Shown here piece after piece: positions 1 to 64,000 of a stretch of 64,000 nt of DNA. Origin of the DNA: Bacillus sp. Cs-700 (GTDB taxonomy: Bacteria; Bacillota; Bacilli; Bacillales; Guptibacillaceae); NCBI RefSeq assembly GCF_011082085.1, contig NZ_CP041063.1, positions 1,426,001 to 1,490,000 on the forward strand, in the 5' to 3' direction. The position numbers and the translations under genes are program-made. The first letter of the stretch is position 1. Each line of letters starts with the position of its first letter. The notes beneath the pieces are model-generated. The model was not told where the DNA came from. It worked only from the letters and a program-made list of their open reading frames with translations, and made no database searches.

Positions 1-2
1 CT

Positions 3-275
3 TTTTTAACTGGTAATTATGCTCTAACAATTGGGCTTTCTATTCTCTACGGAGTCGTCGTCATCCAACGCCAGGTTATGGAGCCAAAAGTCCTATCTTC
101 TAATATAGGACTTGATCCTCTCGCAACATTAATTGCGTTATTCGTAGGCTTTCAACTATTTGGATTCATCGGTCTGATTATCGGTCCAGTTCTTCTCGTA
201 GTTCTCAAAACACTTTACCAAGCGAATGTATTTCAGGATATATGGGGTTATATAAAAGGGGCATCAGGTAAATAG
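3..275 (+). CDS. ytvI: AI-2E family transporter YtvI, C-terminal part
   Basis: This is the 3' end of a gene that begins before the window; the frame is open from base 3. The visible 90 residues hold two hydrophobic segments separated by the EPKVLSSNIGLDPL loop, which is typical of the end of AI-2E/PerM family membrane proteins (about 350-370 aa when complete). A downstream ATG at 78 lies inside the conserved domain and is not a real start. In B. subtilis ytvI also precedes fxsA and pyk. The substrate of YtvI is not established; the family includes exporters and Na+/H+ antiporter-like members. The family call is firm from the loop motif and synteny. Confidence 0.85.
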   Translation, partial: FLTGNYALTIGLSILYGVVVIQRQVMEPKVLSSNIGLDPLATLIALFVGFQLFGFIGLIIGPVLLVVLKTLYQANVFQDIWGYIKGASGK

Positions 276-330
276 CGAAAACAAGATCATAGATCAACAA
301 AGCTTATTAAAGGCAAAAAAGCATAAAAAA

Positions 331-369
331 CCATAGGAGCAACGTAAAAATGATACGTTGCTCCTATGG
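331..369. terminator. Bidirectional terminator between ytvI and the monooxygenase gene
   Basis: Two perfect 15-base arms (331-345 and 355-369) enclose a 9-base loop. A-runs lie on the left and T-rich sequence on the right, so it can stop transcription from both converging genes. Confidence 0.85.
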
Positions 370-407
370 TTTAATTTGTTACATCCATGAACCTTTCAGC
401 TCAACAA

Positions 408-704
408 TTATTTTTGCACTTCAGTTGCGTCATACACTTTAACGTCTAATGGGGCCACCAAATATTCTGGTGCTTTTCCAACAAATGCTTGAAAATGAGC
501 ACTTTGATTGTGCTTTTCAACTGCAGCCATGTCTTCATAAGCTTCAATCATTTTATAAGTACTCTCTTTTTCAATCTCTTTCGTCAAAGTATAAGAAAGA
601 TTTCCTTCTTCTTTTCTAGCTTCTTCAATAAGAGTAGCTACTTCGTTAAGAAACGCTTCTTCCTTAGCCGGGTTAATTTGTAATCCTGCATGAATAATAA
701 TCAT
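408..704 (-). CDS. Antibiotic biosynthesis monooxygenase (ABM) family protein
   Basis: The 98-residue product has the size and pattern of a single ferredoxin-like ABM domain. It starts MIIIHAGLQINP, has an NLSYTL strand, and ends with a PLDVKVYDA strand. Small stand-alone proteins of this family (YgiN-like) form dimers and oxidise quinols or aromatic compounds without metal or flavin; some are heme or stress proteins. It is the last gene of a three-gene unit after a MarR regulator and a nitroreductase, 29 bases behind the latter. An AGAGGA ribosome binding site precedes the ATG. The context suggests handling of quinone-like or nitroaromatic electrophiles; the substrate is unknown. Confidence 0.8.
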   Translation of the reverse strand: MIIIHAGLQINPAKEEAFLNEVATLIEEARKEEGNLSYTLTKEIEKESTYKMIEAYEDMAAVEKHNQSAHFQAFVGKAPEYLVAPLDVKVYDATEVQK

Positions 705-733
705 TCGTTATATCCTCTTTTCAATGTTTATTT

Positions 734-1369
734 TTATTTCCACTCTGTAATTGATTCAACAGGTAAGCGAACAGATTTGTATCCTTCGTTTGCTGCTTTA
801 CCAATTGAAATCAGCATCACTGGATAGTAACGCTCTTTATCCATACCGTAAGCTTCAGCAATCTGCTCTTTCTCATATCCACCAATTGGATTTGTATCAT
901 ATCCGTGTGCTCGAGCCGCTAACATCAATTGCATGGACACTAATCCACCATCAATGATATTCATTTCTCTAAATTGCTCAGTTGACATACCTTCTAACAA
1001 GCCTTTTATCGCTGGAAGCTGTTGATCTCTTACTTCTGCAGGCATATACCCTTTTTGTACAGCAGTGTCATAAATTTCATCAGCATAGTCGAGGCTGTTC
1101 ATATCTACAAATACCGCAATAACAGCTGCAGATGTTTCAACTTGTGATTGATTAAATTTAGCAAGTGGTGCTAATGTTGTTTTTCCCTCATCACTATCGA
1201 TAACGACAAAACGCCATGGTTGAAGGTTGACTGAAGATGGTGCCAGCGTAGCTTCAGTTAAAATTTCCGTCATCTCTTCTTTAGTAATTTTGACTGACGG
1301 ATCGTAATGACGAATTGAGCGTCGTCCTGTAATAATTTCATTAAAGTCATTTATTTTGGTTGCATTCAT
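734..1369 (-). CDS. Nitroreductase family flavoprotein (YdgI-like)
   Basis: The 211-residue protein begins with a GRRSIRHYDPSVKI motif, followed by SSVNLQPWRFVVI and DGGLVSMQLMLAA. These are the FMN- and substrate-binding signatures of the NAD(P)H-dependent nitroreductase family. Members reduce nitroaromatics and quinones, usually as dimers. Length is normal. An AGGAG site lies eight bases before the ATG. It sits between a MarR-type regulator and an ABM monooxygenase. B. subtilis also pairs a nitroreductase (YdgI) with a MarR protein (YdgJ), which supports joint control. The physiological substrate cannot be read from sequence. Confidence 0.88.
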   Translation of the reverse strand: MNATKINDFNEIITGRRSIRHYDPSVKITKEEMTEILTEATLAPSSVNLQPWRFVVIDSDEGKTTLAPLAKFNQSQVETSAAVIAVFVDMNSLDYADEIYDTAVQKGYMPAEVRDQQLPAIKGLLEGMSTEQFREMNIIDGGLVSMQLMLAARAHGYDTNPIGGYEKEQIAEAYGMDKERYYPVMLISIGKAANEGYKSVRLPVESITEWK

Positions 1370-1396
1370 CGTTAAATCTCCTTATGTCATTTCTTG

Positions 1397-1831
1397 TTAG
1401 TATTGAATTTCTTCAATGTTCTTTTGAATACGGCTAAGCATATCAGATAATTCGATTTGTTCCTTCTCACTAAAGTCTTTTAACACTTTATGAATGAACT
1501 CTTCTTTCTCTATTCGAAAAGAAGCAATTTTCTCTCTACCTTCTTCTGTTAACCTCACAAAGGTAAAGCGGTTATCATCTGGATTCTTTCGTCGAGTAAC
1601 CATTTCTTTAACCTCAAGCTGCTTTAAATGTCTTGTGACAGCAGCACTATCAATATTCACTTCTTTCTGCAAAGCTGTTTGGCTAATCTCCTCAACCTCA
1701 AACAATTTATGCAGGATCTCTAAGCGAGACTGACTGATGCCGGTACATCTTTCGAATTTCGGACTCATTTGTTTGTATATATTATTTAACTGGTATAATA
1801 TTTTACCTTCATCTGAGCAAGAAGCTTTCAA
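1397..1831 (-). CDS. MarR family transcriptional regulator
   Basis: The product is a winged-helix MarR regulator of about 144 residues. The recognition region reads SQTALQKEVNIDSAAVTRHLKQLE and is followed by a wing with RRKNPDDNRFTFV and a C-terminal dimerisation helix. I chose the TTG at 1831 because a GGAGGAGGAGG site ends five bases before it; a TTG 18 bases further upstream lies within that site and would lack one of its own. The gene leads a unit with a nitroreductase and an ABM protein. Two identical 13-bp palindromes upstream are probable operators, so autorepression with release by an electrophile or phenolic ligand is the likely mode. Ligand and sensing residues are unknown. Confidence 0.88.
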   Translation of the reverse strand: MKASCSDEGKILYQLNNIYKQMSPKFERCTGISQSRLEILHKLFEVEEISQTALQKEVNIDSAAVTRHLKQLEVKEMVTRRKNPDDNRFTFVRLTEEGREKIASFRIEKEEFIHKVLKDFSEKEQIELSDMLSRIQKNIEEIQY

Positions 1832-1860
1832 CGCATCCTCCTCCTCCAATCGTTTGATGG

Positions 1861-1949
1861 GTCAATCATTGACTCGTCAACTAATATACTAGTTGTATTT
1901 CTGAATGTCAACTAGAAAACACTATTTAATTGATAGGTCAATCATTGAC
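1861..1949. promoter_or_regulatory. Pair of identical palindromes, likely MarR operators
   Basis: The sequence GTCAATCATTGAC occurs at 1861-1873 and again at 1937-1949, 76 bases apart. Each is a perfect odd-centred palindrome, and the surrounding bases (GGTCAATCATTGACT) are also shared. They lie just upstream of the MarR gene, where its promoter must be. MarR dimers typically bind such inverted repeats. Binding is inferred. Confidence 0.65.
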
Positions 1950-2006
1950 TGCTCAATTAAATTGGTACACGGATGTCAACTAACCGCTCATTACTCCCAC
2001 TAAAAC

Positions 2007-2034
2007 AGGAGCTTGAATGTAGACTCAAGCTCCT
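2007..2034 (-). terminator. Terminator downstream of fxsA
   Basis: Ten-base arms AGGAGCTTGA and TCAAGCTCCT enclose an eight-base loop. A short T-run follows on the minus strand. Confidence 0.65.
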
Positions 2035-2083
2035 TAAAGACTTATTTTCTAAGATAATTACATCAATTATATGGAACAATTCC

Positions 2084-2476
2084 TTACCTTCTAATAAACA
2101 TAAACTGACCATTATTCATTCGACGTTCAAGGAATTTCTTAATCCATCTCTTAAATGGTTTTCTAGTTGCCGGTATAAGAAGCAAAAAGCCGACTGCATC
2201 TGTAATAAATCCCGGTGTGAGTAGAACGACACCACCTACAAGTATACACAAACCATCTAGAATAGCTTCACCAGGCATTTGACCAGTCTGCATTTGTCTG
2301 TTCACCTTCTGGATCGTCTCTGCTCCTTCTTTACGCGCAAGCCAGGCTCCGAGGATTCCGGTACCTATAATCAATAATACTGTCGGAATAAGCCCCAGTG
2401 TTCTTCCTGACAGAAGTAACAAAGCAATTTCTAAAGCAGGTACGATGATAATAAAAAGCAATAAAATACGAAACAT
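2084..2476 (-). CDS. fxsA: FxsA family membrane protein
   Basis: This 130-residue membrane protein belongs to the FxsA family, named for E. coli FxsA, which relieves exclusion of phage T7 by the F plasmid when overproduced. The N-terminus is a long hydrophobic helix (residues 1-40), and a second hydrophobic hairpin follows the ARKEGAETIQKV segment that is characteristic of the family. The tail is basic. The gene lies between ytvI and pyk exactly as in B. subtilis. A GAGGGAG site precedes the ATG. Its normal cellular role is not known. Confidence 0.9.
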   Translation of the reverse strand: MFRILLLFIIIVPALEIALLLLSGRTLGLIPTVLLIIGTGILGAWLARKEGAETIQKVNRQMQTGQMPGEAILDGLCILVGGVVLLTPGFITDAVGFLLLIPATRKPFKRWIKKFLERRMNNGQFMFIRR

Positions 2477-2610
2477 GACATAGCTCCCTCAATTATAATC
2501 GGGAAAGTGTCCCGTTATCCCTATTATACGTGTTTTTCAATTTTTTTCGAACTCAATTGCCTCATTCGTTCATTATAAAGAATACCCACAAGAGGTTTCG
2601 GAGTATGGAA

Positions 2611-2639
2611 AAAGGCTGTCGATTTACTCGACAGCCTTT
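2611..2639 (-). terminator. Terminator downstream of pyk
   Basis: Arms AAAGGCTGTCGA and TCGACAGCCTTT form a 12-base stem with a five-base loop. Minus-strand T's follow. Confidence 0.85.
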
Positions 2640-2656
2640 AAAAGCTTACATCATAC

Positions 2657-4411
2657 TTATAGGATACTTGCTTTCCCGTTGTAAATAATTCCTGTTGTTG
2701 CATCTAACGTTACTTGTTGACCCTCTTCAAATAGCTCAGTAGCATTCTCAAGACCAACGACTACCGGGAGACCAAGACTTAAGCCGACAACAGCAGCATG
2801 GCACGTAAGACCGCCTTCTTCTGTAATAAGTCCAGCTGCTTTTTCTAGTGCTGGAACCATATCCTTATCAGAAGCAATCGTTACAAGGATTGTGTTAGCA
2901 TCTGCTTTTTGAATCGCTTCTTCAGCTGTTTTTGCAATCGCAATGCGTCCTGAAGTAGATGTTTTGCCAATACCCTGTGCTTTTGCAAGAATATCACCGA
3001 TCACGTGAACTTTCATCAAGTTTGTTGTACCAGATTCTCCAACCGGTACACCCGCTGTAATGACAACAGTATCTCCATGATTAACAATACCAGATTGGAT
3101 TGAAGCGTCTACAGCCACTTCTAGCATTTCATCCGTAGTCGAGACTTTATGTCCTTCTTGTGCGTGAACGCCCCATACAAGAGCAAGCTTGCGGCATACG
3201 CTAGCGGTATTCGTTACAGCAACAATTGGTGCCTTCGGACGATATTTAGAAATCATACGAGCTGTATGACCGCTTTCTGTAGCGGTAATGATAGCAGGCA
3301 CATTTAAGTTATAAGCTGTGTGTGCAACAGATTCACTGATCGCATTTGTTGTATTTGTTTCCGTTTCTTTACTTCTTACAGAAAGAAGATCACGGTAGTT
3401 TAGTGATTTTTCAGTGTATGATGCAATGTTATGCATCGTTTGCACAGCTTCGATTGGATATGATCCAGCTGCTGTTTCACCTGAGAGCATGATCGCATCT
3501 GTGCCATCTAGGATCGCATTGGCAACGTCACTTGCTTCCGCACGTGTTGGGCGTGGATTACGCTGCATAGAATCAAGCATTTGTGTTGCTGTAATGACTG
3601 GTTTACCAAGTGCATTACATTTTTTAATAAGCTGTTTTTGTACTAGAGGCACTTCTTCAGCTGGAATTTCAACACCAAGATCACCACGAGCAACCATTAA
3701 GCCGTCAGAAATCTCAAGAATGGAATCGATATTATCGACACCTTCACGGTTCTCAATTTTAGGGATGATTTGAATATCAGTAGCTTTATGCTTCTCTAGA
3801 AGTTTACGAATGTCAAGAACATCGGATACACGACGAACGAATGACGCAGCAATAAAGTCAACACCTTGCTCAATACCGAATTCGATATCTGCAGCATCCT
3901 TATCCGTAATTCCAGGAAGGTTAACACTTACGTTCGGTACGTTAACACCTTTTTTATTTTTCAACGTTCCATTATTTAGAACCTCAGTATAAAGTTCATT
4001 CTTTTCGATTTGCTTTACTTCAAGTTCAATTAATCCATCGTCAAGTAGAATTTTAGATCCTACGTGAACATCGTTAACAAGTTCAGGATACGTAACAGAA
4101 ATCTTTTCTGTTGTGCCTAGAACTTCTTCCATAGATACGATAAGCTGTTGACCTGCTTCAAGATCAATGCCGCCATTTTCCATATTATTCGTACGAATTT
4201 CTGGGCCTTTCGTATCTAAAAGAATCGCTACGTTTTTACCTAGCTTCTCAGCAACGGAACGGATTGACTTAATACGGTTACCGTGTTCCTCAAAATCACC
4301 GTGTGAGAAATTCAAACGAGCAACATTCATTCCTGCATTAATCAATTTCTCTAATGTTTGTTCATTTTCACTTGCTGGTCCTATCGTACAGACAATCTTA
4401 GTTTTGCGCAT
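2657..4411 (-). CDS. pyk: Pyruvate kinase with C-terminal PEP-utilising domain
   Basis: The enzyme transfers phosphate from phosphoenolpyruvate to ADP, the last step of glycolysis. It opens with [14 protein letters not shown] and the NFSHGD substrate loop. The active-site [10 protein letters not shown] and [12 protein letters not shown] motifs fall near residues 218-255. At 584 residues it has the extra C-terminal domain (about 110 residues) found in Bacillus and Geobacillus enzymes. That domain carries [17 protein letters not shown], where the usual serine before the histidine is a cysteine. It follows pfkA on the same strand with a 118-base gap that holds a hairpin lacking a U-tract. The gene ends at a strong terminator. 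Confidence 0.97.
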
Positions 4412-4494
4412 GGGTCTGTCTCCTCCTAAAAGCTATGCTTCAATTAGTTTTCTTCATAACAGAAATGTTATGTATTTTTTCAGGCATTACGATA

Positions 4495-4517
4495 CACCCC
4501 TTACCTATGAAGGGGTG
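4495..4517 (-). other. Hairpin without U-tract between pfkA and pyk
   Basis: Arms CACCCCTT and AAGGGGTG enclose a seven-base loop immediately after the pfkA stop. On the minus strand it is not followed by a run of T's, so it looks more like an mRNA processing or stability hairpin than a terminator. Confidence 0.45.
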
Positions 4518-4529
4518 CCCCGCATATTG

Positions 4530-5495
<966 letters not shown>

Positions 5496-5571
5496 TCACC
5501 TCATTAGTTCTTTGTGTTATTAAAATATCAAATACAGCCCCTGAATACAATAGCAAAGGTACATCGCAAAA

Positions 5572-5601
5572 AAGTGCTTTCTCTTTTGCGAGAAAGCACT
5601 T
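5572..5601 (-). terminator. Terminator downstream of accA
   Basis: Arms AAGTGCTTTCTC and GAGAAAGCACTT form a 12-base stem. The A-rich flank gives a T-run on the minus strand just past the accA stop. Confidence 0.8.
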
Positions 5602-5604
5602 CCC

Positions 5605-6582
5605 TTATTTTAAGCCAATGGTATCGGTTACAAACGTATATTGTCCAATATTTCTGTATTTTTCATAACGATGATCCACCAGCTCTTCTTTGGTAAGTTG
5701 TGTCAGTTCTTCAAGAGATTTCGAAAGGGCGCTCTGAATAGCGTTTGCCTGTTCTTCCACATTGCGATGCGCCCCACCTTTTACTTCAGGGATAATTTCA
5801 TCAATGACATTTAACTCTTTCAAATCTGGTGCTGTAATTTTCATTGTATCTGCCGCTTGTTGTGCCAGACTTGAATCTTTCCACAAAAGAGCCGCAGCAC
5901 CTTCAGGGGAAATAACGGAATACCATGAATTTTCGAGCATGTGCACATGGTTACCTACACCAATGGCAAGCGCTCCCCCACTCGCGCCTTCCCCGATAAC
6001 AATGCAGATAATTGGGACTGTTAATCCAGCCATCTCGATCAGGTTCCTAGCAATCGCTTCACTCTGGCCCCGTTCTTCTGCGGCTTTACCAGGAAATGCG
6101 CCTTTCGTGTCTAGTAAGAAAATAACCGGACGCTGAAATTTTTCAGCTTGCTTCATCAATCGAAGCGCTTTCCGATACCCCTCCGGATGCGGCATACCAA
6201 AGTTCCTTCTAAGATTCTCTTTTGTGTCCTTACCACGCTGATGACCAATAACTGTAACAGGATTACCTTCAAACGTAGCGATTCCCCCTACAATGGCTTC
6301 ATCGTCTCCAAACAGACGGTCACCATGCAATTCAAGAAAATTATCAAAAATACGATCGATGTAATCTGTTGTCGTTGGTCGCTCAGGGTGTCTTGCTAAT
6401 TGAACACGATTCCACGCGGTTAAATTCTCGTAAATTTCACCTTCCATTTTAGAAAGTCGTTTTTCAAGTCGTGAAACTTCATCAGTAAGGTCCACCTTCT
6501 TCTCTTCCATAAAAGCATGAAGTTCTTTGATTTTATCTTCTAACTCTTGAAGCGGTCGTTCAAAATCAAGCCTCTGCCCCAT
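5605..6582 (-). CDS. accA: Acetyl-CoA carboxylase carboxyltransferase subunit alpha
   Basis: AccA pairs with AccD to move the carboxyl group from biotin carrier protein to acetyl-CoA, giving malonyl-CoA for fatty acid synthesis in the cytosol. The 325-residue protein has the family N-terminus [14 protein letters not shown] with a coiled segment, a [12 protein letters not shown] motif, and the [14 protein letters not shown] oxyanion-hole region. Its ATG overlaps the accD stop by one base (TAATG), so translation is coupled. That keeps the two subunits in equal amounts. A terminator lies directly after it. Confidence 0.97.
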
Positions 6583-7439
6583 TATTTCTCACCTCTATTT
6601 CCATGAATCATTAAAACTTGGCTAAGCGTTTTCTTCATATCCGCTCTATGAATAACACGGTCCAATTGCCCATGATGTAACAAAAACTCAGCTGTTTGAA
6701 AATCTTCTGGAAGATCTTCACGAATCGTTTGCTCAATAATTCTTCGCCCAGCAAAGCCAATTAAAGCCTTAGGTTCAGCGAAATTAAAGTCACCTACAGA
6801 AGCAAAGCTCGCTGAAACTCCGCCAGTTGTAGGATGAGTCATAATAGATATAAACAATCCCCCATCGTTGCTAAAGCGTTTAAGGGCTACGCTGGATTTC
6901 GCCATTTGCATTAAACTAAGCACACCCTCCTGCATTCTAGCTCCACCGGAGGCTGTAAAAATGATAAAGGGAATTTTTTCTTTATGTGCATGTTCAATCG
7001 CTCTTGTGATTTTTTCTCCTACAACAGACCCCATGCTACCCATTCGAAAACGTGCATCCATCACAGCAATAGCTGTTCGGTAACCGTCAATCGTTCCTTC
7101 ACCTGTTACCACCGCTTCGTTCAATGAAGATTTCTTTTGATCCTTTTCCAAGCGCTCAACATAACCAGGGAAAGAGAGTGGGTTCTCGGAAATCATCTCT
7201 GCGTCCAGTTCTCTAAATGAACCTTGATCAAGCGTATTTTTTAAGCGTTCAGGGGCAGACATCTGGTGATGATAGCCACATTTCACGCAAACCTTATGGG
7301 ATTTTTCAAGTTCTTTCGTATAAATAATACTTTTGCACCCCGGGCACTTTGTCATGATGCCTTCAGGGACATCTTGTTTTATTTTATCTGAAGGAACTGT
7401 CGCATACTTTTTTTTCTTGTTGAACAAATCCTTTAACAA
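6582..7439 (-). CDS. accD: Acetyl-CoA carboxylase carboxyltransferase subunit beta
   Basis: AccD is the partner of AccA. The four cysteines of the N-terminal zinc ribbon are present (Cys32, Cys35, Cys51, Cys54). The carboxyltransferase core follows with [11 protein letters not shown] and [17 protein letters not shown]. At 285 residues it is normal. The start is a TTG, preceded by AAAGGA at a rather long spacing; the reading [13 protein letters not shown] matches the family N-terminus. It lies 31 bases behind a FadR-like regulator on the same strand. Confidence 0.96.
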
Positions 7440-7470
7440 TGTTGACCATTCCTTTCGCTTATCCTAATGG

Positions 7471-8118
7471 CTATTCTTCCGTTTTTTTCATTTCATACTT
7501 ATCCAAAAGATTAATTGCCGCTTCTTGATTTCGAGAAACGAGCGCATGAATCATCGCCTCATAATAATGAGTTGGACGAAATGTCAATTGATGCCAAATT
7601 GTCTGGTGATAATCCGCAAGCTCTGCCCATAAGCGCATAAGCAAGTGATTATGTGTGGATGAAACAATGACACGGAAGAAAGCAGTATCAAACTCAGTCG
7701 AAAAAATGTCTCGATCTGAAGAGTTGTCCTTATGTTCCATCATAGTTCTTAATCGATCAATATATTCATCTGAAATCCGTTCACAAGCCACTCTTAGTAT
7801 ATCTTTTTCGATTAATTTCCTCGTTTCAAGCAAATCTTCTTTCGACTTGGTATCTTTTAAAATGAAAGATGCAATCACTTCTACAAGGCGATGATCTCTA
7901 GCATTGGCTATAAAAGTCCCTTCACCGCGTCGCGTTTCAATAAGACCTAGCATTTCCATTGATCTTAACGCTTCCCTTATAGAAGATCTTCCGGCGTTTA
8001 AGCGATCAGAAAGCTCCCTTTCCGAAGGGAGCTTATCGCCGGTTTGTAAACCATCATTATAGATAATCGCCTTTATCTTCTGAAGAATATTCTGATAGAC
8101 TTTCCCCTGGGTTGTCAT
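7471..8118 (-). CDS. GntR family regulator of the FadR/FCD subfamily
   Basis: The 215-residue protein has an N-terminal GntR winged helix (about residues 8-75) with KLPSERELSDRLNAGRSSIREALRSME, then an all-helical C-terminal domain of the FCD type. FCD domains usually bind carboxylic acids through metal-coordinating Asp/His residues. It sits between malic enzyme and accDA and reads in the same direction. This suggests a local regulator of malate or malonyl-CoA metabolism; the ligand is unknown. A perfect 16-bp palindrome lies 17 bases upstream of its start and is a candidate operator. Confidence 0.88.
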   Translation of the reverse strand: MTTQGKVYQNILQKIKAIIYNDGLQTGDKLPSERELSDRLNAGRSSIREALRSMEMLGLIETRRGEGTFIANARDHRLVEVIASFILKDTKSKEDLLETRKLIEKDILRVACERISDEYIDRLRTMMEHKDNSSDRDIFSTEFDTAFFRVIVSSTHNHLLMRLWAELADYHQTIWHQLTFRPTHYYEAMIHALVSRNQEAAINLLDKYEMKKTEE

Positions 8119-8134
8119 TGGAAGTCAACACCCT

Positions 8135-8150
8135 TTCTTAGCTCTAAGAA
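8135..8150. promoter_or_regulatory. Palindrome upstream of the FadR-like gene, candidate operator
   Basis: TTCTTAG and CTAAGAA flank a two-base centre and form a perfect inverted repeat in the short leader of the GntR/FCD gene. It does not match the usual TNGTNNNACNA FCD operator, so the assignment rests on symmetry and position only. Confidence 0.45.
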
Positions 8151-8231
8151 CAGGAGAACGTTAGAATAACCCGGCTTTTCACCAGGTATTCTCAAAATAC
8201 AATCCGCGCTCATAAGTAAACTGCAAGAAAA

Positions 8232-8260
8232 AAGTGAGAAAGTCAAGCTCTTCCCCACTT
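8232..8260 (-). terminator. Terminator downstream of malic enzyme
   Basis: In the minus-strand RNA an 11-base stem forms with two G-U pairs and is followed by a U-rich run. It overlaps the stop codon of the malic enzyme gene. Confidence 0.6.
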
Positions 8261-9503
8261 ATTCATTATCTGCTTCAATGATTGCAAGAGAACGCGTTTT
8301 TTCTTTAACAGCTTCAGGATCAACATTTATACGAGCTACTCCGGTTTCCATAGCAGCTTTCGCTACGCTTGCAGCAACAGCAGGTGCTACGCGCGGATCA
8401 AATGGAGCAGGAATCACGTAGTCTGCATTTAGATCTTCCTCAGCAACTAACTCTGCAATGGCTTGTACAGCAGCTACTTTCATATCTTCGTTAATGTGAG
8501 TAGCCCGAACATCAAGAGCACCTCTAAAGATACCAGGAAATGCAAGTACGTTATTAATTTGATTTGGAAAATCTGAACGACCTGTACCGATCACTTTAGC
8601 TCCCGCTTCTCTCGCATCGTCAGGCATGATTTCAGGATTTGGGTTCGCCATAGCAAAAATGATAGGATCCTCATTCATTGATTCCACCATTTCTTTTGTC
8701 AAGGCGCCTTCAACGGATACCCCAATAAAAACATCCGTATTCACAATCACTTCTCTCAGGGATCCTTCAGCTTTATCACGATTGGTATATTTGGCTACTT
8801 CCGCTTTTACATCATTCATTCCGTAAGAACGTCCTTCGTAAATAGCCCCTTTTGAATCACACATAATAATATCTTTTACACCGAAACGATTTAAAAGTTT
8901 AATAATGGCAATGCCCGCAGCTCCTGCACCATTAATGACAACTTTAATTTCACTCATCTTCTTATCTGATAGTTTCAGAGCATTAACTAGTCCCGCTACG
9001 GTTACAATCGCTGTACCATGTTGATCATCATGAAAGACGGGGATATTTGTTTCTTTTTTCAGCCTTTCTTCGATCACAAAGCAGTTTGGAGCAGCAATAT
9101 CTTCAAGGTTAATCCCACCAAAAGTAGGTTCCATTAACTTAACAGTTTGCACGATTTGATCGACATCTGTTGTGTTTAAACAAATTGGAAATGCATCAAC
9201 CCCGGCAAAACTCTTGAAAAGAACGGCTTTTCCTTCCATTACAGGAAGAGCAGCTTCAGGTCCAATATTTCCAAGACCAAGGACTGCAGTACCATCTGAT
9301 ACAACAGCCACCATGTTTCCTTTCATCGTATATTCATATACTTTATTCTTGTCATCATAAATTTCCTTACATGGCTCTGCTACACCAGGTGAATAAGCCA
9401 GGCTTAAATCAGTGGCATTACGAACAGGTACTTTTGATTTTGATTCTAACTTTCCTTGCCTCACTCTGTGAATATGTAGGGCTTCTTCTCTTGTAATGGA
9501 CAA
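8259..9503 (-). CDS. ytsJ: Malic enzyme (YtsJ-like)
   Basis: The enzyme oxidatively decarboxylates malate to pyruvate. The 414-residue short bacterial form carries LSLAYSPGVAEPCKEI near residues 33-48, GNIGPEAALPVMEGKA, the metal-binding DDQHGTAIV, and a Rossmann motif GAGAAGIAI. B. subtilis YtsJ prefers NADP and is the main malic enzyme during growth on malate. Cofactor choice here cannot be settled from sequence. It is followed by the FadR-like regulator and accDA, which suggests supply of pyruvate and NADPH for lipid synthesis. An AGGAG site precedes the ATG. Confidence 0.93.
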   Translation of the reverse strand: MSITREEALHIHRVRQGKLESKSKVPVRNATDLSLAYSPGVAEPCKEIYDDKNKVYEYTMKGNMVAVVSDGTAVLGLGNIGPEAALPVMEGKAVLFKSFAGVDAFPICLNTTDVDQIVQTVKLMEPTFGGINLEDIAAPNCFVIEERLKKETNIPVFHDDQHGTAIVTVAGLVNALKLSDKKMSEIKVVINGAGAAGIAIIKLLNRFGVKDIIMCDSKGAIYEGRSYGMNDVKAEVAKYTNRDKAEGSLREVIVNTDVFIGVSVEGALTKEMVESMNEDPIIFAMANPNPEIMPDDAREAGAKVIGTGRSDFPNQINNVLAFPGIFRGALDVRATHINEDMKVAAVQAIAELVAEEDLNADYVIPAPFDPRVAPAVAASVAKAAMETGVARINVDPEAVKEKTRSLAIIEADNE

Positions 9504-9627
9504 TCATTCCACTCTCCTTTTTTCAGAAGCATTAGACTATGTTAACAATTCCCCTAGGACATTTGGGCAGTGGTCAGACCACTCTATTTTCACCATTATA
9601 ACAAATCACCATTTGCTGTAAAGATTT

Positions 9628-12600
9628 TCATCGCGGCTTTTTCACGACGTTGCGTTCACCAAGTAATTTTTTCAACGTGTGAACACAGTCTGAATCAGGG
9701 TTCACTAGCCATTCTTCACCTAATTTAACTGTTTTATCTGTTTTACTATAATAAATAACAACCTCAGTGTCGCCTGAGTGTTGGTAAAGCACTTTCTTCA
9801 CTTCACTTAAGACGCTTTCGTGATGCGGTTCAATTTTAAGAAACAGGGTTTGTTTTGCTTTTTTCGGCTTAATATCCGCTAACTTCATGACCCTTGATAT
9901 AATGATATTCGTCTGATCATTTCGCTTTTGTCCCACCCCATCAACATATAAAAATTCTCCTTTAGTCAATAGGCTCTCCAACTTCTCCCAAACGTCAGGA
10001 AAGGCCACCCCTTCAATTTCTCCTGTCTCATCACCAAGTGTTAGAAAGGCCATCATTTGACCTTTTTTCGTTCGAATACTTCGGACCTTCAATATCTCTA
10101 CAGCCAACCTAAGCGGTGCACGATCCTCAGCCTCTATCGCATCTTTCGTAACGTTCCTTACATAACCTTTTAATTTGTCCAAATAAGGATCAAGCGGATG
10201 AGCCGTTAAGTAAAAACCAATCGCTTCTTTTTCAAAAGCGAGCATTTCCGCTTCATCAAAAGGGGGAACGCTTTCGTAAGCTGGTTCCGTTTCGCCATCT
10301 TGGAAGAAGCCTTCCTGACCACTTTGTTCAGATCCGTAATTCATTGCCCCCTCTAATGAGGCAAGCATAGAAGAACGACTTACCCCAAACTCATCCATTG
10401 CCCCAGCAAATATAAGTGATTCAAGAGCGCGCTTGTTCACCACTTTCAGCGAAATCCTCGCACATAGATCAAAAAGACTTTTGTAAGGATGAGTTCTTTT
10501 TTGCACGATCTCTTCAATCGCATTTCTCCCAACATTTTTTACCGGCAGAAGTCCGAATCGAATGGTATTCTTCTCCACCGTGAACGTTTCTTGACTACTA
10601 TTGATCGATGGGGGTTGAACCGTCATGCCTTTTTGTTTCGCTTCAGCTAAATACGTCGCAAGTCGTTCTTGGTTTCCGACGGCAGAATTCAGAAGACTTG
10701 AAAAAAAATAGCGCGAATAGTTTGCTTTTAAATAGGCGAGCTGGTAAGCAATGACACTATAAGCAACCGCATGACTTCTGTTGAAACCATAATCCGCAAA
10801 TCGAACAATATACTCATATACTTTAAAAGCTGTATCTTTCGGATACCCCTTCTCAAGACATCCCCTTACAAAGTGCTCTCTTTCTGACTCAAGAACTTCA
10901 CGCTTCTTTTTAGATACAGCTCTTCTCAATAGATCAGCTTCTCCCAGAGAGAAACCAGCTAACTTAGAAGCAATTTGCATAATTTGTTCTTGATAGACAA
11001 TAACCCCATAGGTTGATTTAAGAATAGGTTCAAGATCATGATGGAGATATTCAATTGTTCTTTCTTTGTGCTTACCAGAAATAAAAAGAGGAATATTCTC
11101 CATCGGCCCCGGACGATAAAGTGCATTAACAGCGACAATATCTTCAAACTCAGTTGGCTTTAGCTTTCTAAGTACTTGACGCATTCCATCAGATTCAAGT
11201 TGAAATACACCAGTCGTATCAGCTTTTTGTAGTAGAGAGAAAGTAGCTTCATCATCCATTGGTATCGTTGAAAGAAAAGGCCTTTGACCCATTTCCTCTT
11301 CAATGTCATTTAATATACCTTCAATTAAGGTTAAATTCCGAAGCCCCAGGAAATCCATCTTCAATAAACCTATCTCTTCTAAATCATTCATCGGAAATTG
11401 GGTTAAGTTAATGTGATGACCACCAAGCAAAGGAACATGATGTGTGAGAGGCTCTGCTGAAATCACCACTCCAGCAGCATGGGTGGACGTATGTCGTGGA
11501 AGCCCCTCAATTGTACTAGCTATCTCAAAAACGCGTTTCCCTTCTTTGGATGAAGAGATGAGATCTTTAAGAACCTTCGACTCTTCTTTCGCCTTATTTA
11601 ACGTCAAGCCGGGGCGTGAGGGGATCGCTTTAGACATGGCATCAAGAAGCTTGTTATCTACCTCTAATACTCGCCCCACGTCTCGAATGGCTGCCTTTGC
11701 TGCAAGCGTACCAAACGTAACAATTTGAGCGACACGATCATGACCATATTTCTCATGTACATAATCAATCACTTCATCTCGTCTAACGTCAGGAAAATCA
11801 ATATCAATATCAGGCATTGTGACACGCTCTGGATTCAAGAATCGCTCAAATAAAAGGTTGTGTTCAATAGGGTCCACATCTGTTATATGCAATAAGTAAG
11901 CAACAAGAGAACCTGCCGCAGAGCCACGACCTGGACCAGTAATCATTTGATGCTCATGCGCATATTTCATGAAGTCCCAAACAATTAGAAAATAATCATT
12001 GAACCCCATTTTGTTAATAATAGAAAGTTCGTATTCCAACCGTTCAGTGACGCGTTCATCCTGATATGAATAGCGCTCAGAAAGATTGTCGAAACAAATT
12101 TTCTTTAAATAGTCAAAAGCCGTTACACCATCAGGCACTGGATAAAGAGGCAAATGTGTTTGATTAAAATTTAATTCTACATTGCATCTTGCCGCAATAT
12201 CAGTTGTATTTATAAGAGCTGTCTCGTACCCTCTAAATCGCTGGGTCATTTCTTCCGCAGTAGCTAAATAGTACTCATGGTTAGGTAGCGCAACGAGATT
12301 TTTGTCTTCAAACCGCTGTCCTGCGTCTATGCACCTCAAACAATCATGTGCTTCTCCATCTTCCCGGTTAATATAATGTGCAGCATTTGTCACCGTTAAG
12401 GGAAGATTGACCTTGTTTGCAAACGTGGAGAGCAATAAGTTGAGTTGCCTTTCTTCTCGTAACGAATGATCCTGCATCTCAAGATAAAACCCTTCCTTGA
12501 AGATACGCTGATACTCCATCGCCATTTCAAATGCGGTCGTTTCTTCACCATGTAAAAGTTCCTGTCCGATTTTGCTAGAAATAGACCCTGAAAGAGCGAT

Positions 12601-12978
12601 AAGCCCGCTTGCGTTTTCAACTAAATCTTCTTTTTCTATGTAAGGGATATTACCCGTTGCACACTGCATGTGTGTGCTGATCTTTAATAAATTATCGTAC
12701 CCTACTTTATTAACAGCCAGTAAAACAAGATGGTCGAATTGATCGCGCGTATGGAGAGCAGTACGGTTTCCCACGCGGACATCCAGACCAATGATCGGTT
12801 TAATGCCCTTTGCTTTACATGCTTTGTAGAAAGGGATTGTTCCAAACATAGTTCCTTTATCCGTTAGGGCAAGCGACTGATACCCTTTTTGTTTTGCTGA
12901 TTCTATCAGCGTTTCAATACGACTCGGACTGTCTAGAAGACTATATTCACTGTAGACACGAAGATGCACGAATTCCAT
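9628..12978 (-). CDS. dnaE: DNA polymerase III alpha subunit DnaE
   Basis: This is the second replicative polymerase of Bacillus, which extends lagging-strand RNA primers before handing over to PolC. The 1116-residue product has an N-terminal PHP domain (about 1-200), the C-family polymerase core with catalytic PDIDIDFPD near residues 387-395, helix-hairpin-helix repeats, and a C-terminal OB fold (about 990-1060). There is no proofreading exonuclease insertion, which is normal for DnaE. It reads away from ytrH with about 200 bases between them. The length is normal for the family. Confidence 0.97.
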   Translation of the reverse strand: MEFVHLRVYSEYSLLDSPSRIETLIESAKQKGYQSLALTDKGTMFGTIPFYKACKAKGIKPIIGLDVRVGNRTALHTRDQFDHLVLLAVNKVGYDNLLKISTHMQCATGNIPYIEKEDLVENASGLIALSGSISSKIGQELLHGEETTAFEMAMEYQRIFKEGFYLEMQDHSLREERQLNLLLSTFANKVNLPLTVTNAAHYINREDGEAHDCLRCIDAGQRFEDKNLVALPNHEYYLATAEEMTQRFRGYETALINTTDIAARCNVELNFNQTHLPLYPVPDGVTAFDYLKKICFDNLSERYSYQDERVTERLEYELSIINKMGFNDYFLIVWDFMKYAHEHQMITGPGRGSAAGSLVAYLLHITDVDPIEHNLLFERFLNPERVTMPDIDIDFPDVRRDEVIDYVHEKYGHDRVAQIVTFGTLAAKAAIRDVGRVLEVDNKLLDAMSKAIPSRPGLTLNKAKEESKVLKDLISSSKEGKRVFEIASTIEGLPRHTSTHAAGVVISAEPLTHHVPLLGGHHINLTQFPMNDLEEIGLLKMDFLGLRNLTLIEGILNDIEEEMGQRPFLSTIPMDDEATFSLLQKADTTGVFQLESDGMRQVLRKLKPTEFEDIVAVNALYRPGPMENIPLFISGKHKERTIEYLHHDLEPILKSTYGVIVYQEQIMQIASKLAGFSLGEADLLRRAVSKKKREVLESEREHFVRGCLEKGYPKDTAFKVYEYIVRFADYGFNRSHAVAYSVIAYQLAYLKANYSRYFFSSLLNSAVGNQERLATYLAEAKQKGMTVQPPSINSSQETFTVEKNTIRFGLLPVKNVGRNAIEEIVQKRTHPYKSLFDLCARISLKVVNKRALESLIFAGAMDEFGVSRSSMLASLEGAMNYGSEQSGQEGFFQDGETEPAYESVPPFDEAEMLAFEKEAIGFYLTAHPLDPYLDKLKGYVRNVTKDAIEAEDRAPLRLAVEILKVRSIRTKKGQMMAFLTLGDETGEIEGVAFPDVWEKLESLLTKGEFLYVDGVGQKRNDQTNIIISRVMKLADIKPKKAKQTLFLKIEPHHESVLSEVKKVLYQHSGDTEVVIYYSKTDKTVKLGEEWLVNPDSDCVHTLKKLLGERNVVKKPR

Positions 12979-13185
12979 AGATTATCCCACTCTCAATTTG
13001 CTGTTATCCTCTATTATAGATACTTCAAGCTTCTCAAACAAACATTATCAAGCATAACATTCTCTCATGGTTGCATAGGCTGTACTAAATGCAATCATTT
13101 GCCTCGCTTTAAATACGCCAAGTTATTTTTTCGTTCATTTATAAGAAGATCCTAAATGAAACTGATTAGAAAGAAGGAATCAAAA

Positions 13186-13521
13186 ATGGAGAGAGTAACG
13201 CTCGTTACCTTGATTATTGCTTTTTTTGTAGCCTTTGGAGTGATTGTTGGGGGTTCTCTCATCGGAGGTATTGGAGCTTTTCTCTCTGGTGAACCTCCGC
13301 TACATTGGATGTTTATTGTGGCACAACGATTAAAAATCTGGGCGATCGCAGCAGCGATTGGAGGTACGTTCGACACAATCAATAATATGGAAAGAAGTTT
13401 TCTCAGCGGTTCACCAGACGAAATCATGCGTCAGTTTTTATGGATATTCTGTGCGCTCGGTGGCGCCCAAGCTGGAATGGAAATTATTAACTGGCTAACA
13501 CAGGAACGCTCCACGTTATGA
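13186..13521 (+). CDS. ytrH: Sporulation membrane protein YtrH
   Basis: The small membrane protein has two or three hydrophobic helices, including FFVAFGVIVGGSLIGGIGAF and a KIWAIAAAIGGTFDTI segment. These match YtrH, a sigma-E-dependent protein needed for efficient sporulation in B. subtilis. I chose the ATG at 13186 because AGAAGGA lies before it. An ATG 30 bases upstream would add MKLIRKKESK and has a poorer site. The stop overlaps the ytrI start (ATGA), so the two are translationally coupled. The role is placed in the mother cell by homology. Confidence 0.88.
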   Translation: MERVTLVTLIIAFFVAFGVIVGGSLIGGIGAFLSGEPPLHWMFIVAQRLKIWAIAAAIGGTFDTINNMERSFLSGSPDEIMRQFLWIFCALGGAQAGMEIINWLTQERSTL

Positions 13522-14024
13522 GAGTCCCCCCTCTTTATTCTAGAAAGGGCTGGCAGCGATTTCTAGCCGGCCTTTGTGTAGGGGTGATTTTTGGTTGGCT
13601 CTTCTTTCTTATGCTTTTTGGTATAATGTACGAAAAGCAGATTACGACAATCAAAGAGCAAAAAATTGAAATCTCTGATCTAAAAATGCAGAATCAAACC
13701 TTGCTCGACGATAAAGAAAATTACAATAGCACCGATATTGAAAAAACACTGCTTGTAAAAAAAATTGACGTAACTTTTGAAAAAGATAAGGAATTACCAC
13801 TTAACTCCTTAACCCGTCATGAGCTCAAAAAAGAAATTCAAAGTGAATTGAACGATCTTCTCAACAAAGATCTTGGAGCGATATCGAGAACAAGAAGCTT
13901 TATCATCTCATCCCTCGAAAATAAAACGTTAATCATTGATGACGTAAAATATGGATTTGAAGTAAAACAATTTATTCTTTGGACAACAGTTGAAGTAGAG
14001 CTTGCAATCAAGCTCGTCCAATAG
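13518..14024 (+). CDS. ytrI: Sporulation membrane protein YtrI
   Basis: The 168-residue protein has one N-terminal transmembrane helix (about residues 13-38), then a predicted coiled coil (QKIEISDLKMQNQTLLDDK) and a soluble C-terminal domain. This is the layout of YtrI, which acts with YtrH in sporulation. The start overlaps the ytrH stop. Outside the helix it is rich in Lys, Glu and Asp. The exact function is not known in any species. Confidence 0.85.
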   Translation: MRVPPLYSRKGWQRFLAGLCVGVIFGWLFFLMLFGIMYEKQITTIKEQKIEISDLKMQNQTLLDDKENYNSTDIEKTLLVKKIDVTFEKDKELPLNSLTRHELKKEIQSELNDLLNKDLGAISRTRSFIISSLENKTLIIDDVKYGFEVKQFILWTTVEVELAIKLVQ

Positions 14025-14120
14025 CGAAAATAGATCTATTTTGTGACCTTTTGTCAGACAAGTCGCAATTTTCACAAGCGTAGTATATGATAAGAGTATA
14101 GAAATTGTGGAGGTGGCGCG

Positions 14121-14312
14121 ATGGTTATTGATCGCAAACAAATCGCGAGAGCAAAAATCGCTGATTTAATGAATGGACGATCCGCTTACGCAGAGTCCCA
14201 TGAAATGACTGCCCTTATTAAAAAGGAGCTGCAATCACTTAACATCGACGTGCACGAAGACGTGACAAGCTTTGGTTCATGGTTTATTCCTAAGTCACAC
14301 GATCAGGTGTAA
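14121..14312 (+). CDS. Small conserved-looking protein of 63 residues
   Basis: I do not recognise this protein. It has a strong GTGGAGGTGG site seven bases before the ATG and ends just before a strong terminator, so it is a real gene. The sequence is soluble, begins with a basic helix (RKQIARAKIADLMNGRSA), and contains EMTALIKKELQSLNIDVHED. It has no cysteine and no membrane segment. It follows ytrH and ytrI on the same strand with a 96-base gap and could belong to their transcript. Confidence 0.7.
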   Translation: MVIDRKQIARAKIADLMNGRSAYAESHEMTALIKKELQSLNIDVHEDVTSFGSWFIPKSHDQV

Positions 14313-14318
14313 ACAAGG

Positions 14319-14356
14319 AAGACCGGAAATCCCTTTAAAAAGGAGATACCGGTCTT
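14319..14356 (+). terminator. Terminator between the small gene and nrnA
   Basis: AAGACCGG and CCGGTCTT close the stem, with further pairing between ATCCCTTT and AAAGGAGAT inside. Six T's follow on the plus strand. The convergent nrnA gene may also use it. Confidence 0.85.
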
Positions 14357-14365
14357 TTTTGTGAT

Positions 14366-15301
14366 TTACTCGTTGCACACCTTTTCAAGTTCAGCAAGAA
14401 CCTCGTCCGCTTCTTCCCATGTATACACTGTGGCACCCGCAGCCATTGGATGTCCACCTCCGTTAAACTGTGCTGCAATTTGATTTACAACAGGACCTTT
14501 CGAACGAAGGCGAACGCGAATTTGGTCTGCCTCCTCAATAAAGAATACCCACGCTTTTAATCCCGCTACATTGGAGAAAGTATTCACTAGCTGGGATGCT
14601 TCGCTAGCGGTTACTCCGTATGAAGCAACGGTTTCTTTTGTGATTTTCATCCATCCTGCACCCGTTTCTGATGTTTCAAAATGTTGCAGAACATAGCCAT
14701 TTAAACGGGCGATATGCTGCTCTGTCCTGTATAGTTCTTTATAAAGAAAGCCCGTGTCAACACCAAACTTTAAAAGCTCTCCAGCATACATAAAGGTACG
14801 TTGAGTCGTATTAGAAAACATAAAACGCCCTGTATCCCCTACAATTCCTGCATACAGAAGAAAAGCTCCTTTTTCAGATAGCTCGTATCCTCGTTCCTTT
14901 GCTGTTAGATATAAATCAACAATCATTTCACTCACAGAACTTGAAGAGGTATCTACCCATAGAAGGTCACCGTAAGGATCTTCGTTTGGATGATGATCAA
15001 TTTTAATGAGCAGCTTGCCATTTCGATAACGCTCATCACTTACACGCGGCTGGTTAGCCGTATCACAAACAATGACAAGGGCATCTTCATAAGTCTCATT
15101 TGATATCTTGTCCATTCGATTTAGAAATGTGAGTGAAGGTTCTTCTTCACCGACAGTATAGACCTTCTTCTTAGGAAAAGAAGTTCGAATAAGCTCAGCA
15201 AGACCGCCTTGTGATCCCAATGCATCAGGATCTGGACGCACGTGGCGATGAATAATAATCGTCTCATATTGTTCGATAGCATCTAATATTTTTTCTTTCA
15301 T
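14366..15301 (-). CDS. nrnA: Bifunctional oligoribonuclease and PAP phosphatase NrnA
   Basis: NrnA degrades short RNA oligonucleotides and dephosphorylates 3'-phosphoadenosine 5'-phosphate. The DHH domain shows HRHVRPDPDALGSQ, the CDTANQPR motif and the signature DHHPNEDP. The C-terminal DHHA1 domain ends with NGGGHPMAAGA. I chose the ATG at 15301 because AAAGGAG lies before it and the 311-residue product matches B. subtilis NrnA (313). An upstream frame of 21 codons has no good start. It faces ytpI divergently. Confidence 0.93.
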   Translation of the reverse strand: MKEKILDAIEQYETIIIHRHVRPDPDALGSQGGLAELIRTSFPKKKVYTVGEEEPSLTFLNRMDKISNETYEDALVIVCDTANQPRVSDERYRNGKLLIKIDHHPNEDPYGDLLWVDTSSSSVSEMIVDLYLTAKERGYELSEKGAFLLYAGIVGDTGRFMFSNTTQRTFMYAGELLKFGVDTGFLYKELYRTEQHIARLNGYVLQHFETSETGAGWMKITKETVASYGVTASEASQLVNTFSNVAGLKAWVFFIEEADQIRVRLRSKGPVVNQIAAQFNGGGHPMAAGATVYTWEEADEVLAELEKVCNE

Positions 15302-15409
15302 GAAGCTTCTCCTTTCGACTGCGTTCCTAATTGTTATTGTTCTGACATAGATTTTCCCTATCATCTTCTATACAATAGAAAAGAACCTTGAATATGGAGG
15401 AAAACAGCC

Positions 15410-15715
15410 ATGCCTATCTTTGTTATTTTTATTGTTTTTTCAATTGTTTTCTATTTGTTCTACAAAGTGAAAGCTGTACGTCATAGCGGTGTAGCAACGA
15501 CACAGTGGCTTCATTCAAAAGCAAGTATTGCATTAGGACTATTCCTTATCTTTTTTGCGATTAATTCACTCACTGTTTCTTTATCAACTGTAACGTTTAT
15601 CGTCGCAGCTGTTTTTATTTTACTCGGGCTTGCAAACGTTGTAGTCGGCTACAAAAAATACCGTCACTACCTTCCTTTTGCCATTGAAGAGGCAAATATG
15701 ATGAAGCAAAATTAA
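15410..15715 (+). CDS. ytpI: YtpI family membrane protein
   Basis: The 101-residue protein has three hydrophobic helices: the N-terminal VIFIVFSIVFYLFY segment, one after HSKAS, and VTFIVAAVFILLGLANVVVG. It matches YtpI in size and position between nrnA and ytoI. Function is unknown. TGGAGGAAAA precedes the ATG. A terminator follows. Confidence 0.85.
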   Translation: MPIFVIFIVFSIVFYLFYKVKAVRHSGVATTQWLHSKASIALGLFLIFFAINSLTVSLSTVTFIVAAVFILLGLANVVVGYKKYRHYLPFAIEEANMMKQN

Positions 15716-15732
15716 GCACGATATGAATAATG

Positions 15733-15757
15733 AAACCGCCACAGTAATTGGCGGTTT
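15733..15757 (+). terminator. Terminator downstream of ytpI
   Basis: AAACCGCC and GGCGGTTT form an eight-base stem with a nine-base loop and a run of T's on the plus strand. It lies directly before the convergent ytoI stop. Confidence 0.85.
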
Positions 15758-15759
15758 TT

Positions 15760-17070
15760 TTATCGATCGATGAGCTGCGCCATCATGAGCGCCTTGCCTA
15801 CAACTGACCCTTCATGATAAATTTCAACATCGACCTTCCCAAATTTACGTGAGACTTCGAGTACTTTAGGAACAATTTCAATTGTATGATCGATTTGAAC
15901 GGGTTTTATAAAATAAAGCGTAATATTCTCAACAACCAAATCACCTTTTTTGTATTTCTTTAATACCCGGCTACCAGCTTCGGTTACAAGGGTAGTCACA
16001 ACCCCATATGATAAAGTTCCAAGTAGGCTTGTCATTTGTGGCGTTATTTCACAGCTGTAGCGACTTTCTGATGGTGTTGACACATCTTTAATTTGACTCG
16101 TAATCAGGTCATCAAACGTTTCACCGATTTGAGGCTGTTGCTGAATCATTTGAAGCGCTTTTAACACATCTTGTCTACTAATAATTCCTATCAAACGGTG
16201 GTATTGATCGAGAACGGGCAGCATTTCGATTCCTTCCCAAATCATTGTATGGGCAGCAGATGCAACCGATGTTTGCTCATTTACTGTTAAAGGATGTTTC
16301 GTCATTACTTTTGAAATGGGTGTTTCGTTACGTTCTCCAAGAATATCTTTAGAAGTCACAATTCCCTGCACTTTCATATTAGGGTCCACAACAGGATAAC
16401 GACTATGGAGCGTTTTCTCATTTAACTCGTGCCAACGACCTACATTTTCCGTCGTCACAAGAAAACTTGTTTTCGTAAGTGGCGTTAAGATATCACTGAC
16501 TAAAGCAATTTCCTTTTTTATCAACCGGTCATATATCGCTCGATTAATCATGGTTGCTACTGTAAAAGAATCGTAGGATGTTGAAATAATCGGTAAATCA
16601 TAGGCATCTGCCATTTTTTTCACATCGTCCTGCGCGTCAAATCCACCCGTAATCAAAACGGCGGCGCCTGCTTCAAGCGCAATTTTGTGAACATTATCTC
16701 GATTACCTACGATGAGTAAACTCCCAGGATCAACATAGCGCATCATTGCTTCCAATTTCATCGCTCCGATAACGAACTTGTGAAGGGTTTTATGTAGGCC
16801 GTTTCTCCCCCCAAGCACTTGTCCATCCACTACGTTCACCACTTCAGCATAAGTGAGTTTTTCGATGTTTTCTTTTTCTTTTTTTGTAATTCGGATTGTG
16901 CCCACACGTTCAATTGTGCTGACCGTACCTTTATTTTCAGCATCCTTGATCGCTCGATAGGCTGTCCCTTCACTCACTTTCAGCTCTCTTGCAATTTGAC
17001 GCACAGATATTTTACTTCCTACTTCTAGCGTCTCAATATAGTCGAGAATCTGTTCATGTTTCGTTGTCAA
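15760..17070 (-). CDS. ytoI: YtoI: HTH, DRTGG, CBS pair and hotdog-type domain protein
   Basis: The 436-residue protein combines four modules. Residues 1-60 form a winged helix with RQIARELKVSEGTAYRAIKDAE. A DRTGG domain covers about 80-185. Two CBS repeats follow (about 195-310; VQGIVTSKDIL and LIGIISRQDVL). The last 115 residues look like a hotdog thioesterase fold (SYGVVTTLVTEAGSRVL). CBS pairs usually bind adenine nucleotides, so a nucleotide-sensing regulator is plausible. Order and position match B. subtilis YtoI, whose function is not established. Confidence 0.88.
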   Translation of the reverse strand: MTTKHEQILDYIETLEVGSKISVRQIARELKVSEGTAYRAIKDAENKGTVSTIERVGTIRITKKEKENIEKLTYAEVVNVVDGQVLGGRNGLHKTLHKFVIGAMKLEAMMRYVDPGSLLIVGNRDNVHKIALEAGAAVLITGGFDAQDDVKKMADAYDLPIISTSYDSFTVATMINRAIYDRLIKKEIALVSDILTPLTKTSFLVTTENVGRWHELNEKTLHSRYPVVDPNMKVQGIVTSKDILGERNETPISKVMTKHPLTVNEQTSVASAAHTMIWEGIEMLPVLDQYHRLIGIISRQDVLKALQMIQQQPQIGETFDDLITSQIKDVSTPSESRYSCEITPQMTSLLGTLSYGVVTTLVTEAGSRVLKKYKKGDLVVENITLYFIKPVQIDHTIEIVPKVLEVSRKFGKVDVEIYHEGSVVGKALMMAQLIDR

Positions 17071-17177
17071 TTTCTTTCACCATACTTTCTACGTTCACAT
17101 CTGTATCAGTAGATATACTACTTCTGTTATAGTGGTGTTTGAATTGACTTCATTATACATAACTCATCCCTATAACT

Positions 17178-17414
17178 TCAACGACTGTATTGTTTTTTTC
17201 TTAAATCGACTGGTAAATCCTCTTCTGATATAAACTGAGTTTCTCTTCTCCCAAAGAACAAGCCAGCAAGATTTCCACCAAGTGCCATGACAGCAAAGAG
17301 AAGCCAGAGACTAAAGAAAGCACCTTCAAGCGTTAAATCAATTTGAAAACGTGGTACAGCATCATACATTAAAAACAGAATACACAATATAGATAAAAAC
17401 AATCGTTGTTTCAC
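17178..17414 (-). CDS. Small membrane protein of 78 residues
   Basis: I do not recognise this gene by name. Two hydrophobic helices are visible: residues 4-20 (LFLSILCILFLMYDAV) and 30-54 (AFFSLWLLFAVMALGGNLAGLFFG). A charged tail follows with RRETQFISEEDLPVDLRKK. A GGGGGAATTGGTGTGAAAC stretch gives a possible ribosome binding site. It stands alone between ytoI and ytkL. Confidence 0.65.
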   Translation of the reverse strand: MKQRLFLSILCILFLMYDAVPRFQIDLTLEGAFFSLWLLFAVMALGGNLAGLFFGRRETQFISEEDLPVDLRKKQYSR

Positions 17415-17476
17415 ACCAATTCCCCCTTATGCCTTTCTAAAAGGATATGTTTGAATTGGCTAAATTAATACGCTTA

Positions 17477-17517
17477 TCCAACACAAAACCGATGCACTGC
17501 ATCGGTTTTGTGTTGGA
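17477..17517 (-). terminator. Near-perfect 41-bp palindrome after ytkL, likely terminator
   Basis: Two 20-base arms (17477-17496 and 17498-17517) are exact reverse complements around a single central base. The inner part, ACAAAACCGATGC, would form the hairpin. It touches the ytkL stop codon. There is no clean U-tract beyond the arms, but each arm contains TTTT. Confidence 0.65.
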
Positions 17518-18198
17518 TTATAATTCAATTGTTTCGCCTGATTGTAAAACTTTACCTTTCGTTCCTTTAAGGCTATCTGCAAACGCCTCACCATCTTGTT
17601 CAATAAGTGGAAACGTATTGTAATGAATAGGCACAGTTACGTCTGCGCTAATCCATTTCGCAGCAACAGCTGCGTCCTCTGGTCCCATTGTAAAATTATC
17701 CCCAATCGGCAAGAACGCAAGATCAATTGACTTATCAGACAATAGCTTCATATCTGAAAAGAGTCCGGTATCGCCCGCGTGATAAACCGTCTTTCCTTCT
17801 GCACTAAAGAGAATACCCGATGGCATGCCCGTGTAGATAATTTGCTGATTTTCTTCTTCTGTATAGCTCGAACCATGGAATGCTTGCGTTAGCTTCACTT
17901 TACCAAATTCAAATTCGTGAGCGCCACCAATTGCCATAGGGTGAGCATTAACCCCTTTAAATTCAAGGTATGTAGCCAATTCAAATGGAGCTACGACTAA
18001 AGCATCATTTCGTTTCGCAATATCAACTGTATCTCCGACGTGATCATTATGTCCGTGTGTCAATAAAATAACGTCGCACTTCACTTCGTTAGCGTCTAAC
18101 TTACATTGTCCATTACCTGAGATAAAAGGATCAATTAAAATTTTTGCTTTTTCCGTGACAATCTCAACAACTGAATGACCATGAAATGTAACTTTCAT
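17518..18198 (-). CDS. ytkL: Metal-dependent hydrolase of the UPF0173/YtkL family
   Basis: The 226-residue protein has the metallo-beta-lactamase fold. It shows [12 protein letters not shown] at the N-terminus, the metal ligands [12 protein letters not shown] near residues 44-56, and a [10 protein letters not shown] motif near 139. It is a compact single-domain hydrolase with an unknown substrate. It matches YtkL. It lies 98 bases downstream of a PspA operon on the same strand, with no terminator visible between them, so read-through is possible. Confidence 0.9.
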
Positions 18199-18296
18199 TC
18201 GGTATCGCTCCTTTAACGGTTGGAATTTTCAACCTTCGATAAAAATATAGAAGGATTGACTCTAGTCAGTAAGTTCCCTTTGAGTAATGATCTAAA

Positions 18297-19850
18297 CTAG
18301 TAATACAACCATGCTCGTTCATATTTTTCGATTAAATGAGGTTGAATAAGTGTATTCGGTTCAAATCGAACCTTTTTCCCTTCTCTCATCATCTGTTGAT
18401 CTTCATCTTTCCCAAACACGCTAAGGGAGGGAATCATCTCGCTTGATAGAAATTTGGTTTTTACAGCAAGCTTTAGGTTCTCTTGATCTACCTGTTCTCT
18501 CGTCCCCATCACAAAACCCCAGTTACCAAAGCTCGGTATGTCGACGTGGTAATTTGAAGTGAATAAACCAGTCTCTGCGATCGTGCGATCAATTGTCCAA
18601 TAAGCTTCTCTTGCAAACAATGGACTTGTTGCTTGTACCATTAACGCTCCGTTGATTTCCAAATGGTTACGTAACAACGAATAGAATTCCCACGTATACA
18701 ATTTGTTTAACGATTCATTATTTGGATCAGGAAGATCAGCAATGATCACATCAAATGTTTTTTCTTCTTGTTTAATATATTGAAAAGCATCTTCATTTTT
18801 AATTTGAACACGTTTATCTTCAAGCGCATGCTCGTTTAATTCCGTTAATAAGTGATGTTCTCTAGCGAGCTTCACCATTTCAGGATCTAAATCTACGACT
18901 GTTATCGATTTCACGCGATCATATTTTAAAAGCTCTCGAACGGCTAGTCCATCTCCGCCTCCCAGTAATAATACACTTTCAGCATTTTGAACTGTCGCCA
19001 TCGGGATATGCACAAGCGTTTCGTGGTATCGATGTTCATCACTTGAACTAAACTGAAGCTGTCCATTCAAAAAAAGTCTAAGATCTCCTTGTTCCCTCGT
19101 TAAGGTGATTTTTTGATAAGAAGTTTCTTCCGAGTAAATAATTGGATCTTTGTATAAACGCTGCTCAAAAGAGAAAGCCATTTCCTCACCAAAAATTGTA
19201 CCGACAACCATTAGTAAGAACAAAAGTATTGCTATTCCAATATAAACAGCTCGATAAACCATCTCTTTTCGAAATGAATAAATCATCCAAAATGCGACGA
19301 GAATGTTCACGAGAGCGACAAGGAAAGCTGATTTTACAAGGCCAAATTCTGGTCGAAGGTAAAAGGCAAATAATAGTCCTCCTACAAGTCCTCCTGCATA
19401 GTCAGAAAAGAGCACTCTTGCTGTACTTTTATTCATTTCTACACCAATTTCATTCGCTTTTCGAATCAAAATTGGTAGTTCAAGGCCCGTTAATCCGCCT
19501 ACAATAAGAATGGTCGTATAGAGTACAATAGTCGTTGCTTCTTCTCCTGCAATTGCCATAATTCCAAACACCGTAAAACTAGAAAACCCACCTATTAAAC
19601 CAATAAGAAGTTCTATCGCAATAAATCTTGTAATCAAGTTCTTCACAACTTTTTCACTCAGGGATGCGCCAATCCCCATTCCAGTCAGAAAAAGCGAAAT
19701 GGTTAACGTATATTGCTTTACACCATCACCTAGTATGTAGGATCCTAACGCGCCGAACAGCACTTCAAAAATAATTCCGCATATCGATACAATTCCTGAA
19801 GCCCAGTACAACTGACTGCTTTTACTAAACGTCCTGCTCATGACTTTCAC
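18297..19850 (-). CDS. Membrane-bound spermidine-synthase-like aminopropyltransferase
   Basis: The 517-residue protein has about seven N-terminal transmembrane helices (residues 10-225), then a soluble spermidine synthase domain. The nucleotide motif LLLGGGDGLAVREL lies near 295 with VVDLDPEMVKLAR after it. The catalytic-type motif ADLPDP is near 370. Such fusions occur in many bacteria; whether they make polyamines or modify something in the membrane is not established. It is the last gene of a six-gene operon with DUF350, DUF4247, PspA and DUF4178 proteins. No S-adenosylmethionine decarboxylase is present nearby, so donor supply must come from elsewhere. A domain assignment is firm; the substrate is not. 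Confidence 0.88.
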   Translation of the reverse strand: MKVMSRTFSKSSQLYWASGIVSICGIIFEVLFGALGSYILGDGVKQYTLTISLFLTGMGIGASLSEKVVKNLITRFIAIELLIGLIGGFSSFTVFGIMAIAGEEATTIVLYTTILIVGGLTGLELPILIRKANEIGVEMNKSTARVLFSDYAGGLVGGLLFAFYLRPEFGLVKSAFLVALVNILVAFWMIYSFRKEMVYRAVYIGIAILLFLLMVVGTIFGEEMAFSFEQRLYKDPIIYSEETSYQKITLTREQGDLRLFLNGQLQFSSSDEHRYHETLVHIPMATVQNAESVLLLGGGDGLAVRELLKYDRVKSITVVDLDPEMVKLAREHHLLTELNEHALEDKRVQIKNEDAFQYIKQEEKTFDVIIADLPDPNNESLNKLYTWEFYSLLRNHLEINGALMVQATSPLFAREAYWTIDRTIAETGLFTSNYHVDIPSFGNWGFVMGTREQVDQENLKLAVKTKFLSSEMIPSLSVFGKDEDQQMMREGKKVRFEPNTLIQPHLIEKYERAWLYY

Positions 19851-19871
19851 CTTCAGCTGTTCATTTCTTTT

Positions 19872-20267
19872 TTACGTGATTGATGCTCCTACTACTAAAC
19901 CAAGACCAATGGAAACGCACATAGAGAGTATACCTACTGATACAACACCTTCACTAAGCTTTTGTTCCACTGAGAAACGCCTTGTAAGAAAATCAAAGAT
20001 ATAATAAGCAACCAGTTGAAGAACCACGCCATAGGCTCCCCATATGACTGTATCGAGAACATCTGAACTATGATAAATGGCAAAAGCTAAGATAAGACAA
20101 ATTCCAATAATCTTACCACCAATGGATAGCGCAACTGCCGTATTTCCGTTTTCAACCTGTTCCCAATCCTTGTATTTTGTCGTAATCAATTCAAAAATAA
20201 TTAATCCAACAACTACAACAACAATCGCTGCAATAAAATAAATAAATGTTAGTAAAAATGGTCCCAT
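19872..20267 (-). CDS. DUF350 membrane protein (YjfL-like)
   Basis: The 131-residue protein has four hydrophobic helices in two pairs, as expected for DUF350: FIYFIAAIVVVVVGLIIFEL, then GGKIIGICLILAFAIYHS, a VIWGAYGVVLQLVAYYIFDF helix, and a C-terminal VGILSMCVSIGLGLVVGASI. E. coli YjfL, in the yjfIJKLMC cluster with a PspA homologue, belongs to the same family. It lies 21 bases upstream of the aminopropyltransferase gene. A membrane anchor or channel-like role beside PspA is inferred only. Confidence 0.85.
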   Translation of the reverse strand: MGPFLLTFIYFIAAIVVVVVGLIIFELITTKYKDWEQVENGNTAVALSIGGKIIGICLILAFAIYHSSDVLDTVIWGAYGVVLQLVAYYIFDFLTRRFSVEQKLSEGVVSVGILSMCVSIGLGLVVGASIT

Positions 20268-20286
20268 TATGATGATCCTCCTTCAA

Positions 20287-20847
20287 TTATTTCCCTGTTC
20301 CCGGACCGCCGCCGCGACTCGATCCTCGAAAAGACGGAATCGTTGTCGGTCCTTTATATGTACCACCCGTGGTGCCATATCCTCCATAACAATTCCCAGT
20401 TGCGTTCAAACAACGGTTTTTTTGTTTTTTTCCCCAGTCATCTACATCCAGTATTTCATCTAGAATATAATAAGCTAGTAACCCATTAAAGAAATTAGGT
20501 TGGTAGTTATCTCGTACAAATCCAACTGTAGCGACTTCGACGAGGGTATTCGATGCGTCATCATTTTCTTGCAACGTAACGATATAGTCATCATAAACGA
20601 GAATTTGCTTGCCTTCTTTTAATTCACTGACTTCATTCGGCTTTATTTGTTCCTGTAAGTAGGAGGCAACAGTAGGGATATCTTCCTCAGCATTATAAAC
20701 CTTTGAGACATCGCTTGAATCCACGCTGCTTTCAACGACATCTTCAAGCTGATAACGATCTTCGACGATTTCTTGAATATCCTTCGTAATCCCACATGCC
20801 GATAAGAGCAGAATGAATGCTGTCAGTAATCCAGTGAGCCATTTCAT
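20287..20847 (-). CDS. DUF4247 lipoprotein
   Basis: A signal peptide ends in the lipobox LLSAC (residues 14-18), so the mature protein should be lipid-anchored outside the membrane. The middle domain (about 25-140) matches DUF4247 in size and gene neighbourhood. The C-terminus is unusual: about 40 residues rich in Gly, Thr, Ser and Arg, with two cysteines in NRCLNATGNCYGGYG. This is like the exposed glycine-rich tails of some envelope proteins. It is encoded between PspA and DUF350, which places part of the system on the outer face of the membrane. Its function is unknown. Confidence 0.8.
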   Translation of the reverse strand: MKWLTGLLTAFILLLSACGITKDIQEIVEDRYQLEDVVESSVDSSDVSKVYNAEEDIPTVASYLQEQIKPNEVSELKEGKQILVYDDYIVTLQENDDASNTLVEVATVGFVRDNYQPNFFNGLLAYYILDEILDVDDWGKKQKNRCLNATGNCYGGYGTTGGTYKGPTTIPSFRGSSRGGGPGTGK

Positions 20848-20873
20848 TCTTCCACCCCATTTAAGGGGAAAGC

Positions 20874-21545
20874 TTATTCTTTCCCCATTTTTTTCTTAAG
20901 CTCTGCCAATTCATCATCGATACCGTCATTTTTGTCAAGTGCATCAAGCTCATCATCAAGAGATCGACTTTTCGAACGCATATCTTCACTTGTCTCAGCT
21001 TCCGCCTCGTATTGAAGAACTTTTTCCTCCATCCGCTCAAAACCACGTTTAGAATCATCACCGCCAATATCAGACATGGCACGATTTATCTTCGTTTTCG
21101 TTTTGGCTGACTCTGCACGAGCCTTTAGACTATCTTTCTTCAGCTGCATTTGACGATACTCTTCTTTCATCTCATCTAACTTTGAACGAAGAGTATCCGC
21201 ATCCGCCTTCGCTCTTTCATAAGATGTCTTCAGTGTTTCCGCTTTTGCTTCATGATCTTTTTTATCTTGAAGCGCTCTTCTGGCTAAATCATCATTATCA
21301 GATTCTAGCGCTTTCATCGCCTGATCCTGGCGCTTTGAAACCATTGCGTTGGCATCATCCCATTTCTTTTTTAACATTTTTTCATTCGATATTTGTTTCG
21401 CTACTGCTGTTTCAGCATCTCGAATATCTGCTTCCATATCCCTCATAAACTGTTCTAGCATCTTTACCGGGTCTTCCGCCTTATCAAGTGCAGCATTTAG
21501 TTCAGAAGACATGATCGTTTTAACTCGTTTAAACATATTAAACAT
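20874..21545 (-). CDS. pspA: Phage shock protein A (PspA/IM30 family)
   Basis: The 223-residue protein is nearly all helix and coiled coil, with the family start MFNMFKRVKTIMSSELNAALD and the motif KAEDPVKMLEQFMRDME. PspA proteins are ESCRT-III-like and polymerise on damaged inner membranes to keep them sealed. A charged C-terminal helix (KNDGIDDELAELKKKMG) is present. GAGAGGATG precedes the ATG. In B. subtilis, pspA is under sigma-W in another context. Here it lies inside a six-gene operon with DUF4178, DUF4247, DUF350 and a membrane aminopropyltransferase. Confidence 0.93.
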   Translation of the reverse strand: MFNMFKRVKTIMSSELNAALDKAEDPVKMLEQFMRDMEADIRDAETAVAKQISNEKMLKKKWDDANAMVSKRQDQAMKALESDNDDLARRALQDKKDHEAKAETLKTSYERAKADADTLRSKLDEMKEEYRQMQLKKDSLKARAESAKTKTKINRAMSDIGGDDSKRGFERMEEKVLQYEAEAETSEDMRSKSRSLDDELDALDKNDGIDDELAELKKKMGKE

Positions 21546-21559
21546 TTGCTATCATCCTC

Positions 21560-22066
21560 TCATTTACTTCCAGCAAGAATTTTAATTTCATACTCTTCAA
21601 TAGCATATCCTTTGCTTACTTCTACTTCAGAACCCCAAATTTCTATTGATAGAAAGTTTGTTTCATCTTCATTTGAAAAATCGTGGTATTCTACTTCCTG
21701 CCCATTTAAATTACTACCACGCCCAGTCCCTGACACCTTTGCTCGACCATGTTCTTCTCTATAATACGTAACATCGTCTATGGTTAGCTTTTCTGGTATG
21801 GGGCTTGCAAGCTTTTCTTTCACGTTACGATAAATGCCTAGCTCAAGTTCGTCATCCATTTCGGCACTTAGCCATACCGAGGATGCTCCCGATTTCAGCT
21901 GATAGGCGTACCACTTATACCCATTATTCTGATATGTGAGTGATCCAACAACTTCATAATCTTCAAGGTCATAAGTGACAATATCACCAACCCGAATCGA
22001 AAAAACGGTCCTTTCTTTAACCGGTTCTTCGTCCTTCTTTCCGAATAATTTTGATAAAAAACTCAT
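21560..22066 (-). CDS. DUF4178 protein
   Basis: The 168-residue protein matches DUF4178 proteins that accompany PspA in many bacteria. It is rich in beta strands and has a RVGDIVTYDLEDYEVVGSLTY segment, a WYAYQLKSG strand and a EVEYHDFSNEDETNFLSIEIWG region. I chose the ATG at 22066, which follows GGGAGGCGAGG; an upstream in-frame ATG would add seven residues and lies in that site. There is no signal peptide or membrane helix, so it is cytoplasmic. Function is unknown. It ends 14 bases before pspA. Confidence 0.8.
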   Translation of the reverse strand: MSFLSKLFGKKDEEPVKERTVFSIRVGDIVTYDLEDYEVVGSLTYQNNGYKWYAYQLKSGASSVWLSAEMDDELELGIYRNVKEKLASPIPEKLTIDDVTYYREEHGRAKVSGTGRGSNLNGQEVEYHDFSNEDETNFLSIEIWGSEVEVSKGYAIEEYEIKILAGSK

Positions 22067-22121
22067 TTCCTCGCCTCCCACCCTCATAGTTTTATACGAA
22101 TCACTGATAAAAAAGTTCCCA

Positions 22122-22586
22122 TTATTTTTCTGGTTTTCGATGAGAAACCATTCCCTCTTGCTCAGTATAATAGAAATCCAGTGGGGGGCGTTCTGTTAAG
22201 AGAGCTTTCTTTTCCAGTTTAAAGAAGCTGATTTTCCGATACGGATCTCCTTCGATAACCGGAGCTTCTTTCTCAGAATGAATGTATGAGTCCACCGCTC
22301 TCTGAACTGTATCAATCCAAAAAGGAATATGACGGTGTTGTTCTTCAAAAAGTTCAAACGTCTCTCTCGACATATAAAAGGGTTTAGACGGAATACCTCC
22401 AAGGTGAGAAACGAGAAGAGAAGCATCAAGTTCATTGTTATCCTTTACAAGAACTTTTAACGAAATACCATCACGTTTCTTTTCTGCGAATTTACCAACT
22501 GCCTGCCGTATTTCATGAAGGCTTGCTTCTATCATCGTTGGATAATCCACTTTACTGTTTTCATTCTTTTTTCTCCAAAATGCCAT
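22122..22586 (-). CDS. Unrecognised protein leading the PspA operon
   Basis: I do not recognise this 154-residue soluble protein. It begins MAFWRKKNENSKVDYPTMIE and continues as mixed alpha/beta sequence, with SLKVLVKDNNELDASLLVSHLGG and a FYMSRETFELFEEQHRHIPFWIDTV helix region. It has no cysteine, signal peptide or membrane helix. A GGGGAGGTG site precedes the ATG. It is the first gene of the six-gene operon, 55 bases before the DUF4178 gene, so it is probably produced with PspA. It could be a lineage-specific partner or regulator. Confidence 0.7.
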   Translation of the reverse strand: MAFWRKKNENSKVDYPTMIEASLHEIRQAVGKFAEKKRDGISLKVLVKDNNELDASLLVSHLGGIPSKPFYMSRETFELFEEQHRHIPFWIDTVQRAVDSYIHSEKEAPVIEGDPYRKISFFKLEKKALLTERPPLDFYYTEQEGMVSHRKPEK

Positions 22587-22681
22587 GTTTTCACCTCCCC
22601 ATACACATGTTCCGTATTGAATGAAGAAAATCCTTTTCTACATTCACACTTCTTATAATAACGAGCCGTCATACAAAGCGT

Positions 22682-22718
22682 AAAAAAATAAAGCAGCTAC
22701 TAGCTGCTTTATTTTTTT
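22682..22718 (-). terminator. Terminator downstream of ald
   Basis: Two 18-base arms around one central base hold the core AAAGCAGCTA/TAGCTGCTTT with A-runs and T-runs at the ends. It could act in both directions, and overlaps the ald stop. Confidence 0.8.
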
Positions 22719-23835
22719 ACTTTTGAAGGAATGAACGAGCACTTTTATAATCAAGCTGGTGCGCTTCAGCTACTGCTTCATACGTTACAAAACCATGCAT
22801 CGTGTTAATCCCCTTTAACAAAGGTTCATTTTCAAGACAGGCTTTCTTGTATCCTTTATTCGCAAGCTGAACCGCATAAGGAACAGTCACATTCGTTAAG
22901 GCAATCGTGGATGTACGTGGCACAGCACCAGGCATATTAGCTACAGCGTAATGCACAACACCGTGCTTCGTATAGGTTGGATTATCATGAGTTGTGATAC
23001 GATCCGTTGTTTCGAATATACCTCCCTGATCAATCGCAACATCAACGATGACGGAACCAGGCTTCATCTCTTTAATCATCTCTTCCGTCACCAGTTTTGG
23101 CGCTTTTGCTCCTGGAATAAGAACAGCACCGATAACTAGATCTGATTCTCTCACCGCTTCTATAATATTTAGTGGATTGGACATCATCGTATTTATTTCA
23201 GTTCCAAAAATATCATCAAGCTGTCGCATTCGTTCTGGGCTTAAATCCATAATCGTTACGTCTGCTCCAAGTCCCATTGCAATTTTAGCTGCATTCGTTC
23301 CAACAACTCCGCCGCCAATGACAGTAACTTTTCCTCTCTTTACTCCTGGAACGCCCCCTAATAGAATGCCAAGTCCACCTTTGGGTTTCTCAAGAAATTG
23401 AGCACCGATCTGTGCAGCCATTCGGCCAGCCACTTCACTCATAGGAGTTAAAAGAGGTAACGAGCCATTTGGTAGCTGAACCGTTTCATAAGCAATGCCA
23501 ATCACTTTTTTTTCCACAAGCGCCCGTGTCAGCTCAGACTCCGCAGCTAGGTGTAAATATGTAAATAAAATTAGCCCATCACGAAAATATCCATATTCCT
23601 GAGGAAGCGGCTCTTTTACTTTCATAACCATTTCCTTCGACCACGCTTCTGCGGCCGTTTCCACAAGATGAGCGCCAGCTTCTAGATACTGCTCATCTTC
23701 AAAACCTGAACCCACTCCCGCCCCTTTTTCGATATATACTTCATGGCCGAAGCTCGTTAAACTTAATACTCCAGCAGGTGTCATCGCTACTCGGTTCTCA
23801 TTGTTTTTCACTTCTACGGGAATGCCAATATGCAT
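22717..23835 (-). CDS. ald: Alanine dehydrogenase
   Basis: The enzyme interconverts L-alanine and pyruvate plus ammonia with NAD; in Bacillus it is used for alanine catabolism and spore outgrowth. The start is [20 protein letters not shown], which matches the family. I chose the ATG at 23835, preceded by GAAGGAGGAG; an upstream in-frame extension of 14 codons is not typical. Substrate residues are visible in KVKEPLP and LFTYLHLA. The NAD fold has [15 protein letters not shown]. The 372-residue length is normal. Confidence 0.95.
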
Positions 23836-23931
23836 GCATACTCCTCCTTCGTCTCTCTTTGGCCCGAATAAAATCACCCAACCATTCTAAAAAAACCAAA
23901 ATCATACAAAAGACGATTCTCTAAACGTAAG

Positions 23932-24152
23932 GCTCTTTTCTAATAGATTGTTGCTTTTGAATTAATTATTGAATAAAAAACCACACTTCGCTAATTGTAG
24001 CGGAAGGATGGTGGACTCCTGCCGGACTAGGGGGACAGGTGAGACCACACAGGACCGAAAACGACGAGGAGGCTCACCGCCCTTCCCGCGGAAAGCGGGT
24101 ATGAGCGGAAATTAACCACTTATCTAAAAGCAACAATATCTACGAAAAGAGC
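23932..24152. repeat. Inverted-repeat-flanked interspersed element with target-site duplication
   Basis: The element has 27-base imperfect terminal inverted repeats (23932-23958 and 24126-24152; 22 of 27 positions agree when one is reversed). Its middle is GC-rich and rich in short hairpins, for example GGTGAG/CTCACC and CCCGC/GCGGG. It has no open reading frame of note. CTAAACGTAA occurs at 23921-23930 and again at 24152-24161, as a 10-base direct repeat flanking it. From memory, similar non-coding elements are widespread in Bacillaceae genomes. This fills the gap between ald and crcB. Confidence 0.75.
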
Positions 24153-24186
24153 TAAACGTAAAAACATAAGTCTATTTCCGTAATCT

Positions 24187-24525
24187 TCACACTATTATCA
24201 TATACCCCACAGTTACCATTAACAACCCGCTAATTAAGCTAACAACGATGTAAACAACCGATAGCCAAATCTTTGTTGCAGCGAGCTCAAAAGCTTCGTA
24301 CATAAATGTTGAAAAAGTCGTCAACGCTCCGAGAAAACCTGTTGAGATCCCTGGCCCCCAATCTCCCGCTCCAAACGCCATCCCCATTAAGAAACTCCCT
24401 AATAGATTTACTAAAAGAGTTGCTAGCGGGAAATGAAATTGATTAAAGCGGTTTACCCATAGTGCTGTGACATAACGAAGCCATGCCCCAACGCCGCCAC
24501 CAATAGCAACCATCAACCAATCCAT
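24187..24525 (-). CDS. crcB: Fluoride exporter CrcB/Fluc, second subunit
   Basis: This 112-residue membrane protein has four helices. It shows the family motifs GGGVGAWLRY, TLLVNLLGSFLMG and GFLGALTTFSTFMYE, where the TTFSTF segment lines the fluoride pore. Fluc channels are dimers in which the two chains lie in opposite orientations. Here two different crcB genes are two bases apart, as in many Bacillus, so a heterodimer is likely. Confidence 0.93.
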   Translation of the reverse strand: MDWLMVAIGGGVGAWLRYVTALWVNRFNQFHFPLATLLVNLLGSFLMGMAFGAGDWGPGISTGFLGALTTFSTFMYEAFELAATKIWLSVVYIVVSLISGLLMVTVGYMIIV

Positions 24526-24527
24526 CC

Positions 24528-24896
24528 TTAGTCCCTCCCCACTTTTTTCGCTAAGGAAACCCCTATGATGACGCTTAAGATTCCAGCTAGAATACTACCG
24601 CCACCATAGAAAGCTAATCCCCAAAAGTGACCATCTCTTATGTAGACGAACAAATCAAGAGAGTACGTGGAAAAGGTTGTAAATGACCCTAACAAACCAG
24701 TCGCAATAAATTTTTTCACTGAATCTGAAAGGCGAGGATTCATACTTACGAATTGATAGAAAAAACCTAGAAGAATGGAGCCGACGATATTGACAACAAA
24801 GGTAGCGATTGGACTGCCATTCATCACTGTACCAATTAAACCTCTAAGAGAGGCTCCAATGGCTCCACCAGCTATGACAGCAAAACTATTTTTCAC
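24528..24896 (-). CDS. crcB: Fluoride exporter CrcB/Fluc, first subunit
   Basis: The 122-residue partner carries GGAIGASLRGLIGT, TFVVNIVGSILLGFFYQF and GLLGSFTTFSTYSLD. It has four predicted helices and reads directly into the second crcB gene. An AAAGGAGCCGC site lies before the ATG. I saw no fluoride riboswitch signature in the leader. Fluoride export as a heterodimer with its neighbour is the family role. Confidence 0.93.
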   Translation of the reverse strand: MKNSFAVIAGGAIGASLRGLIGTVMNGSPIATFVVNIVGSILLGFFYQFVSMNPRLSDSVKKFIATGLLGSFTTFSTYSLDLFVYIRDGHFWGLAFYGGGSILAGILSVIIGVSLAKKVGRD

Positions 24897-24952
24897 TTGA
24901 ATGCGGCTCCTTTCATGTCTTTACTCATCTTATCGAAACCGCTATTCAAAGT

Positions 24953-25327
24953 CTACTGATCGTTTTCATCCCATACCCAGGTGTATAACCTTCCGCTCGC
25001 ATCCATCCACTTTAATTCAAATCGTTCTGCGTTTTGATAACCAAAACTGTCCATTTTTTTCACAAGTTCTTCTACTCTTGCCATTTCGGTTACTTCTAGA
25101 TGTTGAAACAAAGCTTCGACTTCCTTTTTTGCACGCTCTCCCTTTTCAACAACATTTCCGTTCTCAACTTCAAATTCATTCGGACTAGAGAACTCCCATT
25201 CATGTTCAATTCCATTAGAAACAACCATACATTTAAATGAAAAACTATTCTGGAGTGTAGAAGCTTCTGCTCGAATTGTAAACAGACATAAGTAAACAGC
25301 AAAAGTTAGGATGGTAAGTTTCCTCAT
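24953..25327 (-). CDS. Secreted protein of unknown function
   Basis: I do not recognise this 124-residue protein. The first 22 residues are a signal peptide (MRKLTILTFAVYLCLFTIRAEA), with cleavage likely after AEA. The mature part has NGIEHEWEFSSPNEFEVENGN, a helical KEVEALFQHLEVTEMARVEELV stretch, and a C-terminal WMDASGRLYTWVWDEND strand pair. It has a single cysteine in the mature part, so no disulfide. It is upstream of crcB on the same strand, with a 56-base gap. Its role is unknown. Confidence 0.65.
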   Translation of the reverse strand: MRKLTILTFAVYLCLFTIRAEASTLQNSFSFKCMVVSNGIEHEWEFSSPNEFEVENGNVVEKGERAKKEVEALFQHLEVTEMARVEELVKKMDSFGYQNAERFELKWMDASGRLYTWVWDENDQ

Positions 25328-25454
25328 TATTCATCACCTCCTCCTTATGCTGACTGAAAGTGATGAATATTATTCCTAAACGCATCATTAGAATTGCTTC
25401 AGCTTAAGATCACAACTAAAATAAAACTATACTTGTTTTGTAAAAGGAGAGTCT

Positions 25455-26780
25455 ATGAGCAGTTTACCGAAATCATCTAATCCTATTCAAATTGAACGAT
25501 ATGGACTTGAATCCGTTCCAGAAACGTCGCGCACGACACGCTGGTACGAATATGCAATGATTCAAATGGCTGTATCCGTGAACGCCGGGAATTTCCTTGT
25601 GCCTGCTCTTGCCGTTCTCGAAGGAGGACTTAGCTTCATTTGGGCAGTGCTTGCGACCGTATTCGGAGCAACTGTCGCCTTTCTATTCGTCTCATTCCTA
25701 TCCTTTCCAGGAGCAAGACGCGGAATCCCGTCTCAATATGCAGTGCGAGCATTTGTTGGTGTAAAGGGAGCCCAATACTTTGCTTCACCAGTTAGAACCA
25801 TCACGTCACTATACTGGTTTTCCGTTCAAACCATTGGCGGTACTTATATGGTCGTTGAGTTAATGAAACGCGCTTTTTCGATAAAGCTTCTGTTTCTGCC
25901 GACGTCACTGTTACTTGCTACTATAATGGCGTTACTTGCGTTAGTCGGTTTCGATGCGGTTAAAAAAGTGACCAGGTATTTTCTTCCTCTTTTATTTGCT
26001 GGAGGCGTTGCGATGTTCTTTGTTTATTTTACTACTTCAGTAAACGGCAGCAGCTACTCATCCGTTATCTCATTTAATGGAGAACCAAACAGATCATTCT
26101 TTTTCTTCGCTAGCCTTGCATTTGTTCAGTATGTATCTGGAGTTAGTAGCTCTTCCGACATGGCAAGATACGCTAAATCTCCTCAGCATGCATTCTGGGG
26201 GATATTCTCTGGGAATACCTTTGGGTTTACATTAACCGCACTTCTCGGTGCCTATACCGCTACAGTAGCAGGAACATGGAATCCTTTTTTAATCACAAGT
26301 CAACAGACGCAATCTACTCTTCTGTTAATCCTAATTTTTGCATCCGCACTCTGTTCAATGATCATGATCAACATTAGCAATGCGTACACGGGAGGATATA
26401 GCCTTCTAAACACGTTTCCATCTCTGGGACGAGTGAAAAGTGCCCTTTTACTAGGTTTCGCTGCTGTAACGTTAAGTTCATTTCCAGCCTTTGTGGATGA
26501 AGCGGAATCGTTTATTTCTTTGCTTGGTGCTTTTGTTATTCCTTTATCTGCCGTAATTGTGACTGATTTTATGGTAATAAAAAAAGGAAGCTTCACATCC
26601 GCCATGCTTGAGAATTTATCAGAAAGAACATTGAACCGCTCAGGATTCCTCGCCATTTTATTGGGCGTTTTATTCTATCTTTTGCTTCCTACTGATTATT
26701 CGCCTGGGTTTTTATCTTTTCTTTTAACAGGCATACTGTACCTTTCGTTCCACCGTTTCAAGAAAAAAAACATTCACTGA
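25455..26780 (+). CDS. NCS1 family cytosine/purine permease
   Basis: The 441-residue protein has about 12 transmembrane helices and the NCS1 pattern. The N-terminus reads IERYGLESVPETSRT and leads to WYEYAMIQMAVSVNAGNFLVP, as in CodB-type permeases. It also has FSFLSFPGARRGIPSQ in the first third, and SGVSSSSDMARYAK in the middle. NCS1 proteins import nucleobases or related compounds with Na+ or H+. The substrate is not decided. AAAAGGAGAG precedes the ATG, and the gene is monocistronic with a terminator at its end. Confidence 0.85.
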   Translation: MSSLPKSSNPIQIERYGLESVPETSRTTRWYEYAMIQMAVSVNAGNFLVPALAVLEGGLSFIWAVLATVFGATVAFLFVSFLSFPGARRGIPSQYAVRAFVGVKGAQYFASPVRTITSLYWFSVQTIGGTYMVVELMKRAFSIKLLFLPTSLLLATIMALLALVGFDAVKKVTRYFLPLLFAGGVAMFFVYFTTSVNGSSYSSVISFNGEPNRSFFFFASLAFVQYVSGVSSSSDMARYAKSPQHAFWGIFSGNTFGFTLTALLGAYTATVAGTWNPFLITSQQTQSTLLLILIFASALCSMIMINISNAYTGGYSLLNTFPSLGRVKSALLLGFAAVTLSSFPAFVDEAESFISLLGAFVIPLSAVIVTDFMVIKKGSFTSAMLENLSERTLNRSGFLAILLGVLFYLLLPTDYSPGFLSFLLTGILYLSFHRFKKKNIH

Positions 26781-26792
26781 ATGGTACTATGA

Positions 26793-26823
26793 AAAAAGTT
26801 CATGCTCATGGCATGAACTTTTT
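26793..26823. terminator. Bidirectional terminator after the NCS1 permease
   Basis: AAAAAGTTCATGC and GCATGAACTTTTT form a 13-base stem. It serves the permease on the plus strand and the small convergent gene on the minus strand. Confidence 0.85.
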
Positions 26824-26828
26824 CATTA

Positions 26829-26987
26829 TTAATAATAACTTTTCCGATCAGCTTTACGAGGAAGCTTCTTTGCTTCTTTTTGTTCTTTCTCATCGATCGC
26901 GCCGCTCTGATACGATTCACTTAGCTGTTGGTGTACAGCCATCTCACCACTTTCATCATAAATCAATTCCTTCTTCTTATCAGTCAT
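26829..26987 (-). CDS. Small acidic protein of 52 residues
   Basis: This short gene has an ideal GGAGG site seven bases before the ATG and stops next to the shared terminator. The product starts MTDKKKELIYDESGEMAVHQ, continues QLSESYQSGAIDEKEQKEAK and ends KLPRKADRKSYY. It is very hydrophilic, without cysteine or membrane helix. The HQQLSESYQSGAID stretch recalls the short DUF4025/YozQ-type peptides of Bacillus, from memory and unverified. Function is unknown. Confidence 0.7.
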   Translation of the reverse strand: MTDKKKELIYDESGEMAVHQQLSESYQSGAIDEKEQKEAKKLPRKADRKSYY

Positions 26988-27144
26988 GACGTAACCTCCT
27001 GTCGTTTCGGTCTTGCTTTCGTATTCTTTCCAACAACAGGACAGTTTACTTATCGAATGAGGAATTATTCAGAACAAATGAGCAAATTTATAACAAAAGA
27101 TAACTTATGTATCAAGCAGGGGTGCAATTAGAAGGTATAAGCAA

Positions 27145-27651
27145 TTATTTACGAAGCTCTCGCACAATGTGAGGAAGCTCTGGGATTAATAACTTAGACA
27201 TCGCTAATTTCACAGCACCTGAAGAACCTGGCATAGCAAAGATGGCCGTTTCCTTTGCAACCCCTCCAATGGCTCTGCTTAGCATAGCTGGCGTACCAAT
27301 ATCATCTGTATAGCTAATCATACGAAACAGCTCACCAAACCCAGCTAGCTCCTTCTCAAGCACTCCTTCAACCACTTCATAGGTGACATCTCTTTTAGAA
27401 ATGCCCGTCCCCCCATTTAATAAAACAGCATCCACATCACTAGCAGCAATCCCTCGCTGAATGGCCGACCGAATTTCCTCTTGATCATCTTTTACAATGG
27501 TTCGCTCGATCACCTGATGGCCTTTTTCTTCTAGTAGAGAGGAAATGATTTTTCCGCTTTTATCTGTTTCCTTTGTTCTTGTGTCACTGACAGTGATAAT
27601 CAAACAGTAAATAACTGCCGGCGCACTGGATTTATGTTCACTAAAGCTCAT
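27145..27651 (-). CDS. moaB: Molybdenum cofactor biosynthesis protein MoaB
   Basis: MoaB is the MogA-like enzyme that adenylylates molybdopterin before molybdenum insertion. The 168-residue protein shows the family motifs ITVSDTRTKETDKSG, LNGGTGISKRDVT, GFGELFRMISY and MPGSSGAVKLAM. I chose the ATG at 27651, which follows AGAGGAG by a good distance. The start lies within the end of the upstream EcsC gene, so the two overlap by 11 bases and are translationally coupled. No other molybdenum cofactor gene is in the window. Confidence 0.92.
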   Translation of the reverse strand: MSFSEHKSSAPAVIYCLIITVSDTRTKETDKSGKIISSLLEEKGHQVIERTIVKDDQEEIRSAIQRGIAASDVDAVLLNGGTGISKRDVTYEVVEGVLEKELAGFGELFRMISYTDDIGTPAMLSRAIGGVAKETAIFAMPGSSGAVKLAMSKLLIPELPHIVRELRK

Positions 27652-28495
27652 TTCCATACTCCTCTCTAAGTTCATTTAGAAAACGTTTCTCATAGAACTT
27701 ATGAGCAATTTCACTGACTGACCGAGTAAAACGATAGTTCACGGCTGCTCCAATCGCTATGCCAAGAATCGGGATTCCTTGAATCATTTTTTTACGTAGC
27801 ATCATTAGTACGGTACCTTTCATGATTTGCTTCATCGGCCCCTGTAACCAGTTGGCATCAGCAATTCCTTCTGGACCTTCATAAAAATATGGATGTGCCT
27901 GCTCTTGCTTTACCTCTTGCTCTAATTCTCGCCAAGCTCGCTCTTGTAAACCTTTAGGAAGAGTAGCCATGTGGAAAACTTTAAGAGCTATCATCATTTC
28001 AGAAGGGTAATTGACGGGATATCCATAAGTCATCGCAATAAGCTGGACCGTTCGTAGGTTAATGGCAAGCACCGCCGGTAAATCAAGACCTAATAATAAA
28101 AAACTTCCCGTGCCTGCAAGTCCCCCTTGCGCAAATGAAACCATTCGCTGTCGCGCAATTTGTTGATCGGCAATGTAGACAAGCTGATCAATAGACAAGT
28201 TCTTCATATCCTGAATTTGTTCGATTTCTGGATGAAACAAGCGTGCATCGGTTAACAGCCGATGACTGGCATCGACCTGTGATTGTGAATTTTGAATAAG
28301 CGAATGCATATGAAAAAGCGCCGAGTCCATCACGGCATACAAACGTGTTTTAGCTTTAGAATCCAGCTGATTGAGCTGGTGGTTATACAATTTGTGAAAT
28401 GTTCGCTCTACGTCAGTTGCTTCATGGGCGAAGTGCTCTTCTTCCCATAAATGAATATCACTCATTCTTTTTTGTTCTCTTTCTGTCCACACCAA
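27641..28495 (-). CDS. EcsC family protein
   Basis: The 284-residue protein matches the EcsC family. EcsC is the third protein of the B. subtilis EcsABC locus, but stand-alone copies like this one are also common. It has a helical N-terminal part, then GGLAGTGSFLLLGLDLPAVLAINLRTV and a C-terminal hydrophobic GIPILGIAIGAAVNYRF segment, so membrane association is likely. The start is a TTG behind GAAAGGAG. It overlaps moaB. Function is not known. Confidence 0.8.
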   Translation of the reverse strand: MVWTEREQKRMSDIHLWEEEHFAHEATDVERTFHKLYNHQLNQLDSKAKTRLYAVMDSALFHMHSLIQNSQSQVDASHRLLTDARLFHPEIEQIQDMKNLSIDQLVYIADQQIARQRMVSFAQGGLAGTGSFLLLGLDLPAVLAINLRTVQLIAMTYGYPVNYPSEMMIALKVFHMATLPKGLQERAWRELEQEVKQEQAHPYFYEGPEGIADANWLQGPMKQIMKGTVLMMLRKKMIQGIPILGIAIGAAVNYRFTRSVSEIAHKFYEKRFLNELREEYGNEL

Positions 28496-28582
28496 TTGAA
28501 ATCGCTCCTTTCAACCCCTTTCCTATATTGTATCTTTTCCCTTCCAAAACTTCCAACAAAGGTGAAAGAAGGACACAAAAAA

Positions 28583-28601
28583 AGCACCCTTGTCGGGTGC
28601 T
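28583..28601 (-). terminator. Terminator downstream of ackA
   Basis: AGCACCC and GGGTGCT form a seven-base stem. Seven A's on the left give the minus-strand T-run. Confidence 0.8.
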
Positions 28602-28606
28602 CTTAA

Positions 28607-29794
28607 TTATTTAGAAAGTCGAACAGTATCTCGCGCAATCACAACTTCTTCATTTGTTGGGATAATCATTACTTTTACAGGTGAGTGAGGATAGTTAATG
28701 AAAGCTTCTTTCCCTTTCACCTTGTTTAGAGCTGGATCCCAGTAAACGCCCATAAATTCAAGGCCACGTAATACACGTGCACGAACCGCGTCACTATTTT
28801 CACCGATACCTGCTGTGAAAATAATCGCATCAAGTCCAGACATACGTGCAGCGTATGAACCAATGTACTTGTGAATGCGAGAAGTAAATACTTCCAGTGC
28901 AAGCTCAGCACGTTCGTTTCCAGCTTCTGCTTTACTTGTGATATCGCGAAGATCACTTGAGAAACCAGATACACCAAGAAGACCACTTTTCTTATTCAAC
29001 GTGTTCATTACTTCTTCTGCAGTTTGGCCTGTTTTTTCCATAATAAACGGAATTAAGGCAGGGTCGATATTTCCAGAACGAGTTCCCATCGTCACACCAG
29101 CTAGTGGTGTAAAGCCCATGGAAGTATCGATTGACTTCCCACCTTCAATTGCTGCAATACTTGCCCCGTTACCAAGGTGACAAGAAAGGATACGCAATTG
29201 ATCAAGCGGACGACCAAGCATTTCTGCAGCACGCTCTGAGACATACTTGTGAGAAGTACCGTGGAAACCGTACTTACGAACACCATAATCTTCATAATAT
29301 TCGTAAGGTAAGCTATATAAGTAAGATTGCTCTGGCATTGACTGGTGGAAAGCTGTATCAAATACGGCTACAGATGGAACCTCTGGCAAAATCTCGCGGA
29401 ACGCACGAATACCTACAAGGTTTGCAGGGTTATGCAAAGGCGCAAGCTCTGATACTTCTTCAATTCCAGCAAGTACTTCATCTGTAATCATTGCAGAGTC
29501 ATTAAATTTCTCTCCACCATGAACAACGCGATGCCCAACACCTTCAATTTCATCATAAGAAGAAATAATAGAAAAGCTAATCAGCTTGTCCAAAAGCATT
29601 TTTACTGCTACTGCATGATCAGGAATGTTTGTAATTTCTTCATTCTTTTCACCGTTCACTTCTATTGTAAAGATGGCGTCATCAAGGCCGATTCTCTCCA
29701 CGAGTCCTTTTGTGATAACAGTTTCTTCCGGCATATTTAAAAGTTGAAACTTCAACGAAGAACTACCGGCGTTGATTGCGATTATTTTCGCCAT
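28607..29794 (-). CDS. ackA: Acetate kinase
   Basis: The enzyme makes ATP and acetate from acetyl phosphate, the last step of overflow metabolism. The 395-residue protein starts [19 protein letters not shown] and has the motifs [22 protein letters not shown], and [19 protein letters not shown]. Length is that of the family. Two cre-like sites lie upstream, consistent with the CcpA activation known for B. subtilis ackA. It follows ytxK on the same strand with a 175-base gap and ends at its own terminator. Confidence 0.97.
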
Positions 29795-29920
29795 ATGTGA
29801 CAGCTCCTTTAATTCAATAAAATTAGATTACGACACGAAAATAGAAGGGTAAACCCCTTCTATCTTTAGCACTCTTATTATTTAAACACCGACCATTACT
29901 TTATTCAAGGTGAAAACCGC

Positions 29921-29964
29921 TTACATTCAAGTATTCCGTCAATTCAGATTTGTAAACGTTTCAC
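29921..29964 (-). promoter_or_regulatory. Two cre-like sites upstream of ackA
   Basis: Read on the plus strand, TGAAAACCGCTTACA (29921-29935) and TGTAAACGTTTCAC (29951-29964) each resemble the catabolite-responsive element TGWAANCGNTNWCA. The first carries one extra base and the second differs at the last two positions. CcpA activation of ackA through an upstream cre is known in B. subtilis. Binding here is inferred. Confidence 0.5.
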
Positions 29965-29969
29965 TTCTG

Positions 29970-30962
29970 TTATGAAAGCTGTGAAAACCACCCATTGATC
30001 TGTTGCATCATATTCAGCATCGCTTCACGATTTGAGAACGATGGAAGTTTTGCCATCATCACTTGCTTTGGTTTTAACGTATGTTCTCCTTTTTTCTGAG
30101 TAACGAGGATGCTTTTGGCCTGTGATTCATTCGCAAACAAGCTAGTTGGCAATTGAATAACCCCATGGATAACAGAGCGGTCGTTGAGCAAATTCCTTAC
30201 TTGCTTTGCGCCATCATCTCCAAAGAGAAAGTTTGGAATCATAAAGAAAAGCATACCAGAGTCTTCCGTCATGTTTAAACTTTGTTCGATCAAGAGATGA
30301 TGAACATAAGACATTCCCTCTTCCGCTTTTAACTCATATTTCGCAGCTGCCTCTTCGTGTGGGTAATACCCGACAGGTAAATCTGTCACCACAGTATTTA
30401 CTTGAGGAATGTAGATTGGCTTCACACTGTCCTGGTGAAGAAATTCCACTTGATGCTTTTGCAAGTTAGCATTAACAAATCCCAGGTGCAAGAGAAGATC
30501 ATCAGGTTCAACACCGTACGCTTCTACGTTCTCTCCATCCAATTGATTGAGGACTGACGTTAGCAAATTCCCAGTGCCAACAGCAGGGTCAAGAATCTTC
30601 ATGTTATCAAGATTTAGAACCTCTTTATATTTTTTCACAAGATACCCAATTAAATGCGCCACACTATCAGGTGTCATTGCATGGTGAGGTTGAATACCTT
30701 TTTTCATTCCTTTAAGTAGGGCCAGTTGGATCCCTTTCCGCACCGTTTCTTGTTCCGCTCCATCAAGACTACATGAGTCATACAGACTTTTTAGACGCAC
30801 AACCGTATCAGCATCTAGTTCTTCTTGAAGGACTTTATTTTCAAATATATTTAAACCTGTCTCGACAAGTGCTTCAAGATAAGACATCTCTAACTTATTT
30901 TGAATGACAAGTGTTGATTCATCTAACACGTTATATAGATTTTCTACAGTTAATTCGGACAT
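29970..30962 (-). CDS. ytxK: YtxK family class I methyltransferase-like protein
   Basis: The 330-residue protein has a helical N-terminal domain (about 1-110) and an N6-adenine methyltransferase-like fold. The SAM motif LDPAVGTGNLLTSVL is near residue 122. The catalytic-position motif that is NPPY in DNA methylases is DLPVGYYP here, near residue 197. So SAM binding is likely but adenine methylation is not shown. It lies upstream of ackA, as in B. subtilis. No restriction partner is near. Confidence 0.88.
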   Translation of the reverse strand: MSELTVENLYNVLDESTLVIQNKLEMSYLEALVETGLNIFENKVLQEELDADTVVRLKSLYDSCSLDGAEQETVRKGIQLALLKGMKKGIQPHHAMTPDSVAHLIGYLVKKYKEVLNLDNMKILDPAVGTGNLLTSVLNQLDGENVEAYGVEPDDLLLHLGFVNANLQKHQVEFLHQDSVKPIYIPQVNTVVTDLPVGYYPHEEAAAKYELKAEEGMSYVHHLLIEQSLNMTEDSGMLFFMIPNFLFGDDGAKQVRNLLNDRSVIHGVIQLPTSLFANESQAKSILVTQKKGEHTLKPKQVMMAKLPSFSNREAMLNMMQQINGWFSQLS

Positions 30963-31090
30963 TAATCGGCCTCCTATCAGTTCGCCGTCTCTATTGTAAA
31001 CAGTCTTGACTTCTTTCGCAACAATGATAGATGAGAAACGAACGTCTTCTTTCCGTGAAACTTGCTAAAACGTAATCGCCTAACGTGTAA

Positions 31091-31124
31091 AAAAGGACTT
31101 CGATGAAGTCATCGAAGTCCTTTT
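31091..31124 (-). terminator. Terminator downstream of tpx
   Basis: AAAAGGACTTCGATGA and TCATCGAAGTCCTTTT are 16-base perfect arms around a two-base centre, just past the tpx stop. Confidence 0.85.
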
Positions 31125-31137
31125 CGTAGGAGATGTA

Positions 31138-31635
31138 TTATTCCGCTTGTTTTGCAGCATTTAGAGCAGCATCATAATCAGGATGATTAGTAGCTTCACT
31201 CACGTACTCTGTGTGCACAACCTCACCGTTACTATTCACAACAAACACAGCTCTTGCTAGCAAACGCAGTTCCTGCATAGCTACGCCAAATGCTTTGCCA
31301 AATGAAAGGTCTCGATGATCTGATAAGGTGATCGCATCTTCAATACCAGCAGCACCACACCAGCGTTTTTGAGCAAATGGAAGATCGGCACTAATAGTTA
31401 ATACTTTTACGTTGTTAAGTTTTGCAGCTTCTTCATTGAATTTACGTGTTTGGGCATCACAAACACCTGTATCAAGAGATGGTACAACACTAATAAGACG
31501 AGTACCTGGATAATCTTCAAGCGTCTTTTCAGATAGATCATTTGCAAGCACAGTAAAATCAGGAGCCTTGTCACCAACTTTTACTTCTTCACCTAAAAGC
31601 GTCATCGGCGTTTCTTTAAATGTAATGTTAGCCAT
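31138..31635 (-). CDS. tpx: Thiol peroxidase (atypical 2-Cys peroxiredoxin)
   Basis: Tpx reduces peroxides using thioredoxin. I chose the ATG at 31635, behind AAGGAGG, because [18 protein letters not shown] is the family N-terminus; upstream codons are not part of it. The peroxidatic cysteine is Cys59 in [15 protein letters not shown], and the resolving one is Cys93 in [10 protein letters not shown]. The 165-residue length is normal. It has its own terminator and sits between ytfJ and ytxK. Confidence 0.95.
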
Positions 31636-31731
31636 GTTCATACCTCCTTTATAATTGGTCGTATGTACGACTAACTTCATCATATAGGTGTAACCAGTAG
31701 ATTTCAAGAAATCAGCAGTAGCTACAAAAAA

Positions 31732-31756
31732 AAGCTACCTCATTATAAAGTAGCTT
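31732..31756 (-). terminator. Terminator downstream of ytfJ
   Basis: AAGCTAC and GTAGCTT arms flank an 11-base loop, with eight A's on the left giving a minus-strand T-run. It overlaps the ytfJ stop. Confidence 0.7.
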
Positions 31757-32291
31757 AAAAATCGAGATCTTGCTTATTGTCATCTTGATGTCTTTGCTGT
31801 CCTCGGAAAAGATGTTTGGATTGAGAGCTTTGTCTTGATGATCCTGAACCATTTTGTTGACCTTGTTGACTTTTTTGATTTTTATTTCCATTCGAGTTCT
31901 GATTCATATTTTGAAGGATGCTTTGTACCTTTTCAATAGCCTGCGGTGCAAGGTCAAGTAGTCTCTCGTAAAGATGAGTTGTATTGTCCAGATGAATCAT
32001 TTTTATGTCCCCTGCACTGACGATTAGAAAAGCAATGGGGGTAATGGAAACCCCTCCACCACTTCCGCCGCCAAATGGCTCCCCTTTACTTTGGCCCTGC
32101 TGGTTGGACTGTTGTTTCAACATGAATTCACTACCACCAGCAGCAAATCCAAATCCAACCTTTGAAACCGTCAAAATAACACTCCCATCTGGAGTTTCGA
32201 CCGGATCACCAATAATGGTGTTTACATCGATCATATCTTTCAAATTTTCCATTGCCGTTTGCATTAATCCTTCAATTGGATGTTCAGACAT
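31755..32291 (-). CDS. ytfJ: GerW family sporulation protein YtfJ
   Basis: The 178-residue protein belongs to the YtfJ/GerW family needed for germination with alanine in some strains. The conserved core is residues 1-120: IEGLMQTAMENLKDMID, SVILTVSKVGFGFAAGGSEF and GGGSGGGVSITPIAFLIV. The last 50 residues are very rich in Gln, Asn and Ser, and look disordered. That tail is longer than the core requires. It follows ytfI, and ytfI and ytfJ probably form one transcript, as in B. subtilis. Confidence 0.9.
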   Translation of the reverse strand: MSEHPIEGLMQTAMENLKDMIDVNTIIGDPVETPDGSVILTVSKVGFGFAAGGSEFMLKQQSNQQGQSKGEPFGGGSGGGVSITPIAFLIVSAGDIKMIHLDNTTHLYERLLDLAPQAIEKVQSILQNMNQNSNGNKNQKSQQGQQNGSGSSRQSSQSKHLFRGQQRHQDDNKQDLDF

Positions 32292-32319
32292 GTGTTTTCC
32301 TCCTTCACTTCCTAAACCG

Positions 32320-32919
32320 CTAAGCCTCCTGCAACTTTTTCTGAGACTTCATCAATTTAATTACCGCGATCATAGCATGCCCCAGTTTGAACGTAATCAT
32401 GCATTTCATATAAGTTTGAATTGTTTTCATTTCATAGATAGGCGTGACAATAAGTTGAGGAATTGTATGAAGGTTTGAGTAATGTGATAGAAGCGTAAAA
32501 ATCGCTACCTTCGCATTCATTACAATTCCAGCAAAGACAGCTGTATTGGCAGCATTCCCAGCCCCGAAATTGGTTTCCCATTGAACATTTTTAAACCGTA
32601 CTCGTTTCAAGAAAAATAAGAACGACTTCCTGGCACGAAATGCTTTTTTTAATACCTGAACCAATTCCTTCGTTTCACCTTTAAGCCCTTTTTCTTTCTT
32701 CTTCTTTTTGACAGTTTCTTCCCCTTCTTCAAATAACTCGATTAAGGGAATAGTCGTTTCATAGACGACAAGTCCAAAAAGCGCTCTCACAGCTATCTGA
32801 AGTTCCTCCACCGTTGAAGAATGTTCCATAATCACCGTTACTCTTACAGTCGAAAAAATAATAAGAGGTAAGGATGCGATGATTAAGAGTAAAAGAATAG
32901 CAGCGATCGCAATAATCAC
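32320..32919 (-). CDS. ytfI: DUF2953 membrane protein YtfI
   Basis: The product of about 199 residues has one strong N-terminal transmembrane helix (IIAIAAILLLLIIASLPLIIF). A basic helical region follows (KKKKKEKGLKGETKELVQVLKK), and the rest fits DUF2953. I chose the GTG at 32919, behind GGAGAGAG; an upstream start would add 13 codons without a good site. It is 28 bases upstream of ytfJ. The protein probably acts during sporulation with YtfJ, by context. Confidence 0.8.
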   Translation of the reverse strand: MIIAIAAILLLLIIASLPLIIFSTVRVTVIMEHSSTVEELQIAVRALFGLVVYETTIPLIELFEEGEETVKKKKKEKGLKGETKELVQVLKKAFRARKSFLFFLKRVRFKNVQWETNFGAGNAANTAVFAGIVMNAKVAIFTLLSHYSNLHTIPQLIVTPIYEMKTIQTYMKCMITFKLGHAMIAVIKLMKSQKKLQEA

Positions 32920-32974
32920 TAAACATCTCTCTCCTTTTATTTTTTTGTAAGAGACCAAAAAAATTAGAGTATAA

Positions 32975-33005
32975 AATAAACCTGCCCAAAATGGGCAGGT
33001 TTATT
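32975..33005 (-). terminator. Terminator downstream of yteJ
   Basis: AATAAACCTGCCC and GGGCAGGTTTATT form a 13-base stem with a five-base loop. Confidence 0.85.
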
Positions 33006-33017
33006 CAATAGGAAATT

Positions 33018-33491
33018 TTATTTTTCATGTACAACAGTCGTCTCAGCAAACAAATCATGAATGCCCTGTTTCTTTTTTGTGAAGGCCACGACAAGAAAAC
33101 CTACAAATAAAATCGTCTTGCTTATAAAACGACCAATTCCTTCTCTAAAAATAACGGTCCCCCATGTTAACTTCGTCTTATCAAGGGACGCTACCTTTAA
33201 TCCGAAAAGCATTTTCCCAAGTGTCTGAGACAAAAATTTTGTCATTAAAATAAAATACATATAATAAACAATTCCAGTTAGAATGGCCTGTAAAGGTAAA
33301 ATGGCCGGTTCTGTTGCTGGTAAGTCAAATCCTCTTATTAGAGGTGTGATCAGAATGCCATTCAAACTTGCTACCACAATAATATCAACTAAATATGCCC
33401 AAAATCGCATCCAGAAGCCCGCATAACGTAAGTGCCTCGCTTCTGTGTCTACCGATGCGGGAGGGGCAGTCATACTCATTGTTTCGTCCAT
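33018..33491 (-). CDS. yteJ: RDD family membrane protein YteJ
   Basis: The 157-residue protein has three or four transmembrane helices and the RDD pattern: AGFWMRFWAYLVDIIVVASLNG near residue 29, and SQTLGKMLFGLKVASLDKTKLTW in the middle. RDD proteins are small membrane proteins; a few act in salt tolerance or transport. It follows sppA with 13 bases between, as in B. subtilis (sppA-yteJ). The operon suggests envelope stress. Confidence 0.88.
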   Translation of the reverse strand: MDETMSMTAPPASVDTEARHLRYAGFWMRFWAYLVDIIVVASLNGILITPLIRGFDLPATEPAILPLQAILTGIVYYMYFILMTKFLSQTLGKMLFGLKVASLDKTKLTWGTVIFREGIGRFISKTILFVGFLVVAFTKKKQGIHDLFAETTVVHEK

Positions 33492-33504
33492 TCTGCCTGC
33501 CTCC

Positions 33505-34500
33505 TTATTCAGAATATAAATACATTAACTCAGGGGATTGCGGCGTTGATAGAAGCTGATGAATGCCTAAAAGATCTTTGTCGGGCCCCATGAGTTTTGC
33601 TGCTGTCATTTCAAATAATGAATTAAAACCAAGGTTTTGCTTATATTGAACAACTTGTAGCTTGTTATCTCCAAGATCTTTCTTCATTCCTTCAATTGTA
33701 TCTTCTAAATTACCAAGGTCATCTACAAGGTTCACTTCTTTCGCTTGTCTTCCATCGTATATTCTACCGTCAGCAAGTTCACGAACTTTGCTTTCGTCTA
33801 TTCCTCTACCTTCACTCACGACCCGAACAAACTGATCATATGAGTTATCAATCATTGATTGTAAAATCTCTCGCTCTTCTTCGGTCATTTCTCGGCTCGG
33901 TGACATGATATCTTTATGAGGACCGCTCTTAATCGTCTCCCACTTCACACCAACTTTTTCAGCTAATTCTGCATAATTCATTGATTGCATGATTACCCCA
34001 ATTGAACCTGTAATTGTAGAAGGACTTGCTACAATTTTATCTGTCGGAGCAGAAATGTAATAACCTGCAGAAGCTGTCATACTTCCCATTGAAGCGTAGA
34101 TCGGTTTATCCGTTTTTTCTTTGATCTCCAAAAGTTTATCGTGAATCTCTTCACTTTCTACAACACCACCGCCTGGCGTATTCAGTCTTAAGATAATCCC
34201 TTTGACGCTCTTATCTTCTGCAGCATGCTCTAACCGTTTCATAAATATATCGTGATTGTATCCTGCCTGCGGCAGGAAGCTAGTATTCGTTCCTGTATCT
34301 TGAATAACACCTTCCACATTAAGAACGGCGATTTTATTCGAGCTGCTCCCTTCTTCAATAACCGTCTCAGCAAATTGGTCTGTCGTATTCATTTCTTCTT
34401 GCCATCCGCCAAATGCCAGACTTGAAACAAAATTAAAACCAAGTGATACGATGATGAGAACTACTGTAATACCTAATGCAATCCATCGTTTTCCATTCAT
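33505..34500 (-). CDS. sppA: Signal peptide peptidase SppA
   Basis: SppA degrades cleaved signal peptides and other membrane-embedded peptides. The 331-residue protein has one N-terminal transmembrane helix (residues 6-28), then a Ser-Lys S49 peptidase domain on the outer side. It shows RLNTPGGGVVESEEI, SMTASAGYYIS with the catalytic serine, and SGPHKDIMSPSREMTEEE with the lysine region. The length matches B. subtilis SppA. The neighbour is yteJ. Confidence 0.94.
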   Translation of the reverse strand: MNGKRWIALGITVVLIIVSLGFNFVSSLAFGGWQEEMNTTDQFAETVIEEGSSSNKIAVLNVEGVIQDTGTNTSFLPQAGYNHDIFMKRLEHAAEDKSVKGIILRLNTPGGGVVESEEIHDKLLEIKEKTDKPIYASMGSMTASAGYYISAPTDKIVASPSTITGSIGVIMQSMNYAELAEKVGVKWETIKSGPHKDIMSPSREMTEEEREILQSMIDNSYDQFVRVVSEGRGIDESKVRELADGRIYDGRQAKEVNLVDDLGNLEDTIEGMKKDLGDNKLQVVQYKQNLGFNSLFEMTAAKLMGPDKDLLGIHQLLSTPQSPELMYLYSE

Positions 34501-34781
34501 AGTAAGCCTCCTCTATATCCTGATGCTATCTTATGTACGATGAGACCAAGTTATTGGTTTCATATTTTTGAGAATACCATACAAAATAAGGAAGCGCACT
34601 TCCTAACGTACGGAAACAAATTTAGTACGATTCTATTGGATAGAATAAGTACTGTCCTTCTCACAGCATTTTAAAATCGTTTTACACCTTCTAAAGAGAA
34701 CTAAATTCATTTTTTTCTTTTTTCTAAAAAGAGAGAGTGTTAAAGTAAAAAGGACTAACAGTAGGACAAGGAGGAATTCAA

Positions 34782-35579
34782 ATGCCAAATCGACGTAATT
34801 TGTTTTTTTTCTACAAGCAGACAAAAGAAATCCAGGAAAAAGTAGAACCTTTGAAGGCACTTGCAGAAAAAAATGATTTTCATATTGTAGAAAGTCCTGA
34901 AGAGGCGAGCATTATCGCTAGTATCGGGGGGGATGGAGCTTTTCTTCAAGCGGTTAGAAAAACAGGCTTTCGTGAAGATTGTCTCTATGTCGGTATTTCT
35001 ACTGGCGAGCTAGGGTTTTATTGTGATTTCCACATTGACAACATCCAAAATATGGTGGACGACATTTTATCAGAAGGTATTGAAGTACGTCGTTATCCAA
35101 CAATAGAAGTAATGGTAAACAACGAATCCTCTTTTTATTGCTTGAATGAATGCACCATTCGATCATCCATTATTAAAACGCTTGCTATGGAAGTATACGT
35201 AGAAGATTTTCACTTTGAAACGTTTCGAGGAGATGGCCTCATTGTTTCCACCCCAACCGGAAGTACGGCGTATAATAAATCCGTTAATGGTGCTGTGGTA
35301 GATCCTAAACTTGCTTGTATGCAAGTAAGCGAACTTGCTTCACTTAACAATAATCATTACCGTACGCTTGGCTCTCCATTTTTATTAAGTGATGAGAGAA
35401 CGCTTACGCTTCAAGTTATTCAAGATGGCAATGACTATCCAGTTATTGGTATCGATAATGAAGCGATGAGCATACAACATGCTAAAGAAATTCAAATCCA
35501 TATCCCAGAAAAACGCATCAAAACTGTTAAGCTTAAAAACAATTCTTTTTGGCATAAAGTGCAAAGAAGTTTTCTTTAA
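34782..35579 (+). CDS. nadK: NAD kinase
   Basis: NAD kinase makes NADP from NAD and ATP. The 265-residue protein is the YtdI-type paralogue. It carries the nucleotide motif IASIGGDGAFLQAVR near residue 46 and the conserved GDGLIVSTPTGSTAYNKSVNG near 150. The N-terminus is MPNRRNLFFFYKQTKE. An AAGGAGGAATT site precedes the ATG. Bacillus has two NAD kinases; this locus encodes the one beside sppA and ytcJ. Confidence 0.94.
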   Translation: MPNRRNLFFFYKQTKEIQEKVEPLKALAEKNDFHIVESPEEASIIASIGGDGAFLQAVRKTGFREDCLYVGISTGELGFYCDFHIDNIQNMVDDILSEGIEVRRYPTIEVMVNNESSFYCLNECTIRSSIIKTLAMEVYVEDFHFETFRGDGLIVSTPTGSTAYNKSVNGAVVDPKLACMQVSELASLNNNHYRTLGSPFLLSDERTLTLQVIQDGNDYPVIGIDNEAMSIQHAKEIQIHIPEKRIKTVKLKNNSFWHKVQRSFL

Positions 35580-35581
35580 AG

Positions 35582-35610
35582 AAAAGCGCCGCAAACTATG
35601 CGGCGCTTTT
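35582..35610 (+). terminator. Terminator downstream of nadK
   Basis: AAAAGCGCCGCA and TGCGGCGCTTTT form a 12-base stem with a five-base loop, just past the stop. Confidence 0.85.
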
Positions 35611-35638
35611 GTATTGGTTTAAAGTCGATTAAGACAAA

Positions 35639-37231
35639 TTAGATTTTTTCATATACAACCGTTTCATCCACAACTGTCATGACCGGTTTTGTTTCAAGTA
35701 TAATGTCTGGATCACAGTGAAAAATATCACGATCTAAAACTGTAAAATCCGCAACAAAGTTCTCTTTAATCATACCTCTCTCATGCTCTCTTCCAATAGC
35801 AAACGCACTGCCTTTTGTAAAAAGAGATACGCTCTCAAACACCGACAATTTTTGTTCAGGATAGTACCCGCCATGAGATTCATCAGGACGTTTCCGTGTA
35901 ACAGCTGCATGAATACCTAGTAATGGATTGACAGGTTCAATTGGCGCATCTGATCCACCTGCAATGGGAACTCCACTTTCAAGAAGGGTTTTCCATGCAA
36001 AGGACATTCCCATTCTACCTTCTCCAAGACGTTCAATAACCCACGGAAAGTCTGATGCGACAAATCTTGGTTGGATATCGAGAATAACTGAAAGCTCTTT
36101 TAATCGCTTTAACAAATCTTCACGCATAACTTGAGTATGAATCAGACGATCTCTCAAACCGAATGGAACAGGGTACTGTTCAATGGCTTCAATCGCATAT
36201 TCAAGAGCCAGATCACCAATGACATGAATGGCCACAGGCATATCATGCGACCTCGCTTTCTTTACAAGTTCAGTCAGCCCTTCAATGCTGTGAATGGCAA
36301 CTCCGGACGTGTCAGGTGAATCATTGTATGGATGGCTTAACAACGCCGTACGTCCTCCCAGTGCCCCATCAGCAAAGATCTTCATTGCACCAAGTTCAAC
36401 ATAGTTCGTTCCATCGCCAAAGCCCAGCCCCTGTTTTCGCATGTCTTCGATAACTTCGTGATGAACGAGTAGATTCGCTCTGAATTTGCGCTGACCATTG
36501 ATCACATTCAAAAAGGTTTCGTACGTACGCGTAAATCCACCGTAATAGTTTAAATCTTCACTATGACCGCCTGTCACTCCTTGTGCAACAAGATCATCTA
36601 CTGAACACGAGAGTGCTTTTTCGAGAAACTCGATGCTTGCCTCAGGCATCGCATTCTTAACTAATTCCTGTGCACGGTCAAGTAAATATCCAGTTGCTCT
36701 GCCGTTACTATCACGCATAATCACGCCACCTTCAGGATCAGGCGTATCATCCGTAATTCCCGCAAGATCAAGCGCAATAGAGTTAGCAAGAATCGCATGT
36801 CGACATACTCTTGTTAGCATCATCGGATGATTTGGCGCAATCTCATCCAACTCGTCACGATGAAAGATTTTTCGATCCTGAAAGTTGTTTTCATTCCAAC
36901 CTTCTCCAATCACCCATTCAAATGGGGCAATTTCATCTACTTTTTTTTCAAGGAGACGTTTCATTTCTTCTGCAGAAGTAGCTTCTGATAAATTAAGACG
37001 AAGGAGCTTTTCCCCGTGCCCAATCATATGAAGATGACTATCAACAAATCCAGGAATCATCACATTTCCTTTTAAATCATACTGTGCCGTCATTTCTTTT
37101 CCGAACATCGAGGTAAGTTCTGATTTAGACCCGACCTTTTTTATTCGGCCATTTTCTGTATAAACAGCTTCTACTGTTTCATTTTCATGTTCAAGCGTAT
37201 AGATCTTTCCACCAAACCAAAGCGTTCCCAC
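35639..37231 (-). CDS. ytcJ: Amidohydrolase family protein YtcJ
   Basis: The 530-residue protein belongs to the amidohydrolase 3 (YtcJ-like) family. It has the metal motif PGFVDSHLHMIGHGE near residue 59, a DGALGGRTALLSHPYND stretch near 287, and a C-terminal IAGGSDAPIEPVNPLLGI motif. These enzymes hydrolyse amides or formamides; the substrate is not known. A long TIM barrel and an N-terminal beta domain fit the length. It sits between nadK and the MurG-like gene. Confidence 0.85.
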   Translation of the reverse strand: MGTLWFGGKIYTLEHENETVEAVYTENGRIKKVGSKSELTSMFGKEMTAQYDLKGNVMIPGFVDSHLHMIGHGEKLLRLNLSEATSAEEMKRLLEKKVDEIAPFEWVIGEGWNENNFQDRKIFHRDELDEIAPNHPMMLTRVCRHAILANSIALDLAGITDDTPDPEGGVIMRDSNGRATGYLLDRAQELVKNAMPEASIEFLEKALSCSVDDLVAQGVTGGHSEDLNYYGGFTRTYETFLNVINGQRKFRANLLVHHEVIEDMRKQGLGFGDGTNYVELGAMKIFADGALGGRTALLSHPYNDSPDTSGVAIHSIEGLTELVKKARSHDMPVAIHVIGDLALEYAIEAIEQYPVPFGLRDRLIHTQVMREDLLKRLKELSVILDIQPRFVASDFPWVIERLGEGRMGMSFAWKTLLESGVPIAGGSDAPIEPVNPLLGIHAAVTRKRPDESHGGYYPEQKLSVFESVSLFTKGSAFAIGREHERGMIKENFVADFTVLDRDIFHCDPDIILETKPVMTVVDETVVYEKI

Positions 37232-37396
37232 TGATGTTCTCCCCTTTATGCGATTTGTGAGCTTATTGTATCATTCCTATTATAAACTGTGAATCTTCTG
37301 GTTTTTCTTCAAACTCTTGGTTGATTTTTCAATCATGATACAATAAGAATATCTAAGAGAAAGTGCAAGACAATTGTTGAAGGTGAGGAAATCACG

Positions 37397-38464
37397 TTGA
37401 AGAAGAAGATTTTATTTACAGGCGGTGGATCAGCCGGACACGTTACCGTTAATTTAGCTCTCATCCCCCGTTTCTTAGAAGAAGATTGGGATATCCATTA
37501 TATCGGATCTGAAAAAGGGATTGAACGTCAGCTTATTGAACCCGTTAAAGGCGTTACGTATCATCACGTTGCAACCGGAAAGTTAAGAAGATATTTTGAC
37601 TGGAATAACTTTAAAGATCCTTTTAAAGTCATTAAAGGCGTTGGAGAAGCTTTCTCCATTATTAAACGAGAAAAACCATCTGTTATTTTCTCAAAAGGTG
37701 GATTTGTTTCTGTCCCGGTTGTGATTGCCGGTAAAATGAACGGAGTACCTGTCATTATTCACGAATCTGATTTAACTCCCGGCCTTGCTAATAAAGTAGC
37801 AATTCCTTTCGCATCAAAAGTGTGCACCACTTTTCCAGAAACTGTGAAGCACCTTCCTGAAAATAAAGCAGAATACATCGGGGCTGTTGTACGCGATGAA
37901 TTAAAAAAGGGAAACCGGTCAAAAGGACTCTCATTCGCTGAATTTAGTGGAACAAAACCAGTAATGCTTATTATGGGAGGTAGTTTAGGAGCAAAGCGAA
38001 TCAACGAATCGGTTCGTAACCAGCTCAATCAGTTACTCCAAACATTCGATATCCTTCACCTTACAGGTAAAGGGCAGGTTGATGAGTCACTTCAAATGAA
38101 AGGTTACAAACAATTTGAATATGTAACAGATGAACTTCCTGATTTATTAGCAATGGCCGACTTAATCGTTTCTAGGGCTGGATCAAATTCAATCTTTGAA
38201 TTTCTTGCGCTAAAGAAACCAATGCTGCTCATTCCACTATCAAGAGCAGCGAGTAGAGGTGACCAAATCTTAAATGCTCAATCATTTCAAAAATCGGGCT
38301 ATGCTAACGTTTTGTTAGAAGAAGATTTAACTGACGCTTCTTTCTTAAGATTAGTACGCGAAACTTATGAAAAAAGGTCCACTTACTTAAAAGCAATGGA
38401 GCAAGATAATGCCGGAGATCAAGCGAATAAAATCGAGTCATTGATTAAAAGCATCGCAAAATGA
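37397..38464 (+). CDS. murG: MurG-like UDP-GlcNAc transferase
   Basis: The 355-residue protein matches MurG, which adds GlcNAc to lipid I to make lipid II. It shows [56 protein letters not shown], and [24 protein letters not shown] in MurG order. In B. subtilis, murG lies in the division cluster, so this may be a second, distant copy. The start is a TTG behind AGGTGAGG. It stands alone with its own terminator. Confidence 0.85.
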
Positions 38465-38494
38465 AGAAGAGGACCAAAAAATGGTCCTCTTCTT
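38464..38494 (+). terminator. Terminator downstream of the murG-like gene
   Basis: AAGAAGAGGACCA and TGGTCCTCTTCTT form a 13-base stem with a T-run. It overlaps the stop codon. Confidence 0.8.
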
Positions 38495-38528
38495 TTACTT
38501 ACCTATAAGATCTGTCTGTCGTCTTATT

Positions 38529-40106
38529 TTATGAAGCTCCCTGCGTTTCTTTTTGTCGGAGTTCAATTCTTCTTATCTTTCCAGACGTGGTCTTTGGAAG
38601 TTCTTCAATAAATTCAATCTTACGGGGGTATTTGTACGGTGCCGTCAGCTCTTTCACATGATCTTGAAGTTCACGAGTTAACGCATCACCTGCCTGACTC
38701 GCATCTTTTAATACAATATATGCTTTAACAATATTCCCTCTTACTTCATCCGGACTTGCCACGACGGCACACTCCTGAACAGCTGGATGCTTTACGAGAG
38801 CATCTTCCACTTCAAAAGGTCCAATGGTATATCCAGAGCTAATAATAATATCATCACCTCTCCCCTCAAACCAGAAGTAGCCATCGTCATCTTTGGACGC
38901 CTTATCCCCTGTTAAATAATAATCCCCTCGATATGCCATCTGTGTACGCTCTTGATCTTGATAGTACTTTTTGAAAAGAGCTGGCACATCTTTATGTACG
39001 GCAATATCGCCAACTTCCCCAACTTGAACCGGCTCTCCCTCTTCATTGATAATTTCCACCTGGTTTCCTGGGGTTGGTTTCCCCATTGACCCTGGTTTTA
39101 CTTCCATTCCTTTTAGAATACCAACAAGCAACGTATTCTCCGTTTGACCGTAACCGTCTCTTACATCGATTTTAAAATACTTTCTAAACGTATCAATAAC
39201 CTCACGATTAAGAGGTTCTCCCGCTGAAACGGCACTTCGAAGCACGGGGAGGTTGTAGCGATCCAAACCATCTACTTTTGCCATTAATCGGTATTCTGTC
39301 GGAGTACAACAAAGAACATTAATGTCGTATTTGGAAAGGAAATCAAGATATGCTTCAGGATCAAATTTACCACTGTATAAGAATCCAGTAGCTCCACTGC
39401 CTAACGTAGCAACAAATGGACTCCATATCCACTTCTGCCAACCAGGTCCTGCTGTTGCCCAAACGTTATCATCTTCTTGAATATCAAGCCAGGATGCAGA
39501 AGTGGTTCTTAAATGTGCATACGCCCAACCATGACTATGCACAACGCCTTTTGGATTACCAGTGGTTCCTGAAGTATAGGAAAGGAATGCCATATCATCA
39601 CGCAATGTGTTAACGCCCTCGAAAGAAGCGCTTTCATTTTCAGATTGTTGAAGTAATGGAAGCCACCCCTTTGTCTCTTTTCCGACACTGAACTTATATT
39701 TCAGTGATGGCGCATCACTTTCTACCCCTTCAAATGCTTCAATTAGTTCTGATTCACAAATAACCGCCTTTGCTTCAGCATGATTTATTCGGTATACCAG
39801 ATCCTTTTTCCGTAACATTTCCGACGAAGGAATAACGACAAGGCCAGCTTTTAGACATGCAATGTAGACTGCATATGTATCGATAAGCCTAGGCATCATA
39901 ATTAATACGCGATCTTGCGGTGCTAATCCTCCACTTGTTAAAGCACCGGCAATGCGGTTCGCCTTTTCAAATAATTGCTTATATGTAATTTCCTGCTCGT
40001 CACCTTGATCGCTTCGCCATTTTAAAGCAACCTTGTCTTCATTAGAAATAAATCGTTCCATTTCACTTGTTAAATTATAATATTCTGGTGCAATTAAATC
40101 TTGCAT
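38529..40106 (-). CDS. ytcI: Acyl-CoA ligase (YtcI-like)
   Basis: The 525-residue protein is an AMP-forming acyl-CoA synthetase. It shows LSYTSGTTGNPKGVVHSHG near residue 176, the YGQTE motif, and a C-terminal FEGRGDDIIISSGYTIGPFEVE plus the catalytic-lysine motif LPKTTSGKIRR. It is shorter than acetyl-CoA synthetase AcsA elsewhere in this window. It could use acetate, propionate or a medium-chain acid. Size and locus match B. subtilis YtcI. Confidence 0.9.
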   Translation of the reverse strand: MQDLIAPEYYNLTSEMERFISNEDKVALKWRSDQGDEQEITYKQLFEKANRIAGALTSGGLAPQDRVLIMMPRLIDTYAVYIACLKAGLVVIPSSEMLRKKDLVYRINHAEAKAVICESELIEAFEGVESDAPSLKYKFSVGKETKGWLPLLQQSENESASFEGVNTLRDDMAFLSYTSGTTGNPKGVVHSHGWAYAHLRTTSASWLDIQEDDNVWATAGPGWQKWIWSPFVATLGSGATGFLYSGKFDPEAYLDFLSKYDINVLCCTPTEYRLMAKVDGLDRYNLPVLRSAVSAGEPLNREVIDTFRKYFKIDVRDGYGQTENTLLVGILKGMEVKPGSMGKPTPGNQVEIINEEGEPVQVGEVGDIAVHKDVPALFKKYYQDQERTQMAYRGDYYLTGDKASKDDDGYFWFEGRGDDIIISSGYTIGPFEVEDALVKHPAVQECAVVASPDEVRGNIVKAYIVLKDASQAGDALTRELQDHVKELTAPYKYPRKIEFIEELPKTTSGKIRRIELRQKETQGAS

Positions 40107-40218
40107 CGTGTGCCTCCTCTATTATGTAATAGTTACATTATACACAAAAGTAAGAAAGTTTTGAATATAAACAAACGAAAACATCCGCACATATAACACT
40201 GCTGTAAAGCACCAAAAA

Positions 40219-40246
40219 AGAGGAAGATGCTGATGCATCTTCCTCT
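40219..40246 (-). terminator. Terminator downstream of sspA
   Basis: AGAGGAAGATGC and GCATCTTCCTCT form a 12-base stem with a four-base loop. An A-run on the left gives the minus-strand T-run. Confidence 0.85.
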
Positions 40247-40262
40247 GAGCCAATTTATTCAA

Positions 40263-40463
40263 TTATTTGGAATATCCTCCGAACTGTTGTTCAGACTGCT
40301 GAACAAGACGCTTTGTGATCTCGCCACCAACTGACCCGTTTGAACGTGAAGTTGAATCAGGACCAAGATTCACGCCAAATTCAGAAGCAATTTCATATTT
40401 CATTTGATCTAGAGCTTGCTGTACACCTGGAACTACAAGGTTGTTTGAACTGTTGTTTGCCAT
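40263..40463 (-). CDS. sspA: Small acid-soluble spore protein, alpha/beta type
   Basis: The 66-residue protein binds and protects spore DNA and supplies amino acids on germination. It has both family signatures: [20 protein letters not shown], which includes the GPR protease site near SEFGV, and [30 protein letters not shown] is a strong ribosome binding site. It is monocistronic with its own terminator. Expression in the forespore under sigma-G is expected from the family, but I did not find a clean promoter. Confidence 0.95.
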
Positions 40464-40552
40464 GAGTTAATCACCTCCTTGCTCATATCATGTGATAGAT
40501 AAGAAGGTGCTATCCTTAATAACTTATGGCATTGGGGTAAAATGCTGGAAGT

Positions 40553-41749
40553 CTAAAGCAATTCGTCAAAAGAATCGTCTTTTTCTTTAATGTGGATCGT
40601 TTCAACACCATTTACCGCTTCCTCAACAAGTTCATCAATTGGCAAATATTGTTCAAATTTATTCGCATGCTCACGTTTCGGCTTTGTTTTTGGAGCTTCA
40701 GGCAAGAATATCGTACAACAGTCTTCGTAAGGGCGAATCGAGATATCATATAAATCAATCTCTCTTGAAATTTTCATAATTTCAATTTTATCCATCGAAA
40801 TAAGTGGCCTTAATACCGGGTAGTTTGTTACCTCGTTAATCGTATTCATACTCTGAATCGTTTGACTCGCAACCTGGCCGAGACTTTCTCCCGTCGCAAT
40901 GGCCAAAGCATTATTTTTCTCAGCAAGTTTTTCTGTAATGCGCATCATCATTCTTCTCATAATCGTCATGCTATAGTTATCAGGCATTTCCTTTTGAATC
41001 GCCTTTTGCGTATTTGTAAACGGAACGATATGAAGGCGAATATCCCCACCATAACGGGACAGAACTTTTACAAGATCCTCCACTTTTTGTTTCGAACGTT
41101 CACTTGTAAAAGGAGGACTGTGAAAATGAACAGCCTCAACTTTTACGCCTCGTTTCATTGTAAGATAGCCTGCAACAGGACTATCAATGCCACCGGACAG
41201 CATTAGCATCACTTTATTGTCCTGTACAGTCGGCAATCCACCTGCACCTTCGGAATTATTGCAGCTAAGATAAGCGCCATCTTGCTTCACTTCTACTTTC
41301 AATTCCATGTCAGGATGATGTACATCAACAGTCAATTTCTCTGTGTTACTTAATACATATCCTCCAATATCACGGTTCATATCCTGCGATCTGTGCGGAA
41401 ACTGTTTGAATGGCCTTCTAACCGTTACCTTAAACGTCATACTTTCGTTGCCCATTTGATCTTTCACTAGTTGTAAGGCTTTTTCTTTAATCAAATCAAT
41501 ATCGTGGTCTGTTTTTATAGCCACACTTAAAGAGTGAATCCCAAAAATTGTTTTAAGTTTCATTAAAATCGGTTCTGGATCCTCGTCATTAAGTTTAACA
41601 ATCATTCGATCAAAAGATTGATGTACTTCAATTGCCGGGTAATCCGACAATACTTGCTTCACTCTTTTTTTCAAAGATGTAATAAAACCTTTTCTATTTT
41701 TTCCTTTAAGAGAAATTTCACCGTAGCGAAGGATGATGTGATCATACAT
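40553..41749 (-). CDS. thiI: tRNA uridine 4-sulfurtransferase ThiI
   Basis: ThiI makes 4-thiouridine in tRNA, using a persulfide from its partner desulfurase. The 398-residue protein has an N-terminal ferredoxin-like part and a THUMP domain (to about residue 165), then an adenylation domain with the PP-loop MLSGGIDSPVAGYLT. The C-terminal rhodanese domain of E. coli ThiI is absent, as is normal for Bacillus. The gene follows its cysteine desulfurase with five bases between. Confidence 0.95.
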   Translation of the reverse strand: MYDHIILRYGEISLKGKNRKGFITSLKKRVKQVLSDYPAIEVHQSFDRMIVKLNDEDPEPILMKLKTIFGIHSLSVAIKTDHDIDLIKEKALQLVKDQMGNESMTFKVTVRRPFKQFPHRSQDMNRDIGGYVLSNTEKLTVDVHHPDMELKVEVKQDGAYLSCNNSEGAGGLPTVQDNKVMLMLSGGIDSPVAGYLTMKRGVKVEAVHFHSPPFTSERSKQKVEDLVKVLSRYGGDIRLHIVPFTNTQKAIQKEMPDNYSMTIMRRMMMRITEKLAEKNNALAIATGESLGQVASQTIQSMNTINEVTNYPVLRPLISMDKIEIMKISREIDLYDISIRPYEDCCTIFLPEAPKTKPKREHANKFEQYLPIDELVEEAVNGVETIHIKEKDDSFDELL

Positions 41750-41754
41750 AGCTA

Positions 41755-42894
41755 TTACCTCATTACTTGTTTTAGTTTTGGTACTTCAGTTTGCAATTCG
41801 TTTAGAAATATATCAATTTGCTCTTTAGTCGTTTCAAAAGAAAGACTAATTCGAATAGCAGATCTTGCTCGTATCGTGGTTAAGCCAACTGCCGCTAAGA
41901 CATGGCTTATTTCAGCCGTTTTTGAAGAACATGCGGAACGCGTAGAAACATAAATTTCTTTACCCTCGAGCGCATGAATTAATACTTCAGGTTTAATACC
42001 AGGAACTGAAAAATTCACAATATGTGGAGCACCAGACATTGAACTATTTAACTCAATTCCCTCGATTATTGATAGCTCTGTAAACACATGCGTTCTTAAA
42101 GTTTCCAGCGTTCGTTTTTGAGTTTTTGCTCTATTTAAATACAAGCGAAGAGCCTTTGCCATCGCAACAATTCCTGGGCCATTTTCTGTACCGGAGCGAA
42201 TTTCCCTTTCCTGCCCTCCACCAGAGAGGAGTGGAAGTAAAGTGATCTTCTCCCGTTTAATTAATAAACCATTTCCTTTAAGACCGTGAAATTTATGAGC
42301 TGAGTACGAAACAAAATCGGCCTGAACATCATTAAAATCAAGTGGTACTTTTCCAATCCCCTGAACATCATCAATATGAAAAAGGGCACGTGACTTCTGC
42401 TTAATAAGATGTCCGATCTCTTTAATAGGTTGAATTGAGCCCAGTTCATTATTCACATGCATAATGGAAACAAGAATGGTATCAGGAGTGAGTGCTTTTT
42501 TTAGCTCATCTAAAGACACTTTCCCATCTTGATCAACTGGCAAATAGGTTACTGAAAATCCTAATAATTCAAGTTGTCGAAAAGCTTCTAAGGTAGAGGC
42601 ATGTTCAATGCAACTAGTTATCAGATGCTTCCCCTGGTTCAAGTACTGAAATGCTGTTCCTTTGATAGCGAGATTATTACTTTCTGTTCCACCTGAAGTA
42701 AATATAACTTCATTTATTTTAACGTGCAATAACTCTGCAATGCTTGACCTTGCTTGGCGAAGTAACCTTTCTGCCTCTCCTCCTTTTCGGTGAAGAGAAG
42801 AAGGATTCGCAAAAAACTTCTCAGACGCTGTACGAAAAGCATCAAGCGCTTCGTTATACGGCATTGTAGTAGCACTATTATCCAAATAAATCAT
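41755..42894 (-). CDS. nifZ: Cysteine desulfurase partnered with ThiI
   Basis: The 379-residue PLP enzyme takes sulfur from cysteine. It begins MIYLDNSATTMPYNEAL and has TSGGTESNNLAIKG, the lysine motif YSAHKFHGLKG, and the mobile cysteine in STRSACSSKTAE (around residue 322). In B. subtilis, NifZ (YtbJ) sits beside ThiI and serves tRNA thiolation rather than iron-sulfur assembly. The tight gene pair supports that role here. Confidence 0.93.
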   Translation of the reverse strand: MIYLDNSATTMPYNEALDAFRTASEKFFANPSSLHRKGGEAERLLRQARSSIAELLHVKINEVIFTSGGTESNNLAIKGTAFQYLNQGKHLITSCIEHASTLEAFRQLELLGFSVTYLPVDQDGKVSLDELKKALTPDTILVSIMHVNNELGSIQPIKEIGHLIKQKSRALFHIDDVQGIGKVPLDFNDVQADFVSYSAHKFHGLKGNGLLIKREKITLLPLLSGGGQEREIRSGTENGPGIVAMAKALRLYLNRAKTQKRTLETLRTHVFTELSIIEGIELNSSMSGAPHIVNFSVPGIKPEVLIHALEGKEIYVSTRSACSSKTAEISHVLAAVGLTTIRARSAIRISLSFETTKEQIDIFLNELQTEVPKLKQVMR

Positions 42895-43127
42895 ATTATG
42901 ACACCTTCAGTCATCTTTTATTTCCAACTAATAATCTTACCATAGGTTAAAGTAATTACCAAATCAACTATTCTATCTTGAAGAGAAGGAACGATCGGAT
43001 TAAAACCTTTTCACCTATGGTTGATATTACCAAAGTGGCTTTATTCCATATGCGAACGGAAGGTAAATAGTCAGAATAATTAATCATTAAAAGAAACGTT
43101 ATGATTCGTCGATTAATTGTGTTAATA

Positions 43128-43142
43128 TGAAGTCCGAAAATT
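43128..43142 (+). promoter_or_regulatory. CodY-like site upstream of brnQ
   Basis: TGAAGTCCGAAAATT keeps the right half of the CodY consensus (AATTTTCWGAAAATT) and a TC before the centre, but differs at five or six positions on the left. It lies about 35 bases before the brnQ start. Branched-chain amino acid transporters are usual CodY targets. The evidence is weak. Confidence 0.3.
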
Positions 43143-43176
43143 AGGACATGTTAAACAGTTGATTCAGGAGGCAATT

Positions 43177-44496
43177 ATGAAACTAAAATTATCAAATAAA
43201 GACACATTGACGATCGGTTTAATGCTATTTGCGCTCTTCCTAGGAGCGGGAAATATGATCTTCCCCCCAGCGCTTGGAAACTCTGCAGGTGAAAACATTT
43301 GGATCGCCACAGCTGGCTTTCTTATTACAGGTGTCGGCTTACCACTTCTTGGCGTAACTGCTATTGGATTAACAGGTGGAAGTTTAAGGGATATCGCATC
43401 GAAAGTACATCCGCTATTCGGACTTATTTTCACTGCCATTCTCTACCTTGCAATCGGCCCATTCTTCGGAATACCACGTACGGGTACTGTAGCGTTCGAG
43501 ATCGGTGTTGTCCCATTTCTAAATGACTCTACAAACGTAAATGGATTGCCTTTATTTCTCTATACTCTTATATTCTTCGGGTTAACATTCTGGTTATCAT
43601 TAAACCCAACAAGGTTAGTGGATCGAGTCGGAAAAATACTTACCCCACTTTTAATTTTAGTTCTAGGTAGTCTTATTATTGGAGCATTTATAAATCCTCC
43701 TGGACCTTTATCTACACCTGCACCTGAATATAAGAGCGGCGTGTTCTTTAAAGGCTTTATCGAAGGATATCTTACAATGGACGCTATTGCTGCCCTTGTA
43801 TTCGGAATCGTTGTGATACAAGCTGTCAACGATAAAGGCGTCTCTGATCGTAAAAATGTTTCGATTGCTGTACTAAAAGCGGGCATTCTTGCAGCGATTG
43901 GATTAACGGCCATTTATCTTTCATTGGCGTATATCGGTGCAACAAGCACGAGCCTTGTTGGGTCCGCAAATAACGGGGGAGCGATATTATCAAGTATTGC
44001 TAGCTACTTATTTGGCTCATTAGGAACGCTTTTGCTTGGGGCAGCGATAACTTTCGCCTGCTTAACCACATCTGTAGGCCTCGTAACCGCCTGCGGAGAG
44101 TATTTTTCTAAAACATATCCAAAGCTTTCCTACAAAACCGTTATTCTAGTCGTTACGCTATTTAGTACATTCGTTGCGAATCTCGGTCTTACACAACTCA
44201 TTACGTTTACTTTACCTGTTTTAATCGCCATTTATCCGATCGCTATTGTTTTAATTTTTCTAACGTTTCTTGAGAATGTTTTTCCGATTCACCACTATGT
44301 TTATAGGGGAGCGATTATCTCAACAGTCATCATTAGCGTGCCAAACGCTCTAGAAGGAGCGGGAATCACTTTGCCAGGTATGGGGATCATGCAAACACTG
44401 CCGCTTTATAGCGAAGGCGTAGGTTGGATTATCCCAGCCATTGTAGGCGCTGTGATTGGCCTTTTACTCTCTACAACAACTAAACAAGCGTCGTAA
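43177..44496 (+). CDS. brnQ: Branched-chain amino acid transporter BrnQ/BraB
   Basis: The 439-residue protein has about 12 transmembrane helices. It carries the LIVCS family motifs GLMLFALFLGAGNMIFPPALG and IPRTGTVAFEIGV. It takes up leucine, isoleucine and valine with Na+ or H+. I chose the ATG at 43177, behind AGGAGGCAATT; an upstream in-frame ATT codon is not a start. It stands alone, facing away from the desulfurase and with its own terminator. In B. subtilis, braB is at the same position beside ezrA. Confidence 0.94.
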   Translation: MKLKLSNKDTLTIGLMLFALFLGAGNMIFPPALGNSAGENIWIATAGFLITGVGLPLLGVTAIGLTGGSLRDIASKVHPLFGLIFTAILYLAIGPFFGIPRTGTVAFEIGVVPFLNDSTNVNGLPLFLYTLIFFGLTFWLSLNPTRLVDRVGKILTPLLILVLGSLIIGAFINPPGPLSTPAPEYKSGVFFKGFIEGYLTMDAIAALVFGIVVIQAVNDKGVSDRKNVSIAVLKAGILAAIGLTAIYLSLAYIGATSTSLVGSANNGGAILSSIASYLFGSLGTLLLGAAITFACLTTSVGLVTACGEYFSKTYPKLSYKTVILVVTLFSTFVANLGLTQLITFTLPVLIAIYPIAIVLIFLTFLENVFPIHHYVYRGAIISTVIISVPNALEGAGITLPGMGIMQTLPLYSEGVGWIIPAIVGAVIGLLLSTTTKQAS

Positions 44497-44499
44497 TTT

Positions 44500-44528
44500 A
44501 AGAACGCAGGCTAACCGCCTGCGTTCTT
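44500..44528 (+). terminator. Terminator downstream of brnQ
   Basis: AAGAACGCAGGC and GCCTGCGTTCTT form a 12-base stem with a five-base loop and T-rich tail. Confidence 0.85.
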
Positions 44529-44589
44529 TCTTTTTGTTAAATGACCATTCATTGAAACGAGTCATCAAGAAGATCTTGCCACACGAAAA

Positions 44590-44611
44590 AGCTCTCCTCG
44601 AAAGGAGAGCT
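44590..44611 (-). terminator. Terminator downstream of ezrA
   Basis: AGCTCTCCT and AGGAGAGCT form a nine-base stem with a four-base CGAA-type loop and a minus-strand T-run. Confidence 0.85.
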
Positions 44612-46307
44612 ACGATTCAACAGGTTCTCTTACATCATTTTTAAGAGTTTGAAGCACCTGCGGATCTACTTTTTCAATTGCAGCTTCAGCTGTAGATAAG
44701 GCATCATCATACTCATATTGTCTAAAGTGATTTTCTGCTTTTTGTAGCAATTCATCCACACTTCGATGCTTCCCACGATACCGATTGCCAAACTGGATTA
44801 AGCGTTCCGTTAAGACAGCGTCTTCGACAAGCTTCTTCGTAATTTCCGTGCTGTGCTCAACCGCACGTTCCGCGTCAGCTAACACTTCATTAATTTGATA
44901 GATATCAAGTGGTACGTCTGAAAGACGTTCACTTAATTCGATAATAATGTCTTCAGCTAGTTCATAGCCATCAAGATAAGACTCAGGTATTCCTGGTAAA
45001 TTACTTAATTTCATCATTCTTCTAGATTCAATTAACTTCCGCTTTAGATCTTTGATCGTATCAAGTGCTTTAAGCTCATCTCGCCTAAGCATGTGCAAGT
45101 TTTCTTTTTGAATCTGCATTTCGTGATCAATCGTTGCAAGATCTTCCTTTAGAGAAAGCACTGACTCAGCAAGACTTGTATAAGCTTGTTGATTACCATC
45201 TACCGCTTCCCGAACAGCATTAAAGCGAATATGCATATCTGAAATTTTCAGTTCGATATCTTTTATCATGTTTAGTTCTTGTTCTTCTAACCGATAGCTT
45301 AGTTGAACAACGTTCGTTTCTTCCTGTAAATCCTGAAGATAAGAATTTGTTTTGAACAATTCATGTTCAATCTCTTCTACTTTTTCAGTAACAAGGTGCC
45401 TTGCATCTACCTCAGCTTCTAATTGGTCATATAGTCCTTCAATACTTCTTCGTACCGAATCGATTTCTGTTTTCATTTCTTGAACTTCGGTCTTCTCGAT
45501 GGCAGATTCAAAACGTACGAGGTCTGATTCTACCTGTTCGATGTGATCCTGAATTTCCAGGTGATCGAGGACATAGCCTTCAGATGCCATCGCAGAAGTA
45601 CCATCTTCAAGCTCTTTCAATTGAGCAGGTATTTGCGTATGAACTAACGCAATTAATTCCGGTGTTACAGCAATTTTATCCTGAACAGCTGCTAACCGTT
45701 CTTGAATTTCCATTAGTACACTTCTTGCCTCAAGGTAATTCCCATCTTCTGTAAGCTGTTCATAATGCTTAAGATTCTGCTTTAGCTCATCAAGCTCTGC
45801 ATCAAGCGTTGGATAAGCCTTTCCAAGCGAACGGTTCTGAGATAATAGCCGTTGCTTTGCTTCCCTAAACACTTCTTGGACAGAAATAATATCCGTTCGG
45901 TTTTGCTCTTCACTTGAAACAAGTTCATTAATATCTTCCAACATTAATTCAATTCGCTTTTCAATTTGCTCTAACCGTTCACGCGTTTCAACAAGAGTCG
46001 CTTTCGCTTTTCGAAAGCGATACTTCTCCGCTGCTTCTTCTGTATCCATGAGCTGTTCTTCTAGATTAGGAAGTTTAACGGCAACAATTTCGTCCCATTC
46101 TTCACGCCACTTCTCAAATTTCTCTTCCGTTTGCCCTGACATCGTTAATCCCTTTACTTTCGAGATCTCATCAGTTACAGGTCTATTCAATATATCAATC
46201 TTCCATTCTTCTAGACGATCGATCTCATTGTATATTTTTCTTCTAGCAAAAGTGCCATATAATATGACGGCAACCAGTAAAATAATCGCAATGACAATAT
46301 ACTCCAA
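44610..46307 (-). CDS. ezrA: Septation ring regulator EzrA
   Basis: EzrA spans the membrane once and prevents extra FtsZ rings. An N-terminal helix (about residues 1-18) is followed by long spectrin-like coiled-coil repeats. The family patch RKIYNEIDRLEEWKIDILNRP and the C-terminal QFGNRYRGKHRSVDELL-type patch are visible. I chose the TTG at 46307, after AAGGGGTG; the encoded 565 residues match other EzrA proteins. A GTG 21 bases upstream is less likely. It diverges from hisJ. Confidence 0.93.
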   Translation of the reverse strand: MEYIVIAIILLVAVILYGTFARRKIYNEIDRLEEWKIDILNRPVTDEISKVKGLTMSGQTEEKFEKWREEWDEIVAVKLPNLEEQLMDTEEAAEKYRFRKAKATLVETRERLEQIEKRIELMLEDINELVSSEEQNRTDIISVQEVFREAKQRLLSQNRSLGKAYPTLDAELDELKQNLKHYEQLTEDGNYLEARSVLMEIQERLAAVQDKIAVTPELIALVHTQIPAQLKELEDGTSAMASEGYVLDHLEIQDHIEQVESDLVRFESAIEKTEVQEMKTEIDSVRRSIEGLYDQLEAEVDARHLVTEKVEEIEHELFKTNSYLQDLQEETNVVQLSYRLEEQELNMIKDIELKISDMHIRFNAVREAVDGNQQAYTSLAESVLSLKEDLATIDHEMQIQKENLHMLRRDELKALDTIKDLKRKLIESRRMMKLSNLPGIPESYLDGYELAEDIIIELSERLSDVPLDIYQINEVLADAERAVEHSTEITKKLVEDAVLTERLIQFGNRYRGKHRSVDELLQKAENHFRQYEYDDALSTAEAAIEKVDPQVLQTLKNDVREPVES

Positions 46308-46529
46308 CGGAAGCACCCCTTCTTCCACATCATCAATTTATGTATACATGCTATTAAGCAGTCTAAATCATCAGATATAGATCTTTTATAAACAAATATG
46401 TAGGAAATTCATTAATGTTTTTATGATACCATGTAATTACCTCTTTGACTAAATAAATTCAATATTCGACAGCTAAAATCCTTGATTATATTATAAACTT
46501 TTTCATTTTTTGAAAGAAGGTGCTTTAGA

Positions 46530-47363
46530 ATGAATATTTCATATGATGGACACATTCACTCTCCTTTTTGTCCACACGGCTCCACTGATCAATTTGAAGA
46601 GTACGTAGAAGCAGCAATACAAGCAGGTTATAAAGGAATGACCTTTACGGAACATGCTCCCCTCCCTAAAACCTTTACTGATCCTGTTCCAGACAAAGAC
46701 AGCGGGATGAAGTGGGAGGACCTTCATAGTTACTTTAATTCCATTCAACAACTGAAAGAAAAGTATAAGGGTTTAATTGAAATTAATAGCGGACTTGAAG
46801 TTGATTATATTGAGGGTTATGAGGAAGAGACGAGACAATTACTTGATTCAGTTGGTCCACTTCTAGATGACGCCATTCTTTCCGTCCACTTTATCAAACA
46901 CGGCGAGTTCTATACATGCCTGGACTATAGCCCAGAAGCATTCAACGACTTGATCCAAGCATTAGGTTTGGTTGAAATGGTTCATAAAAAATATTATGAA
47001 ACTGTGCTAAAGTCCGTTAAATCCGATTTAGGAAATTACAAGCCTACTCGTATAGGACATATGACACTTGCAAATAAATTCCAGAAAAAATATCCGGTTA
47101 AAAATGATTTTCAAAGTGAAATAGCTACTATTCTTATTGCGATTAAAGATCACAACTATTCTCTTGATTACAATGGTGCTGGTACAGTGAAACCACTTTG
47201 CGAAGAACCCTATCCAAGCGATCAAGTCGTGAAAGAAGCGTTAAAACGAGAAATCCCTCTCGTCTATGGCTCAGATGCCCATAGTGCAAAAGGGATTGGT
47301 CAGGGAGCAGATCGGCTGATCACTCATTTGCTCCAAAAGCCAAATATAATCAGCCATTCATAA
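46530..47363 (+). CDS. hisJ: Histidinol-phosphatase HisJ (PHP type)
   Basis: The enzyme removes phosphate from histidinol phosphate, the second-last step but one of histidine synthesis. The 277-residue protein is a PHP-domain phosphatase with DGHIHSPFCPHG at the N-terminus, TFTEHAPLP near 38, and YGSDAHSAKGIG near the C-terminus. No other his gene is near, as in B. subtilis. GAAAGAAGGTGC gives a moderate binding site. Its 3' end overlaps the convergent refZ gene by 14 bases. Confidence 0.92.
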   Translation: MNISYDGHIHSPFCPHGSTDQFEEYVEAAIQAGYKGMTFTEHAPLPKTFTDPVPDKDSGMKWEDLHSYFNSIQQLKEKYKGLIEINSGLEVDYIEGYEEETRQLLDSVGPLLDDAILSVHFIKHGEFYTCLDYSPEAFNDLIQALGLVEMVHKKYYETVLKSVKSDLGNYKPTRIGHMTLANKFQKKYPVKNDFQSEIATILIAIKDHNYSLDYNGAGTVKPLCEEPYPSDQVVKEALKREIPLVYGSDAHSAKGIGQGADRLITHLLQKPNIISHS

Positions 47364-48003
47364 CAAGTGGGCGCTCGTCCCACGTCTTCTCTTTACAAAC
47401 AGTTAACTGAATCCACTGATATAACTGCTTGTTATATTTTTCAATAAAATAACGTTCATTAGGTTGAATATGATGCACTTCCAGAATATATTGAGGGTGT
47501 AAAAAAGGCATCGAAAGCATTCCTTTCATTTGCATCACAATATAATCAATGGGTTGAGGGCGAAACTCTTTTCTGGCAAAACCCACTTCTAAAATCCTAG
47601 TGAAATAATACTTTTCTTTCGCCAGATAAGTGGTCATAATTTCACGAACAAGAACGGAATCGAAGGTAATTTCCCTGTGTACAAATCGAGCTAACTGCCT
47701 ATTCAAATACTGATATTCCATTACACGTTCAATCGCGTCAATCAGACATGTTTTTGCTGAGTGCCCTTCTAGCTGTTGATATGCAGCTTCAATCTCTTTT
47801 ACATATCCTTCAAGAAAAGAAGTCATTAAAAACTCAGCTAATCCTTTTTTTCCATTAAAATAATAAGAGATTAGCGCAACGTTCACATCTGCTTTACTCG
47901 CAATATCACGAACTGAAGTACCATGGAATCCTTTCGTGTTAAAGAGTTGAATGGCGGCCTGGATGACACTTCGCTTCGATACTGTATCTCGCTCCTGTTT
48001 CAC
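47350..48003 (-). CDS. refZ: TetR family regulator RefZ
   Basis: RefZ (YttP) is a TetR-type DNA-binding protein that binds near the origin and adjusts FtsZ placement at sporulation. The 217-residue protein has the HTH in KSVIQAAIQLFNTKGFHGTSVRDIA followed by NVALISYYFNGKKGLAEFL. The C-terminal domain is helical. The locus, beside hisJ, ezrA and ytsP, is the same as in B. subtilis, which is the main ground for the name. A half-site resembling its motif lies in its own leader. Confidence 0.85.
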   Translation of the reverse strand: MKQERDTVSKRSVIQAAIQLFNTKGFHGTSVRDIASKADVNVALISYYFNGKKGLAEFLMTSFLEGYVKEIEAAYQQLEGHSAKTCLIDAIERVMEYQYLNRQLARFVHREITFDSVLVREIMTTYLAKEKYYFTRILEVGFARKEFRPQPIDYIVMQMKGMLSMPFLHPQYILEVHHIQPNERYFIEKYNKQLYQWIQLTVCKEKTWDERPLVMNG

Positions 48004-48153
48004 TAGGTACCCCCTCCAAATAGTTCGATCTTAGTAACTCATTCGTTAATCGCTGCTACTTTCCTTTAATAATCGTGCGACAAAATATGTGTGTTCCTCA
48101 ACAAGATTTGATATGATTATCATAATTTCGAGTTAAGGAAGAGGTGTTTTAAC

Positions 48154-48639
48154 ATGTTTGAAGTCGAATCCTATTCAGGTAAAAGAGAAAAAGACTATCA
48201 AATGGTAATTAAACAATTACGAGCACTGCTTGATGGCGAGACGAATCAGCTAGCCAACCTTGCAAATGCTTCTGCTTTATTAAATCAGTTTTTATCAAAT
48301 GTAAACTGGGTAGGTTTTTATTTATATGAAAAAGAAACCGATCAACTTGTTCTCGGTCCATTTCAAGGGCTACCCGCGTGCGTCAGAATACAGAATGGTA
48401 AAGGCGTATGCGGCTCTGCATCCAAGGAAGGCAAAACAATGAGAATCGAAAACGTTCATGAATTCCCTGGACATATTGCCTGTGACGCTGCATCTCAATC
48501 AGAAATTGTAGTGCCTATTATGTCTAATGGAGCCCTTCTTGGTGTTCTTGATATAGACAGTCCAGAAGTTGGCCGCTTTGATGAATTGGATCAAGAGTAC
48601 CTAGAAAAATTCACATTAGCATTACAAGATTATCTTTAA
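48154..48639 (+). CDS. ytsP: Free methionine-(R)-sulfoxide reductase, GAF type (YtsP)
   Basis: The 161-residue single GAF-domain protein repairs free methionine-R-sulfoxide. The three key cysteines are present: Cys76 (LPACVRIQNG), Cys86 (KGVCGSAS) and Cys110 (GHIACDAAS). The NWVGFYLY motif and a C-terminal DIDSPEVGRFDELD segment are typical. GGAAGAGG precedes the ATG. It is monocistronic with its own terminator. Confidence 0.92.
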   Translation: MFEVESYSGKREKDYQMVIKQLRALLDGETNQLANLANASALLNQFLSNVNWVGFYLYEKETDQLVLGPFQGLPACVRIQNGKGVCGSASKEGKTMRIENVHEFPGHIACDAASQSEIVVPIMSNGALLGVLDIDSPEVGRFDELDQEYLEKFTLALQDYL

Positions 48640-48681
48640 GCATCAAGTGAAGCTTCATCAAAAAAACGTTAATACATGATG

Positions 48682-48721
48682 AAAACCGTCCAGTAGAGAT
48701 CTTTCTCCATTGGACGGTTTT
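48682..48721. terminator. Terminator between ytsP and megL
   Basis: AAAACCGTCCA and TGGACGGTTTT form an 11-base stem with a loop of 18 bases that has weak pairing of its own. Eight T's follow on the plus strand, and A's precede on the left. Confidence 0.8.
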
Positions 48722-48723
48722 TT

Positions 48724-49905
48724 TTATTCTTCAAGCGCTTGTTCGATGTCCCCCCATATGTCTTCCCACGCTTCAAGTCCAACCGAAAGACGAATAAGCG
48801 ATTCACTAATTCCCATCCGTTTTCGCTCTTCTTCAGGAACCACTGCATGTGTCATCGTCGCTGGATGTTGAATAAGCGTTTCAGCATCTCCAAGACTAAC
48901 TGCAATTTTTATCATTCCTAGCCGATTCATGAAATTTTGTGCTTCTAGTTTACCACCATTTATTTCAAAGCTAATTAATCCTCCCGGGCTTTTCATCTGC
49001 TTTTGTGCAATTAGATAAGAAGGCGATTCCTCTCTTCCTGGATACATCACATTCGTTACTGATGGATGCTCGATTAACTTTTGAACGATGTTATGAGCAT
49101 TTGAGCAGTGACGATCCATCCGAATTGGGAGAGTCTTCAATCCCCGAAGGAGTAACCATGCATCAAACGGTGATAGAATTCCTCCGATATCTTTTTGTGT
49201 ACTCTTTGCAATGGCAGTAATTGTCTTCTTATCACTTACAACCAATCCCGCCACGACATCCCCATGCCCTCCGATATACTTTGTAGCACTGTGCAAAACA
49301 ATATCACAACCAAATTCTAGAGGGCGTTGTAAATACGGCGTAGAAAATGTATTATCTACGACAACCGTGATTCCTTTTTCCTTTGCTACAGAAGAAATCA
49401 TTTCAAGATCAATTAATTTCAATGTTGGATTTATGGGCGTCTCTATATAGATAACCGTCGTATTTGGGCGAATAGCTTGTTGAATTTGTTCAAATGAATC
49501 AAGTGGAAGCAAGTCATGCTCGATCGCAAACTTCTCTTCTAACATTTTAAGTAATCCAAACGTGCAGCCGTACACTCCTTCAGAACAAAGGATATGGTCT
49601 CCCGACTTAACAAGATGCATCAGAACAGCAGAAACAGCTGCCATGCCTGAACCGAAAGCTAAACCACCCTCCGCATTCTCAAGAGAAGCAATCCTCTCTT
49701 CTAGCATTCGAACAGTAGGATTTCCAAGTCTTGAGTAAATGTAGCCAGGTTCTTCGCCAGCAAACCTTCTTTCACCGGCTTCGGCTGTTTCAAATGTAAA
49801 AGTAGATGTTTGGTAGATTGGTGATGCTAAGCTATTATGATGTGATTTAGAATCATATCCATCATGAATTGTTTTTGTCTCAAAACGTTGCTCTCCCAAA
49901 GTCAT
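48724..49905 (-). CDS. megL: Methionine gamma-lyase-like PLP enzyme
   Basis: The 393-residue protein belongs to the Cys/Met metabolism PLP family. It shows YIYSRLGNPTVRMLE, SGMAAVSAVLMHLV, and the lysine motif HSATKYIGGHGDVVAG. The VYGCTFGLL stretch has a cysteine where methionine gamma-lyase has its diagnostic one; cystathionine enzymes have glycine there. So cleavage of methionine to methanethiol, ammonia and 2-oxobutyrate is likely. Related substrates are possible. I saw no S-box leader. Confidence 0.85.
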   Translation of the reverse strand: MTLGEQRFETKTIHDGYDSKSHHNSLASPIYQTSTFTFETAEAGERRFAGEEPGYIYSRLGNPTVRMLEERIASLENAEGGLAFGSGMAAVSAVLMHLVKSGDHILCSEGVYGCTFGLLKMLEEKFAIEHDLLPLDSFEQIQQAIRPNTTVIYIETPINPTLKLIDLEMISSVAKEKGITVVVDNTFSTPYLQRPLEFGCDIVLHSATKYIGGHGDVVAGLVVSDKKTITAIAKSTQKDIGGILSPFDAWLLLRGLKTLPIRMDRHCSNAHNIVQKLIEHPSVTNVMYPGREESPSYLIAQKQMKSPGGLISFEINGGKLEAQNFMNRLGMIKIAVSLGDAETLIQHPATMTHAVVPEEERKRMGISESLIRLSVGLEAWEDIWGDIEQALEE

Positions 49906-50030
49906 AACCCCCTGTTATAAAATCACACATTACACTTTCATTGTAAGCGTTTTCAATTATAAGGTGAAGAGGGAATTATCTTTCTCAACAGATCATTGAT
50001 ATCTTCTTATCCATCAAATCCCTACTATAG

Positions 50031-50059
50031 TTGACATCTCAATCTGAAAGAGTTACAAT
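50031..50059 (+). promoter_or_regulatory. Sigma-A promoter of rpsD
   Basis: TTGACA at 50031-50036 and TACAAT at 50054-50059 are separated by 17 bases. Transcription should begin about seven bases downstream. Confidence 0.75.
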
Positions 50060-50065
50060 TGCATT

Positions 50066-50250
50066 TGTGTAAAATAAGAATGGGCAGCAGCGTGACGGGC
50101 TGCGATTTCATTGTGTTCCTTTTAATAGGTACGCCGCGTAACCTCCGGCTGTCGAGGTGAAGGCGTGTGAAAACACAATGTGCGCAAACCGGAATCACGA
50201 CACTGTTTTTATTTTATACCAATCTAAATGGTATAAAGGAGGAGCTAATT
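50066..50250 (+). promoter_or_regulatory. rpsD leader, probable S4 autoregulatory RNA
   Basis: The roughly 185-base leader is GC-rich compared with its surroundings and holds several short complementary segments, such as GCAGC/GCTGC near 50086 and ATTGTGTT/AACACAAT (near 50110 and 50173). B. subtilis rpsD is known to be repressed by S4 binding to its structured leader. The size and position match. I did not prove a fold. Confidence 0.6.
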
Positions 50251-50853
50251 ATGGCTCGATATACAGGACCAAGTTGGAAGATTTCTCGTCGTCTTGGTAT
50301 TTCTCTAAGTGGAACAGGTAAAGAATTGGAAAAGCGTCCTTACGCTCCAGGTCAACACGGACCTAACCAGCGTAGAAAGCTTTCTGAATATGGACTTCAG
50401 CTTCAAGAGAAGCAAAAGCTTCGTCACATGTACGGCATGACTGAGCGTCAATTCCGTCGTCTTTTCGATGATGCTGGTAAAATGAAAGGTGTTCACGGTG
50501 AGAACTTCATGATTCTTCTTGAAGCTCGTCTTGATAACCTTGTTTATCGTCTGGGTCTAGCTCGTACTCGCCGTCAGGCTCGTCAGCTAGTTAACCACGG
50601 CCACATCACTGTCGATGGCAAACGCGTTGACATCCCTTCTTACCGCGTAGCAACTGGTCAAGTGATCAGCGTTCGTGAGAAGTCAAACAACCTTGACATC
50701 ATCAAAGAAGCAATCGAAGTAAACAACTTCGTTCCAGAATACCTTACTTTCGATGCAGATAAGCTTGAAGGTACGTTCTCTCGTCTTCCTGAGCGTTCTG
50801 AACTTCCTGCTGAAATCACTGAAGCTCTTATCGTTGAGTACTACTCTCGTTAA
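50251..50853 (+). CDS. rpsD: 30S ribosomal protein S4
   Basis: S4 nucleates assembly of the small subunit on 16S rRNA. The 200-residue protein starts [20 protein letters not shown] and has the S4 RNA-binding domain with [30 protein letters not shown] chose the ATG at 50251, behind AAAGGAGGAG. An upstream frame extension reads through the leader and is not translated. Codon use is strongly biased, as for a highly expressed gene. It is monocistronic with a terminator. Confidence 0.98.
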
Positions 50854-50865
50854 GCTGTTTCAACT

Positions 50866-50885
50866 CCCCGGAATTTATTCCGGGG
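50866..50885 (+). terminator. Terminator downstream of rpsD
   Basis: CCCCGGAA and TTCCGGGG form a stem around four bases, extended by A-T pairs, with seven T's after it. Confidence 0.85.
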
Positions 50886-50923
50886 TTTTTTTATATCCAA
50901 AAGCAAAATTGATATATACGAAA

Positions 50924-50950
50924 AAGAGATGCTCCTATCGAGCATCTCTT
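50924..50950 (-). terminator. Terminator downstream of tyrS
   Basis: AAGAGATGCTC and GAGCATCTCTT form an 11-base stem with a five-base loop. A-rich sequence on the left gives T's on the minus strand. Confidence 0.85.
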
Positions 50951-50959
50951 CATTAACAA

Positions 50960-52225
50960 TTAATATGTGAGAAGGAAGTATTTCTTTTTTCCTCTTCGAA
51001 TAATAACGTATTGATTTTCAATTTGATCGCTTTCTGAAATCACCTTGTCTATTTCTTTACAGCGTTCACCATTAATATAAACGGCGCCATTCTTCACATC
51101 TTCTCTTGCCTGACGCTTGGAAGATGAAATCCCAGCTTCTACAAGTAAGTCAATTAATCCTTTTTCATGATCTTTTACGTGATAGGATGGCACATCCTTA
51201 AACCCTAAACGAATTTCTTCAGCTGTTAATTGCTTAATATCTCCACTAAAAAGAGCTTCCGAAATATTGATCGCCTGCTGAAGTTTTTCTTCTCCATGTA
51301 CGAGCTTCGTTACGTTTTCAGCAAGTGTACGGTGTGCTTCTCTTTTTTCTGGTGCTTCTAAATGCTTCGACTCAATTTCTTTAATCTCTTCAATACTTAA
51401 GAATGTAAAGTAATTTAGGAACTTTACCACATCGCGATCATCTGTATTAATCCAGAACTGATAGAATTCATAAGGAGATGTTTTATCAGCATCTAACCAG
51501 ATTGCGCCACCTTCTGACTTACCAAACTTGGAGCCGTCACTTTTCGTAACAAGTGGAAACGTTGCACCGTATGCTTTCGTCGATTCTTCGCTTCCTTCTT
51601 CTTTACGAATTAATTCAAGACCAGCAGTGATATTTCCCCACTGATCACTACCTCCAATTTGCAAGCGACAATTTTCTTTACGATAAAGTTGAAGAAAGTC
51701 ATACGATTGAAGAATCATGTACGTAAACTCGGTAAATGAAATTCCAGCTTCGAGACGTGATGTAACCGAATCTTTCGCAAGCATGTAGTTTAAACCAAAG
51801 TTCTTTCCTACATCGCGAAGAAATGGAATCACATTCAATTCGCCGATCCAGTCAAAGTTGTTTACAGCTTTAGCAGCATTAGCTTCTGTACCAAAATCTA
51901 AAAAGCGCGCTAGCTGACCCTGTAATTTATTGGTCCATTCTTTTACAATATCTTCGGAATTTAATGTACGCTCATTCGAACGGCCACTTGGGTCTCCAAT
52001 AAGTCCTGTTGCACCACCAACAAGCGCAATCGGCGTATGCCCCGCAAGCTGAAATCTACGAAGCGCAAGGACTGGCAACAAATGTCCAATATGAAGACTA
52101 TCAGCTGTTGGATCAAATCCTGAATAAAGCGCAATTCGGTTGTTAGACAACTCTTTTTCAAGACCTTCTCTATCAGTCACCTGATTTAACAGGCCTCTTG
52201 CTTCTAATTCATCTAAAATGTGCAT
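50960..52225 (-). CDS. tyrS: Tyrosyl-tRNA synthetase
   Basis: The enzyme charges tRNA-Tyr with tyrosine. The 421-residue class I synthetase has HIGH at residues 45-48 and KFGKS near 231-235. The C-terminal S4-like RNA-binding domain carries EAGISSSKRQAREDVKNGAVYING. The length matches the Geobacillus enzyme. A tyrosine T-box leader lies upstream, so it is induced when tRNA-Tyr is uncharged. It reads away from the PBP gene. Confidence 0.97.
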   Translation of the reverse strand: MHILDELEARGLLNQVTDREGLEKELSNNRIALYSGFDPTADSLHIGHLLPVLALRRFQLAGHTPIALVGGATGLIGDPSGRSNERTLNSEDIVKEWTNKLQGQLARFLDFGTEANAAKAVNNFDWIGELNVIPFLRDVGKNFGLNYMLAKDSVTSRLEAGISFTEFTYMILQSYDFLQLYRKENCRLQIGGSDQWGNITAGLELIRKEEGSEESTKAYGATFPLVTKSDGSKFGKSEGGAIWLDADKTSPYEFYQFWINTDDRDVVKFLNYFTFLSIEEIKEIESKHLEAPEKREAHRTLAENVTKLVHGEEKLQQAINISEALFSGDIKQLTAEEIRLGFKDVPSYHVKDHEKGLIDLLVEAGISSSKRQAREDVKNGAVYINGERCKEIDKVISESDQIENQYVIIRRGKKKYFLLTY

Positions 52226-52288
52226 ATCATCGTCTCCTCTAAATCATAGTAATTCCCTATTTCAAGCAATTTACAGTTCTACAAACAT

Positions 52289-52530
52289 AAAAAAACCCGC
52301 CCCTAAAAAAGGGACGAGATTGATCGCGGTACCACCCTTGTTGAAGAAAGCATGCTTTCTTCCACTCAGTCAGAATAACGGTCTGAACCGTCTAATGCTA
52401 CACAGACATTGTCTTTCCCATTAGAAGCTCATGGAGGTAATTCACATTTTCCTTTATGCTAGTTCTCACCGACCACCAGCTCTCTGAAAAAGGGAGAAAA
52501 ACGCTACTTTATCCAATCAAAGCATGTCGT
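52289..52530 (-). promoter_or_regulatory. T-box riboswitch of tyrS
   Basis: On the minus strand the 14-base T-box core GGGTGGTACCGCG (52325-52337) is intact, and a terminator hairpin with a T-run follows (52289-52320). Stem I carries the AGAGAGCTGGTGGTCGGTGA signature near 52460-52485. The likely specifier is UAC (52437-52439), a tyrosine codon, which agrees with the downstream gene. The region is between tyrS and the PBP gene. Confidence 0.92.
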
Positions 52531-52551
52531 TCATAAAAAACACTATTTAAA

Positions 52552-52580
52552 TTAATATCACAAACGGAAAACCATGTCAA
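52552..52580 (-). promoter_or_regulatory. Sigma-A promoter of the tyrS T-box
   Basis: On the minus strand TTGACA (52575-52580) is 17 bases from TATTAA (52552-52557). It starts a transcript that enters the T-box. Confidence 0.7.
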
Positions 52581-52633
52581 TTCTAAGCCCACTGAAATCC
52601 CTACCAGTTTATACAAATCTCGACGACATATGC

Positions 52634-52639
52634 TATAAT
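52634..52639 (+). promoter_or_regulatory. Likely extended -10 of the PBP gene
   Basis: TGCTATAAT gives an extended -10 element with a perfect TATAAT about 30 bases before the ATG. The -35 is poor (near 52612). Confidence 0.45.
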
Positions 52640-52668
52640 AAATAGGATTAATTTGAGGGGGTATAGGA

Positions 52669-55600
52669 ATGCGAGAGCTTTTTTCTACTATCAGGCAGAA
52701 GTGGAACGCGTTCATTGATAGATTACAAGAATACAACATATTATCCGGCTCTAGAATTGCCTATAAAGTTATTTGGAATCTTTTTCTGATCTTTATAGTA
52801 ATTGGTCTTATGGGCACATTTTTCGCCGGTGGCGTTGGTGCTGGATATTTTGCATCGCTTGTAAAAGATGAACCGATTCGCTCTTACGATGAGATGAAGA
52901 GTGACGTTTATAACTACGAAGAAACCAGTGAGGTCTACTTTGCTGGAGACGTATTTCTTGGAAACTTCCGTTCTGATATTGAGCGAAAAGAAGTTGAGTT
53001 AAAAGACGTTTCTCCTCTTCTACAAAAGGCGGTCATTTCCACAGAAGATGAATACTTTTACGATCACGACGGCATTGTTCCTAAAGCAATCGGACGAGCT
53101 GTACTGCAAGAAGTTACAAATTCAGAAGACCGCAGTGGTGGGAGCACACTCACGCAACAGCTTGTTAAAAACCAGATTTTAACGAGAGAAGTTTCATTTG
53201 AACGGAAAGCAAAAGAAATGTTGCTCGCGCTTCGATTGGAAAACTTCTTTAATAAAGATGAAATTCTAGAAGCATACCTTAACATTGTTCCTTACGGACG
53301 TAATGCTTCTGGTAATAATATCGCAGGCGTTCAAGCAGCCTCACAAGGCATATTCGGAGTCAATGCAAGTGATTTAAACTTGCCACAAGCCGCTTTTATT
53401 GCAGGTATTCCCAAAAACCCTTATACATACACCCCTTTTACAAACTCGGGTGAGGTGAAAGAGGATCTTTCAGCTGGAATCGACCGGATGGAATTTGTTC
53501 TTTATCGCATGTATCAAGAAGAAACGATTACCGAAGATGAGTACAACAAGGCGCTTGAATACGATATTGAAAAAAACCTAACTAAATCTTCCCCTTCGCC
53601 AGTTGAGAAATACCCATACCTTACATTTGAGATTGAAGATCGCGCGAAACGCGTTCTTGCAAAGCAGATCGCTGATGAAGAAGGATATGATGGAGAGAAG
53701 CTTGCGAAGAGTGTAGACTATTATAACCAAATAACTTATGACGCTAATGTTACTGGAAGATCTGCAACAGAAATAGCTAAGAAAATGGATTTAAAATGGG
53801 AAGAAGTTCAAGAAAATTCTGATGTCTTTCTCGAATTTATGAGCAATGCTGAGAAGGAACTCCGAAAAAATGGATACAAAATTTACACTACAATAGACAG
53901 AGATATTTATGAATCTATGAATGCTGCAAGAGATAAAGTTTTAGAAAATGGAAGTTACTTTCAAAGTTCTAAAACAATTTCCGTGCAAAACTCCCAGACA
54001 GGAGAACTCGAAAACAAAGAATTCCCCATGCAAGTGGGTAGTATCTTAATCGAAAATGAAACTGGAAAGATTCTTTCTTTCGTGGGTGGTAGAGATTTTG
54101 CAGAAGAAGAACTTAACCATGCTACTGGGGCTTATCGTTCAAATGGTTCTACGATGAAACCATTGCTTGACTATGCTCCTGCAATGGAAGTAGGAAAAGT
54201 TCAGCCTGGCTACATTGTGCCAGATTTACCGATTAAAGAGGGATATAATCCTGGTAACTATTCATCGAATTATCATGGTCTTGTTACAGCCCGAAAAGCA
54301 TTGGAAAGATCATACAACGTTCCTGCAGTTCGTATTTACAATAAAATGAACCCTGTCGAAGCAACAGACTATTTAGTAAAAATGGGCTTTAGTACAATGA
54401 CACTTGATGACCGAACAAATCCATCAATGGCCATAGGTGCACTTCAACGTGGCGTAAGTGTAGAAGAAAACACGAATGCTTTTGGTACATTTGCTAATGG
54501 TGGAAAATTTGTCGATGCATACTTAATTGATAAAATAGTTGATCGAAATGGAAACACAATTTTCGAACAGAAACCTGAACCAGTCGAAGTTTTTAGTCCT
54601 CAAACAGCGTATCTAACGATTGATATGATGCGTGACGTAGTTAATCAAGGGACAGCCCAAGACATTCCAAACAAACTGAAATTCTCTTCTGATTGGGCTG
54701 GAAAAACTGGTACAGGACAAGACTATTATGATGCATGGTTTGTAGCAGTTAATCCTAATGTTTCACTAGGTGTATGGACTGGATACGATAAACAAATCAG
54801 TATGGATAGTCAATATGCCAATAGAAATAAAAACTTATGGGCATTATTTGCTAATGCTGCTTATGATAAAAAACCAGAAATAATGGACCCAGAAGAATCT
54901 TTCAAAATGCCAACAGGTATTGTAAAACGTTCTTTCTGTGGAATTTCAGGGAAGCTTGCAACTGACCTTTGTCAGAAAGCTGGCCTTGTCCAAACTGACC
55001 TATTTAACGCCAAATACGTACCGACTGAAGTGGATGACAGCCTCACTGAAGGACGTTATGTAGTGATGAATGGTAATACGTATCAAGCGCTTAGCTCCAC
55101 TCCAGAAGAGTTCGTGTCTAGCGGAGTGATGATTAAAGAAGATTACTTCTCTGGAGTCGATCTTGCATCCCTTTTACCATCTGAGTTTAAGAACCTGAAT
55201 ATTGTTTCCGAAGGCACTACTGCTTCGGAAAATGGAAAAAAACCAGGCGCAGTTGGTGGACTTTCAATTAATGGATCAACATTAAGCTGGGGTGCCTCGG
55301 GTGAAAGTGATATCGTTGGGTACCGCATTTACCGAGCTTCGAACGGGAGCAGTTCCTTTACGAAGCTTGGAAGTATAAAATCTTCTGATGGTAGCTCATT
55401 TAATATCCCCTCTGGTGCTTATGCTTATTACGTTACAGCGGTTGATGTCGCTGGTAACGAATCAGGAGCTTCCGCTAAAGTAACAAGTGAAGATTGGTCT
55501 GAAAAGCCGGAACCTAAAGAGAAACCTGAACCAAAGCCTGAATCAGACGAAGGCAATGATCAAACTTCCGGAAACAGTAACACCGAGAATGAGGAAGCTA

Positions 55601-55833
55601 CAGAGGATGAAGAAGCTACAGAGGATGAAGAAGAGGAATCAAGCAATCCAGAAGATTCCTCTTCAAACGAAGATGGCGCTAATGAAGATGGCGCTAATAA
55701 TGAAAATAATGATAGTACAGAAGAAAATGCGAACAGCAACACATCCAATAATAGTAGCAATAGCAATTCGAACGGGGCAAACGGCGAAAATAACGCTAAT
55801 AGTTCCACTAATACAAGTAATGATTCGGAATAA
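52669..55833 (+). CDS. Class A penicillin-binding protein with FN3 domain and acidic tail
   Basis: This enzyme both polymerises glycan strands and cross-links them. After a short cytoplasmic part and one transmembrane helix (about residues 35-62), the glycosyltransferase domain shows EDEYFYDHDG near 125, GGSTLTQQLVKN near 157, and RKAKEMLLALRLENFF. The transpeptidase domain has STMK near 494, SYN near 547 and KTGTG near 678. A fibronectin type III-like domain (about 860-945) is followed by roughly 110 residues rich in Glu, Asp, Asn and Ser. At 1054 residues it is longer than most. It is near tyrS in some Bacillaceae but not in B. subtilis. Confidence 0.93.
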   Translation: MRELFSTIRQKWNAFIDRLQEYNILSGSRIAYKVIWNLFLIFIVIGLMGTFFAGGVGAGYFASLVKDEPIRSYDEMKSDVYNYEETSEVYFAGDVFLGNFRSDIERKEVELKDVSPLLQKAVISTEDEYFYDHDGIVPKAIGRAVLQEVTNSEDRSGGSTLTQQLVKNQILTREVSFERKAKEMLLALRLENFFNKDEILEAYLNIVPYGRNASGNNIAGVQAASQGIFGVNASDLNLPQAAFIAGIPKNPYTYTPFTNSGEVKEDLSAGIDRMEFVLYRMYQEETITEDEYNKALEYDIEKNLTKSSPSPVEKYPYLTFEIEDRAKRVLAKQIADEEGYDGEKLAKSVDYYNQITYDANVTGRSATEIAKKMDLKWEEVQENSDVFLEFMSNAEKELRKNGYKIYTTIDRDIYESMNAARDKVLENGSYFQSSKTISVQNSQTGELENKEFPMQVGSILIENETGKILSFVGGRDFAEEELNHATGAYRSNGSTMKPLLDYAPAMEVGKVQPGYIVPDLPIKEGYNPGNYSSNYHGLVTARKALERSYNVPAVRIYNKMNPVEATDYLVKMGFSTMTLDDRTNPSMAIGALQRGVSVEENTNAFGTFANGGKFVDAYLIDKIVDRNGNTIFEQKPEPVEVFSPQTAYLTIDMMRDVVNQGTAQDIPNKLKFSSDWAGKTGTGQDYYDAWFVAVNPNVSLGVWTGYDKQISMDSQYANRNKNLWALFANAAYDKKPEIMDPEESFKMPTGIVKRSFCGISGKLATDLCQKAGLVQTDLFNAKYVPTEVDDSLTEGRYVVMNGNTYQALSSTPEEFVSSGVMIKEDYFSGVDLASLLPSEFKNLNIVSEGTTASENGKKPGAVGGLSINGSTLSWGASGESDIVGYRIYRASNGSSSFTKLGSIKSSDGSSFNIPSGAYAYYVTAVDVAGNESGASAKVTSEDWSEKPEPKEKPEPKPESDEGNDQTSGNSNTENEEATEDEEATEDEEEESSNPEDSSSNEDGANEDGANNENNDSTEENANSNTSNNSSNSNSNGANGENNANSSTNTSNDSE
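55594..55695 (+). repeat. Short tandem repeats inside the PBP tail
   Basis: An 18-base unit coding for EATEDE is present twice at 55594-55629, and a 15-base unit coding for NEDGA is present twice at 55666-55695 with one base change. Such in-frame repeats can change the tail length by slippage without breaking the gene. Confidence 0.75.
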
Positions 55834-55870
55834 AAAAGAGCCTGTAGCAAAGTTTGCTACAGGCTCTTTT
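55834..55870. terminator. Bidirectional terminator between the PBP gene and acsA
   Basis: Two 18-base perfect arms (55834-55851 and 55853-55870) start with A-runs and end with T-runs, between two convergent genes. Confidence 0.9.
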
Positions 55871-55876
55871 TATTCT

Positions 55877-57592
55877 TTAATCTTCCATCGTTGACAAATC
55901 TCCAGTAGGTAAATCAAGCTCCCATGCCTTTAGCACACGACGCATAATTTTACCACTTCTTGTTTTCGGAAGCTTGTCTCTAAATTCAATTTCTCGAGGT
56001 GCCGCATGAGCAGCGAGACCTTTTTTCACAAAGTTACGAATCTCCTCCATTAACTCATCAGATGGCTCATGTCCATCTCTCAGTGCAATAAAGGCTTTAA
56101 TGATTTCCCCTCGAACAGGATCTGGTTTACCAATAACACCTGCTTCAGCAACAGCCCTGTGTTCAACTAGTTTACTTTCAACTTCAAACGGACCGACCCG
56201 TTCACCAGAAGTCATTATGACATCATCCACACGTCCCTGGAACCAGAAGTAGCCATCTTCATCTTTATAAGCTGAATCGCCAGATACGTACCAGTCTCCT
56301 TTTAAGAAATAACTTTCATATTTCTCAGGACGATTCCAGATCGCACGCATCATCGATGGCCAGCCTTTCTTAATGGCTAGGTTCCCCATTCGATTAGCTG
56401 GTAGTTCATTCCCTTGATCATCAACGATCGCTGCGTGCACGCCTGGAATCGGTTTACCCATTGATCCTGGTTTTATTTCCATAGAAGGGTAATTGCTGAT
56501 TAGCTGAGCGCCCGTTTCCGTCATCCACCAGTTGTCATGAATGCGAAGATCAAGTACTTGATTTCCCCACTTAATAACCTCTGGATTTAACGGTTCTCCT
56601 ACACTTAAAACATGGCGTAGGGATGAAAGATCAAATTTCTTAACAATCTCATCTCCTGCTCCCATAAGCATACGGAATGCGGTAGGTGCACTATACCATA
56701 CAGTGACTTCATATTTTTCAATTGTTCCGTACCAATCTTCTGGACTAAAGCGACCACCACGAATGACGTTCGACGTTCCAGCTAGCCATGGAGCAAAAAT
56801 ACCATAGGAAGTACCGGTTACCCAGCCAGGATCGGCTGTACACCAATAGACATCATCTTCTTTTAGATCAAGTACCCATTTCGATGTTTGATACTGTTGT
56901 ACCATCGCATTATGAACATGAAGAACGCCTTTTGGCTTACCTGTCGACCCAGATGTATAATGAAGAATCATACCATCTTCACGGTCAACCCATTCTATTT
57001 TCAACTTCTTGTCTGCTGACTCAAAATGCTTGTAAAAATCGATATATGGTCCTTCTTCTTTTACGTTTTCTCCCACTAACACAACGCTTTCAAGGTTCGG
57101 AAGCTCATCAACTGGTACACGTTCGAGTAATTCAGGAGTTGTGACGAGTACCTTTGCTTCACTATCCTCAAGCCGATCTCTCACCGCACCTTCCATAAAA
57201 GCTTCAAAAAGCGGTCCAGCAATCGCACCAAGTTTAAGCGTCCCCAGAAGAATGAAATATAGCTCTGGAGATCTTGGCATGAAAATAAAGACCCTGTCGC
57301 CTTTTTCAACATTCACTTTTTTTAGAACGTTCCCAGCTTTGTTACTCATTGATTTCATTTCACTATACGTATACTTCTCATCGCGTGTTGGGTCAGAAAA
57401 ATAAAGAGCTACTTTGTTTTTACGATCGGACTCAGCGTGCCTATCGATTGCTTCGTAGGCCATATTCACATTCCCTGTTTCACTCCAAGTAAATGTTTTC
57501 TCCACGTCTTTCCAATCAAAATTCCCGTATGTAGCTTCATAATCCTGTAAATTATGATTACCCAATGTAGCAGAAAGCGGTTTCAATTCCAT
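55877..57592 (-). CDS. acsA: Acetyl-CoA synthetase
   Basis: AcsA activates acetate to acetyl-CoA with ATP, letting the cell reuse excreted acetate. The 571-residue protein has LHYTSGSTGKPKGVLHVHN, DNWWMTETGAQ and WYVSGDSAYKDEDGYFWFQGR. The catalytic lysine is in LPKTRSGKIMRR, which is also the site acetylated by AcuA and restored by AcuC in B. subtilis. It diverges from acuABC, with a shared 165-base region holding a cre-like site. The last residues are normal. Confidence 0.96.
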   Translation of the reverse strand: MELKPLSATLGNHNLQDYEATYGNFDWKDVEKTFTWSETGNVNMAYEAIDRHAESDRKNKVALYFSDPTRDEKYTYSEMKSMSNKAGNVLKKVNVEKGDRVFIFMPRSPELYFILLGTLKLGAIAGPLFEAFMEGAVRDRLEDSEAKVLVTTPELLERVPVDELPNLESVVLVGENVKEEGPYIDFYKHFESADKKLKIEWVDREDGMILHYTSGSTGKPKGVLHVHNAMVQQYQTSKWVLDLKEDDVYWCTADPGWVTGTSYGIFAPWLAGTSNVIRGGRFSPEDWYGTIEKYEVTVWYSAPTAFRMLMGAGDEIVKKFDLSSLRHVLSVGEPLNPEVIKWGNQVLDLRIHDNWWMTETGAQLISNYPSMEIKPGSMGKPIPGVHAAIVDDQGNELPANRMGNLAIKKGWPSMMRAIWNRPEKYESYFLKGDWYVSGDSAYKDEDGYFWFQGRVDDVIMTSGERVGPFEVESKLVEHRAVAEAGVIGKPDPVRGEIIKAFIALRDGHEPSDELMEEIRNFVKKGLAAHAAPREIEFRDKLPKTRSGKIMRRVLKAWELDLPTGDLSTMED

Positions 57593-57686
57593 AAGTAATC
57601 TCCTCCTTCTCCTTCATGTCTTTCCCTGTTAGTATAACATAAATTCCTAATTTTTTAACAAATGACAAAACTTCAAAAAATAACAT

Positions 57687-57722
57687 TGAAACCCCTTACA
57701 TTCATCTCGTTTCATGTATAAT
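57687..57722 (+). promoter_or_regulatory. cre-like site and acuABC promoter
   Basis: TGAAACCCCTTACA (57687-57700) matches the catabolite-responsive consensus at 12 of 14 positions. It lies across the -35 of a promoter with a perfect TATAAT at 57717-57722. CcpA represses acsA and acuABC in B. subtilis from the shared region, which supports this. Confidence 0.55.
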
Positions 57723-57757
57723 AAGAATTGAGACCATTATTAAAAGGTGGTGACTAG

Positions 57758-58390
57758 ATGGAACATCATAAAACGTATAATGCAATTGAGTGGAATACGC
57801 CACATGGAAAACTAATTATTGAAGGCCCAATCACCCCCGATCGCCTTGCATCCTATCATTTACATAAGGATCTTGTCGCATTTCGTCCCCCTGAGCAACA
57901 GCATAAAGCCCTAGTTGAAATAGCTGGACTTCCTGAAGGACGAATTATTGTAGCGAGAGAACGAGAAACAATCGTAGGTTATGTTACATTTCTTTATCCC
58001 GACCCCCTTGAACGCTGGTCAGAAGGGAAAATGGAAGATTTAATTGAATTAGGAGCGATTGAGGTTATACCAAAATATCGTAATGCTAAAGTAGGCAAAA
58101 GCCTCCTTAAGACATCCTTCATGGATGATGCTATGAACGATTACATTGTGATTACTACCGAATATTATTGGCATTGGGATCTTAAAGGAACTGGATTATC
58201 TGTATGGGATTACCGTAAAGTCATGGAAAAAATGATGAATGCAGGAGGATTGGAATGGTATGCAACGGACGATCCTGAAATTAGCTCTCATCCAGCAAAT
58301 TGTTTAATGGCTCGAATTGGGACGAGGATTAACCAGGACTCTATTCAAGCTTTTGATCGTCTCCGATTTCATAACCGCTTCATGTATTAA
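57758..58390 (+). CDS. acuA: Protein acetyltransferase AcuA
   Basis: AcuA is a GNAT-family enzyme that acetylates and so switches off acetyl-CoA synthetase. The 210-residue protein begins MEHHKTYNAIEWNTPHGKL and has an acetyl-CoA binding region near VIPKYRNAKVGKSLLK (about residue 105). Position before acuB and acuC, and divergent from its target acsA, matches B. subtilis. AAAGGTGGTG precedes the ATG. Confidence 0.95.
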   Translation: MEHHKTYNAIEWNTPHGKLIIEGPITPDRLASYHLHKDLVAFRPPEQQHKALVEIAGLPEGRIIVARERETIVGYVTFLYPDPLERWSEGKMEDLIELGAIEVIPKYRNAKVGKSLLKTSFMDDAMNDYIVITTEYYWHWDLKGTGLSVWDYRKVMEKMMNAGGLEWYATDDPEISSHPANCLMARIGTRINQDSIQAFDRLRFHNRFMY

Positions 58391-58412
58391 GTATGCAAAG
58401 GAGTGAGTCAAG

Positions 58413-59060
58413 TTGGTCATAGAAGAAATAATGAATCGAAATGTTTTTTCACTTGAAGAGAATCAAACCATTGCAGATGCAATTAAACTAATGAGAGAAA
58501 AAAATATTCGTCACCTTCCGATCGTAAATAGCACAGGAGAGCTAACTGGCATTGTTTCGGATCGAGATATTAAAGATGCTAGTCCATCTATTCTTGACTC
58601 AAGTCCGAACAAAGAAGTGTTACAATCACATCTTTCCTCTATTATGAAGAAAGATGTGATTACAGCTCACCCATTAGATTTCGTTGAAGAGATCTCAACC
58701 ATTTTTTACGAACAGCGCATTAGCTCCATTCCCATTGTTGATAATCGAAAAGTAATCGGTATGGTAACTGAGACAGACATGTTACATACGCTTATCCTAT
58801 TGACAGGTGCACATCAGCCGAGTTCACATATTGAAGTTCAAGTAGCTAACGTTTCTGGACAACTAGCCGATATCACCCAAATCATTAAAAAACGTAATGT
58901 TAACATCATCAGTGTGCTTGTTTATCCATGCAGTCACGATGAAAAATACAAAAATATCGTTTTTCGCATTCAAACAATGAATCCAACTTCGGTCATTAAT
59001 GATATCAAAAAGGAAGGTTATGAGGTTCTTTGGCCGAGCATGCCGGGGGTTCAAAAATGA
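58413..59060 (+). CDS. acuB: AcuB, CBS-pair and ACT-domain protein
   Basis: The 215-residue protein has two CBS repeats (about 1-60 and 75-130; GIVSDRDIKDA and GMVTETDML), then an ACT-like domain (about 138-210; VQVANVSGQLADITQIIKKRNVNI). CBS pairs sense adenine nucleotides, and ACT domains sense small molecules. The start appears to be a TTG behind GGAGTGAG. The exact role of AcuB is unknown. Its stop overlaps the acuC start (ATGA). Confidence 0.93.
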   Translation: MVIEEIMNRNVFSLEENQTIADAIKLMREKNIRHLPIVNSTGELTGIVSDRDIKDASPSILDSSPNKEVLQSHLSSIMKKDVITAHPLDFVEEISTIFYEQRISSIPIVDNRKVIGMVTETDMLHTLILLTGAHQPSSHIEVQVANVSGQLADITQIIKKRNVNIISVLVYPCSHDEKYKNIVFRIQTMNPTSVINDIKKEGYEVLWPSMPGVQK

Positions 59061-60208
59061 CCTGCGATTCTGTTTTTGTTTACTCCTCAGATTATCTAAA
59101 CTATAAATTTAGTGATGATCACCCTTTCAATCATATTCGTGTTAAACTCACTCAGGACCTCCTTACTGAAATGAAGGCTCTAAACGATTCAGATGTAATT
59201 GCGCCTCGAATAGCAACAGATGATGAAATTGCTCTGATTCACGATCCAGCTTATATCGACGCAGTGAAAAAAGCTGGGAAAGGAAGTTTAGCATCTTCCA
59301 TTGCAGCGAACTATGGGCTTGGTACTGAAGATACGCCCATCTTTTCAAATATGCATGAAGCGAGTGCTCTCATTGTTGGTGGTACGCTAACGGCTGTTGA
59401 TGCCGTTATGACTGGAAAATCTGATCATGCGCTCAATGTAGGTGGTGGCCTGCATCACGGATTTAGAGGGAAAGCATCTGGGTTTTGTATTTATAATGAT
59501 AGCTCCATTGCTATCGAATATATGAAGAAGAAATACGGTGCTAAAGTGCTTTATGTTGATACGGATGCTCATCATGGTGATGGCGTTCAATGGGCTTTCT
59601 ATGACGATCCTGAAGTTTGCACACTGTCGATTCATGAAACTGGTCGCTATTTATTTCCTGGAACAGGAAACATTAATGAAAAAGGACAGGGAAAAGGGTA
59701 TGGATTTTCCTTTAATGTTCCAATTGATGCATTTACTGAGGATGAATCATTCCAAGAAGTTTATGAGGCGTCTTTTCGTAAAGTAATCGACTTCTTCAAA
59801 CCAGATGTGATTTTAACTCAAAATGGAGCTGATGCCCATTACTATGATCCATTAACACATCTTTCTGTTTCGATGAAAAGCTATGAGTTCATTCCAAAGT
59901 TAGCTCATCAGCTTGCACACGAATATTGTGATGGTAAGTGGATTGCAGTTGGTGGCGGGGGATATGATATTTGGCGCGTAGTACCAAGAGCGTGGTCGCG
60001 GATTTGGCTTGAAATGAAAGGGCTATCAATAACAGGAAGATTACCACAACAGTGGTTAGATCGATGGAATCCCCTTTCTCCCCTTACTCTCCCTGAAAAT
60101 TGGGATGATGAGACTAATTTATATGAGCCTATTCCAAGAAAACAAGAGATTACAGAGAAGAATAAACTCACTTGTGAGCGAGCGCTTTATCAAATTACGA
60201 ATCAATAG
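59057..60208 (+). CDS. acuC: Protein deacetylase AcuC (class I HDAC fold)
   Basis: AcuC removes the acetyl group from AcsA and reactivates it. The 383-residue protein has the zinc-deacetylase motifs VGGGLHHGFRG, DTDAHHGDGVQW and ILTQNGADAHYYDPLTHLS. I chose the ATG at 59057 because it overlaps the acuB stop in an ATGA. An upstream start in the same frame reads through acuB. The AcuA/AcuC pair gives reversible control of acetate use. Confidence 0.94.
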   Translation: MTCDSVFVYSSDYLNYKFSDDHPFNHIRVKLTQDLLTEMKALNDSDVIAPRIATDDEIALIHDPAYIDAVKKAGKGSLASSIAANYGLGTEDTPIFSNMHEASALIVGGTLTAVDAVMTGKSDHALNVGGGLHHGFRGKASGFCIYNDSSIAIEYMKKKYGAKVLYVDTDAHHGDGVQWAFYDDPEVCTLSIHETGRYLFPGTGNINEKGQGKGYGFSFNVPIDAFTEDESFQEVYEASFRKVIDFFKPDVILTQNGADAHYYDPLTHLSVSMKSYEFIPKLAHQLAHEYCDGKWIAVGGGGYDIWRVVPRAWSRIWLEMKGLSITGRLPQQWLDRWNPLSPLTLPENWDDETNLYEPIPRKQEITEKNKLTCERALYQITNQ

Positions 60209-60209
60209 A

Positions 60210-60234
60210 AAAAACGAGCCTGGGGCTCGTTTTT
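60210..60234. terminator. Bidirectional terminator between acuC and ccpA
   Basis: AAAAACGAGCC and GGCTCGTTTTT form an 11-base stem with a three-base loop, between convergent genes. In B. subtilis motPS follows ccpA here; it is absent. Confidence 0.9.
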
Positions 60235-61244
60235 TATTCTTCGTTATGAATTGTAGAATTGCGATGTTGCAAACGGTGTGGCAATACAACAGTTTGCTCT
60301 TCTACTGTTTCTTTATTCATTAATTTCGTTAGTAGACGCATCGCAACAGCACCGATATCGTACATTGGTTGTACTACTGTAGAAAGGGTTGGACGAACCA
60401 TAGTGGCAAGCCTAGTGTTATCAAATCCGACTACTTCAAAATCTTCCGGAACGTTATATCCATTATCTTGCGCTGCATGAATAACGCCGAGAGCCATTTC
60501 ATCTGTACCTGCAAAAATGGCAGTAGGTTTCTCGTCTAGCTCTAAGAATCCTTCCATCGCTTCAATACCAGAATCGTACGTATAGTCACCAATCGCTACA
60601 CAGTTTTCATCAACAGCCATTCCTGCATCTTCAAGAGCTGTGCGGTACCCAAGAAACTTCTCTTCGCCATTAATTGGATCTTCCAAAGGTCCACTAACAA
60701 GACCAATTTTTTTATGTCCTTTTTCAATAAAGCTAGCGACAAGCTCATAAGCCGCTTTCTGATAATTAATATTAACGGAAGGGATTTCTTGACTCTTTTC
60801 AAGCGTTGCAGCTAGCACAATTGGTACGGGAGAGCGCTTAAATTCTTCTACATGCTCTTCGGTAATTTTACCGCCCATGAAAACAATCCCATCCACCTGT
60901 TTACCAAGCATCGTATTAAGCAAGTGAATTTCTTTTTCTTTATTTTGATCTGAATTACTCAAAATAATGTTGTATTTATACATTGTCGCAATGTCTTCAA
61001 TACCACGAGCAAGCTCTGCAAAGAAAATACTAGAAATATCAGGGATAATAACGCCTACAGTAGTCGTTTTCTTACTAGCAAGTCCCCTTGCGACCGCATT
61101 TGGTCGATATCCTAGTCTTTCAATTGCTTCTAATACTTTTTTTCTGGTGGCAGGCTTTACGTTAGGATTGCCATTAACAACCCTCGATACAGTTGCCATC
61201 GATACTCCTGCTTCTTTCGCTACGTCATAAATCGTTGTATTCAC
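60234..61244 (-). CDS. ccpA: Catabolite control protein A
   Basis: CcpA is the LacI-family master regulator of carbon use. It binds cre sites with HPr-Ser46-P. The 336-residue protein has the [26 protein letters not shown], then the hinge [23 protein letters not shown] and a periplasmic-binding-protein-like core with [14 protein letters not shown]. All are typical. Candidate targets visible in this window are ackA and acsA/acuABC. AGGAGGATCATC precedes the ATG. Confidence 0.97.
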
Positions 61245-61285
61245 GATGATCCTCCTTCATGCTCTTACGGACTTTAATTTACTTA

Positions 61286-61314
61286 ATGATACGATACTAT
61301 CCGTTTGACTGCAA
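61286..61314 (-). promoter_or_regulatory. Likely promoter of ccpA
   Basis: On the minus strand TTGCAG (61309-61314) is 17 bases from TATCAT (61286-61291), upstream of ccpA. The match to consensus is moderate. The rest of the 360-base gap to aroA is AT-rich with no gene visible. Confidence 0.5.
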
Positions 61315-61598
61315 ACCAAATCCTTATATCGACTAACACTCATCCGTTGTTATGCTCCATGCAAAATTGTCTACATTTGGTATGTAGAATATTTCACAAG
61401 TAGATACTGTATTAAAGATAGCATATTTAACGCTTTTTTGCTTCATATAAGCATAAATTTAACACACAAAATCATAACAGGATACAATTACGCTTCATTA
61501 TTACTTAGGATAACACTCTTACGCACTTTTATTCCCAATGAATCCCACTTATAAAAATAGACTAACTCTAAATTCATCAGAAAGAAAGATAAAAAAAA

Positions 61599-61621
61599 CC
61601 TTCTACTTAAATAGTAGAAGG
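61599..61621 (-). terminator. Terminator downstream of aroA
   Basis: CCTTCTACT and AGTAGAAGG form a nine-base stem. Eight A's on the left give the minus-strand T-run. It overlaps the end of the gene. Confidence 0.85.
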
Positions 61622-62707
61622 CGTTACTTTAGCTGGATTGAATAAACCGCTAGCTTTCAAATCTTCAACAAATTGTTCGTACTGTGGAATATCTAACTGT
61701 TGAGCAGCATCTGAAAGCGCTACTGCAGGATCAGGATGAACCTCAACCATAATACCATCGGCACCGATCGCAAGACCTGCTTTTGCTGCTGGGAATAATA
61801 GATCTTTACGTCCAGTTGAATGCGTTACGTCAACTAGAACAGGTAAATGAGTTTCCTGCTTAAGAATCGGTACAGCTGTAATATCTAACGTGTTTCGTGT
61901 TGCTTTTTCATATGTTCTTATGCCTCTTTCGCAAAGCATAACTTGCGTATTACCGTTTGAAACAATGTACTCTGCAGCATTAATGAATTCCTGAATTGTC
62001 GCAGATAAACCTCTCTTAAGTAGTACTGGCTTATCAACAGAACCTGCTGCTTTAAGCAATTCAAAGTTCTGCATATTACGTGCTCCAATTTGAATAACAT
62101 CAACGTACTTTACTGCTGTTTCAATATCTGCTGGATTAACGATTTCACTGACAACTGCAAGATCGTACTCATCAGCAACTTGCTTAAGAATCTTCAACCC
62201 TTCTTCACCAAGTCCCTGGAAATCGTATGGTGATGTACGTGGCTTGAAAGCACCTCCACGAAGCATTTTAAATCCTTGCTTCTTAACAGCTTTTGCCACT
62301 TCTGCAACTTGCTCGTAGCTTTCAACAGCACACGGTCCTGAAATAAGGACTTGCCCGCCGTCTCCAACTTTTTCGCCTCTAATATCAATTACGGTGTTAT
62401 CCGGCTGGCGTTTTCTTGAAACTAACAGTGCTTTACGGTGATCATCTTCTTGTAGCTCAAGGCTTGCCTTAAAAATTTCCTTAAAAATATGCTGAAGAGT
62501 GGAATTATCGAACGGCCCACCATTTTTCTCCGTAAGCTTATCAAGCATCTTACGCTCTCGAACAGGGTCAAAACGATTAATCCCCTGCGCTTTCTTTACT
62601 CTACCTATCTCTTTCGCCACTTCAGCACGCTCATTAATTAAATCAAGCAACTGTAGGTTAATCTCGTCTAATTTCTCTCTCAACTCATCAATTTGGATAT
62701 TAGCCAT
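61607..62707 (-). CDS. aroA: Chorismate mutase / DAHP synthase (AroA)
   Basis: This fusion starts the shikimate pathway. The N-terminal 90 residues are an AroQ-type chorismate mutase ([32 protein letters not shown]), which also senses prephenate. The rest is DAHP synthase with [30 protein letters not shown] and a [15 protein letters not shown] motif. At 366 residues it is typical of Bacillus. In other naming schemes it is aroG or aroF. It is monocistronic. Confidence 0.95.
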
Positions 62708-62826
62708 AATATCTCCACTCCTATCTGTTTAAGTGATTAGGGTTATTATATACGATGAAAAATAAAATGTCACTACTTTTCTTTTAATTCTTAAACGCTT
62801 TTAAGCATTAAACCATGTTAGTAAAA

Positions 62827-62856
62827 AAATAAACGGCTTCATGAGGCCGTTTATTT
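62827..62856 (-). terminator. Terminator downstream of ytxJ
   Basis: AAATAAACGGC and GCCGTTTATTT form an 11-base stem with an eight-base loop. It overlaps the ytxJ stop. Confidence 0.75.
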
Positions 62857-63186
62857 TAGAAATTGCTTTGCAGCATCGGTCAAAGAAGTATAAGTAATTC
62901 TCCAATGGGAGTCATTCCAAACCACTTCGTCTCCATTAAATACAAGCGCTTGAGGTGACTGATGCTTCACTCCGAACGTATCCGCAATTTCCGTCGATAA
63001 TGGGCGTGATTCTTGCACATTTAAATAGTATACTTCTTCCGCCACGTCCTCAGCGAACTTTTCAAATTCTTCAAATGCTTGAGCACTTATAGGACAAGTC
63101 GTACTATTTTTAAATACTATAAATTGTGAACGATCCTCTTTAACCCGCTTAAAATCATCAGATGTTGTTAGTTTTGTAATTGCCAT
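62851..63186 (-). CDS. brxC: Bacilliredoxin-type thiol protein YtxJ (BrxC)
   Basis: The protein of about 111 residues has a thioredoxin fold with a single catalytic cysteine (Cys31) in TTCPISAQ. It is the monothiol bacilliredoxin BrxC, which removes bacillithiol from oxidised proteins. The start is the ATG at 63186, behind GAAAGGAGAG; an upstream frame adds six codons. It has no resolving cysteine. YtxJ, YtxH and YtxG are a known group in Bacillus under sigma-B and sigma-H. Confidence 0.9.
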   Translation of the reverse strand: MAITKLTTSDDFKRVKEDRSQFIVFKNSTTCPISAQAFEEFEKFAEDVAEEVYYLNVQESRPLSTEIADTFGVKHQSPQALVFNGDEVVWNDSHWRITYTSLTDAAKQFLK

Positions 63187-63240
63187 TAAACTCTCTCCTT
63201 TCAAATAGATATAGTTACATTATAAAGAATTCGTTACAAA

Positions 63241-63277
63241 ATGAAAAAGAAGAAGCTTAGTGCTTCTTCTTTTTCAT
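63241..63277 (-). terminator. Terminator downstream of ytxH
   Basis: ATGAAAAAGAAGAAGC and GCTTCTTCTTTTTCAT are 16-base perfect arms with a five-base loop. It separates ytxH from ytxJ. Confidence 0.8.
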
Positions 63278-63291
63278 TTTGTTATTTTCAC

Positions 63292-63708
63292 TTATGGCTT
63301 CGTAGGATTTTCCATTGAAGCTGGTTCTTCTTCAGAAAAGTGATCATTAAGATCCTGCTGGAAGCTCTCTACATCTGCATCTGCCTGTGTATGAAGTGCT
63401 TCGTTTTCTTCAGATTCAAGATTACGATCTTTAATCTTTGAAACGATGTTATTTGACTGATCAGAAACCTGCTTGTAAATCGTTGAAGATTTCTCTTTAG
63501 CGCGATTAGCAAAGTCTGTGCTACGCTCTACTGCAGAGTCACGGAATTGTGACGTTTTTTCTTTAACTGCTCCTGCTTGTTGGTTAAGATCACTTCTAAG
63601 CTCTTTACCAGATTTAGGCGCTGAAAGTAGTGCTGCAGCAGCCCCTACAATTCCACCGATTAGTGAACCAATGATAAAATCTTTTGTGTTAATGTTGTTG
63701 TCAGACAT
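63292..63708 (-). CDS. ytxH: YtxH domain stress protein
   Basis: The 138-residue protein begins with a short hydrophobic glycine-rich segment (FIIGSLIGGIVGAAAALLSAP) and the YtxH motif KSGKELRSDLN. The rest is helical and charged, and the C-terminal 40 residues are acidic. It is associated with general stress response in B. subtilis. GGAGGTAATTT precedes the ATG. It follows ytxG with 12 bases between. Confidence 0.9.
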   Translation of the reverse strand: MSDNNINTKDFIIGSLIGGIVGAAAALLSAPKSGKELRSDLNQQAGAVKEKTSQFRDSAVERSTDFANRAKEKSSTIYKQVSDQSNNIVSKIKDRNLESEENEALHTQADADVESFQQDLNDHFSEEEPASMENPTKP

Positions 63709-63720
63709 TTAAATTACCTC

Positions 63721-64000
63721 CTATGATTTTGAATCAACATATTGATCAGTTGCTTTCTTTTTCACTTGCCATTTTTGCCAAATTTGCATAGCAGCATTTC
63801 CCCACTGAACCACTTTTGTAACCTGCTCAGATTGGCGTTCTGCTTCATCAGTAACTTTACCGGTAATATTTTTTAAAGAATGATTCATTTTTCCAAGTGA
63901 TGTTCCAACTTCTTTCACTTGCACAAAGACCGTGTCCAGAGCTTCAGATTTACCCTGAATATCCTCTGCAAGTAAATTTGTCTTATGTAGCAGTGCTGTG
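63721..64000 (-). CDS. ytxG: DUF948 protein YtxG, 3' part
   Basis: The gene enters from beyond the right edge; only the last 92 codons are here. The visible part is a long helix (LLAEDIQGKSEALDTVF, SLGKMNHSLKNITGKV) ending in WGNAAMQIWQKWQVKKKATDQ. This matches DUF948 proteins such as YtxG, which has an N-terminal transmembrane helix outside the window. It is followed by ytxH, as in B. subtilis. An internal GTG near 63924 is not a real start. Confidence 0.85.
   Translation of the reverse strand, partial: TALLHKTNLLAEDIQGKSEALDTVFVQVKEVGTSLGKMNHSLKNITGKVTDEAERQSEQVTKVVQWGNAAMQIWQKWQVKKKATDQYVDSKS

What the first reader, a model, noticed from the sequence alone, without database searches (positions are those of the whole stretch)
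18297..22586. Six-gene PspA operon with DUF350, DUF4178, DUF4247 and a membrane aminopropyltransferase
Six genes are packed with gaps of 55, 14, 26, 19 and 21 bases. The set joins a membrane-remodelling protein (PspA), a four-helix membrane protein, an outer-face lipoprotein, two cytoplasmic proteins and a seven-helix enzyme with a spermidine-synthase fold. Related gene sets with PspA and DUF350 are known from E. coli (yjfIJKLMC) and have been noted by comparative genomics, but the reaction is not established. My inference is a membrane-stress response in which the aminopropyltransferase modifies a lipid, a protein or the envelope. No speD is nearby.
Basis: partly seen in the sequence, partly recalled or inferred. 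Interest (0 to 1): 0.75.

Follow-up and report, generated by a model that had tools for sequence, protein, structure and literature searches.

The report
Stress operon tagging a lysine tail
A bacterial membrane-stress gene cluster pairs a membrane enzyme related to spermidine synthase with a surface-anchored protein whose loose tail ends in one lysine, and the same pairing recurs across distant phyla, so the enzyme probably hangs a polyamine arm on that tail.

Summary
The six genes exist as described. The conserved unit is five: DUF4178-PspA-DUF4247-DUF350-membrane spermidine-synthase-like enzyme (SpeEm), in order in 37 of 38 Bacillaceae-type loci; DUF3939 is in 9. A sigma-W-type promoter precedes DUF4178 in 28 of 38; the window has a degenerate form. 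The operon class is in print (PMC11237479); the reaction is not, in what I read.

New: the exported protein beside SpeEm ends in lysine across phyla. An exported ORF ending in Lys lies 5' of SpeEm in 81 of 88 DUF350-linked loci, against 13 of 88 on the opposite strand and 9 of 27 SpeEm loci without linked DUF350 (a stricter rule gave 64 of 89). All 17 actinobacterial DUF4247 loci found have SpeEm beside them and a Lys end. In E. coli yjf-type systems, whose enzyme is named a peptide-spermidine ligase, 26 tails end in Gly, Ser or Glu. Best reading: SpeEm aminopropylates the terminal lysine, probably outside the cytoplasm. No assay exists, and 12 of 36 genomes lack recognised SpeD.

The parts
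18297..19850 (-). SpeEm: N-terminal membrane domain (seven hydrophobic segments) plus C-terminal spermidine-synthase-fold domain; 517 aa; GTG start
   Evidence: PF01564 1.4e-41; NF002956; AlphaFold2 pLDDT 94.4
19872..20267 (-). DUF350 (YjfL-type) membrane protein
   Evidence: PF03994 5.2e-36
20287..20847 (-). DUF4247 lipoprotein, lipobox LSAC, Gly-rich tail ending RGGGPGTGK
   Evidence: PF14042 2e-15; sequence
20290..20316 (-). codons of the tail RGGGPGTGK; the terminal Lys codon is 20290-20292, proposed acceptor residue
   Evidence: sequence; conservation
20874..21545 (-). PspA/IM30-family membrane-remodelling protein
   Evidence: PF04012 1.4e-45
21560..22066 (-). DUF4178 protein, predicted cytoplasmic; first gene of the conserved five-gene unit
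   Evidence: PF13785 3.1e-35
22095..22120 (-). ECF (sigma-W-type) promoter-like site GGGAAC-N16-CGTA between DUF3939 and DUF4178
   Evidence: lines up with 9 relatives; exact TGAAAC-N16/17-CGTA less than 160 bp 5' of DUF4178 in 28 of 38 Bacillaceae-type loci
22122..22586 (-). DUF3939 protein; accessory first gene, found in 9 of 38 Bacillaceae-type loci
   Evidence: PF13075 3e-48
22680..22720 (-). terminator-like hairpin (19 pairs) after the upstream alanine dehydrogenase gene, separating it from the cluster
17518..18198 (-). MBL-fold metal-dependent hydrolase directly 3' of SpeEm; within 300 bp of SpeEm in 27 of 38 Bacillaceae-type loci, possibly co-transcribed; role unknown
   Evidence: NF001911

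Best explanation
A sigma-W-type envelope-stress operon. [quoted passage not shown] A lysine side chain is an aminobutyl-amine, like putrescine, the normal acceptor of this enzyme fold. The product would be a polyamine-like cationic arm on a membrane-anchored protein. It may bind anionic lipid or teichoic acid, or report membrane damage to DUF350 and, across the membrane, to PspA and DUF4178. Shown: the genes, the promoter-like site, the conserved tail end and its link to SpeEm, the kept donor site and changed acceptor loop. Inferred: that the lysine is the acceptor, that the group is aminopropyl, that the enzyme domain lies outside the cytoplasm, and what the arm does.
For: Tail: an exported ORF ending in Lys lies within 2.5 kb 5' of SpeEm in 81 of 88 DUF350-linked loci of several phyla (opposite strand 13 of 88; SpeEm without DUF350 within 5.5 kb on the strand 9 of 27; ATP-grasp loci 1 of 30). 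All 17 actinobacterial PF14042 loci have SpeEm adjacent and a Lys end, one of the tails read with a Lys filter. In 87 Lys-ended tails there are 40 different last hexapeptides, and only 1 has another K in the last 15 residues although Arg is common. Carriers are 49-576 aa; of 10 scanned, Pfam names a domain in 2 (DUF4247, DUF4178), gives 1 a sub-threshold lipoprotein signal and 7 nothing. Contrast: 26 GGFG-type tails of ligase-linked loci end in Gly 17, Ser 8, Glu 1; E. coli YjfM and YgiB end in GG, and RefSeq names their enzymes peptide--spermidine ligases. Enzyme: donor-side D300 of GGGDG and D322 are kept in 89 of 89 Lys-tail-linked SpeEm rows, Q246 in 88; Q266, Q406 and S409 are 89 of 89 there and 0 of 7 in the DUF350-less actinobacterial SpeEm; the soluble loop PTYPSGxW is PSF-GxW here. 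Donor: SpeD in 23 of 28 Pseudomonadota SpeEm genomes, within 10 kb of SpeEm in 14. Topology: positive-inside score favours N-in in 89 of 89, which with seven crossings puts the enzyme domain on the side of the tail. Stress: sigma-W-type promoter.
Against: No enzyme assay or mass spectrum. Of 36 genomes searched (8 Actinomycetota with DUF350-linked SpeEm, 28 Pseudomonadota with SpeEm), 12 lack PF02675 SpeD (7 and 5), so dcSAM may not be the donor everywhere; two of eight lack it (one of them, Gordonia, is also among the 36). A stricter choice, the single exported 5' ORF with the best coding score, gave Lys in only 64 of 89 DUF350-linked loci, often picking the DUF4178 membrane protein. The rule was set after the tails had been seen. 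Cytophagales L055 and L057 have DUF350 and SpeEm but no Lys tail found. The tail does not track DUF350 perfectly: G374 (L171) and G007 (L054, a metagenome-assembled genome) have a Lys tail but no PF03994 match; they may be incomplete. Catalysis outside the cytoplasm needs dcSAM there, for which no transporter is known to me. The model's helix string runs unbroken through TM5-TM6 (139-192), so it does not itself show seven crossings. The 7 DUF350-less SpeEm are one clade, and some of them also lack catalytic residues (D372 kept in 6 of 7, D375 in 5 of 7).
Confidence: 0.55

Rival explanations
1. SpeEm modifies the terminal lysine, but the donor is S-adenosylmethionine itself: it transfers a methyl or a 3-amino-3-carboxypropyl group.
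For: 12 of 36 genomes searched lack PF02675 SpeD. The fungal 7-helix SpeE-fold enzyme NHMT is a protein methyltransferase (PMC10349129, section 9 and passages).
Against: The Asp of GGGDG, which PMC10349129 gives as the dcSAM mark and which NHMT lacks, is kept in 89 of 89. SpeD lies within 10 kb of SpeEm in 14 of 28 Pseudomonadota genomes.
Confidence: 0.15
2. The terminal lysine is a recognition or membrane-binding element for a partner and is not modified; SpeEm makes a free polyamine or modifies a lipid that works with it.
For: No modification has been seen. The link between tail and enzyme is by gene neighbourhood and co-occurrence, and the tail goes with DUF350 as well as with SpeEm.
Against: Many DUF350 loci with the ligase have tails ending in Gly or Ser, so DUF350 does not itself need the lysine. 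In the 17 DUF4247 loci the last residue is Lys each time, never Arg (one read with a Lys filter).
Confidence: 0.2
3. SpeEm is an ordinary spermidine synthase tied to the membrane, feeding spermidine to the membrane for PspA.
For: Catalytic motifs of SpeE are kept; NCBIfam names it polyamine aminopropyltransferase.
Against: The window's genome already has two soluble SpeE and two SpeD. The acceptor loop differs from soluble SpeE. A Lys-ended partner would be unexplained.
Confidence: 0.08

Closest known systems
PspA operons with 7TM-spermidine-synthase, 'second major group' of Ravi et al. 2024 (PMC11237479; Shewanella AAN56744-AAN56747)
   Same: PspA, DUF350, DUF4178, a lipoprotein and a spermine/spermidine-synthase domain fused to 7 TM helices; aminopropylation of other substrates already suggested in general terms (passages)
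   Different: Lipoprotein here is DUF4247, not Ctha_1186; no CesT/Tir gene recognised; DUF3939 first in one clade; sigma-W-type promoter. In the passages read the paper names no tail or acceptor, and 'lysine' occurs 0 times in its main text; its supplements were not read.
E. coli yjfIJKLMC and ygiBC (peptide-spermidine ligases YjfC and YgiC; Pederick et al. 2023, seen only as a cited title)
   Same: Exported protein with a Gly-rich tail beside a polyamine enzyme; yjf also has DUF350 and PspA
   Different: Enzyme is an ATP-grasp ligase; exported protein is DUF1190; the tails read end in Gly, Ser or Glu, not Lys
Soluble spermidine synthase SpeE (B. subtilis 1IY9)
   Same: Fold, GGGDG, Gln and catalytic Asp motifs
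   Different: Membrane domain; acceptor loop PTYPSGxW shortened to PSF-GxW; QTDNP to QATSP
Fungal NHMT (AN4663), 7TM SpeE-fold N-terminal histidine methyltransferase (PMC10349129)
   Same: Seven N-terminal helices plus SpeE-fold domain; acts on one end of proteins that enter the secretory pathway
   Different: Methyl donor; Ile in place of the GGGDG Asp; homology of the TM domains not tested
Silaffins of diatoms (polyamine-modified proteins)
   Same: Long-chain polyamines covalently conjugated to a protein (PMC6356823 passage); attachment to lysine is recalled
   Different: Eukaryotic, biosilica; enzyme not compared here

Membership tests
PspA-CesT/Tir-SpeE operon group (PMC11237479) | PspA, DUF350, DUF4178 and 7TM-SpeE in one cluster | tested here: met
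PspA-CesT/Tir-SpeE operon group (PMC11237479) | CesT/Tir chaperone gene beside PspA | tested here: inconclusive
   gene 1 is DUF3939 with no CesT hit in Pfam; its fold prediction was never accepted; 29 of 38 Bacillaceae-type loci show no DUF3939
PspA-CesT/Tir-SpeE operon group (PMC11237479) | Ctha_1186-type lipoprotein | not tested
   lipoprotein is DUF4247 by Pfam; no Ctha_1186 model used
E. coli yjf-type operon | ATP-grasp peptide-spermidine ligase and DUF1190 protein | tested here: not met
Spermidine synthase (SpeE) | dcSAM-binding GGGDG and catalytic DxxDP | tested here: met
Spermidine synthase (SpeE) | acceptor loop PTYPSGxW of the soluble enzymes (its role is recalled) | tested here: not met
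   PSF-GxW in the window and most membrane forms shown; PAF-GxW in Gordonia, QTF-EEW in L059 and L060
Spermidine synthase (SpeE) | makes spermidine from putrescine | not testable with these tools
   needs assay
sigma-W regulon | TGAAAC-N16/17-CGTA promoter (consensus recalled) | tested here: inconclusive
   present 5' of DUF4178 in 28 of 38 Bacillaceae-type loci; the window has only GGGAAC-N16-CGTA there
sigma-W regulon | sigma-W-dependent transcription | not testable with these tools
   needs RNA data

The most novel reading that the evidence does not exclude
Bacteria of several phyla post-translationally turn the C-terminal lysine of an envelope-anchored protein into a polyamine (N-epsilon-aminopropyl-lysine, perhaps extended further), using a membrane enzyme whose catalytic domain works outside the cytoplasm. 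Ligase-type systems of the E. coli yjf kind reach the same kind of product by joining spermidine to the C-terminal carboxylate of a Gly/Ser-ended tail. Both are readouts or effectors of PspA membrane-stress systems.
Probability: 0.42. Interest if true: 0.93.

Novelty: new variant of a known kind. Interest (0 to 1): 0.8.

Why it matters
PspA operons with polyamine enzymes have been listed by comparative genomics, but I found no substrate named. A single lysine shared by the ends of otherwise unrelated exported proteins gives one residue, one enzyme and one mass shift to look for. If true it is a new protein modification in bacteria, a link between polyamines and envelope-stress repair, and it explains two enzyme types (aminopropyltransferase and peptide-spermidine ligase) by one idea: a polyamine-tipped tail on the cell envelope. 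Searches that bear on prior description, all in open-licence PMC papers: six aminopropyl-lysine phrases, 0 papers; at least two of DUF1190/YjfM/YgiB/YjfC/YgiC: 13 papers, none whose title or shown abstract start describes this; passages of two of them, PMC12568646 and PMC10948618, were read; at least four of six terms: 55 papers, 10 listed, none of the 10 on this by title. Subscription papers, such as Pederick et al. 2023 and Li et al. 2019, were not seen.

Tried and rejected
Counting tails by the single best-scoring exported ORF gave 64 Lys of 89 DUF350-linked loci and 5 of 27 unlinked; it often chose the DUF4178 membrane protein or an upstream gene, so I used the rule, which was set after I had seen the tails. 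The opposite strand, SpeEm without linked DUF350 and ATP-grasp loci serve as its controls. PF14042 is a check not chosen by tail: 16 of the 17 tails were read without a Lys filter, the 17th (L263) with one; one of the 17 hits is below Pfam's cut-off; 8 of the 17 genomes had been seen before. Of the 7 misses, six have a Lys tail on inspection after the fact: L151 and L178 (SpeEm start called too early), L167 (further 5'), L162 (beside its DUF350 in L231), L179 (on DUF4178, 3'), L206 (small ORF). L055 has none found. Left out before the counts: L217 (copy of L036), L057 (SpeEm incomplete), L061 (soluble SpeE); L230 is a second copy of L055 and was not counted. For one search, L048, L053, L182 and L210 (picked ORF looked spurious) and L217 were dropped, and the rest was gathered by its Lys end. 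The 89 rows hold near-identical sequences, including the copy L217. The 26 ligase-linked tails were picked in 30 loci by a GGFG-type pattern; 4 loci gave none.

Not obtained: a fold of DUF3939 (test of a CesT/Tir fold) and the PDB fold search were never accepted; one structure library was absent. Free spermidine as sole product was considered and ranked low. A plasmid or phage origin was not examined.
Full report
WHAT IS THERE. The minus strand of 18297-22586 holds six packed genes: DUF3939, DUF4178, PspA, DUF4247, DUF350 and a membrane spermidine-synthase-like enzyme, here called SpeEm. The closest named hit is Pseudalkalibacillus hwajinpoensis (SpeEm 96% identical, L008). The genome (4.30 Mb, one contig) also has two soluble SpeE genes, two SpeD genes and a second DUF350, so free spermidine should not need SpeEm.

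THE UNIT IS FIVE GENES WITH A STRESS PROMOTER. One collection scan gave 54 loci, 38 of them Bacillaceae and close kin. In these 38, the order DUF4178-PspA-DUF4247-DUF350-SpeEm holds in 37; DUF3939 is in 9, and an MBL-fold hydrolase follows within 300 bp in 27. TGAAAC-N16/17-CGTA, the sigma-W consensus as I recall it, lies less than 160 bp 5' of DUF4178 in 28 of the 38 loci. In one search it has 32 hits in about 1.02 million strand-bases of these loci, and 29 of them lie just 5' of DUF4178. The window lacks the exact motif there, but the window and nine relatives line up on a GGAAC- or GAAAC-like element and CGTA 16 bases apart, directly after the DUF3939 stop. So DUF3939 is probably not part of the regulated unit. 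A strong hairpin ends the upstream ald gene.

PRIOR ART. Ravi et al. 2024 (PMC11237479; passages) describe six-to-seven-gene PspA operons with 7TM-spermidine synthase, DUF350, DUF4178 and a lipoprotein, and suggest that they sense polyamines or aminopropylation of other substrates. They name no acceptor in the passages read, and the word lysine does not occur in the main text. The E. coli counterpart yjfIJKLMC has DUF2170, PspA, DUF2491, DUF350, DUF1190 and YjfC; RefSeq calls YjfC and YgiC peptide--spermidine ligases. Pederick et al. 2023 is known to me here only as a cited title (not held). The P. aeruginosa bac operon, whose first genes are of the YjfI and PspA kind, has a biofilm phenotype (PMC10948618, abstract and passages).

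THE LYSINE TAIL. The lipoprotein of the window ends in SRGGGPGTGK. The same kind of end recurs where SpeEm sits with DUF350. Rule: on the same strand, within 2.5 kb 5' of SpeEm, is there an ORF of at least 40 aa with a hydrophobic segment that ends in K? Yes in 81 of 88 loci that have DUF350 within 5.5 kb on the strand (Bacillaceae-type 38 of 38, other Bacillota 7 of 7, Actinomycetota 6 of 7, Pseudomonadota 19 of 23, Bacteroidota 7 of 8, mixed 4 of 5), all 81 with at least 3 Gly/Ser/Thr in the last 12. Controls: opposite strand 13 of 88 (4 with the Gly/Ser/Thr condition), SpeEm loci without linked DUF350 9 of 27 (6), ATP-grasp loci 1 of 30. Background C-terminal Lys among other long ORFs of these loci is 3 to 16% by group. 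Six of the seven misses have a tail on inspection, which is after the fact; one, Cytophagales L055, has none found, nor has the incomplete locus L057. A stricter single-candidate rule gave 64 of 89. Approached from the lipoprotein side, PF14042 in 396 Actinomycetota genomes gave 17 hits; all 17 have SpeEm beside them and a Lys end, one tail having been read with a Lys filter.

WHY IT LOOKS LIKE A SUBSTRATE. The tails come on carriers of 49 to 576 aa. Ten were scanned with Pfam: one is DUF4247, one DUF4178, one gives only a sub-threshold lipoprotein signal, and seven give nothing. Some are lipoproteins, some single-helix peptides, some the end of a DUF4178 protein. Among 87 Lys-ended tails there are 40 different last hexapeptides (FIPTHK, NRFYHK, AFGRIK, GPGTGK, GIRRGK and so on), and 86 of 87 have no other Lys in the last 15 residues although Arg is frequent (this set was gathered by its Lys end). 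In three Myxococcota-type loci (L048, L050, L052) a divergent ORF beside SpeEm ends in SK; in two of them it is a DUF4178 protein.

WHERE SpeEm AND DUF350 ARE APART. Nineteen genomes whose SpeEm lacked linked DUF350 were searched for it; 9 have one elsewhere. Beside that distant DUF350 a Lys tail lies in four (G412, G369, G262, G257) and in a fifth genome fetched separately (G430); in G499 and G460 it lies with a divergent DUF350 next to SpeEm. In G005 and G006 none was seen beside DUF350, but SpeEm itself has a Lys-ended ORF beside it; in G008 none was seen. Six actinobacterial and two Bacteroidota genomes (G031, G115, G169, G179, G190, G201; G661, G567) with SpeEm but no such tail have no DUF350 match at all. 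Against a perfect link, G374 and G007 have a Lys tail but no DUF350 match. In G136 one SpeEm is DUF350-linked with a Lys tail (L152) and a second is neither (L153).

THE CONTRAST WITH THE LIGASE SYSTEMS. Many ATP-grasp ligase loci also hold DUF350 and an exported protein with a GGFG-type tail. Of 26 such tails read in 30 loci 17 end in Gly, 8 in Ser, 1 in Glu and none in Lys; E. coli YjfM and YgiB end in GG. A ligase that joins spermidine to a peptide needs a free carboxylate at the end; an aminopropyltransferase needs an amine. Each tail end fits the chemistry of its enzyme. This fit is my inference.

THE ENZYME. SpeEm aligns with B. subtilis SpeE (1IY9) over residues 232-453 at E 1.4e-34. 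In 89 Lys-tail-linked SpeEm rows, the GGGDG Asp (D300), D271, E272, Y275, D322, D354, D372 and D375 are invariant and Q246 is 88 of 89, so the dcSAM side is that of a spermidine synthase. The acceptor side differs from the soluble enzymes: PTYPSGxW is PSF-GxW and QTDNP is QATSP. Q266, Q406 and S409 are 89 of 89 in the tail-linked rows and 0 of 7 in DUF350-less actinobacterial relatives, which keep D300 and the membrane residues E124, D150, Y151 and N182 in 7 of 7. Those 7 form one clade and some lack catalytic residues, so the correlation is weak as a test. Which residues touch putrescine is recalled, not tested. AlphaFold2 gives a confident model (pLDDT 94.4, pTM 0.85).

WHICH SIDE. Seven hydrophobic segments, with K+R high in the N-terminus and loops 2, 4 and 6 and low in loops 1, 3 and 5 (means 2.34, 1.76, 2.82, 1.53 against 0.47, 0.01, 0.47 in 116 sequences), favour N-in in 89 of 89. 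That puts the catalytic domain outside, with the lipoprotein tail. The helix string of the model does not show the TM5-TM6 turn. The fungal enzyme NHMT, also 7TM plus SpeE fold, localises to the ER and methylates the N-terminus of secreted proteins, seemingly only after signal-peptide cleavage (PMC10349129, passages and section 9), so such an arrangement has a likely precedent. How dcSAM would reach the outside is unknown; the conserved acidic residues in the membrane domain are a place to look. The alternative is modification in the cytoplasm before export.

THE DONOR. SpeD (PF02675) is in 23 of 28 Pseudomonadota SpeEm genomes and within 10 kb of SpeEm in 14, which argues for dcSAM. It is missing in 7 of 8 Actinomycetota with DUF350-linked SpeEm and in 5 of 28 Pseudomonadota, which argues against, or for another source of dcSAM, or for transfer from SAM itself. 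Some of these genomes may be incomplete.

VERDICT. The operon is real, conserved and of a kind already in print. The new element is a strong, cross-phylum pairing of the membrane enzyme with a lysine-ended exported tail, and a clean contrast with the ligase systems. The most likely mechanism is aminopropylation of the terminal lysine (0.55 for the explanation as a whole). One mass-spectrometry experiment can settle it.

Noticed in passing
L042:276-7530: Halobacillus massiliensis carries a tandem duplication of the operon; the first SpeEm copy is truncated.
   Followed up: no
L146, L150, L153, L155, L158, L159: Actinobacterial SpeEm genes without linked DUF350 have, about 1 kb 5', an exported-looking ORF with a Cys/Gly-rich end (GGGCGGGS or similar). 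Its coding score was negative, so it may be spurious or oddly composed.
   Followed up: partly
Actinomycetota genomes with DUF350-linked SpeEm: 7 of 8 lack PF02675 SpeD although SpeEm keeps the dcSAM-type GGGDG motif.
   Followed up: partly
L055, L057: Cytophagales have short DUF350 plus SpeEm but no Lys-ended exported ORF found nearby.
   Followed up: partly
window 17518-18198: An MBL-fold hydrolase follows SpeEm within 300 bp in 27 of 38 Bacillaceae-type loci and may belong to the operon.
   Followed up: no
L002 (G000:C1:1382733-1383104): Second DUF350 gene in the window's genome, outside the window.
   Followed up: no
window 24187-24896: Two adjacent small membrane-protein ORFs that look like a CrcB/FluC fluoride-exporter pair (name recalled from sequence, not scanned).
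   Followed up: no
L059, L060: Distant SpeEm forms (30% identity) in Cloacimonadota and UBP17 with an insertion near the start of the catalytic domain and a many-helix ORF just 5'.
   Followed up: no
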